64,000 bases of DNA from Shinisaurus crocodilurus (lineage: Eukaryota; Chordata; Lepidosauria; Squamata; Shinisauridae), in the NCBI GenBank assembly GCA_021292165.1, contig CM037878.1, positions 255,365,921 to 255,429,920 of the forward strand. Reading direction: 5' to 3'. Position numbers and translations under genes: made by a program. Shown here one piece after another: positions 1-64,000 of the stretch (positions are counted from its first letter, which is position 1; each line of letters opens with the position of its first letter). The notes beneath the pieces were generated by a model, which saw only the letters and a program-made list of their open reading frames with translations, was not told where the DNA came from and did no database searches.

Positions 1-270
1 TTGCCCGAAACAGCTATTGAATGTTAAAGTTGCGCAAACAATTCCCAAATTTGGGGAAATTTCCCCGATAGACCAAAGTGTGAGTGATTTAAAATGTGTG
101 CATTTTGAGAAAGTTGCAAATTTTGTGAAAGTTGTGCATTTTTCAAGTACACATTTTGCAAATGTGAAGGCAAGTTTGGAAATTTGTGAACATTTTAGGA
201 GACATTTTTGGAGTAACAGGGCATTTTCAAGTGATTTGCGAACTGAAATGAAATTCCCATACATCATCCC
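1..270. repeat. AT-rich dispersed repeat fragment
   Basis: AAATTTG-rich sequence. About 45 bases near 30-80 match, in reverse complement, the block at 55650-55720 (shared pattern GTCTA..GGGGAAATTT..CC..GGGAATT). This suggests two partial copies of one old AT-rich DNA element. No termini were found, and the 105-residue reading frame across it has no recognisable domain. Confidence 0.35.
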
Positions 271-747
271 TACGTTGCCACTCAAGGCTGTGGGACACAT
301 GGGCAAGATACAGATTGCCTTTGGGGCTAACTAGGCCCTGGGAGAGGGTAACACAGGAAGGCTTCCCTACTGAACTTGAAAGAGGTGGCCATGCAGAGGG
401 GTGGCCACAAGTCCACCACTCACTAAAGCCAGGATAGTCTCTCCTAAGCAGATTAGGCTAGCTGCTTGCAGAGTTAGAATATATTCCTACCCAGACACCA
501 CCAGCAGATCCTGTTTGTAGTAAAGAAATGTGGCCCTTGTTCAAGCCACTTCATGTTCCTTGCCTCTTTATTCCTATCTTGTGATCAGCCCCAATGCCGG
601 GCCCGGGAATGATGCAGAGATGGGCGATATGGATGAAACAGAGAGGCAGCAGCCAATGGACTCACCCCTGTTCTCACTCCTCACACTCTTCTCATTGCAT
701 GTGGAATGAACGTTGATGTAGAAAGCGTAGAAACATTCAATTCTGGC
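271..747. other. Unassigned single-copy-looking sequence
   Basis: I see no gene, RNA or repeat here. Confidence 0.4.
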
Positions 748-828
748 CTGTGGCTTACGCTGGCTCAACTTGTCTGAGTGTGGAAAGCTAAGCAGGGTCA
801 AGCCTGGTCATTACTTGGATGGGAGACC
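748..828 (+). mobile_element. 5S rRNA-derived SINE fragment
   Basis: The stretch reads like the internal part of 5S rRNA: GGAAAGCTAAGCAGGGTC, then ACTTGGATGGGAGACC, which is the 5S internal promoter (box A / box C) region. It is diverged and only about 80 bp long. No 5S 3' end follows, because CR1 sequence starts right after it. This fits a truncated SINE3-type element better than a 5S gene. Confidence 0.7.
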
Positions 829-837
829 CCTCCTCTA

Positions 838-907
838 GTTTCCTGCATTGAGCAGGGGGTTGGACTCCATGGTCTTGTAGGCTCCTTCCAACTCTGTGAT
901 CTATGAA
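838..907 (+). mobile_element. CR1 LINE 3'-end fragment
   Basis: TGCATTGAGCAGGGGGTTGGACTCCATGG...CCTTCCAACTCTGTGATCTATGA is the conserved end of CR1. It closely matches the end of the near-complete copy at 31230-31322. It is 5'-truncated to about 70 bp. Confidence 0.85.
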
Positions 908-3169
908 ATCCCACCTACGACAAATACTTCACACAACATATGGGGTTGCTGGTCTCTCCGAGTGTGGACTGTTTCCCGGGGGCTTCTCAACAACTAAAGG
1001 GGGAAAGAAGGGACCTTGACTTGAACCTCTGGGCTAGCTCTTCACCTCCTAGGAGACCGGTGGTGAACAGAAGCATCCTGATCCTGAATCCTATCCAGCA
1101 TGCAGAAACAGCTTCCTTCTTTTTACAGTCATGTAAAAGGGGAGTCCAGAACTGTCTGGAAACCATCTCTGGCACTCTGGAAGTGGGAAGGTGCACTAGA
1201 GATGGTGTAAAATTCACAGCTCTCTCAGTCAACGGTGTTCATTTGTTCCCTCTCTCAGCTCCCACAACCCCTCCCACACTTTTCAGTCTGAAATAACTGG
1301 ACTTGTAATGGTCAGGCTCAGAGACTCCCGAGCCCTCTCCCAGTTTCCCAGTGATCTGGGATATCCAAATGGTTAGCTTTTGGATTGCCTGGGGGTGGGG
1401 GGCTGATCCACTCAAGTACCCAGCTAAAGTAGTTTCAGGAGATTGCCAAAATGAAGCAGAACCACTTGTGCGAAAGAACAGCATAAAGTTTATCAATTAA
1501 ACAGTTGGAATACGGATGCAGAATATAAACAATTAATGCAAATGAAAGCTTACTCTACCCTTATCTGTGGTCACATTGGCTCCCAAAATGCATTGAAAGG
1601 GATGCTCCGGGGGCTGGAAGGCCTTTGGGCAAGCAATGCGTCAATTCCTCTTCCCAAAGTGGGAATCAAAAAACAAGGTAGCCTGCCATCAATCTTACTG
1701 TTTTCCCTCACCTCCGGTTCCAGTTGCTGTTGGTGAAATGCTGGCCAACCCCGATTCCTGAGAAACAGGAAGCAGCTTCAATCAAGAAGCAGCTTCAGTT
1801 CTCACAAGAAAACAGCCCTTACCTAAGGAATGTGGTTGAGGAGTGCAGCTGCAAAGGATTAATCTCAAGTGCTATTCCTAGCTGGTGCAAGCTTATGCTG
1901 TGCATAAAACTCTAGCAAAGCTACCAAAAAAAACCCACAACACCTTGCCTTTTGGGCACTGTGGAAGTTCACCACACTACCTGTCAAACGTTAAAAGCCT
2001 CCTCACCATTATTCTGGTATAGCCCCAAACATTACAGGTCTATATAGGCCAATAAAGAAGAGGAAAGCATGAAAAATTCCTCCATGTGGGTCCACACACA
2101 GAAAATCTGCTTTAGCTCATTTTACACCTCAGAGGCATAGAGCATGCTTAATAATTACAATAAATAATGCAAACCATAAGAAAATGAACTCTTACCAAGC
2201 CAGAATTGGCTGCTGCAGCAAAATCAGCAGCTATTTCCGTGTGCAGTTTCTTGTTGTGTGTATGTGTTGTTCCTTCTTGAGCAAGTGGGGATTTTAATTA
2301 GGGTTGCCTCCAAAATTCTTATCATCCTCATCATTTCTCCCTCGATTTTGGAGTTCCATATTACCTGGTCTTGTTTCTCCATGGCATTAGCAACGCCCCA
2401 GCATTCCTACAGGCATTCTCGCCTACCCCCAGGAGAAAACACAGCTAGGTTGGTAGGTTCAGGTGGATCTCGTGTCAGGTCCGTATGATCGCAAGGCTTT
2501 TGTTAGTTAAGAAACCAATTTAAAATACTCTTGGCCACATTGTAAAATTAAAATAAGCGAAACCCTGCTCCCAGCATGCCCCCTCCCCAAATCAGTGAAA
2601 TTTACCCATACCCCATTTCTATTTTCACACCTCCCTCATGTGTATTTCCTATCCCCAAATTGGCAGAAAATATCTCAGCGGTACTATGCTTCTTCTTTTA
2701 AATGTCCCATATAAATTTGCATAGTAATACAGTCTAACTACTTAATTAACACTCTATCACACATTGCAACTTTCTTTTCTCTACCTCCATGAAAATTTAA
2801 TGTATTCTTACAGATCCTTGGAATGCATACAACTCCGAGTGGCTGCACATGCCAAATGACCACACATGTACGTTTCTCATATACCAGATTACTCTCAACC
2901 CTGTCTGAGTGCCTGTGATTGGCATTTAGTCAATAAAGCTCACCAGCTTGACTTTTCCCCTAGGGTGAATTTGTGAGGCATCAAAAACCCCTATGTGTAG
3001 CACCTTAGCAGATTTTCTTGAAGAGGACTGCAGCTTTCAGTAGTTTACATGTCTTGGACTGGCATGGAAACTAGGGCTAGAACATTCCACAGAGAATTTG
3101 GGAAGCAGCAGTGCACTTGTGGAATACATGGTATGTGCCACAGGTATATATATACTGCCTTTATACAAG
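908..3169. other. Unassigned sequence, no gene seen
   Basis: AT-rich, apparently single-copy DNA. The reading frames (up to 118 codons) overlap on opposite strands and show no domain, signal peptide or splice context. No terminal inverted repeats or SINE boxes were recognised. Confidence 0.4.
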
Positions 3170-3872
3170 GTCTACTGCCTTTATACAAATCTATGGAGCA
3201 ACTACACTTGGAGTACCATGTATATTTCTGGCCTACTGCACCTCAGAAAGGATATTGTACAGCTGGTAAAGGTGCAAGAAAAGGCAACCAAACCGATCAG
3301 GGCTGGAGCAACTCCCTTATGGGGAAAGGTTACAATGTTTGGGGCTTTTTAGTTTAGCAAAAGGCAATTAAGAAGGGACATGACTGAGGAGTATAACATC
3401 ATGCATGGTGTAGAGAAAATGGATAGAAGTAAGTTCTTCTACATCTCTCATATAACACTAGAATCGGGTCATTCAATGAAGCGGAGTGTTGAGAGATTCA
3501 GGACAGATAGAATGAAGTATTTCTTCACACATCACATAGTTAAACTATGGAATTCACTGTTGCAAGTGATATCTACCGACTTGGATGGCTTTTAAAAGGA
3601 ATTAGAGAAATTCATAGAGGATAAGGCTACCAATAGCATTACTCATGATAGCTGTAGGCTATTACTCATGATGGCTATATATTTTCCCCACTATCAGAGG
3701 AGGTATGTTTCTGTGAACCAGCTGCTGGGAAACATGAACAGGAAGTTGCTATTGTACTCATAACCTGCTTCTGGGCTTCCCACAGGCATCTGGTTGGCTA
3801 CTGCAAGAACAGAATGTTGGACTAGATGGCCTTTGGTCTGTTTTGGCCAGCATGGCTCTTTTTATGTTCTTA
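3170..3872 (+). mobile_element. Decayed CR1/L3-like LINE 3' fragment
   Basis: Translated pieces in several frames resemble the end of CR1 ORF2 (a line beginning near WSNYTW, then KDIVQLVKVQEKATK, equivalent to KDVDKLKRVQRRATR in the CR1 at 30848). A typical 3' UTR follows, with GTTGGACTAGATGGCCTTTGGTCTG and a terminal TCTTTTTATGTTCTTAC. Many stops and frameshifts mark an old copy of a subfamily different from the young CR1 at 25.6-31.3 kb. Confidence 0.75.
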
Positions 3873-3917
3873 CATTCATCCAAATATGTATAAACATCTA
3901 TGTGAATTAGGTCTAAG

Positions 3918-4083
3918 CAGGACCGGTGCAAGGCAGTTTGGTGCCCTAGGCAAGATCAGATATTTAGTGCCCCCCCCTTCCCAATTGAGAGCGCTGTATT
4001 TTTTTCCAAGGCGTTTCTGGCACCCCCTTTAGCCCTGCGCCCTAGGCAGCTGCCTAGTTGGCCTAATGGTAGCACCGGCCCTG
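3918..4083 (+). mobile_element. hAT MITE, GGCCGGTGC family, copy 1
   Basis: The 166-bp element begins CAGGACCGGTGC and ends GCACCGGCCCTG (terminal inverted repeats). The 8-bp direct repeat GGTCTAAG lies immediately on both sides (3910-3917 and 4084-4091), a perfect hAT target-site duplication. There is no coding capacity. A second copy in the opposite orientation is at 42521-42684. Confidence 0.93.
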
Positions 4084-4091
4084 GGTCTAAG

Positions 4092-5568
4092 TGTGTGAGC
4101 ACTTTGCTGTTATCAAGAAACCTCCTTAGGGCATCTCCTGGTCACAGCTTAATATAAGTGGTCCCATTTGCACATAGGGATGGATGGATTAGTCTACATC
4201 TGGTTCATATCAGTTTTGCATATGTCCATTCACAAGTCTGCTCTATTCCATTTCCACATCAATCTGCAATCACTTTATTTATTTATTTATTTATTTTTGC
4301 ATTACTTTTGTATGTATTTTTTCACAAAATACACACTGTATGCATTTTACCCCTAAAATATGCATTTTTGTATGTCTTTTAACCTAAAACACATTTGTAT
4401 ACATATTTTGGTATGTTTTTGAACCAAGAAATAGAAGGATAACTGTCTCTAAACTGCATATTAGTTTGGGAACAGTGAATCAGGTCAGTTGTCTGAAAAA
4501 TGAGGATCAAACCAACTCCTCAAGCATCTCTATTTGCACAAAAGCAGTACGATTGTCCCATCCACTCAGGAATCTTCACCAATATCTGAAGTTTCCTATC
4601 ATCCAGATTTCTAGAAAGGCTACTGCAAGAGCTGTCTAGTCAATATGGGCCGACAGAGCTCACATGTCCCCAGTATGTAACAGAAGTGGTAGGAGAGATG
4701 CTGGATACCAGATGCAAGAGTTCAGAGGGTGAGCAAAAAGTTCAGACTGAACTCCAGCCTTCAATTTCTCAGCCTCCCTTGCCGAGTCTTAATCCATCTC
4801 CAAACAGCTAGTAGTACAGAAGGTCAAAACGAATGTATAATAAACAAGACATAGGGCACAAGGACACAAGAAGAGAGACAGGCTCAGTTCTGTCTCACCG
4901 TGCCGTTACTGGGTCTCCTGCAAACTGCTCTGTGAAGAAAGGCCTGCAGTGGAGAGGTTGAAAAGATCAATAACAAGACAGGGTGGTTGTTGTTGGTTTG
5001 TGGTTTGCCTGTCATAAACCATAATCAATATTTACTGGAGCAATAATATACTTAAGGAACTATGGCCCCAGCGTGATGGAGGAGCAAGGAAAAGAAAACT
5101 GGCATTTAAGGTCTTTGGAGGGAAATGGCAGCTTCTTAATGATCATTTGGGTGCTCTCGGGTTTCTTTCTTCATTTATTCAGAGATACTTCATTAGTGTT
5201 TAAATCACAGAATGGGGAGGTAGGAATCCCCAGAATGGAGTGACTCTCAGAGGCTAGTATATTTAGTGCCTAGATGATGCAATACCTGCCTCCTGAAAAA
5301 TTCTAATGGCCAAAGCAAGGAAACTGAATCCATACTTGGTGAATCCGCTTCTGCCTTTCTGCCATGAAATCCAGTGCATCAGCTCTCCCCTATCCCATTC
5401 AATGGGTTACAGTCGTATTTATCATTTGTCATTCATGACATTCAGAGAAGCTTTCAACTTTTCTTTTTTAAGGTAAACACATAGGTAAAGCCAGTAGAAA
5501 AATGATTCAAACAAACAAACAAAAAGCAGGGAAAGGCTGTAGACTTATGAACATGTGTGAACCTGCAA

Positions 5569-5609
<41 letters not shown>

Positions 5610-6258
5610 AAATGCATAGGAGTATGTATGAATATGTAAAAGGAAAAAAAAGGAAAGAAAAGGAAAGGAAAGAAATATATATATAGTACATGAAATAAGG
5701 TCTCTGTGATTTTAAATTGGGGACAATGCACAAGAATGACAAGATAGGAACTAACACGCAAAATAACAATTTGCAAGAACAATAAGTGCATATCCACCAT
5801 TGCACAGAAGTGTGTCAGACATCAATATCACTTCACAGTGAAGCAGGCAGACATAAAAGTGCAGGGGTTTGTTTTGTATTTCTCTAGTTGTGACCTGAGT
5901 CTGCTGGACAAGGCTGTGGGACATACAATGAAAAGAACCTTATATTGCAAATGCAACAATTGGAACTGGAAAGAAGAACAACAACTCAGAAGAACAGCCT
6001 TGTGACACTATCAAGAGAACTTTCTTTCTTGCCCAGGTTTTCCCCTCCTTCACAGTCATTGTCTTTAGATATGCAAAGAAAGCAATTCAGTATGAACAGT
6101 GTCAGATATAAGCCAGTTTTTCCCACACTCTAAGAGCCATTATACACATTGCATGGTGGCAAACAGTTGCAACCAATCCTGACTCTCTGATTAGTGCAGC
6201 TGTATGATGTGTATGTTTTTCCCAACATGGGTTCATTCACATTTTACGTTGTTTAGGT
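4092..6258. other. AT-rich unassigned sequence with microsatellites
   Basis: Contains a TTTA run (4272-4295), an AT-rich tract with repeated TGTATGCATTTT-like words (4290-4420) resembling 63380-63560, a GA dinucleotide run (5572-5607) and a purine tract with a short TA run (5640-5690). No gene was recognised. The leucine/serine-rich minus-strand frames at 5507-5805 are translations of the GA run. Confidence 0.4.
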
Positions 6259-6577
6259 CAGGGCTGATTTCAATTTCAGAGGAGGTCGTCAGGAGCCACG
6301 TTCCAGTGGTCGGCAGGGCCAAAGGCAAAAGGATGAAGTGGTGGGCAGGGCCAAGGGCCAAGGGATGGGGCCAAACGTCCAAAAATACTATGATATTTTA
6401 GCTGAAAGCTCTTACTGCCATTAAATAGGCCTCAGGAGAGGTATGTTAACCTTTTTAGAACGGGCAAAAACCAAACAGTGGGAGACCACCAGACAATCAG
6501 TAACCCCAGAGGGCCAGATTTGGTTGGAACCCAGGTGGGAAGGATTTGGCCCACAGGCCTGAGGTTACACACCCCTG
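6259..6577. mobile_element. hAT MITE with TA-centred target duplication
   Basis: Starts CAGGGCTGATTTC and ends GGTTACACACCCCTG. It is flanked by GTTTAGGT (6251-6258) and GTTTAGGC (6578-6585), which match at 7 of 8 bases. The target duplication has TA at its centre. Non-coding. Confidence 0.78.
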
Positions 6578-6612
6578 GTTTAGGCGTTCCCTTAAAAAAA
6601 GAAGAAAAGAAA

Positions 6613-6848
6613 GCCAGTGTGGCGTAGTGGTGAGAGTGTTGGACTGGGACTCGGGAGCTCCAGGTTCTAGTTCCTGCTCGGCCATGAAACTCACTGGGTG
6701 ACTTTGGGCCAGTCACTGACTCTCAGCCTAACCTACCTCACAGGGTTGTTGTGAGGATAAAATGGAGAGGAGGATTATGTAAGCCGCCTTGGGTTCCATG
6801 CAGGAGGAAAGGCGGGGTATAAATATAATAATAAATAAATAAATAAAT
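6613..6848 (+). mobile_element. Complete tRNA-headed SINE with MIR-like core
   Basis: The head GCCAGTGTGGCGTAGTGG includes a pol III A box (GGCGTAGTGG), with a B-box-like GGTTCTAGTTCC about 50 bp later. The centre CCTACCTCACAGGGTTGTTGTGAGGATAAAATG resembles the MIR/CORE-SINE core. The tail AAGCCGCCTTGGG...GGCGGGGTATAAATATAATAA ends in AAAT repeats, as expected for copying by a LINE such as L2. This is the best full-length copy in the window with 31541-31770. Confidence 0.9.
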
Positions 6849-6876
6849 TAGGTGATTACCTAAAACGTAATGTACG

Positions 6877-7022
6877 TATTTATTTATAATCCACCTTTCC
6901 TCCATCATGGAACTCATGGATTCCCATGAGTGGTCTCCACTCCAAACACTGAGCAGACCTAGACCTGCTTAGCTTCAGCAAGACAGCTGCCTCATCATGT
7001 GCCTTAAGACCATGCCCTGGGA
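6877..7022 (-). mobile_element. 5S rRNA-derived SINE
   Basis: On the minus strand it reads CTTGCTGAAGCTAAGCAGGTC, then a GGAGACCAC-type 5S block. It ends in GGAGGAAAGGTGGATTATAAATAAATA, a tail much like that of the tRNA/MIR-like SINE 30 bp away. The 5S-like head plus LINE-type tail marks a SINE3-type element, not a 5S gene. Confidence 0.7.
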
Positions 7023-8349
7023 CATGGCTAATGTGTGAAGCTGTCACACAGAGGTCACTACTGGAGAGTTCAAGAGGGTGGAAACAAGGGTGATGTCTAA
7101 AAAAAAAAGAAAAATGTGCATAATGTTTCGCCAGTGCCCTCAAAGCAATATTTTGCCCATCTTTAGTGAACCACAGAATTATTGCACTGTAAGGCTATAA
7201 GGAGCCTAAAGTTCAAGCTAAACACCACCTATCCCTAAAACTCCTGGACACATAAGCTCAAATATAATGCATACTATCCCATGCCACATGCAGAATGCAG
7301 CCACAGCATCCCCTTTGCAGTAGCTCATTGGAGGTCCCAATGAGGCAAGGAATATACTTGAGCAGACATCAGCAAAGGTTCATAGCCTTTGAGCGAGTGG
7401 TGTGACAAAAGGTTTCAGGCTTTCCACAGCCTTTGGAATAGTGGGGGGTGATAGTATCTCAGGGCAAGGAGAAGTGAGATTTGGGAATCACAAAGAAATA
7501 GAACTCAGAAGAATGAAAGGGGAGACACCTCAGAGGAAGATCTGTGCTAATTCCTTTCTGCCAAGTGTTTCCTTTGTCTGCCTGTTGGGTGGGGGTCGGG
7601 GGAAGAGGGAGGGTCAGATCAGAGCACAGAAGTGAACACCTCAGAACAGCGGAACAAGGAAAGAGCACACAGGCATTGTAAACTCCTCAGGTTTCCCCTA
7701 ATCTCTCTGTAGTTACAAACATTTCCTACTGTGCAGGTGCAGATAGAGCAGCAATGCTCCCCGCCCCCCTCTGAATTTGGTTAGCAACCAGCAGCAGCTG
7801 CTTTGAGAGGAATGTGGTGCTAGAGGGCAGCAAAGCTGCACCTAGCTGTAACATGTGCAGCTCAGAGATCTGTCTTTCTTTCATACCTCACAGCAGTGCT
7901 GGGTAGATGTGGACAATTTTAAGAGAGGGCATTAATGAAGCACCCACAAACACACACACCCATGTGGCTTCCGCCGTCAGGCAGTGTTAAAAATTGTTTT
8001 AGAGTGTTTGCTTCAACAACAAAATAAATAATCAGAATGTCCGATAAAAGACAAGTTATTGGTATTGGATTTAAGGAAAACATGTGATAAATATTGGAGA
8101 TAAACTGGTTTCTACAATCTCTACAAGTAACCATCTGCAACAAGACTGGCACCCACACCATCCAAAACACCTTCCTCCTCCCTAGCTACCTTTCTACTTC
8201 CTCTGGTCATGCTACTGGTGTCTCATCCTCTTCTCCAGATGCATGTGGGGAGGTCCCACCCACCTGCCCTTCCACTGAAAGCAGACATCATGTATAGGGT
8301 GGAAGGGCAACAGGAGAAGCAAGATGAGCTGCGATGTCCCCCCCCCCCC
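7023..8349. other. Unassigned sequence, no gene seen
   Basis: No repeat or coding exon recognised. It ends in a C homopolymer next to the following element. Confidence 0.4.
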
Positions 8350-8990
8350 AGGGATGTATGGATTTTGTTAAATCTGTTCCATCTGCGTCTTGCAGAATTT
8401 CAGGCATCTTTCATTCTGTCAGCTACTCATTGATGGAATAGAAGGGGTTTTTTTTAACCAGACTTTTATTCTATTTGAGATAATTTGCATTAGTGCTAAT
8501 TAGATAAATTATCACTAATTAGTGCTAATTAGTGCTAATTTGCATTAGTGCTACTAACCTACCTCACAGGGTTGTTGTGAGGATAAAATGGAGAGGAAGA
8601 GGATTATGTAAGCCGCCTTGGGTTCCTTGTAGGAAAAAAAGGCAGGGTATAAATATAATAGATAGATAAATAAATAAATAAATAAAATTTGCACTCGCAT
8701 ACTTGCACAAATGCATTAATCCTCATTAGTTAATGCAGATTATTAGTTCTAATTCATATTAACTAATGTCTAATGCAGATTGGCACAATTGCACAAGTGC
8801 ACATTAGCGCTAATATGCACATGCTAATACACTAATGCGAATACACTCAAATTCCCCCTCCCCCAAAGTGAGAAAAAAAATGCATTGCAAGTCATTTGCA
8901 GAAAAAGCTGGTCTGCTGCAGAATCCGCAGGTTGGATTCATAGAAATCCTAACTCATCTGAATCCGTTGCAGATTTCTCCAGCATCCCTA
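8350..8990 (+). mobile_element. ATTAGTGC-rich MITE-like element, copy 1
   Basis: Starts AGGGATGTATGGATTTTG and ends CAGATTTCTCCAGCATCCCTA. The middle is built of ATTAGTGC/TAATTTGCA words. Copy 2 (10893-11517) has the same ends and interior, including the phrase GCAGAATCTGCAGGTTGGATT. A 5'-truncated SINE sits inside at 8554-8686. No clear target duplication. Confidence 0.65.
8554..8686 (+). mobile_element. 5'-truncated MIR-like SINE
   Basis: Contains only the core and tail of the SINE at 6613: ACCTACCTCACAGGGTTGTTG to GGCAGGGTATAAATATAATAG plus a GATA/AAAT run. It is inserted inside the ATTAGTGC-rich element. Confidence 0.85.
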
Positions 8991-9028
8991 CATTGCACAT
9001 TGGAATGGGAGGTGCGGACATAGTGGGA

Positions 9029-9215
9029 AGTAGAGATGGCTAAATCTGTCAGTTTCACTTTCTCCTGCATTTTAAAATCTTAAGTTCTTTACATCTCTAG
9101 AAGAAATTCTTATCAAACATGAAATCCTCCTCACCCATCTTCACTGGCCAAATTCATTAGGTACATGGAGAGACCTGCTGGACATATGTTTTGCCTGCCT
9201 GCCACAGAACTATTA
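9029..9215 (+). repeat. AATCTGTCAGTTT dispersed repeat, partial
   Basis: TAGAGATGGCTAAATCTGTCAG, CTTTCTCCTGCATT and the later CCTGCCTGCCA words recur in order at 12640-13175 and in both arms of the tandem duplication at 44147-45998. This is an unnamed moderately old dispersed family. Confidence 0.55.
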
Positions 9216-9504
9216 AAACCCCCCCATGAAGCTTAGAAATTAAAACAACATATTGGGGGGGGGGCGTTAAAATTCAAACAAGCAGATTTTGAATTCACAT
9301 TTCAGATTTGAAGTCAAATTTAAAACCATAGTTTTGACATTTGACTTCAGATGTGAACTCAAAAATCTGATTGTTTGAATCTGCCATCTGTTTAAGGAAA
9401 TAATATCTATCAAAAATTGCCATACTGTCAGATAACAAATATCAGATATCAAATGCCATAAATCATCTACTATAAAACTCTGCAATACTTTCATAATACT
9501 TTTG

Positions 9505-10140
9505 TATAAAACTATAACATACTGTATTTTCACGCCTTTAAGTCCTCTCACCTCTGCTCTGTCCAAAACTCTGCTGCTAAAACCATCCCCCATTCCCTTC
9601 ATACAGTCCCTGCTCAGATATCTCCACCGGCTACCCACCTCCTTCCTTCTCCACCACAACCTCCTTGCCATTCCCTCTCCTTGCATGCCCTTGCACAGTT
9701 CTATCTTTCACAGCTTTCTTATGGCCTCAGCCACACAAAAGACTCTTCTTTTCTATCATGATTCTCTCCATTCTTCCTTGCTGCCTCATCATGTCTGGAA
9801 CGTCCTGCCTGAACATATGCATGATGCTACCTGTCTCTACCCCAATGCAGGCATTCAGTACCTGGCCCCACTCACACCTGCTGCATTCCCGCCTGACCCT
9901 TTCCCCACCCCACAAATGCTCTCTTCTTTCAAAATGTCTTTTGAAATTCTACTTTCCCCATGAAGCCTTTGGCTTAAACCTTTTATTCACACATTCCTAG
10001 CTGTAGCCATCCCATTCTAGGTTGACTGTGCTTGCCCACATTTGTCCCTTGCTGCTCTTGTCTCTGTTTCCATTGTCCCTGTTGTTTTCTCCACCGGTTA
10101 TTTTAGATTGTAAGCTCCTTGGGGGCAAAGACCTCTCTAG
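9505..10140 (+). mobile_element. L2-type LINE 3' fragment
   Basis: Resembles an L2-type LINE end: CTCTGTCCAAAACTCTGCTGCTAAAACC, CTCCACCGGCTACCC, a TGGAACGTCCTGCC block, and TTAGATTGTAAGCTCCTTGGGGGCA, the characteristic L2-like 3' motif. The coding part is broken. The 153-codon frame here is a by-product. Confidence 0.7.
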
Positions 10141-10189
10141 TTTTTACCAATGAAACTCTGTAGGTGTGATATAGTATAATGTAATAGAT

Positions 10190-10690
10190 TAGATTATTTA
10201 TTTACGGTCATAGACCAAACTACTTCGTACAAAATCGTACATAATCATACACAATCTACATTAGAACATACAAAGGTTCATTAATATACAAATAGTAAAA
10301 CTTTAAAATTCACCATAAATGTTAAAAAAAAATAAATTTAAAACTAGATGGTATAATAATTTTTTTACTTCTGCTCATATTTGGTGCGGATGTTAACCAC
10401 GTAAGCACAAAACTTGGCTACCTGTCTTGTAATGTTCGGATTATCATCAGCTAGCAATTTTCTTAAACAGAACTTATCGGGCAGATATGATAAAGTCACT
10501 AAAAAAGGGGAAATAAATTTAGCCCTTGTTTCAGAATAAAAAGGACAACGTAAAAACATATGACCTGTGGATTCAACTTATCCTGAGCCACATGGGCAGA
10601 GTCTCTCAGAGTAAGGTATTTTCAAATATTTTCCTTGCAATACGACCAACGGAAAGTAGTTGGGTTAGGATTATCTACACGTTGACAGAT
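10190..10690 (-). mobile_element. Non-LTR LINE, C-terminal and 3' end fragment
   Basis: The minus-strand frame 10365-10559 starts with a HLLL-CPFY-like zinc-knuckle remnant (MFLRCPFYSETRAKF) followed by LLADDNPNITRQVAKF. This is the arrangement at the C terminus of several LINE proteins. A related remnant is at 16930-17223. Downstream (lower coordinates) is an AT-rich 3' UTR. The lineage is not resolved; a Vingi- or I-like LINE is possible. Confidence 0.5.
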
Positions 10691-10892
10691 TGTGTGATTG
10701 TTTCACAATGCACACAGATCCCAATGTTCAACATATGCTTCCCACAGTTAGCAGTTGGTTATAAGTGGACACACACTAGAAAGTCAGTAGCAATCGCACA
10801 CCCACTTCATCACCAACACCAACACACCCCACATCCATTCAACCCCAATGTCAGCACTTTGTGCATATTGCAATTCCCTCTCACGTTTTTAG

Positions 10893-11517
10893 TAGGGATG
10901 TACAGATTTTGTTAATCCACTCCATCTGTGTTTTGTGGATTGTCAGTAGGGGTGTACCCGCTCGCCTCGAGGCAGGCGTAGCAGGCCGAAATCGGCCCCA
11001 CTCACGCCTGCCAGAGACTCGTGGGGCCTTACCGGGTCCGGGGCTCCCTCGACTCAGCTCGGCGGGCTCGAGTGGCGTGGAGAACTGCTCCGCGCCGTTC
11101 AGAAAATCAAGGCGGGGGGGCTGCCACCGTGGAGAGACGAGGCGGTGGTGAGGCGGGACCCCCTGAAGGTTTGTGAACACCACTAAAATTTGTCAGGCAT
11201 CCTCCATTTAGTCATCCGTTTATTGAAGGAAACATTTTTTTAAACCAGAATTTAGTTCTACCTGTGCTGATTTGCATTAGCGTTAATGTGCACTTGTGCA
11301 AATGAGCTAATGTGCATTAACTAATGTGGATTAGTGCATTTGCATGAGTGTGCACTTGTGCTAATGCACAAATCCCCCCTCCCAAATCTGAAAAAACTGG
11401 TCTGCAAGTCTGCAGAATCTGCTTGACTCAGAAAAAGCCAGTCTGTTGCAGAATCTGCAGGTTGGATTTATAGAAATCTGAACACATTTGAATCTGTTGC
11501 AGATTCTGACATCCCTA
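10893..11517 (+). mobile_element. ATTAGTGC-rich MITE-like element, copy 2
   Basis: Starts TAGGGATGTACAGATTTTG and ends CAGATTCTGACATCCCTA. The interior and ends match 8350-8990. It is interrupted by the GC-rich element at 10947-11188, so it is the older of the two. Confidence 0.65.
10947..11188 (+). mobile_element. GC-rich TAGGGGTGT element, copy 1
   Basis: A GC-rich island that starts TAGGGGTGTACCCG and ends GAACACCACTA (plus AAA), flanked by ATTGTCAG and TTTGTCAG (7 of 8 identical). It shares GGCTCGAG-GGCG-GGAGAAC-CTCCGCGCCG with 35754-36216. It lies inside the ATTAGTGC-rich element. Open frames here (96-100 codons) are GC artefacts. Confidence 0.6.
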
Positions 11518-11679
11518 GTTGTCCGTATTAAAATAACTCCCTGTTTTGTTTCTGCAGAGAATACATATTCTTTAGGAGCTCAAAGAATGTGAGGAAAGAA
11601 TTATAAGAGTTGGGCTGCTCATTAGTTAACCCTCCATTTATACGGTGTATGTATGGAAGGGGGAATGGGAACATACCTA

Positions 11680-12637
11680 CAGGGGTGGTGCTAGGTACTG
11701 AAAAGATCCAGGACTGAAACTTAGCATTGAGAATGAGTAATGGAAAGGAACCAACTAAATATGGGCTAAAAATTTGGGATGTGAAGTAATGTGAAAGTAT
11801 TGTAAAAAAAAAAAAAAAAAAAAAGCTAGGTTGTTTGTTTTTATAAGTAGAGGGAAAGAAGATAGAGATTTTCATTAAATATAAGTAGAATTATTAAATA
11901 TTGTTTAATTAGAAGGATTTTTATGAGTAAAATGTTGTAAGGTTTTGAGGCTTTAGTGAGGTTGATGAATAAGGGGGGATTTTTTGTTTGTATGTTTGTT
12001 TTGTCATTGCAAAGTGAAAAAAAGTAATTTCTTTATAATTATAGTATCGAATATTTGATGTTACTTATACTTGGTTGTGGAAAAATTGGAAGCCCTTTTT
12101 AGTTTGATGTTGTTTTGTCTTTGTAGTGTATGTTTGTTTGTTTTGTTTTGGGGGTTTTTTGGATTTTAAAATTCAAATTAAAAAAATTATATATATATAT
12201 ATATATATATAAAAGATCCAGGGCTCAGGGCCCACAGGACAAAAAAGAAGAAGCATGAATTCGCATATGCTAGTTTACATATGCTCTAAAGTGTGTGTGT
12301 GTCCGCGTGAGCGTAAAGGACCCTGTCTCCTAAGGACACCCCTATCTGTAAAAAGAGATGTATGGATAGGGGAGAAGAGGGCATTTGATTTCAGAAAAAA
12401 TCCTCATGAAGAAAGATTCAAGGGGGGGCAGCAGGAGGTGAAGCACATGTGGTCAAAAAGCCAGCTAATCCAGGGGGATCAGATGCAACTGAGATCAGCA
12501 GGGCCCCTGTACCTCTTTCTCAGCAAGTGCCCATGGACAGCAGGGTGGTGGGGCAGATGGCCTCCCAGAGATTTGGGGCTCCGAATGAAAGATTTGGGGC
12601 TCCAGCCCTAGTGGGCCACCCCCTAAAACTGCCTCTG
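11680..12637 (+). mobile_element. hAT element, GTGCTAGGTACTG family, copy 1 (interrupted)
   Basis: Left end CAGGGGTGGTGCTAGGTACTG, right end CCCTAAAACTGCCTCTG. The interior is shared with 20501-20931 and 50980-51413. An L1 tail (11713-12210) splits it 33 bp from the left end. The flanks do not show a convincing 8-bp duplication in this copy. Confidence 0.75.
11713..12210 (+). mobile_element. L1-like LINE 3' tail inserted in hAT
   Basis: AT-rich 498-bp insert with an internal A22 run and a TTTGTTTG-rich section, ending AAAAAAATTATATATA. The 12-bp direct repeat AAAAGATCCAGG lies on both sides (11701-11712 and 12211-12222), and the intact copies of the host element have this sequence only once. 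A long, A-rich target duplication is typical of L1-style insertion. No coding part remains. Confidence 0.7.
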
Positions 12638-12639
12638 CA

Positions 12640-13175
12640 ATGGTGGACAAATCTGTTAGTTTCATTTCCTCTAGCATTCTTTTTTAAAAAATAAAAAAAT
12701 CTCAAGTTCCTGCTGGTCTAATGACCGTGATAAACTGACTGACTAAATCTCAAGTTCTTTCTGTTATAAATATGAAGAAATTTGTGAATTTTGGTAAATT
12801 CTTACAAAAACCAAACTTAAACAAAATTCTCACCCATCTGTAGCCATATTCAATAAATACAGCTTTTTACAGCAAGGACCATGTTGTGCCTGCCTGCCAT
12901 GTAGGCTTGTTAAAGATGACAAGCCTGTCAGGAAAAAAAAAAAGGTGGCCACCCTTATTCAGCACCACGGACATGGCTGAATCACAGGGATTCAAACACA
13001 GACCTTTAAGAGTTAAGCATTCAAAGCCCTGGACCTGGATAGAAGAAATCTGTCCATTTCAGTTTTTCCTGCATTTGATTTTTTTTAACATCTCAAGTTC
13101 TTTCCATCCTGTTTTTGGAGAAATTTGCAAATTTTGGTAGGTGCTTATAAAAAATGAACCATAATGAAATTCTCA
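12640..13175 (+). repeat. AATCTGTCAGTTT dispersed repeat
   Basis: Matches the tandemly duplicated unit at 44424-44908 in word order: AATCTGT-AGTTTC, GAATTTTGGTAAATTCTT, ATTCTCACCCATCTG, TGCCATGTAG, GAGCCTGTCAG/AAGCCTGTCAG, ACACAGGGATTCAAA, CCTGGACCTG. It has an internal two-fold structure. Non-coding. Confidence 0.65.
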
Positions 13176-13378
13176 TTGGGGGCTAATGCATGAACAGCCA
13201 TTATCTTAGATTATTTCCCTTCACTATTTCAGCACTTAAAAGAAACCTGGATTTCCTACCATCATGGAGACATATATTTTTTTTGAAACAGTCGTGGACT
13301 AACAGAGCATAAAGGCAGACACACAGATTAGCTAGCTCAGAGCAAGGCCCACCCAGATCCACTATCCACATCATATCC

Positions 13379-13793
13379 TAGAGATGTGCGAATTAGCAAA
13401 ACTCAAGCTTGTCGAAGTTTTCCAAATTCCACCTTGAAGCTTGTTCTGACTTCTGTCCATATCAGATTGCAATCTTTGGGTCTTTTTCTATTCAAATGAA
13501 GGTGTGTGCATATTTCTGTGCATATTTTTCGAAGTGTATGCCTCAATTGTGTGCCTTTTTTAAATGTACACAGTCTTCTCCCATTGTTTAAGGTGTGTTT
13601 GTGCACATTTTTCAAATGTATGCATATTCTCAAACTTTTTTTTTGTTTTGGTTACAAATCACATTGCAAGCTTGGAAATGTATGGACCTCAACCACAAAT
13701 TGAGTAAGAGTCTGCTGCTTTAAGGTCCGGTAGGTGCCAGTTGGTTAAATTCTGGTCTAAAATGAACTGAAACAAATTTCTCATACATCCCTA
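13379..13793. mobile_element. MITE-like element with TAGAGATG/CATCCCTA ends
   Basis: Begins TAGAGATGTGCGAATTAGC and ends AATTTCTCATACATCCCTA, imperfect inverted termini. The interior has repeated TGTGCATATTTTTC-like words. No target duplication was found, so the borders are provisional. Confidence 0.5.
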
Positions 13794-16112
13794 CCTATGC
13801 ATGCCGACTCAGAAGTATGTCCCATTGAGTTCAAGAGAACTTTCTCCCAGAAGGAAAGTGGGTAGATGATTGCAGTGTCAAGTTTTCTTGAGGTGTTAAT
13901 TAAAGTGTTTCTTTTTAACCAATGAATATGTAAGTATATAAAAATTCCAGTGTTGAGTGATATAAGTAAAGAAGTTTCCTCCAGAAGGTGTCATTGGCAT
14001 GCCAGTCCATCTCTGGACCATGGAATGATGTGAACTATGGAAGTAACACTAAAATAAAATATTCAGATTTAAAGGGGCATGAAGGGGGAGACCGACTTAC
14101 AGAGATTAAATGTGTGTCTGTCTGTCTGCATAAAAGAGGCACCAAAAGAGGTGTGAGTATGTACACACATTCTCTCTTCCTCACACACACACCAGCTTTG
14201 TGTTGTTCTGTGCAAGAGCACGTAGCATGCATTGTGATGATGGTAGCTTTGCTTCTTGTCCCAGCATCCTGTTGATTTTCTCACAGGGTTTCTCACAGCG
14301 TTCAGGCTAATTTCCACATTGTGCCTGTTCCTACTCACTGCTGAAGAACTGGCACAGACACAAGTGAATGAAACAAAAAGATCTCTATACGCAGGGAACC
14401 TGGTAAACTGCTTGTCCTCAATTGCACCATAAATCAAAGAATCTTGCTTTCTAACTCCGAATCAAGTGGCTTCTTCAGGACTGTGAACTTTACTTCTTTC
14501 TTTTTTTAAAGTACGCTTTCTTGCCTTCACTATTATGAAGAAACACTTGACAATGTGCACACTGTGTTTGCTAGAGTCTCAGGAACCAGAGGATTGGCCT
14601 GGCAAGACTTCTAATTTTTTTTCAAGGGGACGGGGATTGCATATATAAATGTGTTCCTAATGTTTCTAATCTTAATCATGCCAAATTTGATGAATGATTT
14701 AAATATAAAAGGCCTTGTAAAAATGAGTTGAGAACACTGGTTAACCTCCATCGTAGTGCGGTAGGAAACAGGTGCCTGACCTCTAGTCAAACAATGCATA
14801 TTTGATTTTGTCCTGAGCTCCCTCAAGATAAACAGAAACAATTGATGTCGGAATTTGAAAAGTTGGTAACAGGCAATGATAACATGGTGTATTATTTATA
14901 TAGTGCATTAGAGTGGTCCAAGTGGCTTGCTGTATTTCCACATGAGTTCATGGGTTAGGTGACACTTGAACCATTGACTTCCCAACTCACATACTTAGAG
15001 ATTGTCTCAGGAAACATAGGATTCTGCAGAGCCACCACCGTCCTCCAAGGCTGTAGACATTGCTACAACCTCGGAAAGGGGACTCTAAAATATGATCCCT
15101 CCACCCACCCCCTCACAGCCACTGCAGGAAGAACCATGATGGCTGCATTACACGGTTGCAAAAGTGGCCTTGGAGGACATTGGAGAGGTCTGCCCATGTT
15201 GCGGTGGGCAGAGAGGGGAGGAGAGAGGACAGATGGTGAAGAATCCTATGGCCTCTCCAGCCCCAGCCTCACCCCAACCAGTGTGTCTCCACCAGATGGG
15301 CTCAGAGGCCTGTCTAGAAGTGGGGAGGGGAAAGAAGACAGAGAGGCTAAAATTACTTCTGTCAGTCATCTCGCCCTGTTGGTAGCAGTTGGGCAGGGCA
15401 CTGGATACTCAGAAGCCTCCAAGATCAGACACTTCTGTCCATTGAGGGCAGAAGACCTAGGACTGCAGCCGTAGTCACCAGCTGTCAATGCTCTGTGATG
15501 ATTTACCATGTGGACATATGTCAGACATTTCTATATGATTGGATTACCAAGTGATGGAGATGACTGCAACGGGTCAGTTCAAATAGTTCAAACCATGACT
15601 GGAAGCACAGGAATGACTTCTATGTCCATCACACATTCCACAGTTGTTTGAAGCTGGTCCGCAGTCCTTCTTTGCAATCCAGGAAAACAAGTGCAAACCA
15701 TAGTTTTCTGGTTCGGATGGAAGAGCAAACAATGGTTTGTCTGAACTTGGAAATAATGAATTTAGTCTGATAACATGGAGAACATGTGAACACAAGGTTC
15801 ATTTCATAGGGATGTGTAGATCAGCAAAACACAAGATCACTGAAGTTGTCTGAATTCCATCTCAAAGCTCATTGCAACTCAAGTCTGTATCAGATTACGA
15901 GCTTTGTTTTTGCCTGTGAACTGACCAACGTGTTTCTCTGCAATGATGAGTATAATGTATGAAGTCTCACTAAAAGGAAAAGGAAAGAGAAGAATTGCAC
16001 AGGTCTTGTTTCAAATTCTTAAAAACCCATGTAGGAGAGAGACAGAGTTCATGAGAAGAAAAAAGGCGCATGAAAAATGGAGGCTGCCATCAACCAACTC
16101 TGAAACAAGCAG
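13794..16112. other. Unassigned sequence with short repeat echoes
   Basis: Bases 13808-13875 resemble a common short repeat (AGTATGTCCCATTGAGTTCAA...CTCCCAG) also seen near 32030, 33680 and 63255. The 171-codon frame at 14959-15474 has no recognisable domain and several competing frames. No gene assigned. Confidence 0.4.
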
Positions 16113-16323
16113 AGCCATTGTGGTAATAGAGTGTTGAACTATGACTGAGGAGAGCCAGGCTCAAATCCCCCCTCTCTCATGAAGATCGCTGGATGATCTT
16201 GGGCCAGTCACCATCTGTCAGCCTAACCTACCTCACAGGATTGTTGTGAGAATAGAATTGGAAGAGAACTGAACCTCCTTGGAGGAAAGAAGGGATAGAA
16301 AAGAATGAAACGAATAAATAAAT
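16113..16323 (+). mobile_element. Old tRNA-headed MIR-like SINE
   Basis: GCCATTGTGGTAATAGAGTGTTGAAC head, CTTGGGCCAGTCACC, CCTAACCTACCTCACAGGATTGTTGTGAG core and an AATAAATAAAT tail align with the SINE at 6613, with more divergence. Confidence 0.85.
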
Positions 16324-16634
16324 TCTGCCTCCACTGGTTTAGGGAGAGGGGGTAATGGCGGAGTGCAAGGCTGCAGTTAGTTCTGAAGCTGTAGCCCTGG
16401 GGGTGTCAGGTAGTGTTTTGGCTGTTTGCCACCAAGGGGCACTGGCCATAGGAAGGAATGACAAGATGATCATGGCTATCAGTAAGAAACTTCTTGAACA
16501 TCAATAGGCCAGAATGAGTCATGTGGCAAGGCCTGGCTGCCATTCCTTGCCAGAGATTTGTGTTAACTTTGCTTCATTCTCACATGGTCTGAGAGCTCAC
16601 GCCAGTCCAGGAAGGCCCACCTCACATGTTGTTC

Positions 16635-17240
16635 AAGTTTATTTCTGCATTAGCCGACCAGGCTGTTGCACACATAGATAAAACAGACTACACACATAGT
16701 TTAAAAGTGACCATTAAAAAGAACATTCAAAACACACTATTAAAATGGATATATACATATGTATTTACATGCATATATATCCTTAAGCAGCAATATATAT
16801 GTTAAAATTATATACAAAGTTAAAATGTAAAAGGCTCAAATGCTTTTGTTAAAAAAATAAAATAAAATTGTTACTTATTATTTAAAATGATCATTAAAAT
16901 TGATTAAATTACGAGGCTCGTAAGCAAATTTAAAAAGGCTTATTTCTCTTTATCAAGGCCAGTTTTACAAACTTTGCAGCTCGATAGGATATATAATAAT
17001 CCGTTCCAGCTAACAGAAAAACAAGTTTACTAACAGGCGAAGCATCTACTAAAACACCAATGAGAGGAAGAAGATATTGGGCTCTCAAATCTGTATATTG
17101 GGGGCATTCTAAAAGGAAGTGGTACACATGTTGAGAACCTACAAATCTCCTCCTCATCCATAAAAGGTCATTGGCCTGAGCTTCTCTCCAGTTGTACCTC
17201 TGAAGCACGCCATAGGAGCTCACACTGTGTTGCTCTTGGC
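16635..17240 (-). mobile_element. Non-LTR LINE, C-terminal and 3' end fragment
   Basis: The minus-strand frame 16930-17223 contains HVYHFLLECPQYTDLR (a histidine/cysteine knuckle as in LINE C termini), then LVFLLAGTDYY and AAKFVKLALIKR. Its layout matches the smaller remnant at 10365-10559. About 290 bp of AT-rich 3' UTR follows. It lacks the reverse transcriptase, so the lineage is unresolved. Confidence 0.6.
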
Positions 17241-19812
17241 ATGCGGGAACATTCCAAAGTGACTTTTCTCCCAGGGATAAAGCTGCCAGCAGGAGAATCT
17301 GTGTGCAACTTTGTCAGTGGGCTCCCAAGAGGCAGATGGCATGGTCATGCCAAATAGTAGGAGGAGAAAGAACCAAGTCAATTAAGATTAATGCAGTGTA
17401 GGAAAGTATTAGTTCTGGAGCTGTAGGTTTCTACATTAGAGATGGAAGGTGGAAATGGGAGGAGGGTAAGAAGATGCTGATTCAACTTAGCCAGGCAAAG
17501 CAGGCATCTTGGCTCCCTCTTTCTCTACACTTCTTCCCATTTTCTCTCACGTAGTCCTTTTTCTTTTCTTTTCTTTTCTTTTCTTTTTTTACCAGGAAAG
17601 TGGAGATGAATGATATGCAACAGGATGGAACATCCCATTTACTTCAAATTTAATTCCATCTGCAGTTTGTTCTTCCTTCTCCTCCTTCCTCTCTGCAGTT
17701 ATGTATTCGTGGAGGATTGGTGCATTACTGATGGAAAAGTTAAAGAGGTATTCTCCAAAAGAGAACCAAATTTAGGGATGGGTGAGAATTTTGTTTGGTT
17801 CATTTTTTTGATTTTTTTTTAAAAATGAAAATTTTCTCCTGGATACTCTACAAACATCTCCAGCAATTTTGAAATAAGCTCAGGGGGAAGAGAGCTAGTT
17901 TAGGAGGGCCTTTCCCATCCAATAAGGAGTCAAAGGACCTTCTGGCACTCTTCTGGCTCCCTAAGCCTTTCAAGCTGGGGGAGGACAGGCTGGCTGGCAG
18001 ACGAAAAGGTGCAAAGGAAGAAATTGGGCCTGTGGACGGAATGGGGGGAATCAGGCCCCCTCTAGCAGATTAATCAAGGGTTTTTAATATTTGATTGGGC
18101 CATTTTAGGGCTCCCAGTTAATCTTGGGGGCAAGCAGCCTGCTGCTCACCCATTGCTAGTGTGTGTTGAAAAGTTTCACAAAGTCACTGGGGGATTTTCT
18201 GTTCCCCACCCCCAATACTACCACCTGTTTCCATTGTCCTAGCAGCAGTGGTGATCATGCTCACAGGACCCAGCTTCTGGTGGTTGCCCTTTTGTTTTGT
18301 TAAGTCATCAGGCTCCAGGATGAGAACAAGAAGCATTCTCACATCATCACATCACATCACACCCACCCACTCATGAATGTCATTGTCCTGGAATGCTCTC
18401 TTCCCAGCTTCCCACCATACAGTAAACAAGGACAGGTTTATTGTCTCCATTCATGAATAAAACTCTCTTCCTTAAAAAGAGCCTGAAAATGGAAAAAATG
18501 GTTTAAAAACTAACGAGGAAGCCATATTCCCGACAGCCAGATGATGCTAAGACAGACGGAAGTCATTTAGCTCTGATTTAAAAGCAATGGATGGCACAGC
18601 ATTTCAAGGGCTGTTGTGTCCTCATTGCAAAAACAATTTTAGCAGTAATACTAACATCAGCAACTAAATGAGCTAAAGGGGTGAGAAAAGTTACTAACAT
18701 GAGCTTGCCTTATAGTGGCTTTGTAACAAAACAAAAGCTCTAATTCCTAATGACATCAAGCTAAATCAAAGAAGAACATGTGTTTCCCTTGCACGCACAC
18801 GCACACACGCATGCATGCACACACGTACACACTCACACACACAGAGTCCCTGTGACTTTATGTGTCCAGGCAGTTTTAACTAGGGAGACATGAGTCGAAT
18901 GATCTAAACTGAATGACGTCTGAGCTCCCTGCAGGGTAGCAGAGCACTTCATCAAGCAAAATGGCAGCCCCTGGCCAGAAAGACAATGGGAGCGCTACAG
19001 GAAAGGAAGGCATTTAAACAGTGTCTGGAATTTAAATGACTATGGAATTAAAAGAAAATCAAATCTCGCTTAATTGATGTTGTCCAGCACCAGCATGCCA
19101 GGGTCAAAAGCGGGGCATCACTTATCTCTCACAGAAAACCCACTATTAACAGATTTGCAGTATTTATAGTGTTTTCTTTTAGGCAATAAAAACAGTTTTG
19201 TAGTTTAGATGTAATTACTCTCCTCAAGGAACACACACTGGATCTCTTGGCTACTGTTATTATATTAAATAAAGAAGGCCATAGATGGCTAGGAATCATA
19301 AACAACGTAGAAGGGACATATAGCCAAACAGCTGGAGATTTGCACAATTTTGGATTAGGAATGGATATCTTTGTTTCTGCAAAAGCTAGGGCAAGTGTCA
19401 ATGCTGCTATAAATTCTGGCTGCAATTGTGAAGTTTTGCATTTGCACAGAGAAGCAACTCACACATACACACAGGACTGAATTTCTGGTCTTCCGTAGCA
19501 GCAAACCCTGCCCCAAATTGGCAAAGCAACAGTTTTCTTTTTTAAAAAGAAATCCCACTTATATAGTACCTACATACTTGACTCAAGCCACAGTTTAGCA
19601 CTGTATGTTAAACTCTGGGAGCCCTGAGTCCTTTCTCCAGGAGGTAGCATAAGACTAAAGATCACACAATCTTAAGACTGGACTCACTGGAGGCCATCAA
19701 CCTCATCCCCATACATCACAGATTCACCCACATAATCCTATTATCAGCTAGAAATGCTAATAAGATGCACAAATATTAGGAGCTCCAGGTGGCTCAAACA
19801 AGCAAACCAAAC
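17241..19812. other. Long unique stretch with conserved-looking blocks
   Basis: A TTTTC microsatellite (17550-17590) and an alternating CA/CG purine-pyrimidine run (18795-18843) are present. Otherwise no repeat was recognised. Blocks 18490-18780 and 19010-19460 are balanced in composition, repeat-free and rich in TAAT/ATTA-type words, as many non-coding regulatory elements are. No exon found. Confidence 0.35.
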
Positions 19813-20205
19813 CAGGGATGTATGAGAAATTTGTTTCTATTTAAGACCAGAACTTGCCCCGTTTGAACCCCTGAATTTGAATGTGAATGCATTTTGTGGG
19901 CAAAGCTCACACATTCCTGAGCTTGCAATGCTCATTCACAAAATGTGTAACTTAGAAAAATGTGCTCTTTAAAAATGCATATTGGGGGGGGATATCACAT
20001 TTTCGTACTTTAGTCAATGGGGGAAAGTTTACATTTGGGTGCACACTTTAAAAAAATGCACACCCAAATGTATGCTTTCCCCTTTCAAATGGGTGGGGTT
20101 GGATGGGGAGCGCAGCATTGGGAATGGGAATGAGATAGACTGAGCTTCAAGGTGGAACATGGAGAACCACAATGAATTTGAGCCTTGCTGATTCTCCCAT
20201 CCCTA
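19813..20205. mobile_element. MITE-like element with CAGGGATG/CATCCCTA ends
   Basis: Starts CAGGGATGTATGAGAAATTTG and ends GATTCTCCCATCCCTA, an imperfect inverted pair. Interior is AT-rich with TGCACACCCAAATGTATGC. No convincing target duplication. Related in style to 13379-13793. Confidence 0.5.
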
Positions 20206-20500
20206 TAAAGCCATGAGCCGTAGGAGAAAATAACCCCTGCTCTTCTCAGCATCACTATGATAATCAAACCTGATCAGTTTTACCTGGCCAAAACATGAAA
20301 GAAAAGCAATCCAATCCAGCAGATCTCTCCAAGTGGGTACAGAACAATATTGCTCGACTAGGGACAGAAGGCTATTTAGCATTGGCCAATATTACAATAA
20401 CTGGACTAGGAAAAGAATCTGATTAGCATTGGTCACTTTTGCAATGGGTTATTGGACTAGTCTGCCCATGCCAAATCTGATCAACTAAGGCTGTTCTTAA

Positions 20501-20931
20501 CAGGTACGGTACTGAAAAGATCCAGGGCTCAGGCCCACAGGACCAAAAAAAGCATCACAAATTGTCATATGCTAATTTGCATATGCTCTAAAGTCTCTCT
20601 CAGAGTGTGTCTGTAAAGGACCCTGTCTCCCAACGACACCCTTATTAGTAAAAAAGGGATATATGGACATTGGAAAGGAGGGCATTTGATTTCAGAAAAA
20701 AACCTCAGGCAGAAAGACTCAAGGGAGGCAGAAAGAGGGGAAGCACATGTGAGCAAAAGGCCATCTAATCCAGTGGGATCAATAGAGACCATCAGGGCCA
20801 CTCTACCTTTATTTCAACAAGTGCCCATGGACAGCAGGGTGGTGGGGCAGATGGCCTCCCAGCGATTCGGGGGTCCAAATTAAAGATTCAGGGCTCCAGA
20901 CCGAGTGGGCCACCGCCTAACACCACCTCTG
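20501..20931 (+). mobile_element. hAT element, GTGCTAGGTACTG family, copy 2
   Basis: 431 bp, starting CAGGTACGGTACTGAAAAG and ending AACACCACCTCTG. The perfect 8-bp direct repeat GTTCTTAA flanks it (20493-20500 and 20932-20939) and fits the Ac-type nTnnnnAn pattern. It is the uninterrupted version of 11680-12637, with 50980-51413 as a third copy. Non-autonomous. Confidence 0.92.
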
Positions 20932-20939
20932 GTTCTTAA

Positions 20940-21965
20940 TGCTTTCCCATATATTGTATATTTTTTTTGAAAAAGCAAATGGGAAAATCATTCTAGCCTT
21001 ACTATCTACTGCTAGGTGAGTGCACCAGATATGAATTATATCACCAGAAAGGATTAACTAGGAAAGATACCCAGGATATTTATGCAGACTTTTCAGTTTT
21101 TGTTTCAAAAATTTTAATATTAATAAAGGAAAATGAATTTTGAAAATAGATCACACAGAAAATTTGTTTCTATCTAAGAAAATACCAGTATCTTCTTAGA
21201 ACAATATATCCCTATGTTATCTGTGCCTTTGGATCTTAACATTGGAGTAGTGGATGTTTAATATATGTGTATGTGGTTTGTGCATGCACAGTCTACCATT
21301 ATTCAGAAAATGTTGGTGTTGCTAAGAACGTGAGCTATCCGGTGAAGAAAATGACACATTGGGCAGGTTTGGCCCATTGTTGTTATTATTTTTAAATGCA
21401 TTTTTATTTGATTTTGTTATTCAATGTTTATTTTCCTTTTCCAGTTAGTCTCCGGAGATGTGTACAACATCCAAACACATTCATACTTAAGCGTTGTGAC
21501 AACTAGCATTGGAGTTGTTGAAATATCCATTTCAAAACCTGTCTTAGCGCAATCAATCAAATCTTCTATGGCTACACAGAGAAAATAAACAAGGCTATCT
21601 AACTGCAGCTCTTGGGTAGGGGTAAGGAGAGCGGGGGCTGGGGGGAGACGAGGAGAAAGATTATTTCAATGGCTCAGAGAGCTTAAAGAGTCTTAGAGGG
21701 GATTAAAGAATAAAACAATATATTAAAATTGCAAGGAAGGAAAACCAGAAACCCAACCATCTTGGCAGCCGAAGAACAAATCAGTTCTACAAGACTTAAC
21801 CCTTACGTTGGATGAAAGAAGAGCAGCAGAGGCAGTTCACTGCAGGCTACACTTGTGGACCAAGTAGGGGCCAGCCTGTTAAGAGTAGCTGATGAACAAA
21901 TACACAGCTTGACTACAGACATTATCATCCCATTAGAATACAGCTAATAAGTTCCTTCCCAGGTT
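20940..21965. other. Unassigned AT-rich sequence
   Basis: No coding exon or repeat recognised. Confidence 0.4.
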
Positions 21966-22484
21966 AGCATCACCAGGGATGTTGAAGAGTCCTTGGTCTC
22001 GAGTCACGAGTCGAGTCACGAGTCTTTGGACCTGAGTCTCGAGTCCGAGTCCGAGTCCTTGGTCCAAAATGGTGACTCACGAGTCACGAGTCACGAGTCA
22101 CTCCCAAAGCTGACTCCACGAGTCCCTATTAAAATCAGTGGGGGTTTTTCCCAACAAAATAAAGCTACTTCAGATGTGTGGTTTAAATGAATTCTAGGCA
22201 CAAGTGTGCCTTCTTATTTCAAAACTCTGCAACTGATTTTGGCAAGAACAGACCAGGCAGAAAAACCCAAAATAACCAGGCAGGCAGAGGAGGCAGGGAA
22301 CCCCAAAGCAGGCAGGCAGAGGCCTTTGTCTTGGACAAATTAACTGTTGAACTGGTCAAGAAGAGACCAGGCAGACAGAGGAGGCTGGGAACCCCAGACA
22401 GGCAGGCAGAGGCAGCCAAACCCAAAATGTCTGAAAGGCTGCATTTTAGAAAAATGATTTTAAAAAATAAACTTGCTGTACTTC

Positions 22485-22769
22485 CTAAAACTTATCCATG
22501 TTGCATTTGAGGAACATGATTTTTTCTAAATGTTTGGCCCCCATTCTGGAACGGTGAGATCTCATCACAATTCCACCCTCACTGAACACCTGCTCCACTG
22601 GTGATGAACTTGCTGGAACCAGAAACACACTCAGAGCAGCCACACAGAGTAATCTCAGGTCCTTCTTCTGCCTCTCCCAAGTACGCAACACATCAATCAA
22701 AATAAATCTTGACACACTGTTGGGGCTGCACTCCTGGTAGCCGTCCATAGTGGCCAAGCAGCAGCGCAC
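22485..22769 (-). pseudogene. hAT transposase C-terminal fragment
   Basis: The 94-codon frame contains the hAT dimerisation-region signature PASSSPVEQVFSEGG, then SHRSRMGAKHLEKIMFLKCN. This is the usual end of hAT transposases, just before the stop codon. The catalytic DDE/RNase H part and the zinc finger are absent, so the protein is non-functional. It ends on the minus strand toward the element's left end, with about 510 bp of GAGTC-rich sequence and other non-coding sequence between it and that end. A domesticated use is unlikely because only the last 95 residues are left. Confidence 0.9.
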
Positions 22770-22829
22770 CTCGCTTCCATGCGCTCTTCGCTGGCAATCA
22801 CGCTCCTCTCCACTCCTTCTGGCACAGCC

Positions 22830-22976
22830 CAGGGATGTTGAGGAGTCCTTGGTCTCGAGTCCCGAGTCGACTCTCGAGTCCCATTAAAAATATTGGGACT
22901 CGAGTCCGAGTCGAGTCAGAGGGGGGACTCAGTCCGACTCACGAGTCGAGTGCTCGAGTCCGAGTCCCCATCCCTG
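22830..22976. mobile_element. MITE-like unit forming the hAT right end
   Basis: Begins CAGGGATGTTGAGGAGTCC, almost identical to the outer left end at 21974, and ends CATCCCTG at the outer right border. Its left flank (GCACAGCC) does not match the right flank (AGCATCAC), so it is not a simple separate insertion. Confidence 0.6.
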
Positions 22977-23099
22977 AGCATCACTTAACCTGGGTTTTAT
23001 TTTTGGTTTCGTTTTTTAACTGTTGAAAGAAAGAAAAAAGATTTGTGTATTGTTTGATTGTATCTGTCCTTCATCCAGTGAGCTCAGAGTGGTGTAGAT

Positions 23100-23230
23100 C
23101 AGTGTTCTCCAACCTTGGGTCCCCAGATGTCTTTGGCCTACAACTCCCAGCATGCCCCAGCTATGCTGGCTGGGGCATGCTGGGAGTTGTAGGCCAAAGA
23201 CATCTGGGGACCCAAGGTTGGAGAACACTG
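23100..23230. mobile_element. Foldback hAT MITE, CAGTGTTCTCC family, copy 1
   Basis: An almost perfect palindrome of 131 bp: CAGTGTTCTCCAACCTTGG... and ...CCAAGGTTGGAGAACACTG, with arms of about 60 bp. The perfect target duplication GTGTAGAT lies at 23092-23099 and 23231-23238, with TA at the centre. It could form a long RNA hairpin. Copy 2 is at 51609-51755. Confidence 0.93.
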
Positions 23231-23239
23231 GTGTAGATG

Positions 23240-23408
23240 GTTCTTCTCTCCCATCACCATTTAATCTTCACAGCAACCTTGTGAGATAGGTTAGGCTGAG
23301 AGACGGTGACTGGCCCAAGATCAACCAGTGAGCTTCATGGCCAAGTGGAGATCTGAACACCAGTCCCTCAGATTCCCATCCCACAGTCTTGTCTCTAGTA
23401 GACCACAC
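23240..23408 (-). mobile_element. Old MIR-like SINE, antisense
   Basis: Reverse complement of the SINE core: CAACCTTGTGAGATAGGTTAGG, GACTGGCCCAAGATC and CAGTGAGCTTCATGGCCAAGT. The tail is lost next to the foldback MITE. Confidence 0.8.
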
Positions 23409-23869
23409 ATACAGGTCCACACTCAACACTCACCTATTTGCCAACATCCCCCCCCCCCACAGGCAGGATATTTCTGAGCTTATAAATTGACAAAACATAT
23501 GGAAATGTTCAATAGATATTTTCCCTATCGCTACAGGTGCACATGGAGGAAAGGTTTACCTATTGAATTTCTGCCTCTGATGTCATGCACATTGTTAATG
23601 CATGGGAGCTTTACCTTTGGTCAGGATTCATTGTTCAAGATTTCCAGTAACAGTGCCCCCAAACCATTTCCTGGATCTCTGTCGACTACAGCTTCTGGTT
23701 GGTTCTGATTTCCTTTCATTTCAAGACAACTTTGGGGGGCAGCAGTGCTCTGCTTTGCTGCCTCCTCCGCCTCACCACACTCATTCCAGCCTTTATTCTG
23801 CTTCTGCCACTCCTATTTTCTCCATCCTGTCTTTCTGTTATAAGCCTGATGATTAGAATAGCTAGATTA

Positions 23870-24175
23870 GAGAGTAAAGAGGACAGGGCTTTCTAAGTGG
23901 TGGCCCTTCAGTTCTTGAACTCCCTTCCTGCTGCTTTGCACCTTACACCTTCAGTGCAGGCCTCTAAGAAAGCTTTAAAATGTTATTTGTCAGACTGGTC
24001 TTTCCTGAGTGGGTAGTTATTATGTGTCTCTCCACGACCTCAAACTTGGCTTAATTTCCTCAATTTTGACTGTGCTGTTTTGTATATTCACATGTGCTTG
24101 TGTCCGGTGCCTTCATTGTTTTTAAACCACTGTGAACAGTGAGATATACATGTGCTGAATAAATAAATACATAAA
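23870..24175 (+). mobile_element. L2-type LINE 3' fragment
   Basis: CTTTCTAAGTGGTGGCCCTTCAGTTCTTGAACTCCCTTCC corresponds to the 'VAPKLWNSLP' stretch of L2 ORF2. Then come AAAGCTTTAAAATGTTA, GAACAGTGAGATATACATG and AATAAATAAATAC as an L2 tail. Older than the L2 at 27156. Confidence 0.7.
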
Positions 24176-24327
24176 TTGCAAAACCACATGCACAAGGTAG
24201 GTCCCTACAACAGAAAGTCCCTACAAAGGGTAGCCCCAGCACTTTGCCCACCCAGTGAAAGCCAGCCCTACCTAGGCCTGGCATCAGCATCCTACATGTT
24301 AGAGAAGATACCAGGGCCCACAGGCTC

Positions 24328-24467
24328 TAGAGAGTGGGCAGAAGGTAGATTTCCTTCTGAAGTTTTGGACATCAACTCCCAGAAGTCCCAGCCAGCATGA
24401 CCAATGGGCAGGAATGCTGGGAGTTGATGTCCAAAACATCTGGAGTTCTACATTCTGCCCATCCCTA
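24328..24467. mobile_element. Foldback MITE, GTTTTGGACATCAACTCCCAG family
   Basis: The arms AGTTTTGGACATCAACTCCCAG and CTGGGAGTTGATGTCCAAAAC are inverted around a CAGCCAGCATGACCAAT loop. The outer parts (GTGGGCAGAA / TTCTGCCCATCCCT) also pair. No target duplication was established. Its ACTCCCAG-GC-ATG core resembles the other foldback elements. Confidence 0.75.
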
Positions 24468-25504
24468 TAAGAGGGCCCACCACTGCTGTTAGTGGTTTCC
24501 CCTTTAAAACAATTGTTTTACTTTAAAACGTGTGGTGGTGCTCTTAAGAGAAGCATCATGTGAGATGGCTGCAGCTGCCATCTTCATTCCTCCAGAGTGC
24601 CTTTGTGCCCCAACATAGGACCAAGAGGTATCCTGGGGAAATGAAGGTGATAGTGGCAGTGGCTGCTACAGCGGCTTCACCTGACGCTTATCTTCAGAGC
24701 AACAGGGTGCCTGCCAGCCACTGTCCATTCCCACTTCTGAACACCCTTCTTCCCACTTGGTGAGCTCACAGGGAAGGGGGCGGTTTATCTCAAACCTGGT
24801 GCTAGCCTTGGCCCTACCCGGATAACATGGAGGATTGCCAACTATTCCACTTGAACTGTCAGAGCCAAATTTTGCTTCCTCATTGCTGTTTTGTTTTCCT
24901 TTTTAGCTCAGCCTCAGTGATAGTTAAATGACAAAATTGTCATTTTAAATGTGCATATGCTTCTATGAATAAACATCTGCAGCTGAGCTATGGCCGTGTG
25001 TGTGTGTGTGTGTGTGTGCACACGCACGCACGCTCATGGGATTCAGTTGACTTGGGACTGGGCAGCTAATAGCAGCAGAAAACATCAGACCTTAAACATT
25101 GCAGGATGTTTGTGTATTTTCCAAGTGTAAGCCCTTCTCAACTGGAACCTGACCTTTTTATTAATTTCAAAAAAAGAAGAAGGCGGCTAAGCAGCAACTT
25201 GTGTTCAGGAACACGTACAGACCGGAAAAGATTATATGTCACACAAGTGCAAAGGAAGCATTCTCAGAAATGTTTGTCTGCATGAGATTCAAGTAATTTT
25301 GATTAGGGTGAGGAGAATAGTCACTTAGGCTGAACAAATCTCGTAATTACTGCCATCACAGCTAATACCACTCCTCCTGCTTTGACACATAAACTTACTT
25401 ATTTACTTCAAGCCTGACGAATATAATTCCTGGAGTAATCCGCCCAATGGCATGCAAGTGAGGATCATGGATGCTGAAGTGAATCGGGCTTGTGCAAATG
25501 TTAA
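24468..25504. other. Unique stretch with TG microsatellite
   Basis: TG repeat at 24992-25020. The block 25080-25480 is repeat-free, with homeodomain-like TAATTA/GTAATTA words and balanced composition. Possibly regulatory; no exon found. Confidence 0.35.
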
Positions 25505-25566
25505 ATCATAGAATCACAGAACTGGAAGGGGACTGAAATGTCATCTAGTCCAACCCTCCTGCCAGA
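25505..25566 (-). mobile_element. Short CR1 3' end, antisense
   Basis: AATCATAGAATCACAGAACTGGAAGGGG and CATCTAGTCCAACCCTCCTGCC are the reverse complement of the CR1 terminus. It abuts the 5' end of the large CR1, so the two elements are arranged tail-out, head-in. Confidence 0.8.
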
Positions 25567-25963
25567 AGGCTTGAGTACTCACACATCAGCCTCCCACAGA
25601 CCAATCCACAGTGAGTGTACAATTTGGAACAAAGTGCATCAGTAGCAGAGCGCAAGTGTACTTCAGAAGGCGCCTGTAGAGCCAGTCGCTCCAGATTGCT
25701 CAAACCAGAAAGCCAATCCACAGAAAGCATCAAGTTTGAGAGGGCCCTGGGCGAAGTGTCCTCTGAGCAGGAGCACAGGAGAAAGGTGCCAGCTGTTTTT
25801 GGGACTGTGATAAGGCAAGCAGGCTCCCAGAGAGCGAGCGAACAGAGCAAGTGCACAGGGAGAGCAAACAGGAATTTGGCAGCGGAGTTCAGCAGGGGAG
25901 GTCAAGGGGGAGGTCCCTAAGACATTTTCTAGAAAGGCAGAAACATAAAGGGAACAGAACACT

Positions 25964-26992
25964 ATGGAAGGAAAGGAATCTGCAGTTGTGGTGACCTGCA
26001 ATGTATGTGCAATGTTTGTTTTCCTGCCGGAGATCAACATGGCCTACACGTGCAACAAGTGCAAGCTGGTCACGCTGTTGGAAGAAAAGGTTGGAGGACT
26101 GGAGCAGCAAGTGTCAACCCTCAGGAGTATAAGAGAAAGTGAAGAGTTCTTAGACAGAACGGTGGATCTACAGCACCAAAGCGTAGAACATGAGCCAGAA
26201 GGGCAATGGCAGGATGAAGTGGAGTCGGAGACTGCTGAGGCAAGGGAAAATAATGTAGGGGGCACTCCCTGGAAAAGGGTGACTGTTAGGAGCAGAAGAA
26301 CTAGAAGACATTCTGTGCCTGTGGAAGCAGTGGAGCTATGGAACCGCTTCCAGGTACTTGAGGACGAGAGCAGAGGACAGCCTGCAGAGGACGAATTACC
26401 GGGCACCCAACGTGACAGCGAGCAAGAATCTGAAGGTCAGTCAAATGGAGGCAATTAAACCAAGGCCTACAGCAAGAGAAAGAGAAGAGTACTAGTTGTG
26501 GGAGACTCCCTCCTGCGGGGGATTGAAGCCAAAGTATGTCGCGAAGACCCATGGACTCGCCAGGTGTGCTGTCTCCCCGGGGCACGGATTAAGGATGTGA
26601 CAGAGCAGCTGCCGAGGCTCATACAGCCCACCGACACATACCCCTTTCTTCTCTTCCACATGTGTACAAATGATACTGCCAAGCGGAGTTACAAAGAAAT
26701 CATGGCAGACTTTGAAGAGTTGAGAAGGGAACTCAAGAACTTTGGGGCCCAGATAGTCTTCTCATCCATCCTTCCAGTACTTGGAAGAGGCATAGAAAGG
26801 GAAAGAAAAATACTCAGAGTGAATGACTGGCTATGAAGGTGGTGCCGACGTGAGAGATTTGGATTCTGGGACCACGGGCTACACTTCCTGGAAGAAGGAC
26901 TGCTGGCAAAGGATGGGTTGCACCTCACAAGGACTGGGAAGAATGTGTTTGGTCACAGCATGAGGAACTTAATCAGGAGGGCTTTAAACTGA
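25964..26992 (+). pseudogene. CR1 ORF1 protein, two premature stops
   Basis: About 343 codons in one frame. The N terminus has a cysteine pair CNVC and a later CNKC, the PHD/zinc-ribbon-like module of CR1 ORF1, then an EEKVGGLEQQVSTLR coiled-coil segment. The second half carries an SGNH-type esterase: VVGDSLLRGIE (block with the nucleophile serine), HMCTNDTAK (the GxND-type block) and KDGLHLTRTGKN (catalytic Asp-x-x-His block). An in-frame TAA at 26456-26458 and a TGA at 26834-26836 (likely CGA to TGA decay) interrupt it. The natural stop is TGA 26990-26992. The family product is an RNA-binding and membrane/lipid-interacting retroposition factor. Confidence 0.9.
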
Positions 26993-27155
26993 ATCCAACA
27001 GGGGAGGAGACATAAACTCAGGGGTACCAATGGAAGAAGGCCTCTGTGCCACAACGGAGAGAACAGCTCCAGCGGTGCCCAATGATAGTCTACCACAAAA
27101 TGTAGGGAAAAAGTCGGACTATAAAGCACATAGTCTTCAATGTCTCTATACTAAT

Positions 27156-28457
27156 TTTATTATTTATTTATTATTTATTATTAATATTTATTTATCGCCC
27201 ATCTGGCCGGCAACCGGCCACCCTGGGACGATGTACCAGCAATAAAATACAGAAATACAATAAAATACATTAAAACAATATAAAAATTTAAAAATCTTAA
27301 CCCACCCCATATTCCCGCCTGAACACCAGGTTTTAATGAGGCGACGGAAGCTCATCAGAGGGGGCATGGCGGAGTCACTCGGGAGAGAGTTCCACAGTAG
27401 CGGGGGCCCGCCACAGAAAAGGCCTCTTCCTCGTCCCACCAGTCCTAGCTGCTCTGGCTGAAGGGACAAAGGAGAAGGCCATCCGTGCAAGATCTTGTTG
27501 AGCGGCCCACTGGTGTTGCTGGAGACGCTTCCTTGAGAGAAACTGGACCGAAGCCGTATAGGGTTTTAAAGGTCAGAAACCAACCATCCTTGATTCGGCT
27601 CGGCAAGCAACTGGTAGCTAGTGCAAATCCTTCATCACTGGCGTGATGTTGATCCCGCCGGCGGATGCCTTAACCAGGCGAGCCGCTGCGTTCTGTACGC
27701 AGCTGCAGCCTTCCGAACCGTCTTCAAGGTAACCCACGTAGAAGCGCAGTACAGTAGTCTAGGCCGAGAGGAGGACCAAGATAAACAAGAAAAACGGGTC
27801 TAACTGCGGTCGTTAACACATTTTAACCTATGCCTGGACACTCAGCACCCCACCAACCTGAATAGGCTCAAGTTGAACGGGGCAGCTGAAAATTGATGAT
27901 GAGGATGTGATGTGATGGGAAACCCTGCGGCCACCACAATGAGCAGCCGGGGTCCGAAGCTCCTCCCGAGAATACCTCTGGTACCTTCCAGAGAGAAGGA
28001 CCGAAACAACTGCATACAGTGCCTCCCAAGCCCAACCTCCAGTCGGTCCAGGAGGATACCATGGTCAACGTATCAAAGCCGCGAGATCGAGGAGGACTAA
28101 AGGACATTGGCCCCTATCCAAAGCCTCTCATACATCCACCAGGCGACCAAGGCCGTCTCCGTCCATGTCCAGACTGAGCCCGACTGGCACGGATCTAAAT
28201 AATCGGCTTCTCCAGTGTGCCTTCAACTGAGCACCCACCACCGCTCGATCACCTTCCCGAATGGTACATGGAGATGGGAAAGTTGTTAAACCGGGGATCC
28301 AAGGAGGGCTTTCTTAGAAGCGGTCTACTGCCTCCTTGAGGCTGATGGCATCACTGCCTCCTCGAGGGAGGCATTCACCCGCCTATCCCCTCCCCAGTCT
28401 CTCCCTGCAGCTCATATAGCCAGGACGGCAAGGATCAACAGCAGTGTCGCCTCACAG
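27156..28457 (-). mobile_element. L2-type LINE fragment inserted in CR1
   Basis: The minus-strand frame near 27350-27420 reads GRGLFCGG, LLWNSLPSD and MSFRRLIKTW, the conserved C terminus of L2 ORF2. The L2-style tail (GGCCAGATGGGCGATAAATAAATA) borders the CR1 ORF1 end. Between 27500 and 28440 the antisense coding region is recognisable only in patches and appears internally deleted. CR1 sequence resumes by 28491 with GCCCAGAGTATGGGCAAC. Bases 28458-28490 belong to neither element clearly. Confidence 0.8.
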
Positions 28458-28490
28458 ATGAATGCACCTTGTCCACTTCATCAGAAGGAT

Positions 28491-31316
28491 GCCCAGAGTA
28501 TGGGCAACAAACAAGACGAACTTGAACTCTTGATACATGAGGGCAAGTACGACTTGATAGGGATAACTGAAACCCAGTGGGATGACTCCCATGACTGGAT
28601 TACAGCAATTGAAGGGTATAACTTGTTCAAAAGGAACAAAAGCAACAGAAAGGGAGGTGGAGTTGTGCTGTATGTTAAAGATACGTATCTCTGCACAGAT
28701 ATACAGGAAGAGGAGCTTGGCAGCCCCATTGAGAGCATCTGGGTTAAAATAAAGGGGGCAAAGAATAAAATGAACATGGTGGTTGGAGTCTACTACCGAC
28801 CACCCAATCAAGGAGAAGACGAGGATGAAACTTTTGAAAAGCAAATTGCAATTGTTTCAAGGAGGCACGATGTGGTAGTAATGGGTGACTTCAATTTCCC
28901 TGATATCTGCTGGGAGACTTATTCAGCCAAACATGGCTCCTCCAAGAAATTCCTGAGTTGTGCTGCTGATAACTTCCTCCTACAGATAGTGGAGGAAGGA
29001 ACTAGAGGATCGGCTATCCTTGACCTGATTCTAACCAACAGAGACGAGTTAGTGGATAAAGTGGCAGTTTCGGGAACTCTGGGGGAAAGTGACCATGTTA
29101 TACTTGAGTTCTTGATTCTAAGGGGAGCAAAAGCGGAGTGTAGCCAAACACGTACCCTGGATTTTAGGAAAGCACATTTTAATAAGCTCAGAACAATGAT
29201 TAGTAAGATACCATGGCAAACGACTCTAATGAGAAAAGGAGCCCAGGATGGGTGGGAGTTTTTAAAAAAGGAAATTTTAAAAGCACAATTGCAAACAATT
29301 CCCACAAGGAAAAAAGGCAGAGGGCAACAGAAGAAGCCAATGTGGCTTCACAATAAACTCAAAGATGACCTGAAAACAAACAAGGACATGTATAGGAAGT
29401 GGAAGGAAGGACAGGCTACAAGGGAAGAGTACAGGCAGCAGGTAGCACAGAACTGCAGGAACAGTGTCAGGAAGGCTAAAGCTGAGAATGAGCTAAGGTT
29501 AGCGAGGGATGCTAAAAACAACAAGAAAGAAAGCTTTCTTCAGATACATGCACAGTAAAAGACAGAGGAAAGAAATGGTGGTTCAACTACTCAATGAGGA
29601 TGGCAAATTGATAACAGAAGACAAAGAAAAGGCAGAAGTGTTCAATTCCTACTTCGGCTCGGTCTTCTCCCAAAAGAGGGTCTATGACCCCCCTTGCAAA
29701 CCTGAAGTGCAGACTGAAGGGGCAGGATTGCAGCTTGAGATTGATAGGCAAATGGTCAAGGAGCACCTGATTACTCTGAACGAGTTTAAATCTCCAGGGC
29801 CTGATGAGCTGCATCCTAGAGTAATAAAGGAACTGGCAGAAGAACTCTCAGAACCACTGTCTATTATCTTTGAGAAATCATGGAGGACAGGTGAAATGCC
29901 AGATGACTGGAGGAGGGCAAATGTTGTTCCCATCTTCAAAAAGGGCAAGAAGGAAGAACCTGGGAACTATAGGCCAGTCAGTCTGACATCAATCCCTGGG
30001 AAATTTTTGGAGCAGCTTATAAGGAAGTCAGTCTGCAAGCACCTTGAAAACAATGCAGTGATTACTAGAAGCCAGCATGGATTCGTCAAGAACAAATCCT
30101 GCCAGACTAATCTGATCTCATTTTTTGATCGGGTAACCTCCCTTGTGGACTGTGGGAATGCGGTGGACATAATATATCTGGACTTCAACAAAGCTTTCGA
30201 CAAAGTGCCTCGTGATATCCTGATTAGCAAGCTAGCTAAAAGTGGGCTAGATGGAACAACTATCAGGTGGATCCACAATTGGCTACAGAATCGGACTCAA
30301 AGAGTGCTTATCAATGGTTCTTTCTCAAACTGGGGAGAGGTAATGAGCGGGGTACCACAGGGCTCGGTCCTGGGCCCAGTGCTCTTCAACATTTTTATTA
30401 ATGACTTGGATCAGGAGATACAGGGAATGCTTATCAAATTTGCAGATGACACAAAGTTGGGTGGAACAGCTAATACTCTGGAAGACAGAAACAAAATTCA
30501 AAGTGACCTCGATAGGCTGGAGCACTGGGCCGAGAACAACAGAATGAAATTTAATAGGGATAAATGCCAAGTGCTGCACCTAGGGAGAGGAAACCAAATG
30601 CAGAGTTACAGAATGGGGGACACTTGGCTCAACAATACTACAAGTGAGAAGGATCTTGGAATTGTGGTAGATCACAAACTGAATATGAGCCAGCAATGCG
30701 ATGTGGCTGCAAAGAAGGCAAATGCTATTTTGGGCTGCATTAATAGAAGCATAACTTCCAAATCGTGGGAAGTGATAATTCCCCTTTACTCGGCACTGGT
30801 TAGGCCTCATCTTGAGTACTGCGTCCAGTTCTGGGCACCTCACTTTAAGAAGGACGTAGACAAACTGAAGAGGGTTCAGAGGAGGGCAACAAGGATGATA
30901 AAGGGACTGGAAACAAGGCCCTATGAGGAGAGACTGAAAGAACTGGGCATGTTTAGCCTTCAGAAGAGGAGACTGAGGGGAGATATGATCGCACTCTTCC
31001 AGTACTTGAAGGGAGGAGAGGAGGGCCAGGATCTCTTCTCGATCATCCCAGTTTGCAGTGACGGAATAATGGGCTCAAGTTACAGGAACCTAGATTCCAC
31101 CTAAACATCAGGAAAAATTTCCTGACTGTCAGAGCATTAAGACAATGGAATCAACTACCTAGGGAGGTGGTGGGCTCTCCCACTCTGGAGGCATTCAAGG
31201 TGCAGCTGGACAGACATCTGTCAGAATGCTTTGACCTGGATTCCTGCATTGAGCAGGGGGTTGGACTCGATGGCCTTGTAGGCCCCTTCCAACTCTACTT
31301 TTCTTTGATTCTATGA
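28491..31316 (+). pseudogene. CR1 ORF2 endonuclease-reverse transcriptase, two frameshifts
   Basis: Start taken at ATG 28500 (MGNKQDELELL). The APE-type endonuclease occupies the first 220 residues, with GITET, YYRPP, MGDFNFPD and GESDHV motifs. The reverse transcriptase follows: KSPGPDELHP, NYRPVSLTS, QHGFVKNKSC, YLDFNKAFDKVP, GVPQGSVLGPVLF, and the catalytic FADD at about 30440-30451. All key residues of both enzymes are present. A one-base frameshift lies in the AAGAAAGAAAGC run near 29525-29540 and a second near 31065-31075. The correct stop is TGA 31314-31316, inside the terminal CTATGATTCTAT repeat, as usual for CR1. The function is target-primed reverse transcription. Confidence 0.95.
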
Positions 31317-31540
31317 TTCTATCAGGACCCCTCGTCTGTCAGAGGGGCTTGGTTGTGGTAGCAACCTGGCTGTGGAGAGCTGTGTCTAGCCACCCTTTTA
31401 ATATCCCACAATGCACCAGAGCAATGCTAGGTCAGAAGCATTGTGGTTAATTTAAATGAGCCTTCCCCAACTAGGGATGTTTTGTTTCCGTTTGCAAATC
31501 GTCTGAACTTGCCCTGTTCGCAACCTGAATGCAAACATGA

Positions 31541-31770
31541 GCCAGTGTGGCGTAGTGGTGAGAGTGTTGGACTCAGGAGATCCAGGTTCTAGTCCCCACT
31601 CGGCCATGAAACTCACTGGGTGACATTGGGCCAGTCACTGACTCTCAGCCTAACCTACCTCACAGGGTTGTTGTGAGGATAAAATGGAGAGGAGGAGGAT
31701 TATGTAAGCCGCCTTGGGTTCCTTGCAGGAAAAAAGGCGGGGTATAAATATAATAAATAAATAAATAAAT
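31541..31770 (+). mobile_element. Complete tRNA-headed SINE with MIR-like core
   Basis: Nearly identical to 6613-6848: GCCAGTGTGGCGTAGTGG (A box), GGTTCTAGTCCCC (B box), core, GGCGGGGTATAAATATAATAA and AAAT tail. Low divergence between the two copies suggests recent activity. Confidence 0.92.
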
Positions 31771-31795
31771 GAACAGGAGCACATTTCGTTTTGTT

Positions 31796-31868
31796 TTCCT
31801 GCTGGCTGGGGGATGCTGGGAGTTGCAGTTCAACAGATCTGGATGGCACCAGGTTGGGGAAGGCTGAT
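31796..31868. repeat. Single arm of a foldback MITE
   Basis: GCTGGGGGATGCTGGGAGTTGCAGTTCAACA...ATCTGGATGGCACCAGGTTGGGGAAGGCTG matches one arm of the ACTCCCAG foldback class. The partner arm is missing. Confidence 0.5.
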
Positions 31869-32296
31869 TTAAAGAATGGCTAGATCCAGTTGCCTGACAC
31901 TGCTTGAAGTGCAGAGCCGGGGGGGTGGGGAAATTAGGTGGGCCCAAAGCAGGGTGCAGTGGGGGGGGGTTGACCATGGGAGAGGGGCTGCAAGGAACAA
32001 CTCGCTGAAAACGCACCGATATACATGTCTACTCAGAAGTAAATCACATTGTCTTCAATGGTGCCTACTCCTGCAAAAGTCAGCACGGTGTGTGTGTGTG
32101 GGGGGGAGGTTGCTTTGGCTTTTGGGAAGGAGCTGTGAATTACTTGTTTAAAAATCTCCACTCCTTTGCTCCTTCGCACCAGCGAACCTGTGCATAAGCT
32201 TAATGGTTCTAAAGACAAAAACAAATGAAACTTGAAGGGCCATTTCCCTGCACATATCACCTTTCCAACTCCTCCTCCTCCTTTTCCCACAATTGC

Positions 32297-32451
32297 ATTT
32301 ATGTGTGACACAAGGTCATGCTTTCAACACAGTGGAAACTGTGCTGTATTCATTAGCATGTGCCCCAACAGTGGTAAATGCATTTTGCATAAATACCATG
32401 ACAGCACTCCCTGATACACGGAAAGGGCTCTAGTGTAAAATCCCCCCCCCC
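32297..32451 (+). repeat. Left arm of a 155-bp inverted repeat
   Basis: Starts ATTTATGTGTGACACAAGG and ends in a C10 run. Every base matches the reverse complement of 33145-33300 except homopolymer length (C10 against G11). Arms are separated by about 690 bp that holds two MITEs. The identity implies a recent inverted duplication, gene conversion or a long-TIR element. Confidence 0.95.
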
Positions 32452-32501
32452 TACGTGTGCCCTCAAAAATAAGCATTCAAATGGTTAGGCTTAGTCTACA
32501 T

Positions 32502-32639
32502 CAGGTGTGGGTAACGTGCGGCCTTCCAGATATTGTTGGAACGTCAGCTCCCATCAGCCCTAGCCAGCAGAATCAATGGGTGGGATGATGGGAGTTGGAG
32601 TTCAATAACACCTGGAGGGCCACATGTTTTCCATTCCTG
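32502..32639. mobile_element. Foldback hAT MITE with TA-centred duplication
   Basis: 138 bp from CAGGTGTGGGTAACG to CCATTCCTG, arms around GGAACGTCAGCTCCCATCA / TGATGGGAGTTGGAGTTC. Perfect target duplication GTCTACAT at 32494-32501 and 32640-32647. Same class as 33521-33641. Confidence 0.92.
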
Positions 32640-32934
32640 GTCTACATGTTGAGCTCCCCATGCGGACGCCACGGCAGAGCGTCTTTGTTGTGTGCTATTT
32701 GCTCCATCTTATATCCATAACATTGAGGTGGTTTGCAAGCAGAGTCTCTTACCACCACTCCCAGGTAGCTATTGGTAGCATGGAGGTAGTGCACACAATG
32801 GCTGGCAAACTGAACCAGCATAGGCAGCTGCAGTAACTGGTGCTGATTACATATAGACCAGCCCAAGCTAGAATGGCAGGAGTCATTCGCTTTGGCTTCA
32901 CTCAAGGTAAATGTGATGACTCGTAGTTACCTAA

Positions 32935-33047
32935 AGGTGCAATCCTATGGATATTTAGACCAAAAAAGTAAATAAATTCCTACCACTCCCAACATGGCTG
33001 GGAGTTGTAGGACTTTTTTCTATCTAAATATCCATAGGATTGTGCCC
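32935..33047. mobile_element. Palindromic MITE, TAA target duplication (PIF/Harbinger-like)
   Basis: Arms AGGTGCAATCCTATGGATAT and ATATCCATAGGATTGTGCCC, continuing through TTAGA/TCTAA, make a 113-bp element. TAA lies directly on both sides (32932-32934 and 33048-33050). The 3-bp TWA-type duplication and GGGC-like ends point to PIF/Harbinger. The centre carries the ACTCCCA-GG-TGGGAGT palindrome. Confidence 0.78.
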
Positions 33048-33144
33048 TAATTTGATTTTAATAGCTTGGTATACAGAAGTGTTGATGTCTTGCTTGCAGA
33101 GAATGACTCAAAGAAAGGAATGCATGACCATGTATTGCAACAAT

Positions 33145-33300
33145 GGGGGGGGGGGATTTTACACTAGAGCCCTTTCCGTGTATCAGGGAGTGCTGTCATG
33201 GTATTTATGCAAAATGCATTTACCACTGTTGGGGCACATGCTAATGAATACAGCACAGTTTCCACTGTGTTGAAAGCATGACCTTGTGTCACACATAAAT
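33145..33300 (-). repeat. Right arm of the 155-bp inverted repeat
   Basis: Reverse-complement partner of 32297-32451, starting with G11 and ending CACACATAAAT. Together the arms delimit 32297-33300, about 1 kb. The immediate outer flanks do not give an obvious target duplication. Confidence 0.95.
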
Positions 33301-33520
33301 TGGTTTTGTTGTCCTAAGAAGATCCTCATGAGACTACAAAAGGAATATTCTGTTTCACCTGCCAGGAAAAATAGTTCTGTATAACTCATATGCTAGCTAT
33401 ATCCTACTAGCATAGGTACAAAAGTGTCATCTGACCCACATGGGATAATAGATATTTGTTGTTTGGGGACAAGACTGCTATTCTAGTGATTTCTATTTAC
33501 CAACAGACAATAGTCTAAGG

Positions 33521-33641
33521 CAGGAGTGGGCAATCTGAAGCCCTCCAGATGTTGTTGGACTGCAACTGCCATCACCGCTGACCATTGGCCATGCTGGCTG
33601 GGGCCAACAATATCTGAAGGACCTGAGGTTGCCCACCCTTG
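33521..33641. mobile_element. Foldback hAT MITE with TA-centred duplication
   Basis: 121 bp from CAGGAGTGGGCAATC to GGTTGCCCACCCTTG. The central arms GTTGTTGGACTGCAACTGCCAT pair imperfectly with the downstream GCCAACAATATCTG part. Perfect target duplication GTCTAAGG at 33513-33520 and 33642-33649. Confidence 0.92.
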
Positions 33642-33649
33642 GTCTAAGG

Positions 33650-34536
33650 TGCAGAAAAATCCTATGCATGTTTGTGCAGAAATATGTCCCATTGTCTTCA
33701 GTTGAGCTTACTCCCAGATAATAGGCTTGAAGCCTTAGAACCAAAAACACATGGCATTATTGACATGGTTTGTCACTGAGTACAAGATTTTCTTTCACAA
33801 GTAGCCAGTTGGGGAGGGGGGTGTCCAAGTGGGATGATGGCATACGGGGAGGGCTTTAACCCTTTGCCTCTTGCTGTCATCCCAATCTGGATCCCCCACT
33901 GCTGGCTGTTTGTGAAAGAAAAATCTTGCACTCAAGAGCAAACCACCTGAATAACATTGCATGTAGTTTGGCCCTTGGTGTATCAGGGCTCCTGATTTTA
34001 AATACAGCTCTAATCTAGAGCCTGCACTTGATACAATGAGCACATGGCACACAAAGCAGAAGTGAGCTTTTCCAATCACTTAAATGAAGGATGCTAAATG
34101 GGTCCACAAAACAGGAAACCTATGCAGATAGGAAAATTCCTTGTCTCCTCATCGAAACTCCCACACTGACTGCAGTCAGTGGCTGCAGTCTAGCCCAGTT
34201 GATTTATGCATCTTCAAGCAATAGAAAACATCAGTTCAGTTGGCTCACAAAAGTGATTGTGGGGTAAATTTCTGGATTATGTGTTGGTGAGGGGGAAGGG
34301 GAACGAACCTTGTCAAGATTTGTTACATTTTTGGAATACAGAATAATATCTGATATCTTTTGGGAAATATAACTTGGTCCCAAGAGGGTGGGGGGTGCAC
34401 AATGTTGTATTTGCCATTATTTTGTTATTATTTGTTATTATTTGTAATTAATTTGCTTGGACTGAAAAAAATTCAATAAAATTTATTGAAAATAATACAA
34501 CAACAACAACAACAACACAACAATAATACATCAGTT
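33650..34536. other. Unassigned sequence
   Basis: 33655-33725 echoes the short common repeat (GAAATATGTCCCATTG...TTACTCCCAG). CAA and TTATT microsatellites lie at 34425-34515. No gene seen. Confidence 0.4.
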
Positions 34537-34620
34537 GGGTTGTATCCAATGTTAGTCCTATTTAGGGTAGATCCATTGACATTAATGGGACTTAAGTTAG
34601 ACTAATGTTGGATTCAGCCC
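34537..34620. mobile_element. Small palindromic MITE
   Basis: 84 bp with ends GGGTTGTATCCAATGTTAGTC and GACTAATGTTGGATTCAGCCC, inverted with few mismatches. No target duplication identified. Confidence 0.65.
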
Positions 34621-34913
34621 ATTGGGAACAATCCGATGAGGTTGTATCCTCTTCAGCAGGTCCCTTTGCTAAACTCACAAACTTTGAGTGGGGAGGGAGG
34701 CTAAAAAGCAATTTAGTGATGAGGGAAGGGGGTTTGCAGATTGGATGGAAGAAGGAATGGTATGTTAAAACTTGATACAGCTTCAGGTGTTACAAGACCA
34801 CACTGGCAAATATATAATACTAGCTTTTTTTTACCCGGCGTTGCACGGGTCGTCATTTTCCTATAGGCACTATTTGTTCGAAATTCCTTAAGGTAGCTGT
34901 CCACTGTTTTGAA

Positions 34914-35585
34914 TCCCTCCAAAGGAAAGGTCCCCCGGGACTACATAATGGAATCCCAGCTCCCCCAGGATTACACAATGAAATCCCAGCTCCCCCAGGA
35001 CTACCTGCTCCTCCGGAACTGCACAATGAAATCCCTGCTTCCCCCCACCCAGGACTACACAATGAAATCCCTGCTCCCCCCCTGGCCTACGCAATGAAAT
35101 CCCTGTTCCCTTTCCCCCAGGACTACACAATGAAATCCCTGCTCCCCCCCCCACCGGGACCACACAATGAAATCCCAGCTCCCCCCCGGGACTACACAGC
35201 AATGAAATCCCTGCTCCCCCGGGACCACACAGCAATGAAATCCCTGCTCCCCCCTCTGGGACCACACAATGAAATCCCAGTGTCGCCCCCCCCCCCCAGT
35301 ACTACACAGTGGAATCCCAGCTCCCCCCGGGACTTCACAATGAAATTCCTGCTCCCCGCCCCGGGCAGGACCACACGATGAAATCCCAGCTCCTCCCCCC
35401 AGGACTGCACAACAATGACATCCCTGCTCCCCTGGGATCACACAACATTGAATTCCCTGCTCCCCCCAGGGACTACCCAATGAAATCCCTGTTCCCCCTC
35501 CCCCTTGGGACTACACAACAATGAAATCCCTGTTCCCCCTCCCCCTCGGGACTACACAACAATGAAATTCCAGCTCCCTCCCCCC
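34914..35585. repeat. Minisatellite inside the Helitron
   Basis: About 17 imperfect tandem units of 30-45 bp, core GACTACACAATGAAATCC followed by a variable (A/T)GCTCCCCC stretch. It is unlike a CRISPR: the spacers are homopolymer-rich length variants, not unique sequences. The long glycine/phenylalanine/histidine-rich minus-strand frames here simply translate the repeat. Confidence 0.92.
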
Positions 35586-35753
35586 ATGTAGGCCCCAGCT
35601 ACAGTTCATATGAACATTCTGTTTTCACGTAGGAGAAATTTGCATATCCTCTCCTGATTGGGCCCCTGTGGTGGCAGTTCATACGAACATTCTATTTTGA
35701 CGTAGGACCAATTTGCATAACCGCTCCTGAATGGCCCCTGTGAACATTCCAAG

Positions 35754-36216
35754 TAGGGGTGTCCGAGTAGCCTGGCAGACACAAGTGAGGCCCGAACTGG
35801 GCCTGCTTGTGTCCGCGTGGGCTCTTTGCCACCCCCGCAGGCTTTACCTGGGCTCTCCGCGGAGCGGAGAGCCTTCCTTGCCTGTCCGATGGGTCCCGTT
35901 GCATCACTTCTGGCGCGGAGGAAGTGACGTGACGGAACCCTGCTCCGTCGCGCTGGACCCCCGCGCTCTGTTTTTGGCAGGTGAAACCAGGGCAACAGTG
36001 GCTCTGGTGGTGGCGGTGGCGCGCAGGCAGCGGCGGGGGGCAGGGGGGGGTCTGGTGGCGGCGTGCGTGCGTGCGTGGGGGTTTCTCTGGCGGCGGCTCG
36101 AGCGGCGCGGAGAACACTCCGCGCCGCTCTGAAGAGCGAGATCGGTCCACCACCGCTCGCGGAGGGCTGAGCCCAGAGCGAGCCTCCACCCGACTCCAGG
36201 CTCGGCCCCACCACTA
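35754..36216. mobile_element. GC-rich TAGGGGTGT element, copy 2
   Basis: Starts TAGGGGTGTCCGAG and ends GGCCCCACCACTA, imperfect inverted ends. It is a CpG-rich island of 463 bp inside the Helitron. Shares GGCTCGAGCGGCGCGGAGAAC-CTCCGCGCCG-type sequence with 10947-11188. Frames of 133-206 codons across it overlap on both strands and show no domain. Confidence 0.6.
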
Positions 36217-36436
36217 ATGATGCCATTGGCTCTCATCTATTTTGGGCCATACAGACGCAGCGAGGGTTTTTTGGAGATTTGAACCTGTCAGTCTTTGTCC
36301 TCGGGTGATGGAGAGTATGCGTGCAGCGTGCCAAGTTTGGGGCGGATCCGTCCAACCGTGTAGGAGCCTATGCGACACATGCGTACCGTACACAGCCGGC
36401 CGGCCACAGACAAACTTTCACATTTATATAGTAAGA

Positions 36437-38188
36437 TAGTATATATTGTGTGCTGGCAAATATATAATATAGTGCCATGATGCTGGTGGGCCAATACCAG
36501 TATTTCTTTGTACATTTACAGAGTTAGAAAGATGATGTGAAAGGTACTATAAGAAGATGCTATGGCAACTGTAAAATGATGCCAAAAGGGCTAAACATTG
36601 TGGATCTCATGAAAACACTGTAGCAAATGGCATCGCTGTATTAGTCCCAAATGTTCAAGCAAGGTGGCTTTTTCTCTCCCATCCAAAATAGTATTGCTGC
36701 TGCTGGAGCATCATAATAAGATGTGGCCTGGGAGGAAAATACTTTTCTATGACATTTAAGAATACATTTTCTAATGATCACTGTGTTCCTGTATATTTAT
36801 TGTGCATATGATGAAAGATATACAATTTGATAACCTTTTAATATATTTTTATAAATTGCCACATAGAAACAAAGAAATAAACAAAACAACCACAAGAAAC
36901 AGATCAAGCACTGCTTATAATAAACACATGGGGAAATATACAATTTAATCGTATCCCCCTGCTCTCCCTCCCTATGTCAGCTGGTTCTGAGATTCTTGCC
37001 CTGGCATTTTCAGCCAGAAGGGATGCAGACAGCTGGGCGAGTGAGCCAGTCTGAGTGCTTGCTTAAGGGGATGTATTAATGAAACTTCAGTCTTGCTCCC
37101 TCTCAGTGCCCTAAAGCCCCCAATACGTTTGGATAGAGAACAGTTTTACATACGAGACAAGGGTCTGTCGATATCGTTAAACCTGCTGTTATTTCTCTTC
37201 CAATGCTGGAAGATGAGAGAGAAAAAGCAGGCAACCAAAAAAGAAATGACATTATGTTTCACAATTATAACCTGACTCCCACTGATGGATTTGACTAATT
37301 ATTTCATTTCTTTCTCCCTTAGTACATGGACAGACCTACATCTCTTCTTTTCTTGACTATGCCACAGTAAGAGATATAGAGTGGCACTGTATCTCCATTT
37401 GATATCAGCAATATCTCTGGAGCAGAAAGCTGTATTCCTCTTCTTTGTCTCTGATTATTCCTGCAGGGATAGTAGTTCTTCAAAGCTCCACAGGTCCCTC
37501 TTTGATTTCCAAGCTGGCTGCTCTTCTTTTTGGCATTGTAAGATGGGAGGGTGACATTTGGTACTGTGTATCTTTGCAAGTGACTTGGTGGGTAATTACT
37601 GGTCCAAATGAGACACCCACTGCCCTATATTTGGACAGGGAAGATACAAGACAGAGATCGATATGCTGGGCTGGGATTGGAAGCATGTTAGGGCCTAACC
37701 TAAGCATATATTATAGGAAATGTGAGGCTTCGTCTTCCCCCATGTGACTCCAGCTTTGAAGGGGCCCTTGACAAAGTACCCTCTGGTGGGTTCTCAGTCA
37801 TGGCTTACCTGCTAGCAGTGGTGGGCAGCCATTTCATTTTCCCACAATGCCCCCAATGTAGCACTGCTCCAGGACATTAAATTCAAGTGCCCAAGAGTGA
37901 TGTTACATCGTGGACATTGTGGGGAATTATAATGCTGCTTGCTGTTGCCATTACCAGGTAAGCCCATTGCTGGGGGTCAGGGCAGGTGTCAGCACTGGGT
38001 GGACCTAGCAGCTGCCCTGGGTACTGTGTTCTGATACCAGGCCTGATCTGACAGCAGACATGGATGTTCAGTCCCTCCAGCACCAGACACAAATGCTGGT
38101 AATCCTGGGATAGGTAATATGGTCTCCTAAGCAATGAATAGGCAGAGTAGCCAGTAATAATAGCTGGCATTGTTCTTAGAGATGAATA

Positions 38189-38190
<2 letters not shown>
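36437..38190. other. Unassigned, mostly unique sequence
   Basis: Nothing recognised apart from short AT runs. Reading frames up to 100 codons conflict on both strands and have no domain. Confidence 0.4.
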
Positions 38191-38224
<34 letters not shown>

Positions 38225-38227
38225 CGC

Positions 38228-38266
<39 letters not shown>
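38191..38266. repeat. CT, CG and TG compound microsatellite
   Basis: About 15 CT units, a short GTGCGCGCGTG junction, then about 20 TG units. The alternating purine-pyrimidine part could adopt Z-DNA. Confidence 0.95.
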
Positions 38267-38267
<1 letters not shown>

Positions 38268-38282
38268 CTGCATACAAATCTA

Positions 38283-38493
38283 CAGGGGAGGCTGGTGACT
38301 CCTATTTCGGTGGGGCTCCTTTTCCATTACAGATTCTGCAGCTTTTATTTGAAGCTTCATAGGAGCTAACCATGGTGCTCCATGGTGGTGAACCTATTTT
38401 GGGGACAGAGTTCAGCACCATGGATAGCTCCTATGAAGCTCCAAATAAAACCTGCCAAACCTGAAATGGAAAAGGAGTCACCAGCCTCCCCAG
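38283..38493. mobile_element. Foldback hAT-like MITE
   Basis: Ends CAGGGGAGGCTGGTGACTCC and GGAGTCACCAGCCTCCCC. The arms continue inward through GGAGCTAACCATGG...CCATGGATAGCTCC. The 8-bp flanks match poorly, so the right border is uncertain by a few bases. Confidence 0.8.
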
Positions 38494-38920
38494 CAAACCA
38501 TAGGCTATCATAGGCAATATAAAATCTAGTAGCCAATATAAAATAGGATGATATTTAAAAAATGCCATCCAGTTCTATTCCACTAGATTGAAAAGTAAGC
38601 CAAGTCTAGCCACCCGTATTCCTCTTGTGTGATATATGTTCTACCAAACAAGCAGAATTGCATAAATAGTCAAATAATTAAATTATAGGCCAACATTTGG
38701 CTGTCATATTTATAGAAATTGAATTTGTGTAGGTTCCAAATGTGGATTTCAAGAGTCTTGCTCATTAGATTAGAGAATGATTTTTTTACTTAGTTCTTTC
38801 CATTTAATAAAGCCCTTGGATCTGATCAAGCTCCCTGGTGCTATTCTTTTCAGCAGTTTGAAAATGTTTCAAGTTTTCAGCTGGGAGTTGGATGAGTTCC
38901 TTGCACTTGCTCTATAGGTA

Positions 38921-38956
<36 letters not shown>

Positions 38957-41637
38957 CCCACCACCACCCTGTCCATCTCTCCTTGATTGCCATAAAACCA
39001 GCCAAGTTTGTGATGGCGGAAGGAAAAATACTGCAGAATATTTCTTAACAATGCTGGAAGGTTTAACAGAGACTTGTTTGCTAATAATGCTCTATTGGTT
39101 TAGTGACAGGCTGAAACAGCAAACAGCACTAGTGCTGCTTCATGGCTGAGAGTTTTCCAAAATGACTTCTTTAAAAAAAACAACCCAAAAAAACAAGAAA
39201 TAGAATTGGAGTGCAAGATCTTGGAAGAGAGAATATGTGAATGGACTTGTAAAAGGGAGTGTCAACATGGGATCCAACCAATAATACTTGCATTAGATGC
39301 TGGTTTAATTACCAGTCCCTGTACTGTATGTCATCCAACCAGGAATTCAGATACATTAGTTGAGTATCTTCAACACTGTGCTGTGGATCTGCCCCATAGC
39401 AAGTGATGGTCTTGAGATTGCTCTTACTCCTAATACTTCATTTACTGGACAGTTGGTTAATGCAGTCAGGCAGGCGCTTTGTGTTCCTTGGATTGATTTC
39501 TACTGAATCTGTTGGTATAGATTCTGGTAGCCTCTTGGACCAAGGCTGGCAGGACATAGAATCTTGGGCCAGTAGAGATTCACTGTGGGTGCCATTGTGG
39601 TAGCCAGAGGTAGGGATACTTAAGGAGTTCAATCTTTGTGAATTCCTATTAAAAAAAAAACACTGATCCACACCTCTTGGAATAAGGTGCAGATTGGAAT
39701 TTAGTTCACTGGATTATGCATTTCTCCAAATGTTGTGACACAATTCTTCACAGTTGATCAAAATAACTATTTGAATACATATTTTGTGAGAATGTACTTA
39801 AATCGAGATGGAGGTGATCTTCAGCGTTGACATGAGTCTGTGACATGTTTGAGCATACCTTAGGAACAATGTTCAAAAATAATAATGACTTCATCTCAGC
39901 AATGACCTCAAAATATTTTTTTCTGAATCTGTCCAGTTACCTGCCTAGTCAACTTGATATTTCTTCTTCCCACCCTCTGTAAACAACCATTCCCAGTACT
40001 TGAAAGGTTGGGGGCATATGGAAAGACTCAAACAGAAAAGTCTGAGGGCTTGTGTGTTTGACACAAGTGCAAATCTTCTACCCAGCTTCACTTGAAAGCA
40101 CCTGCTAAAATGCCAGTATTCGGTCAACATCATTTATAACTGGGACTCATAAATCCCCAATTTCTGGTCACAGCCTTAGAAGGCACTACAATCTTGTAAA
40201 CACTTCCTATACTTGATATAGGCACTCACACACAGCCCATTGTTGTGAACAAACACATCAAAATTAGATATATATATATATTTTAAAAAACTGTATCGGC
40301 TTTAACTGAATATATCTTTGTTGTGTTGAGGTACGTACATGGAGAATACATCAATAATAAAAGAAAAGCAGTTGTAGTTTCATACTGTCTGCATTGTGAA
40401 AAAGAATCAGGCATTGAATCCACCATGTCAAGCACAGTTTTCCCACTTCCCATACCCTGATATCATAGGTATATAGACAAGGCCTGGCAACTTGAAAAGG
40501 GTATTAAAATGATTCTCTCACCCCACCCCAGTTATAAAAGTACAGCTAAAAACAACTTACAATACAAAATCCATATTGGAATATACTAAAAGACAATTCA
40601 GTTCAAGCGAAGTAGTTAGATAAAATCCAACTCCTGATTTTAGCTCAACATCTGGCCTTCAACATCTATATTTGCCTCCTAAAATTACTACCTGGCCTTC
40701 AACATTGCTTCCTGAACCTGATTCCAAATCAATATTCAGATATTACTCCTTGTCAAATATGCAGCCAAAGCACATTCTCTATGATAAGGCAGGATAGAAC
40801 TCCATATAGATTCCCTGTCATTGACTCTAATGAACTCTGCATATTGGGCTTTCAGCCCCATACTCAGAATTAGAAAATCTATGCAGTCAGGGAAAAAATG
40901 CACTGAGTCAGTGAAGGTACCGTTGTGTCAGTTCTGTCATATTACCTCTAAAAGGCAGAAACATTGAGTTAATAGAAATCAAAAACTTTTATTTCTGTGA
41001 TTTCAAACATGCTCTAGAACTGCTACTACAAAGGCTAAGAGCATAAGAAAGGCCCTGTTAGATCAGATCAACAGTCCATAACCTAGAGAAGCCATATTCT
41101 GTACCAACTGAATTCCCTAAACAGTCTTTAAAGGCAGTTCCACATATACAACATTCCAGTAAACTAACCGGGACATTGCCAAAGCTTGGACAGGCATTGC
41201 ACATGTAGCATTATTCACAAATGGATACCTTGTCTAATAGGTATAATACAGAACTGAACCATTATCACATAGTGTTGACTTAACTTCACAAGATACGTGT
41301 CCAGTCACTACAGTTTTTATTCAACAATATTTTCAAGCCTACTGCTGAAATCGGCGAGATACATCCAAGATACTTCTCTAGAATGGCAGATATAGAGTTT
41401 TTGCATTGGAAATAGAAGCTCACACAGATATCTGTAGCATCCACAATGACTGTTAGGTATGACCATGATGACTATATGGAACCTCCAGTTTCAGTGGAAG
41501 TATGCCATTAAATATGAGCTGCTGTGGAGCTATAGTCAAACCCTGCTCAGGGGCTTCCTGGAGGCACCTGATTGGCCAATATGGGAAGCAGGACCTTTAC
41601 ATTGCGTCCCTTACAGATTGCCTAGTGTCTGCTTAAA
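38494..41637. other. Long unassigned stretch
   Basis: A TG run lies at 38923-38953, poly(A)-rich patches near 39170-39200 and 39650, and a TA run at 40268-40282. No coding exon, SINE box or element termini recognised over about 3 kb. It is the largest apparently repeat-poor block of the window. Confidence 0.35.
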
Positions 41638-41990
41638 TAGAATCATAGAATCATAGAAAAGTAGAGTTGGAAGGGGCCTACAAGGCCATCGAGTCCAACC
41701 CCCTGCTCAGTGCAGGAATCCAGGTCAAAGCATCCCTGACAGATGATTGTCCAGTTGCACCTTGAATGCCTCCAGACTGGGAGAGCCCACCATCTCCATA
41801 GGTAGTTGATTCCATTGTCTTATTGCTCTAACAGTCAGGAATTTTTTCCTGATGTTTAGGTGGAATCTAAAGAACAGATTCCACCAGCTCCTGAGGCAGT
41901 CAGTTCTGTTCTCAAACAGCTCTTACCATAAGGAGGTTTCTCCTAGTTTTTAGCTGAAATGTTTCCCTGCAATTTCCAGTCATTTCACTC
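41638..41990 (-). mobile_element. CR1 3' fragment, antisense
   Basis: Begins TAGAATCATAGAATCATAGAA, then GTTGGAAGGGGCCTACAAGGCC and AGTCCAACCCCCTGCTCAGTGCAGG, the reverse complement of the 31100-31322 CR1 end. To 41875 it is the young type (CAGGAATTTTTTCCTGATGTTTAGG). Beyond that it resembles an older CR1 (CAAACAGCTCTTACCATAAGGAGGTTTCTCC). Confidence 0.92.
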
Positions 41991-42104
41991 AATGTATCTC
42001 AGCTCACAAATGCATTCTGGGCTTTCAGCCATGTGTACAAAATGGGAGATTCTGCACAGTTAATGGAACTTAGAAATGATCTCACCCCTCACCCCCATTC
42101 CTAT

Positions 42105-42200
42105 CTAATTGATTTGGAAGGGACCTTGGAAGTCATCTTGTCCAACCCACTGCTCAATGCAGGATCTGCAACACAGGATGCAACTACAGCACCCCCGAGA
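42105..42200 (-). mobile_element. Older CR1 3' fragment, antisense
   Basis: GGAAGGGACCTTGGAAGTCATCTTGTCCAACCCACTGCTCAATGCAGG is the CR1 3' block of a different subfamily from the preceding one. Confidence 0.75.
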
Positions 42201-42520
42201 GAAGGAAATCCAGCCTCTGCTTATATCAACAATTCATTCACAATATTATATTTCAGTCTAGATTTATATATGGATGAGATTTAGATGTTGAAAAGTCTAC
42301 AGCATGCTGTACCGGCCGTGCTAGAAATGTCCATTCAACACAAAGATTGCTTGGTGCCTTGGGCCAATTACTATAGCCCTATGCAGATGCCTACCTGCAC
42401 ATGAGTAGGGTTAAACTGTGGAGGGGGTATGGGTCCTTACAGAGCTCCTGGGACTGGAAATGCTGATAAGGCAGGGTTTCTGATCCTAGGGGCTCTGTGA
42501 GCATGCTCAGACACTGTGAC

Positions 42521-42684
42521 CAGGGCCGGTGCTACCATTAGGCCAACTAGGCAGCTGCCTAGGGCACAGGGCTAAAGAGGGCACCAGAAATGCCTTGAAA
42601 AAAAATACAGCACTCTCAAGTGGGAGGGGGGGCGCTAAATATCTGATCTTGCCTAGGGCACCAAACTGCCTTGCACCGGTCCTG
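42521..42684 (-). mobile_element. hAT MITE, GGCCGGTGC family, copy 2
   Basis: Starts CAGGGCCGGTGCTACC and ends TTGCACCGGTCCTG. Reverse orientation relative to 3918-4083. The perfect 8-bp target duplication ACTGTGAC lies at 42513-42520 and 42685-42692. Confidence 0.94.
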
Positions 42685-42824
42685 ACTGTGACACAACCCC
42701 ATTCAGAACTTCTGGCTGAACATGCAATGATCTATGAGATAGCTGGGGGCATGGGGATATTTTGGGGGGGGCATGTGTGTGCATCCCCTATACAGTAGCT
42801 CTATTCATCATGATACAGGCAAAT

Positions 42825-42934
42825 CACAGCCTAATCAACCTTGTAAGATCATTGTGAAGATAAAGGAGCAGAACTGTGTGCACTGCCCTATGTTCTGCAT
42901 GAAGGATGGGATAAAAAAGAAATCTAATAAAATT
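42825..42934 (+). mobile_element. Old MIR-like SINE 3' half
   Basis: CACAGCCTAATCAACCTTGTAAGATCATTGTGAAGATAAA resembles the SINE core, followed by a decayed tail ending TCTAATAAAATTTT. Confidence 0.5.
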
Positions 42935-43639
42935 TTGTTTCAGCCCTAATTATGAGCTGAGCAATTCCCCATTCTTGAAACAATCCCTTCTGTCCTTCCT
43001 CTCCTCTTTAATAAAAGCAACATTTGGGTTTCACTAAATTACTGGGTTGTTTTTTTTTACTTATGTGTAATCTCTGAAAACACAGAAACAAATCCCAAGT
43101 CCCAACACCACTACCCACACCAGTGAAACAAGTAGGGTGGCAATATTTCCCATGTTATGGGAAGTCCTCTAATTGAAGTGCTCTGAGAGGACAGTCTTGT
43201 ATTTGAAGGCGTCCTCGATTTGAACTGCTCTTCCAGTCCAGGGGAGAACGATGGGGCCTTGAAGTTGCCCATCAACACTTTGCACCCGGGCTGCAGACTG
43301 AGCAGGTGCACAGGTCACCTGGTCACAGTCTTCCCCACCAGGGTGAGATGGATTGTATTTCCATTTAAATTATATTAATTATATCTAAATTTGCATCTAT
43401 AGCTCTACATTATCATACACAAATTGTATGCAAATATCTGTCTTTTTTGTCCTCTTTTGGTGTGTGTGTGAAGCAATTCCTCTTTTCTGGCGATGCAGAA
43501 GTGGCCACCCTAACAACAAGGGCAGCAAAGAACCAAATTAATTGCTGATATATTTGTCTTTCCTTCTGGCAGTATCCTCTCCCTGGTTTCCTCCACCCCC
43601 CCCACCCCCCACAGAGGCAGCTGAAGTAAACTGCTAGAG

Positions 43640-43935
43640 CCTTGACGGCAAAGGAGAAGTTAGAGATGAGCAGCCACTTCGAGTTGACACAGGACTGTTT
43701 TATCTGTCACTCAAAGCCGGTGAAGAACAGCCATTTAGCAACAATGTCACTGAAATTATATTCTTTTGCTTTTGAAGAATATAAATATTTGATTCTCGCT
43801 CACATTTGATTCTTTGATTCTTTTCTTCTTTGAAAGCAACAAACTTCATTCCCCCCCCCGCAACAAAATAAAGCTTTCTTTTATTATTATTTGAAGGCAC
43901 ATTCAGTCAGTTTGAAATAAACATCGAAATAGCTC
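43640..43935 (+). repeat. Diverged segment pair, copy 1
   Basis: Shares ordered blocks with 53620-53865: GAATATAAATATTTGAT followed by CTCGC, a T/C-rich linker, AATAAAGCT and later CAGTCAGTTTGAAATAAACA (against CAATCAGCTTGAAACAAACA). Non-coding. Either an ancient transposon pair or a duplicated regulatory element. Confidence 0.5.
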
Positions 43936-44146
43936 TGGATGTGAGAGAACTGGCATATATCCTGCCTTCCACTGATAAGAGAGGAACACAGATGTATACC
44001 GGTGGCAGCCTAGGAGCAAGATACCCTTTCAACTCTGAATTTGATTCTTTCAAATGCTGGGGAGAGACCAATTTTAAAACAAAATTGTTGCTCATTTCAG
44101 CCTCTCCCCCCATCTCTCTGTGAGAAAAATGACTACCATAATTGTC

Positions 44147-45071
44147 AATGGTTATGTGCCTGTTGACTAAGCTCTTTACAAATTTAGAGGAGGTTGCTAA
44201 GGCCAATGAAAGTCCTTTCATATGTTTCTTTTTAAAAATATAATATGCGAAAAATAAGATAGGTTTAATGGAATCAACATTTTAGATATCAAATATGCTG
44301 GCCACAATCCAGAGCCTCATTTTAACAGGCACAATGCAGGAGCTTTATGGGAATTATCCCCTGCCATCGTATCACATATTACCTTTGAAAGTATCTCAAA
44401 TTACAAATACAGTTTGCTGCACCTTGGGATGGATAAATCTGTCAGTATCGCTTTCTCCCACATTCTATTCATGTCCTATTCATGAAGAAATTTGTGAATT
44501 TTGGTAAATTCTTGTAAAAAAATGAACTAGAAAAAAACATCTCACTCATCTGCACCAGCCAAATTCCATAGGTGGAGCTATTCCAATTCCAAGCATGGAG
44601 AAGACCATGATTTATCTACCTGCCATGTAGCTGTTAATAAGGACGAGCCTGTCAGAAAAAAGTGGTGGCATCCCTAAGTAAGCACTAAGATAGCTGAATA
44701 CACAGGGATTCAAATCCAAATTTTAAAATCAGATCCCTGGACCTGCATAGATAAATATGTCAGTTTGGCTTTCTCCTGCATTCAATTCCCCCCCCCCCAA
44801 CTCTCAAGTTCATTTCTTTCCATCTCATTTAAAGAAATGTGTGAATTTTGCTAATTTCTTATAAACACACACAACCGAATTCTCACCCATTCCTATGTAC
44901 AGGCAAATTGATCTTTGAAAAATACAAACGTCTATCTCCCACTCTCACCAGCTGAGTTGCAAGTTACTTCTCAGATTCTCTGCTTTGGTTCTCTTTCATA
45001 CCTATGCAGGGGCGGATTAAGAGCATTATGGGCCTGGTGCTGAGGATTTTGGTGAGCCTTTTTATGGAAAT
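44147..45071 (+). repeat. 925-bp tandem duplication, copy 1
   Basis: Runs from AATGGTTATGTGCC to GCCTTTTTATGGAAAT and is followed directly by copy 2. By eye the copies differ only by one C in a C11/C12 run and one A in a short A run. The unit contains the AATCTGTCAGTTT repeat (44424-44908) and, at its right end, the first 65 bp of the ACTR10-carrying hAT with its target duplication (44999-45006). Confidence 0.97.
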
Positions 45072-45998
45072 AATGGTTATGTGCCTGTTGACTAAGCTCT
45101 TTACAAATTTAGAGGAGGTTGCTAAGGCCAATGAAAGTCCTTTCATATGTTTCTTTTTAAAAATATAATATGCGAAAAATAAGATAGGTTTAATGGAATC
45201 AACATTTTAGATATCAAATATGCTGGCCACAATCCAGAGCCTCATTTTAACAGGCACAATGCAGGAGCTTTATGGGAATTATCCCCTGCCATCGTATCAC
45301 ATATTACCTTTGAAAGTATCTCAAATTACAAATACAGTTTGCTGCACCTTGGGATGGATAAATCTGTCAGTATCGCTTTCTCCCACATTCTATTCATGTC
45401 CTATTCATGAAGAAATTTGTGAATTTTGGTAAATTCTTGTAAAAAAATGAACTAGAAAAAAACATCTCACTCATCTGCACCAGCCAAATTCCATAGGTGG
45501 AGCTATTCCAATTCCAAGCATGGAGAAGACCATGATTTATCTACCTGCCATGTAGCTGTTAATAAGGACGAGCCTGTCAGAAAAAAGTGGTGGCATCCCT
45601 AAGTAAGCACTAAGATAGCTGAATACACAGGGATTCAAATCCAAATTTTAAAATCAGATCCCTGGACCTGCATAGATAAATATGTCAGTTTGGCTTTCTC
45701 CTGCATTCAATTCCCCCCCCCCCCAACTCTCAAGTTCATTTCTTTCCATCTCATTTAAAGAAATGTGTGAATTTTGCTAATTTCTTATAAAACACACACA
45801 ACCGAATTCTCACCCATTCCTATGTACAGGCAAATTGATCTTTGAAAAATACAAACGTCTATCTCCCACTCTCACCAGCTGAGTTGCAAGTTACTTCTCA
45901 GATTCTCTGCTTTGGTTCTCTTTCATACCTATGCAGGGGCGGATTAAGAGCATTATGGGCCTGGTGCTGAGGATTTTGGTGAGCCTTTTTATGGAAAT
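45072..45998 (+). repeat. 925-bp tandem duplication, copy 2
   Basis: Near-identical to copy 1. Its right end runs on into the intact hAT at 45934-46989, so this is the parent arrangement and copy 1 ends in a truncated hAT. The order is therefore hAT insertion first, duplication later. Confidence 0.97.
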
Positions 45999-46310
45999 AA
46001 ATAAAATGAAGACGCAATTTTATATTAAAACAAATTAAATATTTTAATTACCATTAAAGTGCCAAAACAGAAACATATTGAAAATATGGAGAGAATAGGA
46101 GAGAATAGGTGGGGGGTGGAGGAAAAGAGTGAGGGAATGAAAGGCGGTGTGATGCCGCCTTGGGCGTTATATATACTTGGGATTTTAAAAGATAAATGGA
46201 ACAAATAATAAACAAAGAAAGGGGGGTGGGAAAGCAGCCACACCGCCTCGGGAACCCAGCAGGGTGGGGCTGAGGGGCGGCAACCGAGGACTGGGAGGGG
46301 AGGCCTCTTA

Positions 46311-46565
<255 letters not shown>

Positions 46566-46630
46566 CTGGCCCCAGGGATTATTTTGCAGGAATAAATGGC
46601 TGTTTTTTAAAGACCCTATTGATTTTTAGT

Positions 46631-46711
46631 ATGCGTTTTATTATTGTATGCTGCCTTGAGGGTTCCTGCCCTCAAAGGCGGGCAGGAAATATAATTGATT
46701 AATTAATTAAT
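46631..46711 (+). mobile_element. SINE/L2-type tail inside the hAT
   Basis: TATGCTGCCTTGAGGGTTCCTGCCC, AAAGGCGGGCAGGAAATATAA and TTGATTAATTAATTAA resemble the shared 3' tail of the window's SINEs. Confidence 0.55.
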
Positions 46712-47480
46712 AGAATAGGGCTCCCCACAGTTACCCTAATTTCTTGCAGCACATCTCGGCGGGGAGGGGTACACGCTCGTAGCAGGCATTGTGTGCGTGT
46801 GTGTATCTAGTGAAAATTTGGCTGCTTCCCGTGCACTTCCTCCAGTCCCTGCCCAGCGTGGCAACCTCTGCTCGCCTCCGGCAACGCCCCGCAGGTGAGC
46901 GAGGTGAGCGCATCCCTATATTGTGGGCCTATTTTGTGGTAGGGGCCTGGAGCTGCAGCTCCAATAGCCCCTATCTTAATCCGTCCCTGTACCTATGGTT
47001 GGTTATGACCACAGATAGGTGGCGACAATGGTAACATGGCTACATATGATATCATCACAATGTTTCTGTGAAGCTGGCTGCTATGGGTCTGCAAAGGTAG
47101 TGATCGTTCTGAAGTATGCAACTTAAGGCTTAGGCCTGGGAATAGTGTGGCTTATGACAATACAAGAAAGGACAATAAATGCAGAGACTGGTGTTTCTGT
47201 GAATGTTCCTGCCAAATTCTGGATCTGTCTAAATGGCCAATAGGATGGGGTAAATGAATTCAAATATTACAGATGTGGCTGAAAAATCCACATCACATAG
47301 TGGAGGCACCACAATGCAGCCATAATTTCTGCAGTTGGATTTCCAATTAGATTGCACCATGTGACAAATATCTATGTTCATAGATGGTTGCATCATGTGA
47401 AAAATATCCATCTATCCACGGTGCTACCAACTGGTATTTGCATGGGGTTAAGCCTACCCATGGGAGAATTCAATTACAGA

Positions 47481-48006
47481 TGCTATTTATTTATTTTCAA
47501 TATTTGCATATCACCCAATAACAAAAACTTTCTGGGCATTTTACAAGTTACAAAATAAAATAATAAAACTTAAAGCAGTAAATAAAAAGGTACAATGTGA
47601 AAATAAAACTTAAAACAAAGTTAACACCAGCAACGTTCTTTTTAAAAAAGAATAAAGCCACCAGCAGGAAAAAAAGATAAGTACAACAGATCTAAAATGT
47701 CCTACAGATATTTAAGCCTGAAAAGCATGAGAAAATTAAAAAACAAAATCTTCACCCAGCAGAACTGAAAACACCATAACACAGGTGACCGAGCGAGAAG
47801 CCTGTATGGGCTGCCAAAACCTGAAAACTCTAGTAGACACCTGCTGGACCTCATTTTTTGAGGGTAGCAAAAGAAGGGCCTCAGGAGATGATCTTGGGAT
47901 CCAGGTAGGTATATGCAGGAAGTGACAATCCTTCAGGTATCCTGGCCTCAAGTCATGTTGAGCTTTAAAGGTTAATATCAGCACTTTGAATTGGGGCTGG
48001 AACAGC
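47481..48006 (-). mobile_element. L2-type LINE 3' fragment, antisense
   Basis: Begins with ATTTATTTATTTTCAATATTTGCATATCACCC (reverse-complemented L2 tail). The minus strand then shows FKAQHDLRPGYLKDC-like and LLLPSKNE stretches of an L2-family coding end or 3' UTR. Strongly decayed. Confidence 0.65.
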
Positions 48007-49038
48007 TGTGGTGTAGTGCCCCCATCACACTAGCAGTATTTTGGCAGAAATCACACTATTTTCATCTTAATTGAATCCAGCAAAATTCTCCTTTAATACA
48101 GTAGTTTGGAATTTTGTTTCTCGGTGGTGAAAGAAACCTGGTTGAGTTTTATACTTACAGATGTCCCTAGGGCTTGTGCATGAGGAATCAGATGGAAACT
48201 AATGCATTAGATACAACTATGAAAGAAAATGCCATTAATATGAATGGTTTTCTATTTTAACGGTGAACAGGAGGAATATCAAGTCTTTATATGCCATACC
48301 CAAATTTCAGGTGCTACGCAAATGAGAGTTTGCAGGTAGTGATGGTGGCAGTTTATTGACCATTGAAACTCATTATGTCTTGGGGAAATGTTGCATCAGT
48401 GTGTCAGGGGATGCGAGCAAAGATGTGTGGTGTGTGTGTGTGTGTTTTTAACAAACCACATGGATGAAGAAAGTTAAATTGTTTGAATGTTCTTGGGATA
48501 TGAGGGTGCCTGAAGATTTTAACTATTTACCTAGGCTTCTGCCATATTGTTATTAATTATTTACACAAATCCATGAAGATGCAATGCCTTTAAAGCTTTA
48601 AGGGGAATAAATACAGCACTCCTAGCCTGTGAGAACATATATAAATGTTTGTTTTCCTAAAAGAAAACTATGGTATAAACCTTTGTGCACAAAAAAGTAA
48701 TGCCTAGCCAGGGAAACATCAAATATTTATTTGTTTCACACTGGGAGCAAAAAGGTGCCAAGTAATTTTTTGAAATGTCTGTGAATGCATAGATACAAAA
48801 TCACCTCCTTGGACGATGAGTGGAGGCTACTTGGAGGGCAAAAAGAAAAAGAAAAAAAGGAAGGGGTGGCATGAATGCAATTTAAACTGGGTAGAGGACA
48901 TGTTGTTAACTCCATCAGTTCACTGGGAAAGGAATGGAGAGGGAAATGAGAACCAAGCTAGGTATGAAAGGGTCATTCACATACATCATTTTAGCTTTTG
49001 CTTTGGTCAGGGACAACAAGTACAATCCTGTCTTTAGA
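48007..49038. other. Unassigned unique sequence
   Basis: TG run at 48430-48445. No gene or repeat identified. Confidence 0.4.
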
Positions 49039-49321
49039 CAGAGCGAGGCAGCAGCCTCAGGCAACTAATTTCGGGTGTCATGAAAGGGTAGCAAATTGTT
49101 ATTTATCTAATTTATTTACTATTACTATATTTTTATGATTCCCCCCCCCCAAAAAAAGTATTTTAATAAATATTTTTAGTGCCACGGTGGGGGAGCGCTG
49201 TATGTCAGATTTTCTGCCTGCGGTACAAGAATAATGGGATCGGCTTTGACTTGAGTGCAGAGGGCAGCATTTGCTGTTCCATCTCAGGCAGCAAAGTGTC
49301 TGGGGCCAGGAGCCAGCCCTG
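49039..49321 (-). mobile_element. hAT-like MITE, one clear end
   Basis: Ends CCAGGAGCCAGCCCTG, typical of a CAGGGCTGGCTCC hAT terminus. The left part (GAGGCAGCAGCCTCAGG) pairs weakly with CTCAGGCAGC near the right end. The flanks do not give a clean duplication, so the left border is uncertain. Confidence 0.5.
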
Positions 49322-50184
49322 GTAAGACATAACTGCTGGATTTTCCTCTCCTTAGCTGTAAGTCTAAGTGCTAGCTGCTAGGGCTCTTTGAAGAAGCTGC
49401 TCCATCAGATTCGGTTCCGTGTGTGTGTGCTGGGGTTTGTTTGTTTTTGCAATGTGCCCAGTCTGAACCATCCAAAAACAAATGGGGACCTGCAAGTGCT
49501 TCAGAAATCAAGATGCTTCCCATGGAACAGGAAAAAGGCATCCGATTAAAAAGTGCACCAAGAAAAAAGTGCAGATTTCAAAATGTGTACAAACATGCAT
49601 TATTCAATGGATGTAAGTGCACAAAAATATATTCAATTTGAAGAATGAACACAAATGTGGGCACATTTTTTTAAAAAATAGCCTCCAAAAATCCTGCACA
49701 GATGTATTTATTTATTTATTATTGAATGAGCCCAGAGAAGCATTTGCTGTCCATTGTATCTAGGTTTGCAAACTGTACATCTCTCTGTGTATAATATACA
49801 CGTGTCAATGTATGTGTATGTACAAATGAACAGCTTGACTATTCGGGCTACAGTAAGTGATCTGTCTGCCTACTTAAAAACTAATTATGCTGCAGTGATC
49901 CATATTTTCTGGTACAGCTGAGCTGAAAGTGCTTACTTCAGAACTTTTGGACTGAATTTCAGGGCTGGAGTGGGGGTGAAATGGGAGGGGGGAATGGAGC
50001 TTGCTTCCTGCCCCCTTTGGCCACTGTTGCCGCTAGGAGTAGTGTTCCTCTCACTGGCTGCCTTTTTTTCACCGGCATAAATTCCCTTGATGTTATGTAA
50101 TGCTGTGATATTGTTCAAAAGCTGTTATGGGGAAGATGGCAGTTGCCAGCTGCTGGTAGGAATGCTTGCTGCCACTTGTAAGGT
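49322..50184. other. Unassigned sequence
   Basis: Nothing supported beyond short TATTTATT runs near 49705. Confidence 0.35.
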
Positions 50185-50560
50185 TTGCAGCAATGCCGGC
50201 TCCAGGTTTCGGAGGGCCCTTAGGCAAGACGCCCTGAATATACCTTTTCCCTCAGTGAGTCTACCTTCTCACCACCATTGTCACCAGCTGCTATAATTCC
50301 TCCTCATCCTCTTTCTCATCAGTGCTGCCACATGCTTGCTTGACAGGCAGAGGGCCAGTGAACAAGCAGGCGGTGGCATTTACTGCAGCTGCTCCTCCTT
50401 CTCACCACCACCACCACTGTATGGGCCAGAGTGAGAGGCAGGTGAACAAGCAATGAGGAGGAGGAGGAGGAGGAGGGGGAGGAGGAAGGCCAGTGGGCTT
50501 TTGTCAGCTGGGGTTTGGACCCTTAGCAGGTGCCCAACCATGCCTACCCATGCAGCCCAC
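50185..50560 (+). repeat. CTCACCACCA dispersed repeat, copy 1
   Basis: Aligns through about 350 bp with 58905-59260: CCCTCAGTGA-TCTACCTTCTCACCACCATTGTCACC, TGCTTGCTTGAC, GAACAAGCAG-GGTGGCAT, GGCAGG-GAACAAGCA, GGGGTTTGG-CCC, CATGCCTAC. The left edge GCCGGCTCCAGG looks hAT-like, but no target duplication was found. Confidence 0.75.
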
Positions 50561-50819
50561 CACATTTCATGTCCCATGACACCCTGTTCAGGCTGCAAAG
50601 GGGGGGGGGATTTTGGAGTATTCCTGTAAAACTGGCTCAGAAATACAAATTTCAGCAGAAGTTCTTCTCTGCTCTGTCCTAAATCCAGTTTACTCCACTG
50701 AACCCTGCCCACTAACTTCTCAGAGAACCTTGGTTTCTTAACCCTGTACTGGGCAGTCAACTTAAAAAAACCCTCCCTGCAGAGTTAACATCTTCTCGCC
50801 GCATATCCCAAAAACTAAA

Positions 50820-50850
50820 TGCAAATGTGTGTGTGTGTGTGTGTGTGTGC
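50820..50850. repeat. TG microsatellite
   Basis: TG dinucleotide run of about 11 units. Confidence 0.9.
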
Positions 50851-50979
50851 TTCTTTTCTTAAAAAATAAAATAAAAATCAGGCTGATGCAGAACCAGCAT
50901 GGAACAGACTGCAAAACTGACACAGACCTGGAAAAAACAACAACCTGATTTGTCAGTCCCTAGTCCCAACCCCAACCAC

Positions 50980-51413
50980 CAGGGGCAGTGCTAGGTACTG
51001 AAAAGATCCAGGGCTCAGGCCCACAGGACAAAAAATAATGCACAAATTTGCATATCCTAATTTACATATGGTCTAACATTTGTAAAGGGCCCTGTCTCCT
51101 TAGGGCAACCCTATTTGTAAAAAGGGATGCATGGACAGGGGAGAGAGGAGGGCATTTGATTTCAGGGAAAAAAACACAGGCAGAAAGATTCAAGGGTGTG
51201 TGTGGCAGGAGGTGAAGCACTTATGGGCAACAAGCCAGGTAATCCAGGGGGATCAGGTGCAACAGAGATAATCAGGGCCCCTGTACCTCTGTTTCCGCAA
51301 GTGCCCATGGACAGCAGGTTGTTGGGGCAGCAGATGGCCTCTCAGAGATTTGGGCTCCAAATGAAAGCTTTGGGGCTCCAGCCTTAGTGGACCACCCCCT
51401 AACACCGCCTCTG
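50980..51413 (+). mobile_element. hAT element, GTGCTAGGTACTG family, copy 3
   Basis: Starts CAGGGGCAGTGCTAGGTACTG and ends CCCTAACACCGCCTCTG. Flanks CCAACCAC and CCAGCCAT agree at 6 of 8 bases, a decayed target duplication. Interior matches the copies at 11680 and 20501. Confidence 0.85.
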
Positions 51414-51608
51414 CCAGCCATAGCACCCCTGGCAGATGGCCACCTAGCCTCTGCTAAAATAGTCTAGCCAAGGAAAATCCACCACCACAGTATGTTCCAC
51501 TGTCAAACAGCTCTTACCATTAGGATGTTTCTGTTAATGTTTAGCTAAAATCTGTTTCCTTGCCTTTTCTACCTGTTGGTTCTAGTCCTGCCCTCTGGTG
51601 CAACAGAG

Positions 51609-51755
51609 CAGTGTTCTCCAACCTTGGGTCCCCATAATTTTTTGACCTACAACTCCCAGGCCCAGCATGCCCCAGCCAGCATAGCTGGCTGGGGCATGCT
51701 GGGCCTGGGAGTTGTAGGCCAAAAAATTCTGGGGACCCAAGGTTGGAGAACACTG
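51609..51755. mobile_element. Foldback hAT MITE, CAGTGTTCTCC family, copy 2
   Basis: 147-bp near-perfect palindrome with the same ends as 23100-23230. The flanks CAACAGAG and CAATAGAG (7 of 8) form the target duplication, with the 3' copy TA-centred. It lies inside the old CR1. Confidence 0.9.
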
Positions 51756-51789
51756 CAATAGAGAACCTGCTCCACCTTCTGCATAAGGT

Positions 51790-52530
51790 GAGAGATCCAT
51801 CTTTGTCACTGGAGGCCCTGTTTCTGGATAGGGATAGCCTATTCACAGTGATCCATGCACTGGTAACCTCACGATTAGACTACCGTAATGTGCTCTATGT
51901 AGGGCTGCCCTTGTGCCTGGCTCAGAAACTGCAGCTAGTGCTGCAGGTAGGTTGCTCAGCTCACTCGGACACCCTGCTATGCTCACATATCATCTGTGTT
52001 AAAGGAACTGCACTGGCTGCCTATTAGCTACCAACCCATTTTCAAGGTTATGCTATTGTCATACAAAGCTCTAAACTTGGGGTCCAGGATACCTAGAAGA
52101 GCACCTTCCCTTATATATACCCAGCCAACCTTTAAGATCATCAGAGAGGCCTTGCTGATAGTTCCAAAATTAATGGAAATGTCCCTATGTAATACCTCAG
52201 CGGCAGCCCTGCTTGGTAGCGGCGCCCACTCTTTGGAAAACCCTCCCCCATGCAGTTTGGGAGGCAGAAAATGTGGCATGTTTCAAACACCTCCTTAAAA
52301 TGCACTTGTCTGCCCAGGCTTTCCCTGGCTTATAATTAAATAAATTGAATTGATCATGCTGCTCCGTTTTTTACTGCCCATGTATTGCTCTATTCTTGTA
52401 TTTAAAATTGTTTCTAATAATGTATATTAATTGTATTTTAAATGTGATTTTAATGTTTGTATGTGAACTGCTTAGGGATTTTATTATATCTAAGCAGTTT
52501 ACAAATATCACAAATAAATAAAAATAAACA
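51790..52530 (+). mobile_element. L2-type LINE 3' fragment inside CR1
   Basis: Frames read VIHALVTSRLDYRNVLYVGLP then LKELHWLPISYQPIFKVM-LSYKALN, the conserved thumb region after the L2 reverse transcriptase. The 3' end AACTGCTTAGGGATTTTA...AAATAAATAAAAATAAA is an L2 tail. Several frameshifts. Confidence 0.88.
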
Positions 52531-52660
52531 TGAATATAACAGCCCTTCAGATATCTGAAGATGGCTATATCATGTCTCTGTCAACCATTGCTCATAGGAC
52601 TTGGTTTCCAGACTACTCACCATCCTGGTCACCCTTCTCAGGACACAGGTTTTGATAGCA

Positions 52661-53619
52661 AAGCAACAGAAGACTGGATGCATTTATTTACTTTCATATC
52701 TGTTGGCTGTTGTGGAAGCTGAATGGGCCAAAGTACTACTGTAAGAAAGGACTGTGTGTGTTAGGGAAATCCCCTTTCACTTTTCTAATGCAGAGTGCTC
52801 TTTCCTACAACCAATGGCTCTTAGCTTTGGCCACATTGCTGAACACTTTGCTGCTCTTTCACCAAAATCTGCCTGTTCCCCATACATTCTGTTCCCTACT
52901 TCTGCTCTGATCTCTGTTCACCTTTGTCTCGGCTCTGCGTCCATTCTGGCAGAGTCTCAAAAGTTCCTCCTGTACATGGACATCACCTAATCAAGACATC
53001 TATAAATAACGGTGCATTACAGCTCACCATCTGGCAATGCCTTGTGGACTGCTCCCTTCCCTACAGATCAGCGCACACGGAGAGTGCTGCAGCCAATCAA
53101 TTATCCCTCCGGCGCCTACTTTGGTGGCATTCACGGACACTGCTCTCCTCAGCAATGCTGCTAATGCCCCATGGCCTCAGACACACAATGAGCAATGGCT
53201 TCTGCATCAGACTGAGACAGCATCATGCATAGCTCAGCTTCCATCCACTACGTCACCCCCATTATCCTCTCCGCTCCATCCACCGCCTGCCTGCCTGCCT
53301 GCCTGCCTGCCTTTCCTTTTCTCATATACGCTGTTTCTCCTTTTCGAGGGCCTGGGCCAAATTAATTCCTCCTTTTCCATTTGCTTTCTCTTTCCCTTTT
53401 AGCCATCTTATCTTTCTCTCTCATTCACTTGCAGCCTCAGCAGCACCTCATCCTGTTCCTCCCCAGATTCCCCTTCTTGTCTGTTTTCCTTAAGGCACCT
53501 TCTTCCCCCTTCCTCTGCCATGTGCTTTATCTAGCCTCTTCCCCCCCCCCCCCGCCCCACTGCCACATCTCAAATTGCGTTACGGTCGCCTGGCCAAGCT
53601 CCTCCAGAGTGGCGACGAT
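52661..53619. other. CT-rich unassigned sequence
   Basis: CCTG tetranucleotide run at 53284-53312, C13 run near 53541, otherwise pyrimidine-rich. No gene seen. Confidence 0.4.
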
Positions 53620-53865
53620 ACACAGAGGGGTTTCGCTGAACTGCTGCAGTGCATTTCATGCCCAGAACATTCCGTAGCCACAGGACAGCTAAGAAGATTG
53701 TATTTTCTTTGAAGTACATGAATATTTGATATCCTCTCGCCCTTTTTTCCCTCTCTAATTATTGTCTCTCTCTTAAAAAAAAAATCATCATCAGCTCCAA
53801 AGTGGTATTTAAATAAAGCTCTTTTTAGAGTCACAATCAGCTTGAAACAAACAGCTGAGACTCTC
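53620..53865 (+). repeat. Diverged segment pair, copy 2
   Basis: Partner of 43640-43935, same orientation: ATGAATATTTGATATCCTCTCGC, AATAAAGCTCTTTTTA, CAATCAGCTTGAAACAAACAGC. Both copies follow a pyrimidine-rich, C-homopolymer stretch, extending the resemblance. Confidence 0.5.
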
Positions 53866-54111
53866 AAGACGTATAACGTGTGCCATGTGTCTTCCTTTCA
53901 GCAAAGGGAAGAAAGAATTGGGGAGGCGGGGAGAGAAGCAGGCTATTTGAAGTTCACGGCTATGTTATAATCAGCCTTTCATAAGACTTGGATTTGAGAC
54001 TGCCAGAGTTAAGATTGTGCACATCAAATGTGATTTCTGGTCACAGCCTGTATCCCCCCAGTATGTGTTTATCCAGGTGTAAAAATGTATAATTAATTCA
54101 GAATGGCTATT

Positions 54112-54356
54112 AATTAGTTAGTTAGTTAGTTAATTAATTAATTACATCTATATCCCACCTTTCCTCCAAGGAGCTGATGTACATGGTCCACCATCCCATT
54201 TTTATCCCCCCCCCCCAATAACCCTGTGAGGTAGGTCAGTCAGGCTGAGAATTGGTGACTGGCTCAAGGTCACCCAGGGAGCTTCATGGCCGAGTAGGCA
54301 TATGAACCTGCGTCTCCCCATTCCTAGGCAATCACTCTAAGCACTGTACTGCACAC
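54112..54356 (-). mobile_element. Old MIR-like SINE, antisense
   Basis: Starts with an AGTT/AATT tail, then TATCCCACCTTTCCTCC, AACCCTGTGAGGTAGGTCAG, GTGACTGGCTCAAGGTCACCCAG and GGCCGAGTAGGCAT, the reverse complement of the SINE. Confidence 0.85.
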
Positions 54357-55374
54357 TGTTCAAGAGGTGATCAAACTGGAGAAGGGAAGTAAAGACTGAT
54401 GTTCAATTGACCTGAAATGACCATTTACAAATAATGAAAATTGAATGCAAATTTCAAATTTGCCACATTTTCAAATGAGAAATTTTGTGGCAAAGTTCAA
54501 AATATGGAGACTCTTCTCAGGGGCTCTCAAAGGTAATCATAGTTAAAAGATGCATGGCCAGTCTTCTCTGCAATGAGCAGCCAATAGGGAATGTCAGCTC
54601 ATGGCATGGGGCAATTCCCTGGAGGACCATGGGCATCTGTGGCTGAGCACCAGTGCCATCGAGGAGGGAGGGCTCAGCACTTTTACTGAGTACTAAAGGG
54701 GGGATTTGAAAAGCAGCTGTGGATATATGTAGGCTGTCAGCAGTTCCTGGGCAGATAGTGATGTGGAAAGTGTTCCCTGAAGACAGAACGTTTGATATAC
54801 CATTGCCTATCTGTGGTCAGTACTGTCAAATTTTATCTACCATTGCATGTGAACTATCAAATATTGAAAAATATCAATATTCGGATATTAATTTTTGAAA
54901 CAATCAAATATCATTGGGTAGCAAATACATTAATAGTCAGGGAACAGTGAAGCTGTCAGAACATATCAGAATACCCAATATAAACATTTGCACAGGAGAA
55001 TTTTGAGAAGTGTGTTAGCCTTTTTCCCCCAACTCTAGAACTGAGGGAGCGTGACACATTTGTGGAATCCTCACACTGGTGTTGCTTGCCTTCTCGGTAC
55101 ATATTACGACAACTCTAAAGTAGGAAATTGAATATGATTTTAATCACATTTCAACCCTGATGTTCCAGTGCTTCCCTATGTAATGGCCTAGTGAAAAGGC
55201 TAGATCTTAGGGATGATATGAAGACTTCAGCTGGGGAAAGCTTGAAATATGAACTCCCCCTCTGCTAGAAACATACAAGCTCCATGGTGATCATGATGTT
55301 GCTGATTGGCCTATTTCTATTTTCTTTAGTACATTTATATCTCAACTTTCTTTCACCCAGGGCCAGCCCATGAT
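54357..55374. other. Unassigned AT-rich sequence
   Basis: AAATTTG/CAAATTT words at 54420-54510 resemble those at 1-270. No borders or gene found. Confidence 0.35.
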
Positions 55375-55625
55375 GGGTGAAGGATGAGCGATGTTCAAGA
55401 TCGCTAGGATTCTCTGAACATTGTCTCGCTGCTCACCTCATGCCCGATTCCTGTTCACGTTTGTAATCGCTGCTCAGTGCTCGCTCTGTGTGGACCGGAA
55501 AATTGCGCAAATTGAGCAGCGATTGAATGTGAAATCTATGCAGATTTCCCAATTCGTGCAACGAATGACCGGCCAGATGGGCAATTCACAAATGTAATAA
55601 ATAAATAAATAAATAAATAAATAAA
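55375..55625 (+). repeat. Possible SINE/L2-tailed repeat
   Basis: A CG-containing body with ATCGCTGCTC/GAGCAGCGAT inverted words ends in GGCCAGATGGGC, then an AAAT run, much like the L2 tail at 27165-27215. Identity of the body is unknown. Confidence 0.35.
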
Positions 55626-57079
55626 CTTTTCTCCATAGACTAGAGTGGGGCTGATTCAGTCTACAGGGGAAATTTGTCCAAGTTAGGGAATTTGCCCAAA
55701 ATTGAACTGGGAAAGTTGCACAAATCGAACACAAGCACATGTCTGGCAATTTCTGAATGTTTTAGGCAGACACATGCTTGCCTTTGTGATTGCATTTGGG
55801 GCTTCAAACACGGCAGGCTCACATGTTAGTGAGCAAAACTGAAATTCTCATACATCCCTCCCCCGCCCACTGCCCCAAGGCATTTTGCTGAGGTAGAGCG
55901 GCAAACGTTGCCCCTGATCCCAAGCTTCTTAGTACCCAAGGCTGGCCAACTTATTTATGCACATGGGGCAGAAAATCCCACATGTGCCTCTCCACCTCCC
56001 TGGCAGCAAAAATACAACAATACATTAAATAACTAACAGTTGTCTGCCCTTTCATGACACCCCAGCTGCCTCACTCTGCCTAACAGTATAGTAGAGCCCT
56101 GTGATTCAACTCAAGGTGGCATACATCTGCTACCCAGACTGTCTTCCCTCTAGGCCAGAGATGGGGAACCTCTGCTCCATAGGCATAATCTAGTCTGCGG
56201 AGATACTCCATCCACCCTGCAACACCTCCTTTCCAGGTGCCCTGCTTGCCCTCCAAGCCCTGCCCCCTGGAGGAATCCCTGATGCTATGCCTATATCCAA
56301 TCTGTGATTAGAGATAACAGCAGGGACTCCCCTGCACATCAGGTAAATGATACGCAGGGGAATCCCAGCGGTTATCTCCAATCACAGATCAGAGATAACA
56401 GTGGGGATGCAGCGGCTAAATCCATTCATGCACTGTGCACTGCCCCCATGGTGGTGACACATGGTGTGCAAAGCCAGGGACTCTCCTGGCTTGTGCCTTC
56501 CCCCACTGGGGAGGACTTAGTACAGGTGAAGCAGTTCATACCAAGACAGGCTGCATGTTTCATGGGACATGTGGAACTCAGAAGAGTATCTCAGGGCACT
56601 GGGTGGGGAACTCTCCTGCATAGGAGCTCTCCTTGCCAACAGGCACTCCTTCTCCTTCTTTAAGTTAAGATTTTGGAAGTACAGGGGGTGGGGAGTATCA
56701 AAGAAGGAGAGAACTGTGCTAACCAAGTGGGCTTTTTGCAGTGCTTGAACAGCTCATTTGGTTTTGGGGGGTGGGGTTGAATTAAAGTGCCTTGTACATC
56801 TCTAGCTTGTATGCACTGCACGTATGTGCATGCTCATGCATGCACAGAAATGCCATCTAGGTCTGTTGGAGTCATTTGATCTTTGTGAATTCTGATGCAA
56901 ACTGACCCAATACACACCTCCTGAACTAATGTGTAAATCAGAACTTGACTGTCCATTGGCTTTTGTACTTTTCAAACATTGCAACATAGTTCTCAGCTCA
57001 AAATAATTATCAAAAGGCATATTTTAAGAGAGAAAATGTGTATTTATATAAATATGCAAATGCCCATGCACATTAAAAT

Positions 57080-57307
57080 TTATTTACATATTTATTTATT
57101 TATTTATTATTACATTCATATCTCAGTTCCCCACCCCTCTTGCAAGGAACCCAAGGCATGTTATGTGGTCCTCCTCCTCTCCTTTATTTTCACAAGAACC
57201 CTGTGAGGTAGGTTAGGCTGCAAATCAGTGACTGGCTTAAAATCATCTAGTGAGCTTCATCTCCTGAGTCCCAGTTCAACACTCTTAACAACTACACCAC
57301 ACTGGCT
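57080..57307 (-). mobile_element. Full-length MIR-like SINE, antisense
   Basis: TTTATTTATTTATTTATTATTACATTCATATC tail, ACCCTGTGAGGTAGGTTAGGC core, and TACACCACACTGGC (reverse complement of the GCCAGTGTGGTGTA head) at the right end. Confidence 0.88.
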
Positions 57308-58904
57308 GTCTGCAAATTAATACAGAAATGGAACAGAACGGATGGTTGAGTAAACACATACATATGTGAAACAGACTGGAAATAGAGTGATTAGTCCATC
57401 CCATATGCCAGTACCATCATTTGTACAAGCAGGTGTCACAGACTGAGGTATTAAGCTAGTAAAGGTCTGTGCAGTACCACTGTTATTTCATAAGCCATCT
57501 TCCCCCTGAAAGCTTAGTCCATGGCTCAGGTAAAGAGAACTGTGATTGGATTTGCCAAAAGGTTGTTGTTTTTTAAAGGGGGGCGGAAGTGTGATGGTTA
57601 TTCTAGGCCAACCGAGCAGCAGTGGGCAGACATTTGTTTCCATTGCCCTGTGTGCGCCATCCTCCACTGAGCAAAGGCCACTGAAGTGGACAAGAAACTG
57701 AACCTGTGCCCACTTGTTGACAGCTTTGTCAACTGGGCCATGTCGCTTTGCGGACAGCTGTGCCATTGGAGGCTGCAACCTGTGACCATGAGCAGGAGAA
57801 CAGACCTGTCGGTGAATGAATGGAGAGGCCAGAGAGTGTCTGAGAGCCAGCAGCTGCACGCTTCATCCACCCTTGGGGTAGGTTGAATGCGGATAGTAGC
57901 GGGCATCTGTGCCAAGACCTAAGTGAATTTACCTCGCCGCGGACAACTGTGTCCAGGCAGAGACAGATGCATTTGGATGCAGGTAGATAACGGTGCCTGG
58001 AGGCGCTCACAGGTGGAGGAAGGCAGCAACATCAATATTTTAATACCCATCTATCTGTGTCACTGAGAAGCTGGCTCCCTACTATTGCTTCCAGATGCAC
58101 TGCGGCTGCTTTCGACTGAAGCACTCATTGGGGAACGTGCACAAGAATAACACTGCATGTTCCATGAAGATTAAGCATCCTTGGAGCAACGTGAAGCCTT
58201 GCAGGTACCAGGCAGTTCCAAAGGCCGTATACACAGACAGGCATGTTACCCACATCAGAAAGCACGTAACAGATTTCTGGTTTCGATAAAGGAGAGGCCG
58301 TGCCCATGATATCTCGCCACCGGTGACTTCAATTAATCCAAGCTTTTCCTCTCCCCCTTCAATTATCTCTCTGCCTTTAATGATCTTGTAAAATTCTGTG
58401 GCTCAGTTCGCATCCCTCATCTCTAAGTCACCCCCCTCCCCTGATTAGAAGCTCCAGCTGAAGTCGGGGGAAGCCTGTCACCCACAGCATGCCGAACAGC
58501 AGCTGGGCCAAAGGAGCTGGCCTCTGCTGTGCCTAATGGAGCCAACAGCTGCTAATGTCTCTCTGTGCTGATGCACAGGCCTCGCTCGTGGGGCGAAGCT
58601 GCAGATTTTACTGTGCAGAGGCTGCTCAATAAGGCAGGAGGTTGGGTGGGAGCATATCCAGCCGTATTGCATACTGGGGCCAAAATGTGTTTTCAAGTGT
58701 AGAGCAGCATGCACTCACTCGGCCCCTGTGTGGAAAATAAAGCCCTTAAGAAGCGAGAAGAAGAGCAGAGAGAAAACAAGTATGCCCACCACCATGCCTT
58801 TATAGTCTCTATTAATTGCACACACACAAAAAAAAAGATTTAAAGATTTTATTTTATGTTATTGAATGACTGAGTTTTGTGAGAGCCAAGAGTGGCCAGA
58901 GTCC
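57308..58904. other. Unique stretch, candidate conserved non-coding DNA
   Basis: No transposon recognised. 58310-58740 is repeat-free, with CAATTAATCC, CAATTATC and CAGCTG/CAACAGCTGCTAATG words that resemble homeodomain and E-box sites. The 64-codon frame at 58095-58289 is not recognised as any protein. Confidence 0.35.
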
Positions 58905-59260
58905 AGCTTCAGGTTCTTGAGGGTCTTTGGCCAAGGCACCCTCAATGACCCCCACCCTCAGTGAATCTACCTTCTCACCACCATTGTCACCAGCTGCTAT
59001 TGCTCCTCATCCTCTTTCTCATCATTCCTACCACTTGCTTGCTTGACTTTCAGAGAGCCAGTGTGCAAGCAGACAGTGGCATCTACTGCTCCTTCTTCTC
59101 ACCACCACCATTGTCTGGGCCAGAGCAAGAGGCAGGAGAACAAGCAGGTAGCAACAGTGAAGAGGTGGAGCAAGTCCAGGGGCCTCTTGTCAGTGGAACC
59201 CTGCTGGGGTTTGGGCCCCCAGCAGATGCCCAATCATGCCTACATTTGACGCTAGCCTTG
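58905..59260 (+). repeat. CTCACCACCA dispersed repeat, copy 2
   Basis: Partner of 50185-50560 in the same orientation, about 8.7 kb away. Differences are scattered over the length. The left part GTCCAGCTTCAGG and the right part GACGCTAGCCTTG might be decayed hAT ends. Confidence 0.75.
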
Positions 59261-60534
59261 TTGCCTTAACTAGCAGATGCCCCAACTGGAAGATTCAAGA
59301 CAGGCAAAAGGAAAAAGGGAACACCTCTTCACAAAACATATAACTCCATTATTATTTTTTAATGAAAGCACTGGAGAACAGAGAACCAGTCATTAAAGGC
59401 TAACTATGATCTTAAGGAAGTATTGATGTTCCAGAAGAGAAAATGTTAGTCACATATCTTCCCAAATATAAAAATACTCCAGAGAAAAGAGACACACGCA
59501 ATCCCTACTGACAAAGGGATAGGGACATGTGCATTTAATTTAACCTCATTAGTTTCAAAACCAAGCCCCCCCCCCATTTGCTAGAAGTTCTGTTGCCTGT
59601 GTGTGTGTGTATGTGTGTGTGTGTGTAGTGGAAGAGAAGGAATTATAGGCAGCTGATCTTCCTGCCTGGCTGTCATACAGCTAATTGTTCAGAAACAGCT
59701 GGGCTTGATAATGGCAACCTTAATGGCCTGGCATAAAACTAGCCATGTCCAAAATCACAATATTTTAAACTTCATTTTTTCATCTCAGTTTTCTGGGGAA
59801 TCTATATTTAATTACCAGGATGGGAGGGATCTTCCTTAAGAAAGGTGCTTTTTGTTTGTTTGTTCTTTTTTGCCCCCAATCCTGTATTCGTTTGCATCCA
59901 AGGGGTCCCTTCAAACAAGATATTTTATCCTGTTTACTTATATTGGTATCCCACCATTCCTCGAAGAGTTTGCTCTGGCATACGGGAGTTATCCTACATC
60001 AGGCATGAAATGAATACATGGGTGTTGGTGTTGTTTATGCTTTTCCCTTGCCCTAAAGCCTAACACGTTCCCAAATTACCATTCATGTGTAATTTAGACG
60101 GACAAAGCTGAAAAGTATATGTGCACACATTTCATATCTGACACAGCATGCATACATTTTGTTCTTGGGTATCAAACCCGAATACAAAAATATCCCTTTT
60201 GAAGCAGCCTTTAGTTTGACAAAGCTTTTTGAAGATGAGAGGTTTGGGGTTTTTTTTACCGTTCCCAGAGGATACTAAAGGATACCAGACAATCTCAATT
60301 TTAGTGCTGTTCTAGTCCATTAATTCCTGATTCTTACTGTACTAGGATGAATCAACGATCCATGTAGTCTAGCAGCCAGCTCTTGCGTTATTATGAAACA
60401 CTTGATTCTTTCCAACATACAGTGACATACACAGGCAGATACATCTGCATGCATGCATGTGTGCACTTACACACATGCACACACACACAGTACTACTGAC
60501 ACAGAAATTAAAATGTTTGTATCCTGGTATTTTT
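59261..60534. other. Unassigned sequence
   Basis: TG microsatellite 59598-59626 and a short CA run at 60477-60490. No gene or element recognised. Confidence 0.4.
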
Positions 60535-61279
60535 TAGGGGTGGTGATCCGCCCACCACTTCACTCGCAGCGTGCGAGCCAAGCCAAAAGCAAGCACAGGC
60601 TGAGGCGCTCACCGGACTTCCAGGTTCCTGGCACTACAGTGGCGTAGCGTGGGTTGTCAGCACCCGGGGCAAGGCAAGTAATTTGCGCCCCCTAACCCGT
60701 GGATTTTAGCACTCGAGTCTCTTCCACTAGATTAGTTAAAGAAACCCTTACCCCCTAAGCACATGTATTGTTTGTTATGAAAATACTGATGTAATTAAAG
60801 TAAAATGCATCTAAATACAAGTTTATTTTCAAACACTTTATTGAGTGCGAACATGCATTACACATTCTCCACATTTTCAGCAGGTCTATGAATACAAATC
60901 TACAAATGTAGTAACCTAGCATGGGCCATGCTATTATATGTCATCTCACAACCATCGTAAATGACAAAAAATATCAAGAACAAAAACTAAACATCAAAAT
61001 GGAACCATACCCTGGAGATGATCCAAGACTGGGCTAGATGGAGCCAACTTCCTCAATCCTGTACCTCTAATTGTAATTCTTTAATAGAAGTGCAAGATAT
61101 CAATCTGTATATAATATACAGATTAATTTAAATTCGGGGAGGTCACACAGAGGTCTAGAAAGAGGGAGAAGCAATAAGGGAGACTCCCCAAGACGAGGAG
61201 GAGGAGGAGGAGGAGAAGAAGAAGAAGACACACCCCGCGCTGCTCTGCTCGGGCCTCCTCCCGCTTTCCACCTGTCCCT

Positions 61280-62087
61280 TCAACTCAACTTCCTGCCTCC
61301 TCCATTTCTTCATTCATCCGTCCCCCCCCGATCCCATTTCCCCACACGCCCCTTTCCCTTCTTTTTCTAGCCCATTTCCTTTCTCCCTCCTCCTTTCCTG
61401 GCTTTTTAAAAATGTACCTCTTCTTTCTTTCCCCTCCTCTTTCCTTTCTCCCCCCCTTTTCTCCCCCTCCTCCCTTCACCCTCCCACCCTCTCCCATTTC
61501 TCTCTCTCCTCCTTTTCTCTCGCCATCCTTTTTCCCTTTCCTCTTTTCTCCTTTCCCCCATTTTCCTTTCTCTCTCCTTTGCTGTTCTCTGCTTTGTCCT
61601 TCCTTTTTCTCTCTCTCTTTCTCTTTCTTCTTCCTTCCTTCCTTCCTTCTTTCTCTCCTTTCCCCGGTCACTCTTTTTCCTCTCCTTCCTCATCTTCCTT
61701 TCCTTCCTTTTCTCGTCTCCCCAACTTTCTTTACCCCTTTCTCATTCCCCATCTTTCCTCTTTCCCTTCATTCTCTCTCTCTCTTTCCTCCCTTCCTCTT
61801 TCTTTTCCTTTCTTTCTCTCTTCCTCCCTCCCCCTTCTCCTTCCTTTCCTTCCTTCTTTCTCTCTCTCTTTTCCTCCCTCTTTCTCTCTCTCTCTCTCTC
61901 TCTTTTCCTCCCTTCCTCTTTCTTTTCCTTTCTTTCTCTCTTCCTCCCTCCCCCTTCTCCTTCCTTCCTTCCCTTCTTTCTCTCTCTCCTCTCTTTTCCT
62001 CCCTCCCTCCCCTTTTCTCTCTCTCTCTCTCTTCTCCTCCCTTTCTTTCTTCCTTCCTTCCTCTCTCTCCTCGCTCTCCCTCCATAC
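61280..62087 (-). repeat. Polypurine/polypyrimidine tract, captured intron
   Basis: Almost pure C/T on the plus strand (TTCCT, CTCTTT words with internal duplications of about 120 bp at 61780-61985). It starts at the exon's splice donor, so it was most likely captured as the beginning of intron 1 and then expanded. The 386-codon serine/proline/phenylalanine-rich frame here is low-complexity, not a gene. Such tracts can form triplex DNA. Confidence 0.75.
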
Positions 62088-62219
62088 CTCGATCTTGTCC
62101 ACGCTCTGGGCGCAGCCCACCACCTTCATGCCGCGCTGCACCAGGGCGCGGGCCACGGCCGCCCCGATGCCCACCGAGGCGCCGGTCACCAGCGCCATGC
62201 GCCCCTTCCAGCGCTCCAT
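62088..62219 (-). pseudogene. DHRS11: Captured first exon of a DHRS11-like dehydrogenase
   Basis: From ATG 62219 (context GGGCCATGG) 44 codons read MERWKGRMALVTGASVGIGA, continuing AVARALVQRGMKVVGC and ending DKIE. This matches residues 6-49 of vertebrate DHRS11, a cytosolic short-chain dehydrogenase/reductase, including the NAD(P)-binding TGxxxGxG motif. The five N-terminal residues of the human protein are absent. The exon ends GAG followed by GTATGG, a plausible splice donor in phase 0, at the same place where the conserved first block of DHRS11 ends. The catalytic YxxxK part is missing and no later exons occur. A close DHRS11 paralogue is an alternative parent. Confidence 0.92.
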
Positions 62220-62400
62220 GGCCCACGCGCCGCGCGCGGCTGCCCTCCGCCTGCCCGGCCCGCGACGCACCGGCCGGCACCTCTCCGAGGCGCACGACCC
62301 GGCAGGCGTGGCGGCGGCGGCAGCAGCAGCGAGGGGGGGGAGCAGGAGGAGGAAGAGCTGGGGCAGAGAGCTGCAAGTGCGAGCGCGCCCCCCCAGATGT
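62220..62400 (-). promoter_or_regulatory. Captured CpG-rich 5' region of DHRS11
   Basis: GC- and CpG-dense sequence upstream of the captured ATG, including the probable 5' UTR and proximal promoter. It has GGGGGG- and GCCGCCGCC-type blocks but no TATA box. The hAT terminus begins about 180 bp upstream of the ATG, so only the proximal promoter was carried. Confidence 0.6.
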
Positions 62401-62669
62401 TGCGGCCAGCCCCCCCTGCACCCCCCACGCTACGCCTCTGTGGCACTACGTTATGCAAGTTATGCAAATTGCGGCCAGTTTTAATGTATCTTATGCCATT
62501 TTCTACGTAAACAACGTAGCGCCGGAACCCAGAAGTCACTTCCCCAGCTCAGCTCGCATTCGCGCGAGCTGAGCTGGGTAAACTGGTAGGACGAGTGGAC
62601 CTTGGGAGGGTCAAGCCCGGCGAGTTCGCCGGACTTCCACCCCCTCATCAAGCTCTGCACACATCACTA

Positions 62670-63699
62670 TTAAGTTTCTTCCTTTCCCACACTTCCACTA
62701 AACTGTTTGAATCTTAACTGTTAAGAAACACAAACCAGGTTAGGTTGGCCTCTTGTACTGCATTAACTTCTGTTGGTGAACTAAAATCCTAGTGAACATT
62801 GCATCTATAAATTGTGCAAATGCAAGCAATGTAGCATCATTCTCAGGAGGCTTTCCATTTAGAAATCCTCGGACCACAACAGAGAATTCAAAAAATGTTA
62901 GCCAAAATTGTGCACCTCTCAACAGATGTTTCAGCAAGTAAAAGATATTGTCTTCACCTAGTTTGTATTATTTGTTTCCTGAGGCCAATATGGCAACAAT
63001 TATCTATATTTAAACATCAGGCATGTTACAAAATTATTTGGGTGTCAAATTTATCACTTGGATGCACTATATTTTGTAACACAGAAAAGGCAAGCTCTCT
63101 CCTAGTTATTCACCCATTGCTTTTGTGATTGTAACGTGGAATGAATTTTGCAGAGTCCTGCTGGATAGTGCCTTTGATGTGAATGGTAATGAGCAATGCA
63201 ACTCTCCCCCATGTCTGCACTCTTTTGTCTCTTTTAAAGTTTTATTTGATAGCTTTCCAGTGCAATCCTATATGTGTCTGCACAAATGTAAGCCCCAGTG
63301 GGTTCAACGGGATCTTAAACTTCTTTGAGTCTTTTTTTCAATCTTAACTATGGTTCATCCCAAAGTTTGTGGAAGAAAATAGGTTTGCATGAAAATGCAT
63401 GTGCATTTCTCCTAATACAGGCATTTTTGTATGTTTGCCTAATAGACACATTTTGTGCAAGCAATTTTCTTAAAATAATACATTTTTTTACTGTTATTTC
63501 CTCAATATATCCATTTTTGTATTCACATTTTGCTAATAATATGCACATTTTCATATACATGTTTTGATTGGGGAACTCAATTTCAAAATTTGGAGAAGAT
63601 TTCGAAGGATAATTGAATTATGGTTTCCATATTGGTTCGAAAGTACGGAATTAGGTAAGTTCACACATTAATTTGTGAAATGGATTACTTTCTCCCCCA
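62670..63699. other. Unassigned sequence with AT-rich repeat echoes
   Basis: 63250-63325 resembles the common short repeat (GTGCAATCCTATATGTGTCTGC...AAGCCCCAGTGGG). 63380-63560 has TGCATTTTTGTATG-like words as at 4290-4420. The 65-codon minus-strand frame at 62740-62937 is not recognised. Confidence 0.4.
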
Positions 63700-63790
63700 T
63701 TCCTAGCCTGAATGGGAGACCACCTGGGAATTCCATGTATGCTGCCTTGAATTCCATGGTGGAAGAAATGCAGGATATAAGTGTCATAAA
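63700..63790 (+). mobile_element. 5S rRNA-derived SINE fragment
   Basis: GAATGGGAGACCACCTGGGAATTCC is the 5S rRNA box C region. It continues TGCTGCCTTGAATTCCATGGTGGAAG-AAATGCAGGATATAAGTGTCATAAATA, a LINE-type tail as in 6877-7022. Confidence 0.7.
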
Positions 63791-64000
63791 TACGGCGGGT
63801 CAGCAGTGGCAAGGCTAACCCTCTCCCTGCTTCACAATATTGTCCAAGCTGCCAAAACACACGCACATAAGGGAAAAAGAAAGAAGCTGTGCTAGCTAGA
63901 GAAATGTACAAGAATTTCATTAATGTTCACAGATCATGTGAACATGCCATGATTGCAGCCCCAAATGCAAATGTGAGCAGGTGAGCATGTTCTCTGAAAA

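Follow-up and report, generated by a model that had tools for sequence, protein, structure and literature searches.

A hAT element with the start of DHRS11

The window, by which we mean the whole stretch of 64,000 nucleotides from Shinisaurus crocodilurus that was analysed, holds at 60637-62440 a non-autonomous hAT transposon with matching ends, whose DHRS11-derived interior of about 1.2 kb comprises a CpG-island promoter, exon 1, a splice donor, and the start of intron 1. An earlier note, made from the letters of this DNA, had proposed a hAT holding the start of DHRS11 at this position, and the ends, the target site duplication (TSD), and the match of the exon to PDB entry 1xg5 bear this out. 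The window also contains a second hAT with a gene start. The parts of both are as follows.

45934-46989: ACTR10-carrying hAT, TSD TACCTATG, ends CAGGGGCGGATTAAGA
60629..60636, no strand assigned: left TSD TGGCACTA
60637..61134, minus strand: hAT tail, 498 bp, the same tail as in the autonomous copy described below
61135..62087, minus strand: captured start of DHRS11 intron 1, 953 bp, from the alignment to the donor gene (locus L031)
62088..62219, minus strand: captured coding part of DHRS11 exon 1, 44 codons from the ATG at 62219, phase 0
62220..62359, minus strand: captured DHRS11 upstream sequence and 5' UTR, CpG island, the upstream breakpoint near 62359 being approximate
62360..62440, minus strand: hAT head, 81 bp, with the TIR CAGAGGCGTAGCGTGG
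62441..62448, no strand assigned: right TSD TGGCACTA

The ends of the DHRS11 element, CAGTGGCGTAGCGTGG at 60637-60652 on the plus strand and CAGAGGCGTAGCGTGG at 62425-62440 on the minus strand, belong to an 18-nt terminal inverted repeat (TIR) with 94% complementarity and are the only two end matches in the window at up to 3 mismatches. Chance occurrence is ruled out, as 0.11 matches were expected and two or more arose in 1 of 100 shuffles of the window. Short TIRs starting with CAG characterize the hAT superfamily and are present here, as is the 8-bp TSD expected of a hAT, which flanks the window copy (TGGCACTA) and 39 of the 40 copies inspected elsewhere. Helitrons lack a TSD and have TC...CTRR ends, and the 8-bp TSD and hAT ends speak against membership in a Helibat-like Helitron family. 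The element further has the makeup of a Pack-TIR or Pack-TYPE transposon: it is without transposase, holds non-TE host DNA between its TIRs, has a parental copy of that DNA elsewhere, and is multicopy by transposition with distinct TSDs. Besides its TIR, the tail comprises the stop and final two codons of the transposase frame and the gene's 3' UTR, in which AATAAA/ATTAAA motifs occur. Compared with most other copies, the window copy is about 85 bp shorter near its head, in two places. An Rfam scan of the window gave no match above the gathering score. The CpG-rich flanks of the insertion (60537-60636 and 62449-62650) resemble one interrupted repeat with similar GGGGTGG... ends, and the element may have inserted within a further repeat; a short hairpin lies in the right flank at 62540-62581.

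On the minus strand, 62219-62088 translates as MERWKGRMALVTGASVGIGAAVARALVQRGMKVVGCAQSVDKIE and is followed by the splice donor GTATGG at 62087-62082 and then by intron 1 sequence with a polypurine tract, which stops at the junction CCCCG|AATTT. The best PDB match of the exon piece is 1xg5 (ARPG836), which we take to be human DHRS11, at residues 27-70 (E=1.3e-15), and the next is bacterial FabG (E=2.3e-7). A CpG island (200-bp windows, GC >= 0.6, o/e >= 0.65) extends over 62001-62450, and the start codon, splice donor, upstream CpG island, and beginning of intron 1 that the earlier note had described are all in place. It had also named DHRS11 exon 2 as the feature whose presence beyond the left terminus on the minus strand would speak against capture; a tblastn search of the window with a human DHRS11 query found no further DHRS11 exon, the next best match having E=1.1.

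The absence of any other DHRS11 locus was the second such feature named there, and an ordinary DHRS11 gene does exist: its exons 1-5 follow one another in order on the minus strand of contig C1107.

C1107 182127-182261, minus strand: donor exon 1
C1107 167237-167458, minus strand: donor exon 2
C1107 166432-166539, minus strand: donor exon 3
C1107 164696-164836, minus strand: donor exon 4
C1107 162780-162875, minus strand: donor exon 5

Donor exon 2 matches 1xg5 at residues 70-141 (E=2.8e-33), and exons 2-5 were found at C1107 alone among 150 scored matches, bar one SDR relative at 34%; past exon 5, the last ~35 residues of the human probe had no match. Aligning the element to the genome's own gene had been put forward as a check, and the alignment holds from about 210 bp upstream of the ATG (an approximate breakpoint) to the CCCCG|AATTT junction in intron 1, beyond which donor and element differ on both sides. 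The consensus of 32 family copies equals the donor across all 132 coding bases; upstream, six aligned bases differ, in addition to alignment gaps that include a triplet repeat. The window copy itself departs from the donor protein by V8M and R38Q. Around donor exon 1, no hAT ends were found at up to 4 mismatches in the 9.5 kb of L031, and one 4-mismatch match lies farther away, in L032.

The ACTR10 first exon (46388-46311) lies with a CpG island inside the second hAT, on the same strand as the DHRS11 exon, in agreement with the orientation claimed earlier, and the different ends of the two elements support the view that they are unrelated. The ACTR10 exon region occurs at 33 places including its own (33 of 33 candidates scored), the others comprising 28 at 96-98%, a split match at 97%, and three single places at 93%, 88%, and 86%; one of the 33 may be the ACTR10 gene itself. 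A tandem copy of the left part of this element starts at 45007. Elsewhere in the window there are CpG islands at 10901-11200 and at 35751-36300, the latter adjoining a short-repeat array at ~34940-35590, and two long overlapping open frames of 366 and 531 aa at 28458-31104, which we take to resemble the endonuclease and reverse transcriptase of a non-LTR retrotransposon.

Copies across the genome and their divergence

The search for other copies that the earlier note had recommended was made in the 2.19-Gb genome and was clearly positive. The protein search (best 150 of 257 candidates scored) located dispersed copies of exon 1 at no fewer than 144 places, the window's among them, the remaining 6 of the 150 matches being five donor exons and one SDR relative. 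By DNA search (best 40 of 1049 candidates), 39 places including the window's match the whole exon-promoter query besides the donor, one of them only over bases 1-373 of its 376 bases. Among 53 exon-selected loci examined (33 + 20), 40 had both ends and full flanks, and 39 of these 40 carry identical 8-bp TSDs of their own (23/23 and 16/17), all different from one another; the exception is L050, with unequal TSDs. Element lengths in the first 23 copies range from 1,272 to 1,945 bp.

All 32 rows compared have one and the same 5' junction, and 25 of the 30 loci selected by the tail agree in the 3' junction; junction microhomology for the DHRS11 cargo is 1-2 bases. These shared junctions indicate that the DHRS11 piece goes back to a single capture. 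The tree of 32 copies and the donor is comb-like, with no fork reaching the tool's mark for good support. Two DHRS11 elements on one contig, L013 and L022 (C7:51176883 and C7:51179030), are separated by ~2.1 kb and have identical 8-base sequences, CCTGGAGA, next to their heads; one insertion may have been duplicated locally. At L048, a complete DHRS11 element has another, oppositely oriented element end (2086-2235) ~100 bp away.

As the DHRS11 piece is a gene fragment, it might be asked whether it is an ordinary processed or segmental pseudogene that came to lie inside a repeat by chance. We give this explanation practically no credence. Promoter and intron sequence is present and exon 2 is absent, so the piece is not a retrocopy; moreover, it sits exactly between TIRs with TSDs, and this unit recurs, each time with its own TSD, in all but one of the 40 complete copies, which rules out segmental duplication as well.

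The hAT tail is almost invariant, with a median divergence from consensus of 0.4% in 23 copies and 0.2% in an overlapping set of 38 copies, and the burst therefore looks young. Within the DHRS11 family, divergence of the captured part exceeds that of the tail several-fold, with medians of 1.5-2.0% from consensus and 2.9% from the donor, and a simple burst leaves this excess unexplained. Non-CpG C/G transitions in cargo versus tail number 24/3009 versus 5/6327 in the 38-copy analysis and 18/5127 versus 3/3776 in the exon-selected analysis. The excess could stem from selection on the ends, from conversion involving autonomous copies, or from errors where the sequence is rich in GC.

A coding function of the exon piece is unsupported. 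The ATG has become ACG in 9 of 32 copies, through one shared change, and exon changes in these 32 copies are 29 nonsynonymous versus 1 synonymous (17 versus 1 counting each change once), a pattern without any trace of selection for the encoded protein piece. The GT splice donor is present in 32 of 32 exon-selected copies, a count that is partly built in because the pattern used to extract these copies was set around that site; in a tail-chosen set of 21 copies with >250 bases of exon region, the ATG is kept in 14 and the GT in 15. Protection of CpG sites in the cargo is likewise unsupported: CpG transitions in cargo versus tail amount to 62/2078 versus 12/684 in the 38-copy analysis, where the cargo is not lower, and to 75/3365 versus 19/450 in a set where the cargo is lower but the copies were chosen by exon similarity.

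A complete-looking partner and further cargos

At C2:185532212-185535907 we found a 3,696-bp copy with the same ends as the DHRS11 elements and the TSD GGAGGGAC on both sides, in which an 804-codon hAT transposase frame is open at element positions 791-3205. A Pfam scan covering the last 500 of the 804 residues identified Dimer_Tnp_hAT (E=3.8e-12, 46.3 bits versus a cut-off of 21.4), the C-terminal dimerisation domain expected in the transposase of a hAT partner with the same ends, and DUF4371 at 31 bits, slightly below its cut-off of 32.1. This copy thus appears to be a structurally complete, putatively autonomous element. A second autonomous-type copy, L065, is 99.5% identical over its last 1,994 bp, the stretch read, and a 161-bp query over the end of the frame matched at 100% in 40 of 40 scored places (best 40 of 371 candidates), so the autonomous-type sequence is also multicopy.

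The partner bears on the direction of transfer. The exon sequence sits in many transposon copies and in one gene, and the transposon might accordingly have donated exon 1 to DHRS11 by exonisation. However, exon 1 encodes the conserved opening part of the SDR fold (1xg5 residues 27-70), which donor exon 2 continues at residues 70-141, the donor gene is without hAT head and tail, and the autonomous element has transposase sequence in place of the cargo. We therefore consider a reverse origin highly improbable.

DHRS11 is one of at least four cargos carried by this hAT. With the tail as query, the best 40 of 1127 candidates were scored and all 40 were classified, 30 by inspection of the locus, 5 from 2-kb pieces, and 5 by position only (0.9-2.0 kb from an exon-1 place). 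On this basis, 33 are of DHRS11 type (25 + 3 + 5) and 2 of autonomous type, 3 have one cargo in common (L079, L089, L091), 1 carries GAS7 (L069), and 1 a further cargo (L080). L069 (467-1994) has the same ends, the TSD GACCAGAG, and a CpG-island cargo whose first exon, of 73 codons, matches the SH3 domain of GAS7 (PDB 2lx7, E=7.5e-31) and is followed by a GTGAGC splice donor. The common cargo of L079, L089 (382-2001), and L091 (380-2001) is a CpG island that is >=99% alike among them, and that of L080 is GC-rich and below the CpG-island thresholds.

The borders of these cargos are nearly fixed. The tail-side joins of the four cargos fall at autonomous positions 3129, ~3175, ~3180, and ~3197-3199, all within the final 77 nt of the transposase frame, and the five elements measured have 81-98 bp of head before the cargo. 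In the DHRS11 and GAS7 cargos the side with the gene start is turned to the head, by coding sense, and we infer from GC content that the same is true of the L079 and L080 types. Such borders may reflect a common deletion derivative that was refilled several times or the minimal ends that the transposase needs; the four cargo types have head variants in common that are absent from the one autonomous copy read, which favours the common derivative.

It is tempting to speculate that a CpG-island promoter is a favoured cargo, keeping the element open or transcribed, and that one hAT took up and amplified several such cargos for this reason. A GC-rich, gene-start-like side lies at the head in all four cargo types (DHRS11, GAS7, L079, and L080), and the ACTR10 exon 1 of the window's second hAT family occurs at 33 places, but CpG decay in the cargo is not below that in the tail, the L080 cargo fails the CpG-island thresholds, the four types come from the best 40 of 1127 tail candidates only, and open, GC-rich chromatin may simply be captured more readily. 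We regard this explanation as doubtful. The broader reading, in which one vertebrate hAT lineage serves as a shuttle for promoters and first exons, its bay with near-fixed borders (a head of 81-98 bp and, in the tail, breakpoints at 3129-3199 of the autonomous copy) being refilled with gene starts and the promoter making the cargo succeed, is offered as a tentative idea that we think rather unlikely. If true, such a shuttle, refilled in the sense of the transposase gene, would seed hundreds of CpG-island promoters with in-frame splice donors genome-wide.

Proposed origin and known systems

Our results lead us to conclude with high confidence that the window element belongs to a young family of non-autonomous Pack-hATs that captured the start of DHRS11 and was then mobilised. 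Capture of DHRS11 sequence by a hAT is established at the level of sequence comparison. A hAT would have lost its transposase region, and the break would have been filled by copying the host DHRS11 promoter, exon 1, and the start of intron 1, probably by gap repair or template switching. The chimera would have kept the head (81-98 bp) and the tail (~500 bp), presumably the parts that the transposase needs. Its spread to well over a hundred sites was most likely driven in trans by autonomous elements that share its ends.

The copies have a CpG island, 44 codons that in most copies still begin with the ATG, and a splice donor in phase 0 that points towards their own tail. With a predicted promoter, a start codon, and a splice donor, they could start chimeric transcripts if transcription reaches a downstream splice acceptor, and each copy could be a ready-made start for a new gene. 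One genome here unites the donor gene, a seemingly complete partner, many near-identical chimeras, and several cargos, which makes host-DNA capture by cut-and-paste transposons and a possible rewiring of genes by captured promoters directly testable.

Pack-hATs in animals and multicopy promoter-carrying Helitrons are already known, and to our knowledge dispersal of an animal promoter and first exon at such a scale has been described for bat Helitrons only. Helitrons are rolling-circle elements without TSDs, and the DHRS11 element differs from HelibatN3 in being a hAT, with 8-bp TSDs and hAT ends. In a literature search of titles and abstract openings, no DHRS11-carrying transposon was named, nor did we find a hAT with >100 promoter-bearing copies, several cargos, and a complete-looking partner.

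According to the sections of PMC4778049 considered here, HelibatN3 Helitrons of bats carry the NUBPL promoter and give rise to demonstrated chimeric transcripts, and the same sections cite the amplification of the promoters of 15 genes to 4,690 copies in Myotis lucifugus. The DHRS11 family resembles HelibatN3 in that a promoter has been multiplied across a genome together with a splice donor and a small number of N-terminal codons (PMC4778049, same sections). In plants, Pack-TYPE elements include maize Pack-hATs, and the main text of PMC8903248 describes maize hAT clusters of over one hundred elements and one hAT that provides a new splice donor. These elements are alike in having captured genic DNA in a hAT; they differ in being from plants, and the terms "promoter" and "first exon" are absent from that main text (PMC8903248).

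Closest are the animal Pack-TIRs of Tan et al. 2021 (PMC8277862), where, in the parts of the paper drawn on here, hAT elements account for 208 of 370 cases in 100 animal genomes, multicopy Pack-TIRs tend to capture GC-rich DNA, and capture of the repair and template-switch type is argued for. Multicopy cases from reference genomes number only 4 in the same parts, three of them in a frog and one in alligator, to which a fly family is added, and the examples given have 3-5 copies. Like these animal Pack-hATs, the DHRS11 element has host DNA between hAT TIRs, TSDs, and a parental copy elsewhere; unlike those described in these parts of PMC8277862, it combines one capture at >=144 places with several cargos per hAT and a partner that appears structurally complete.
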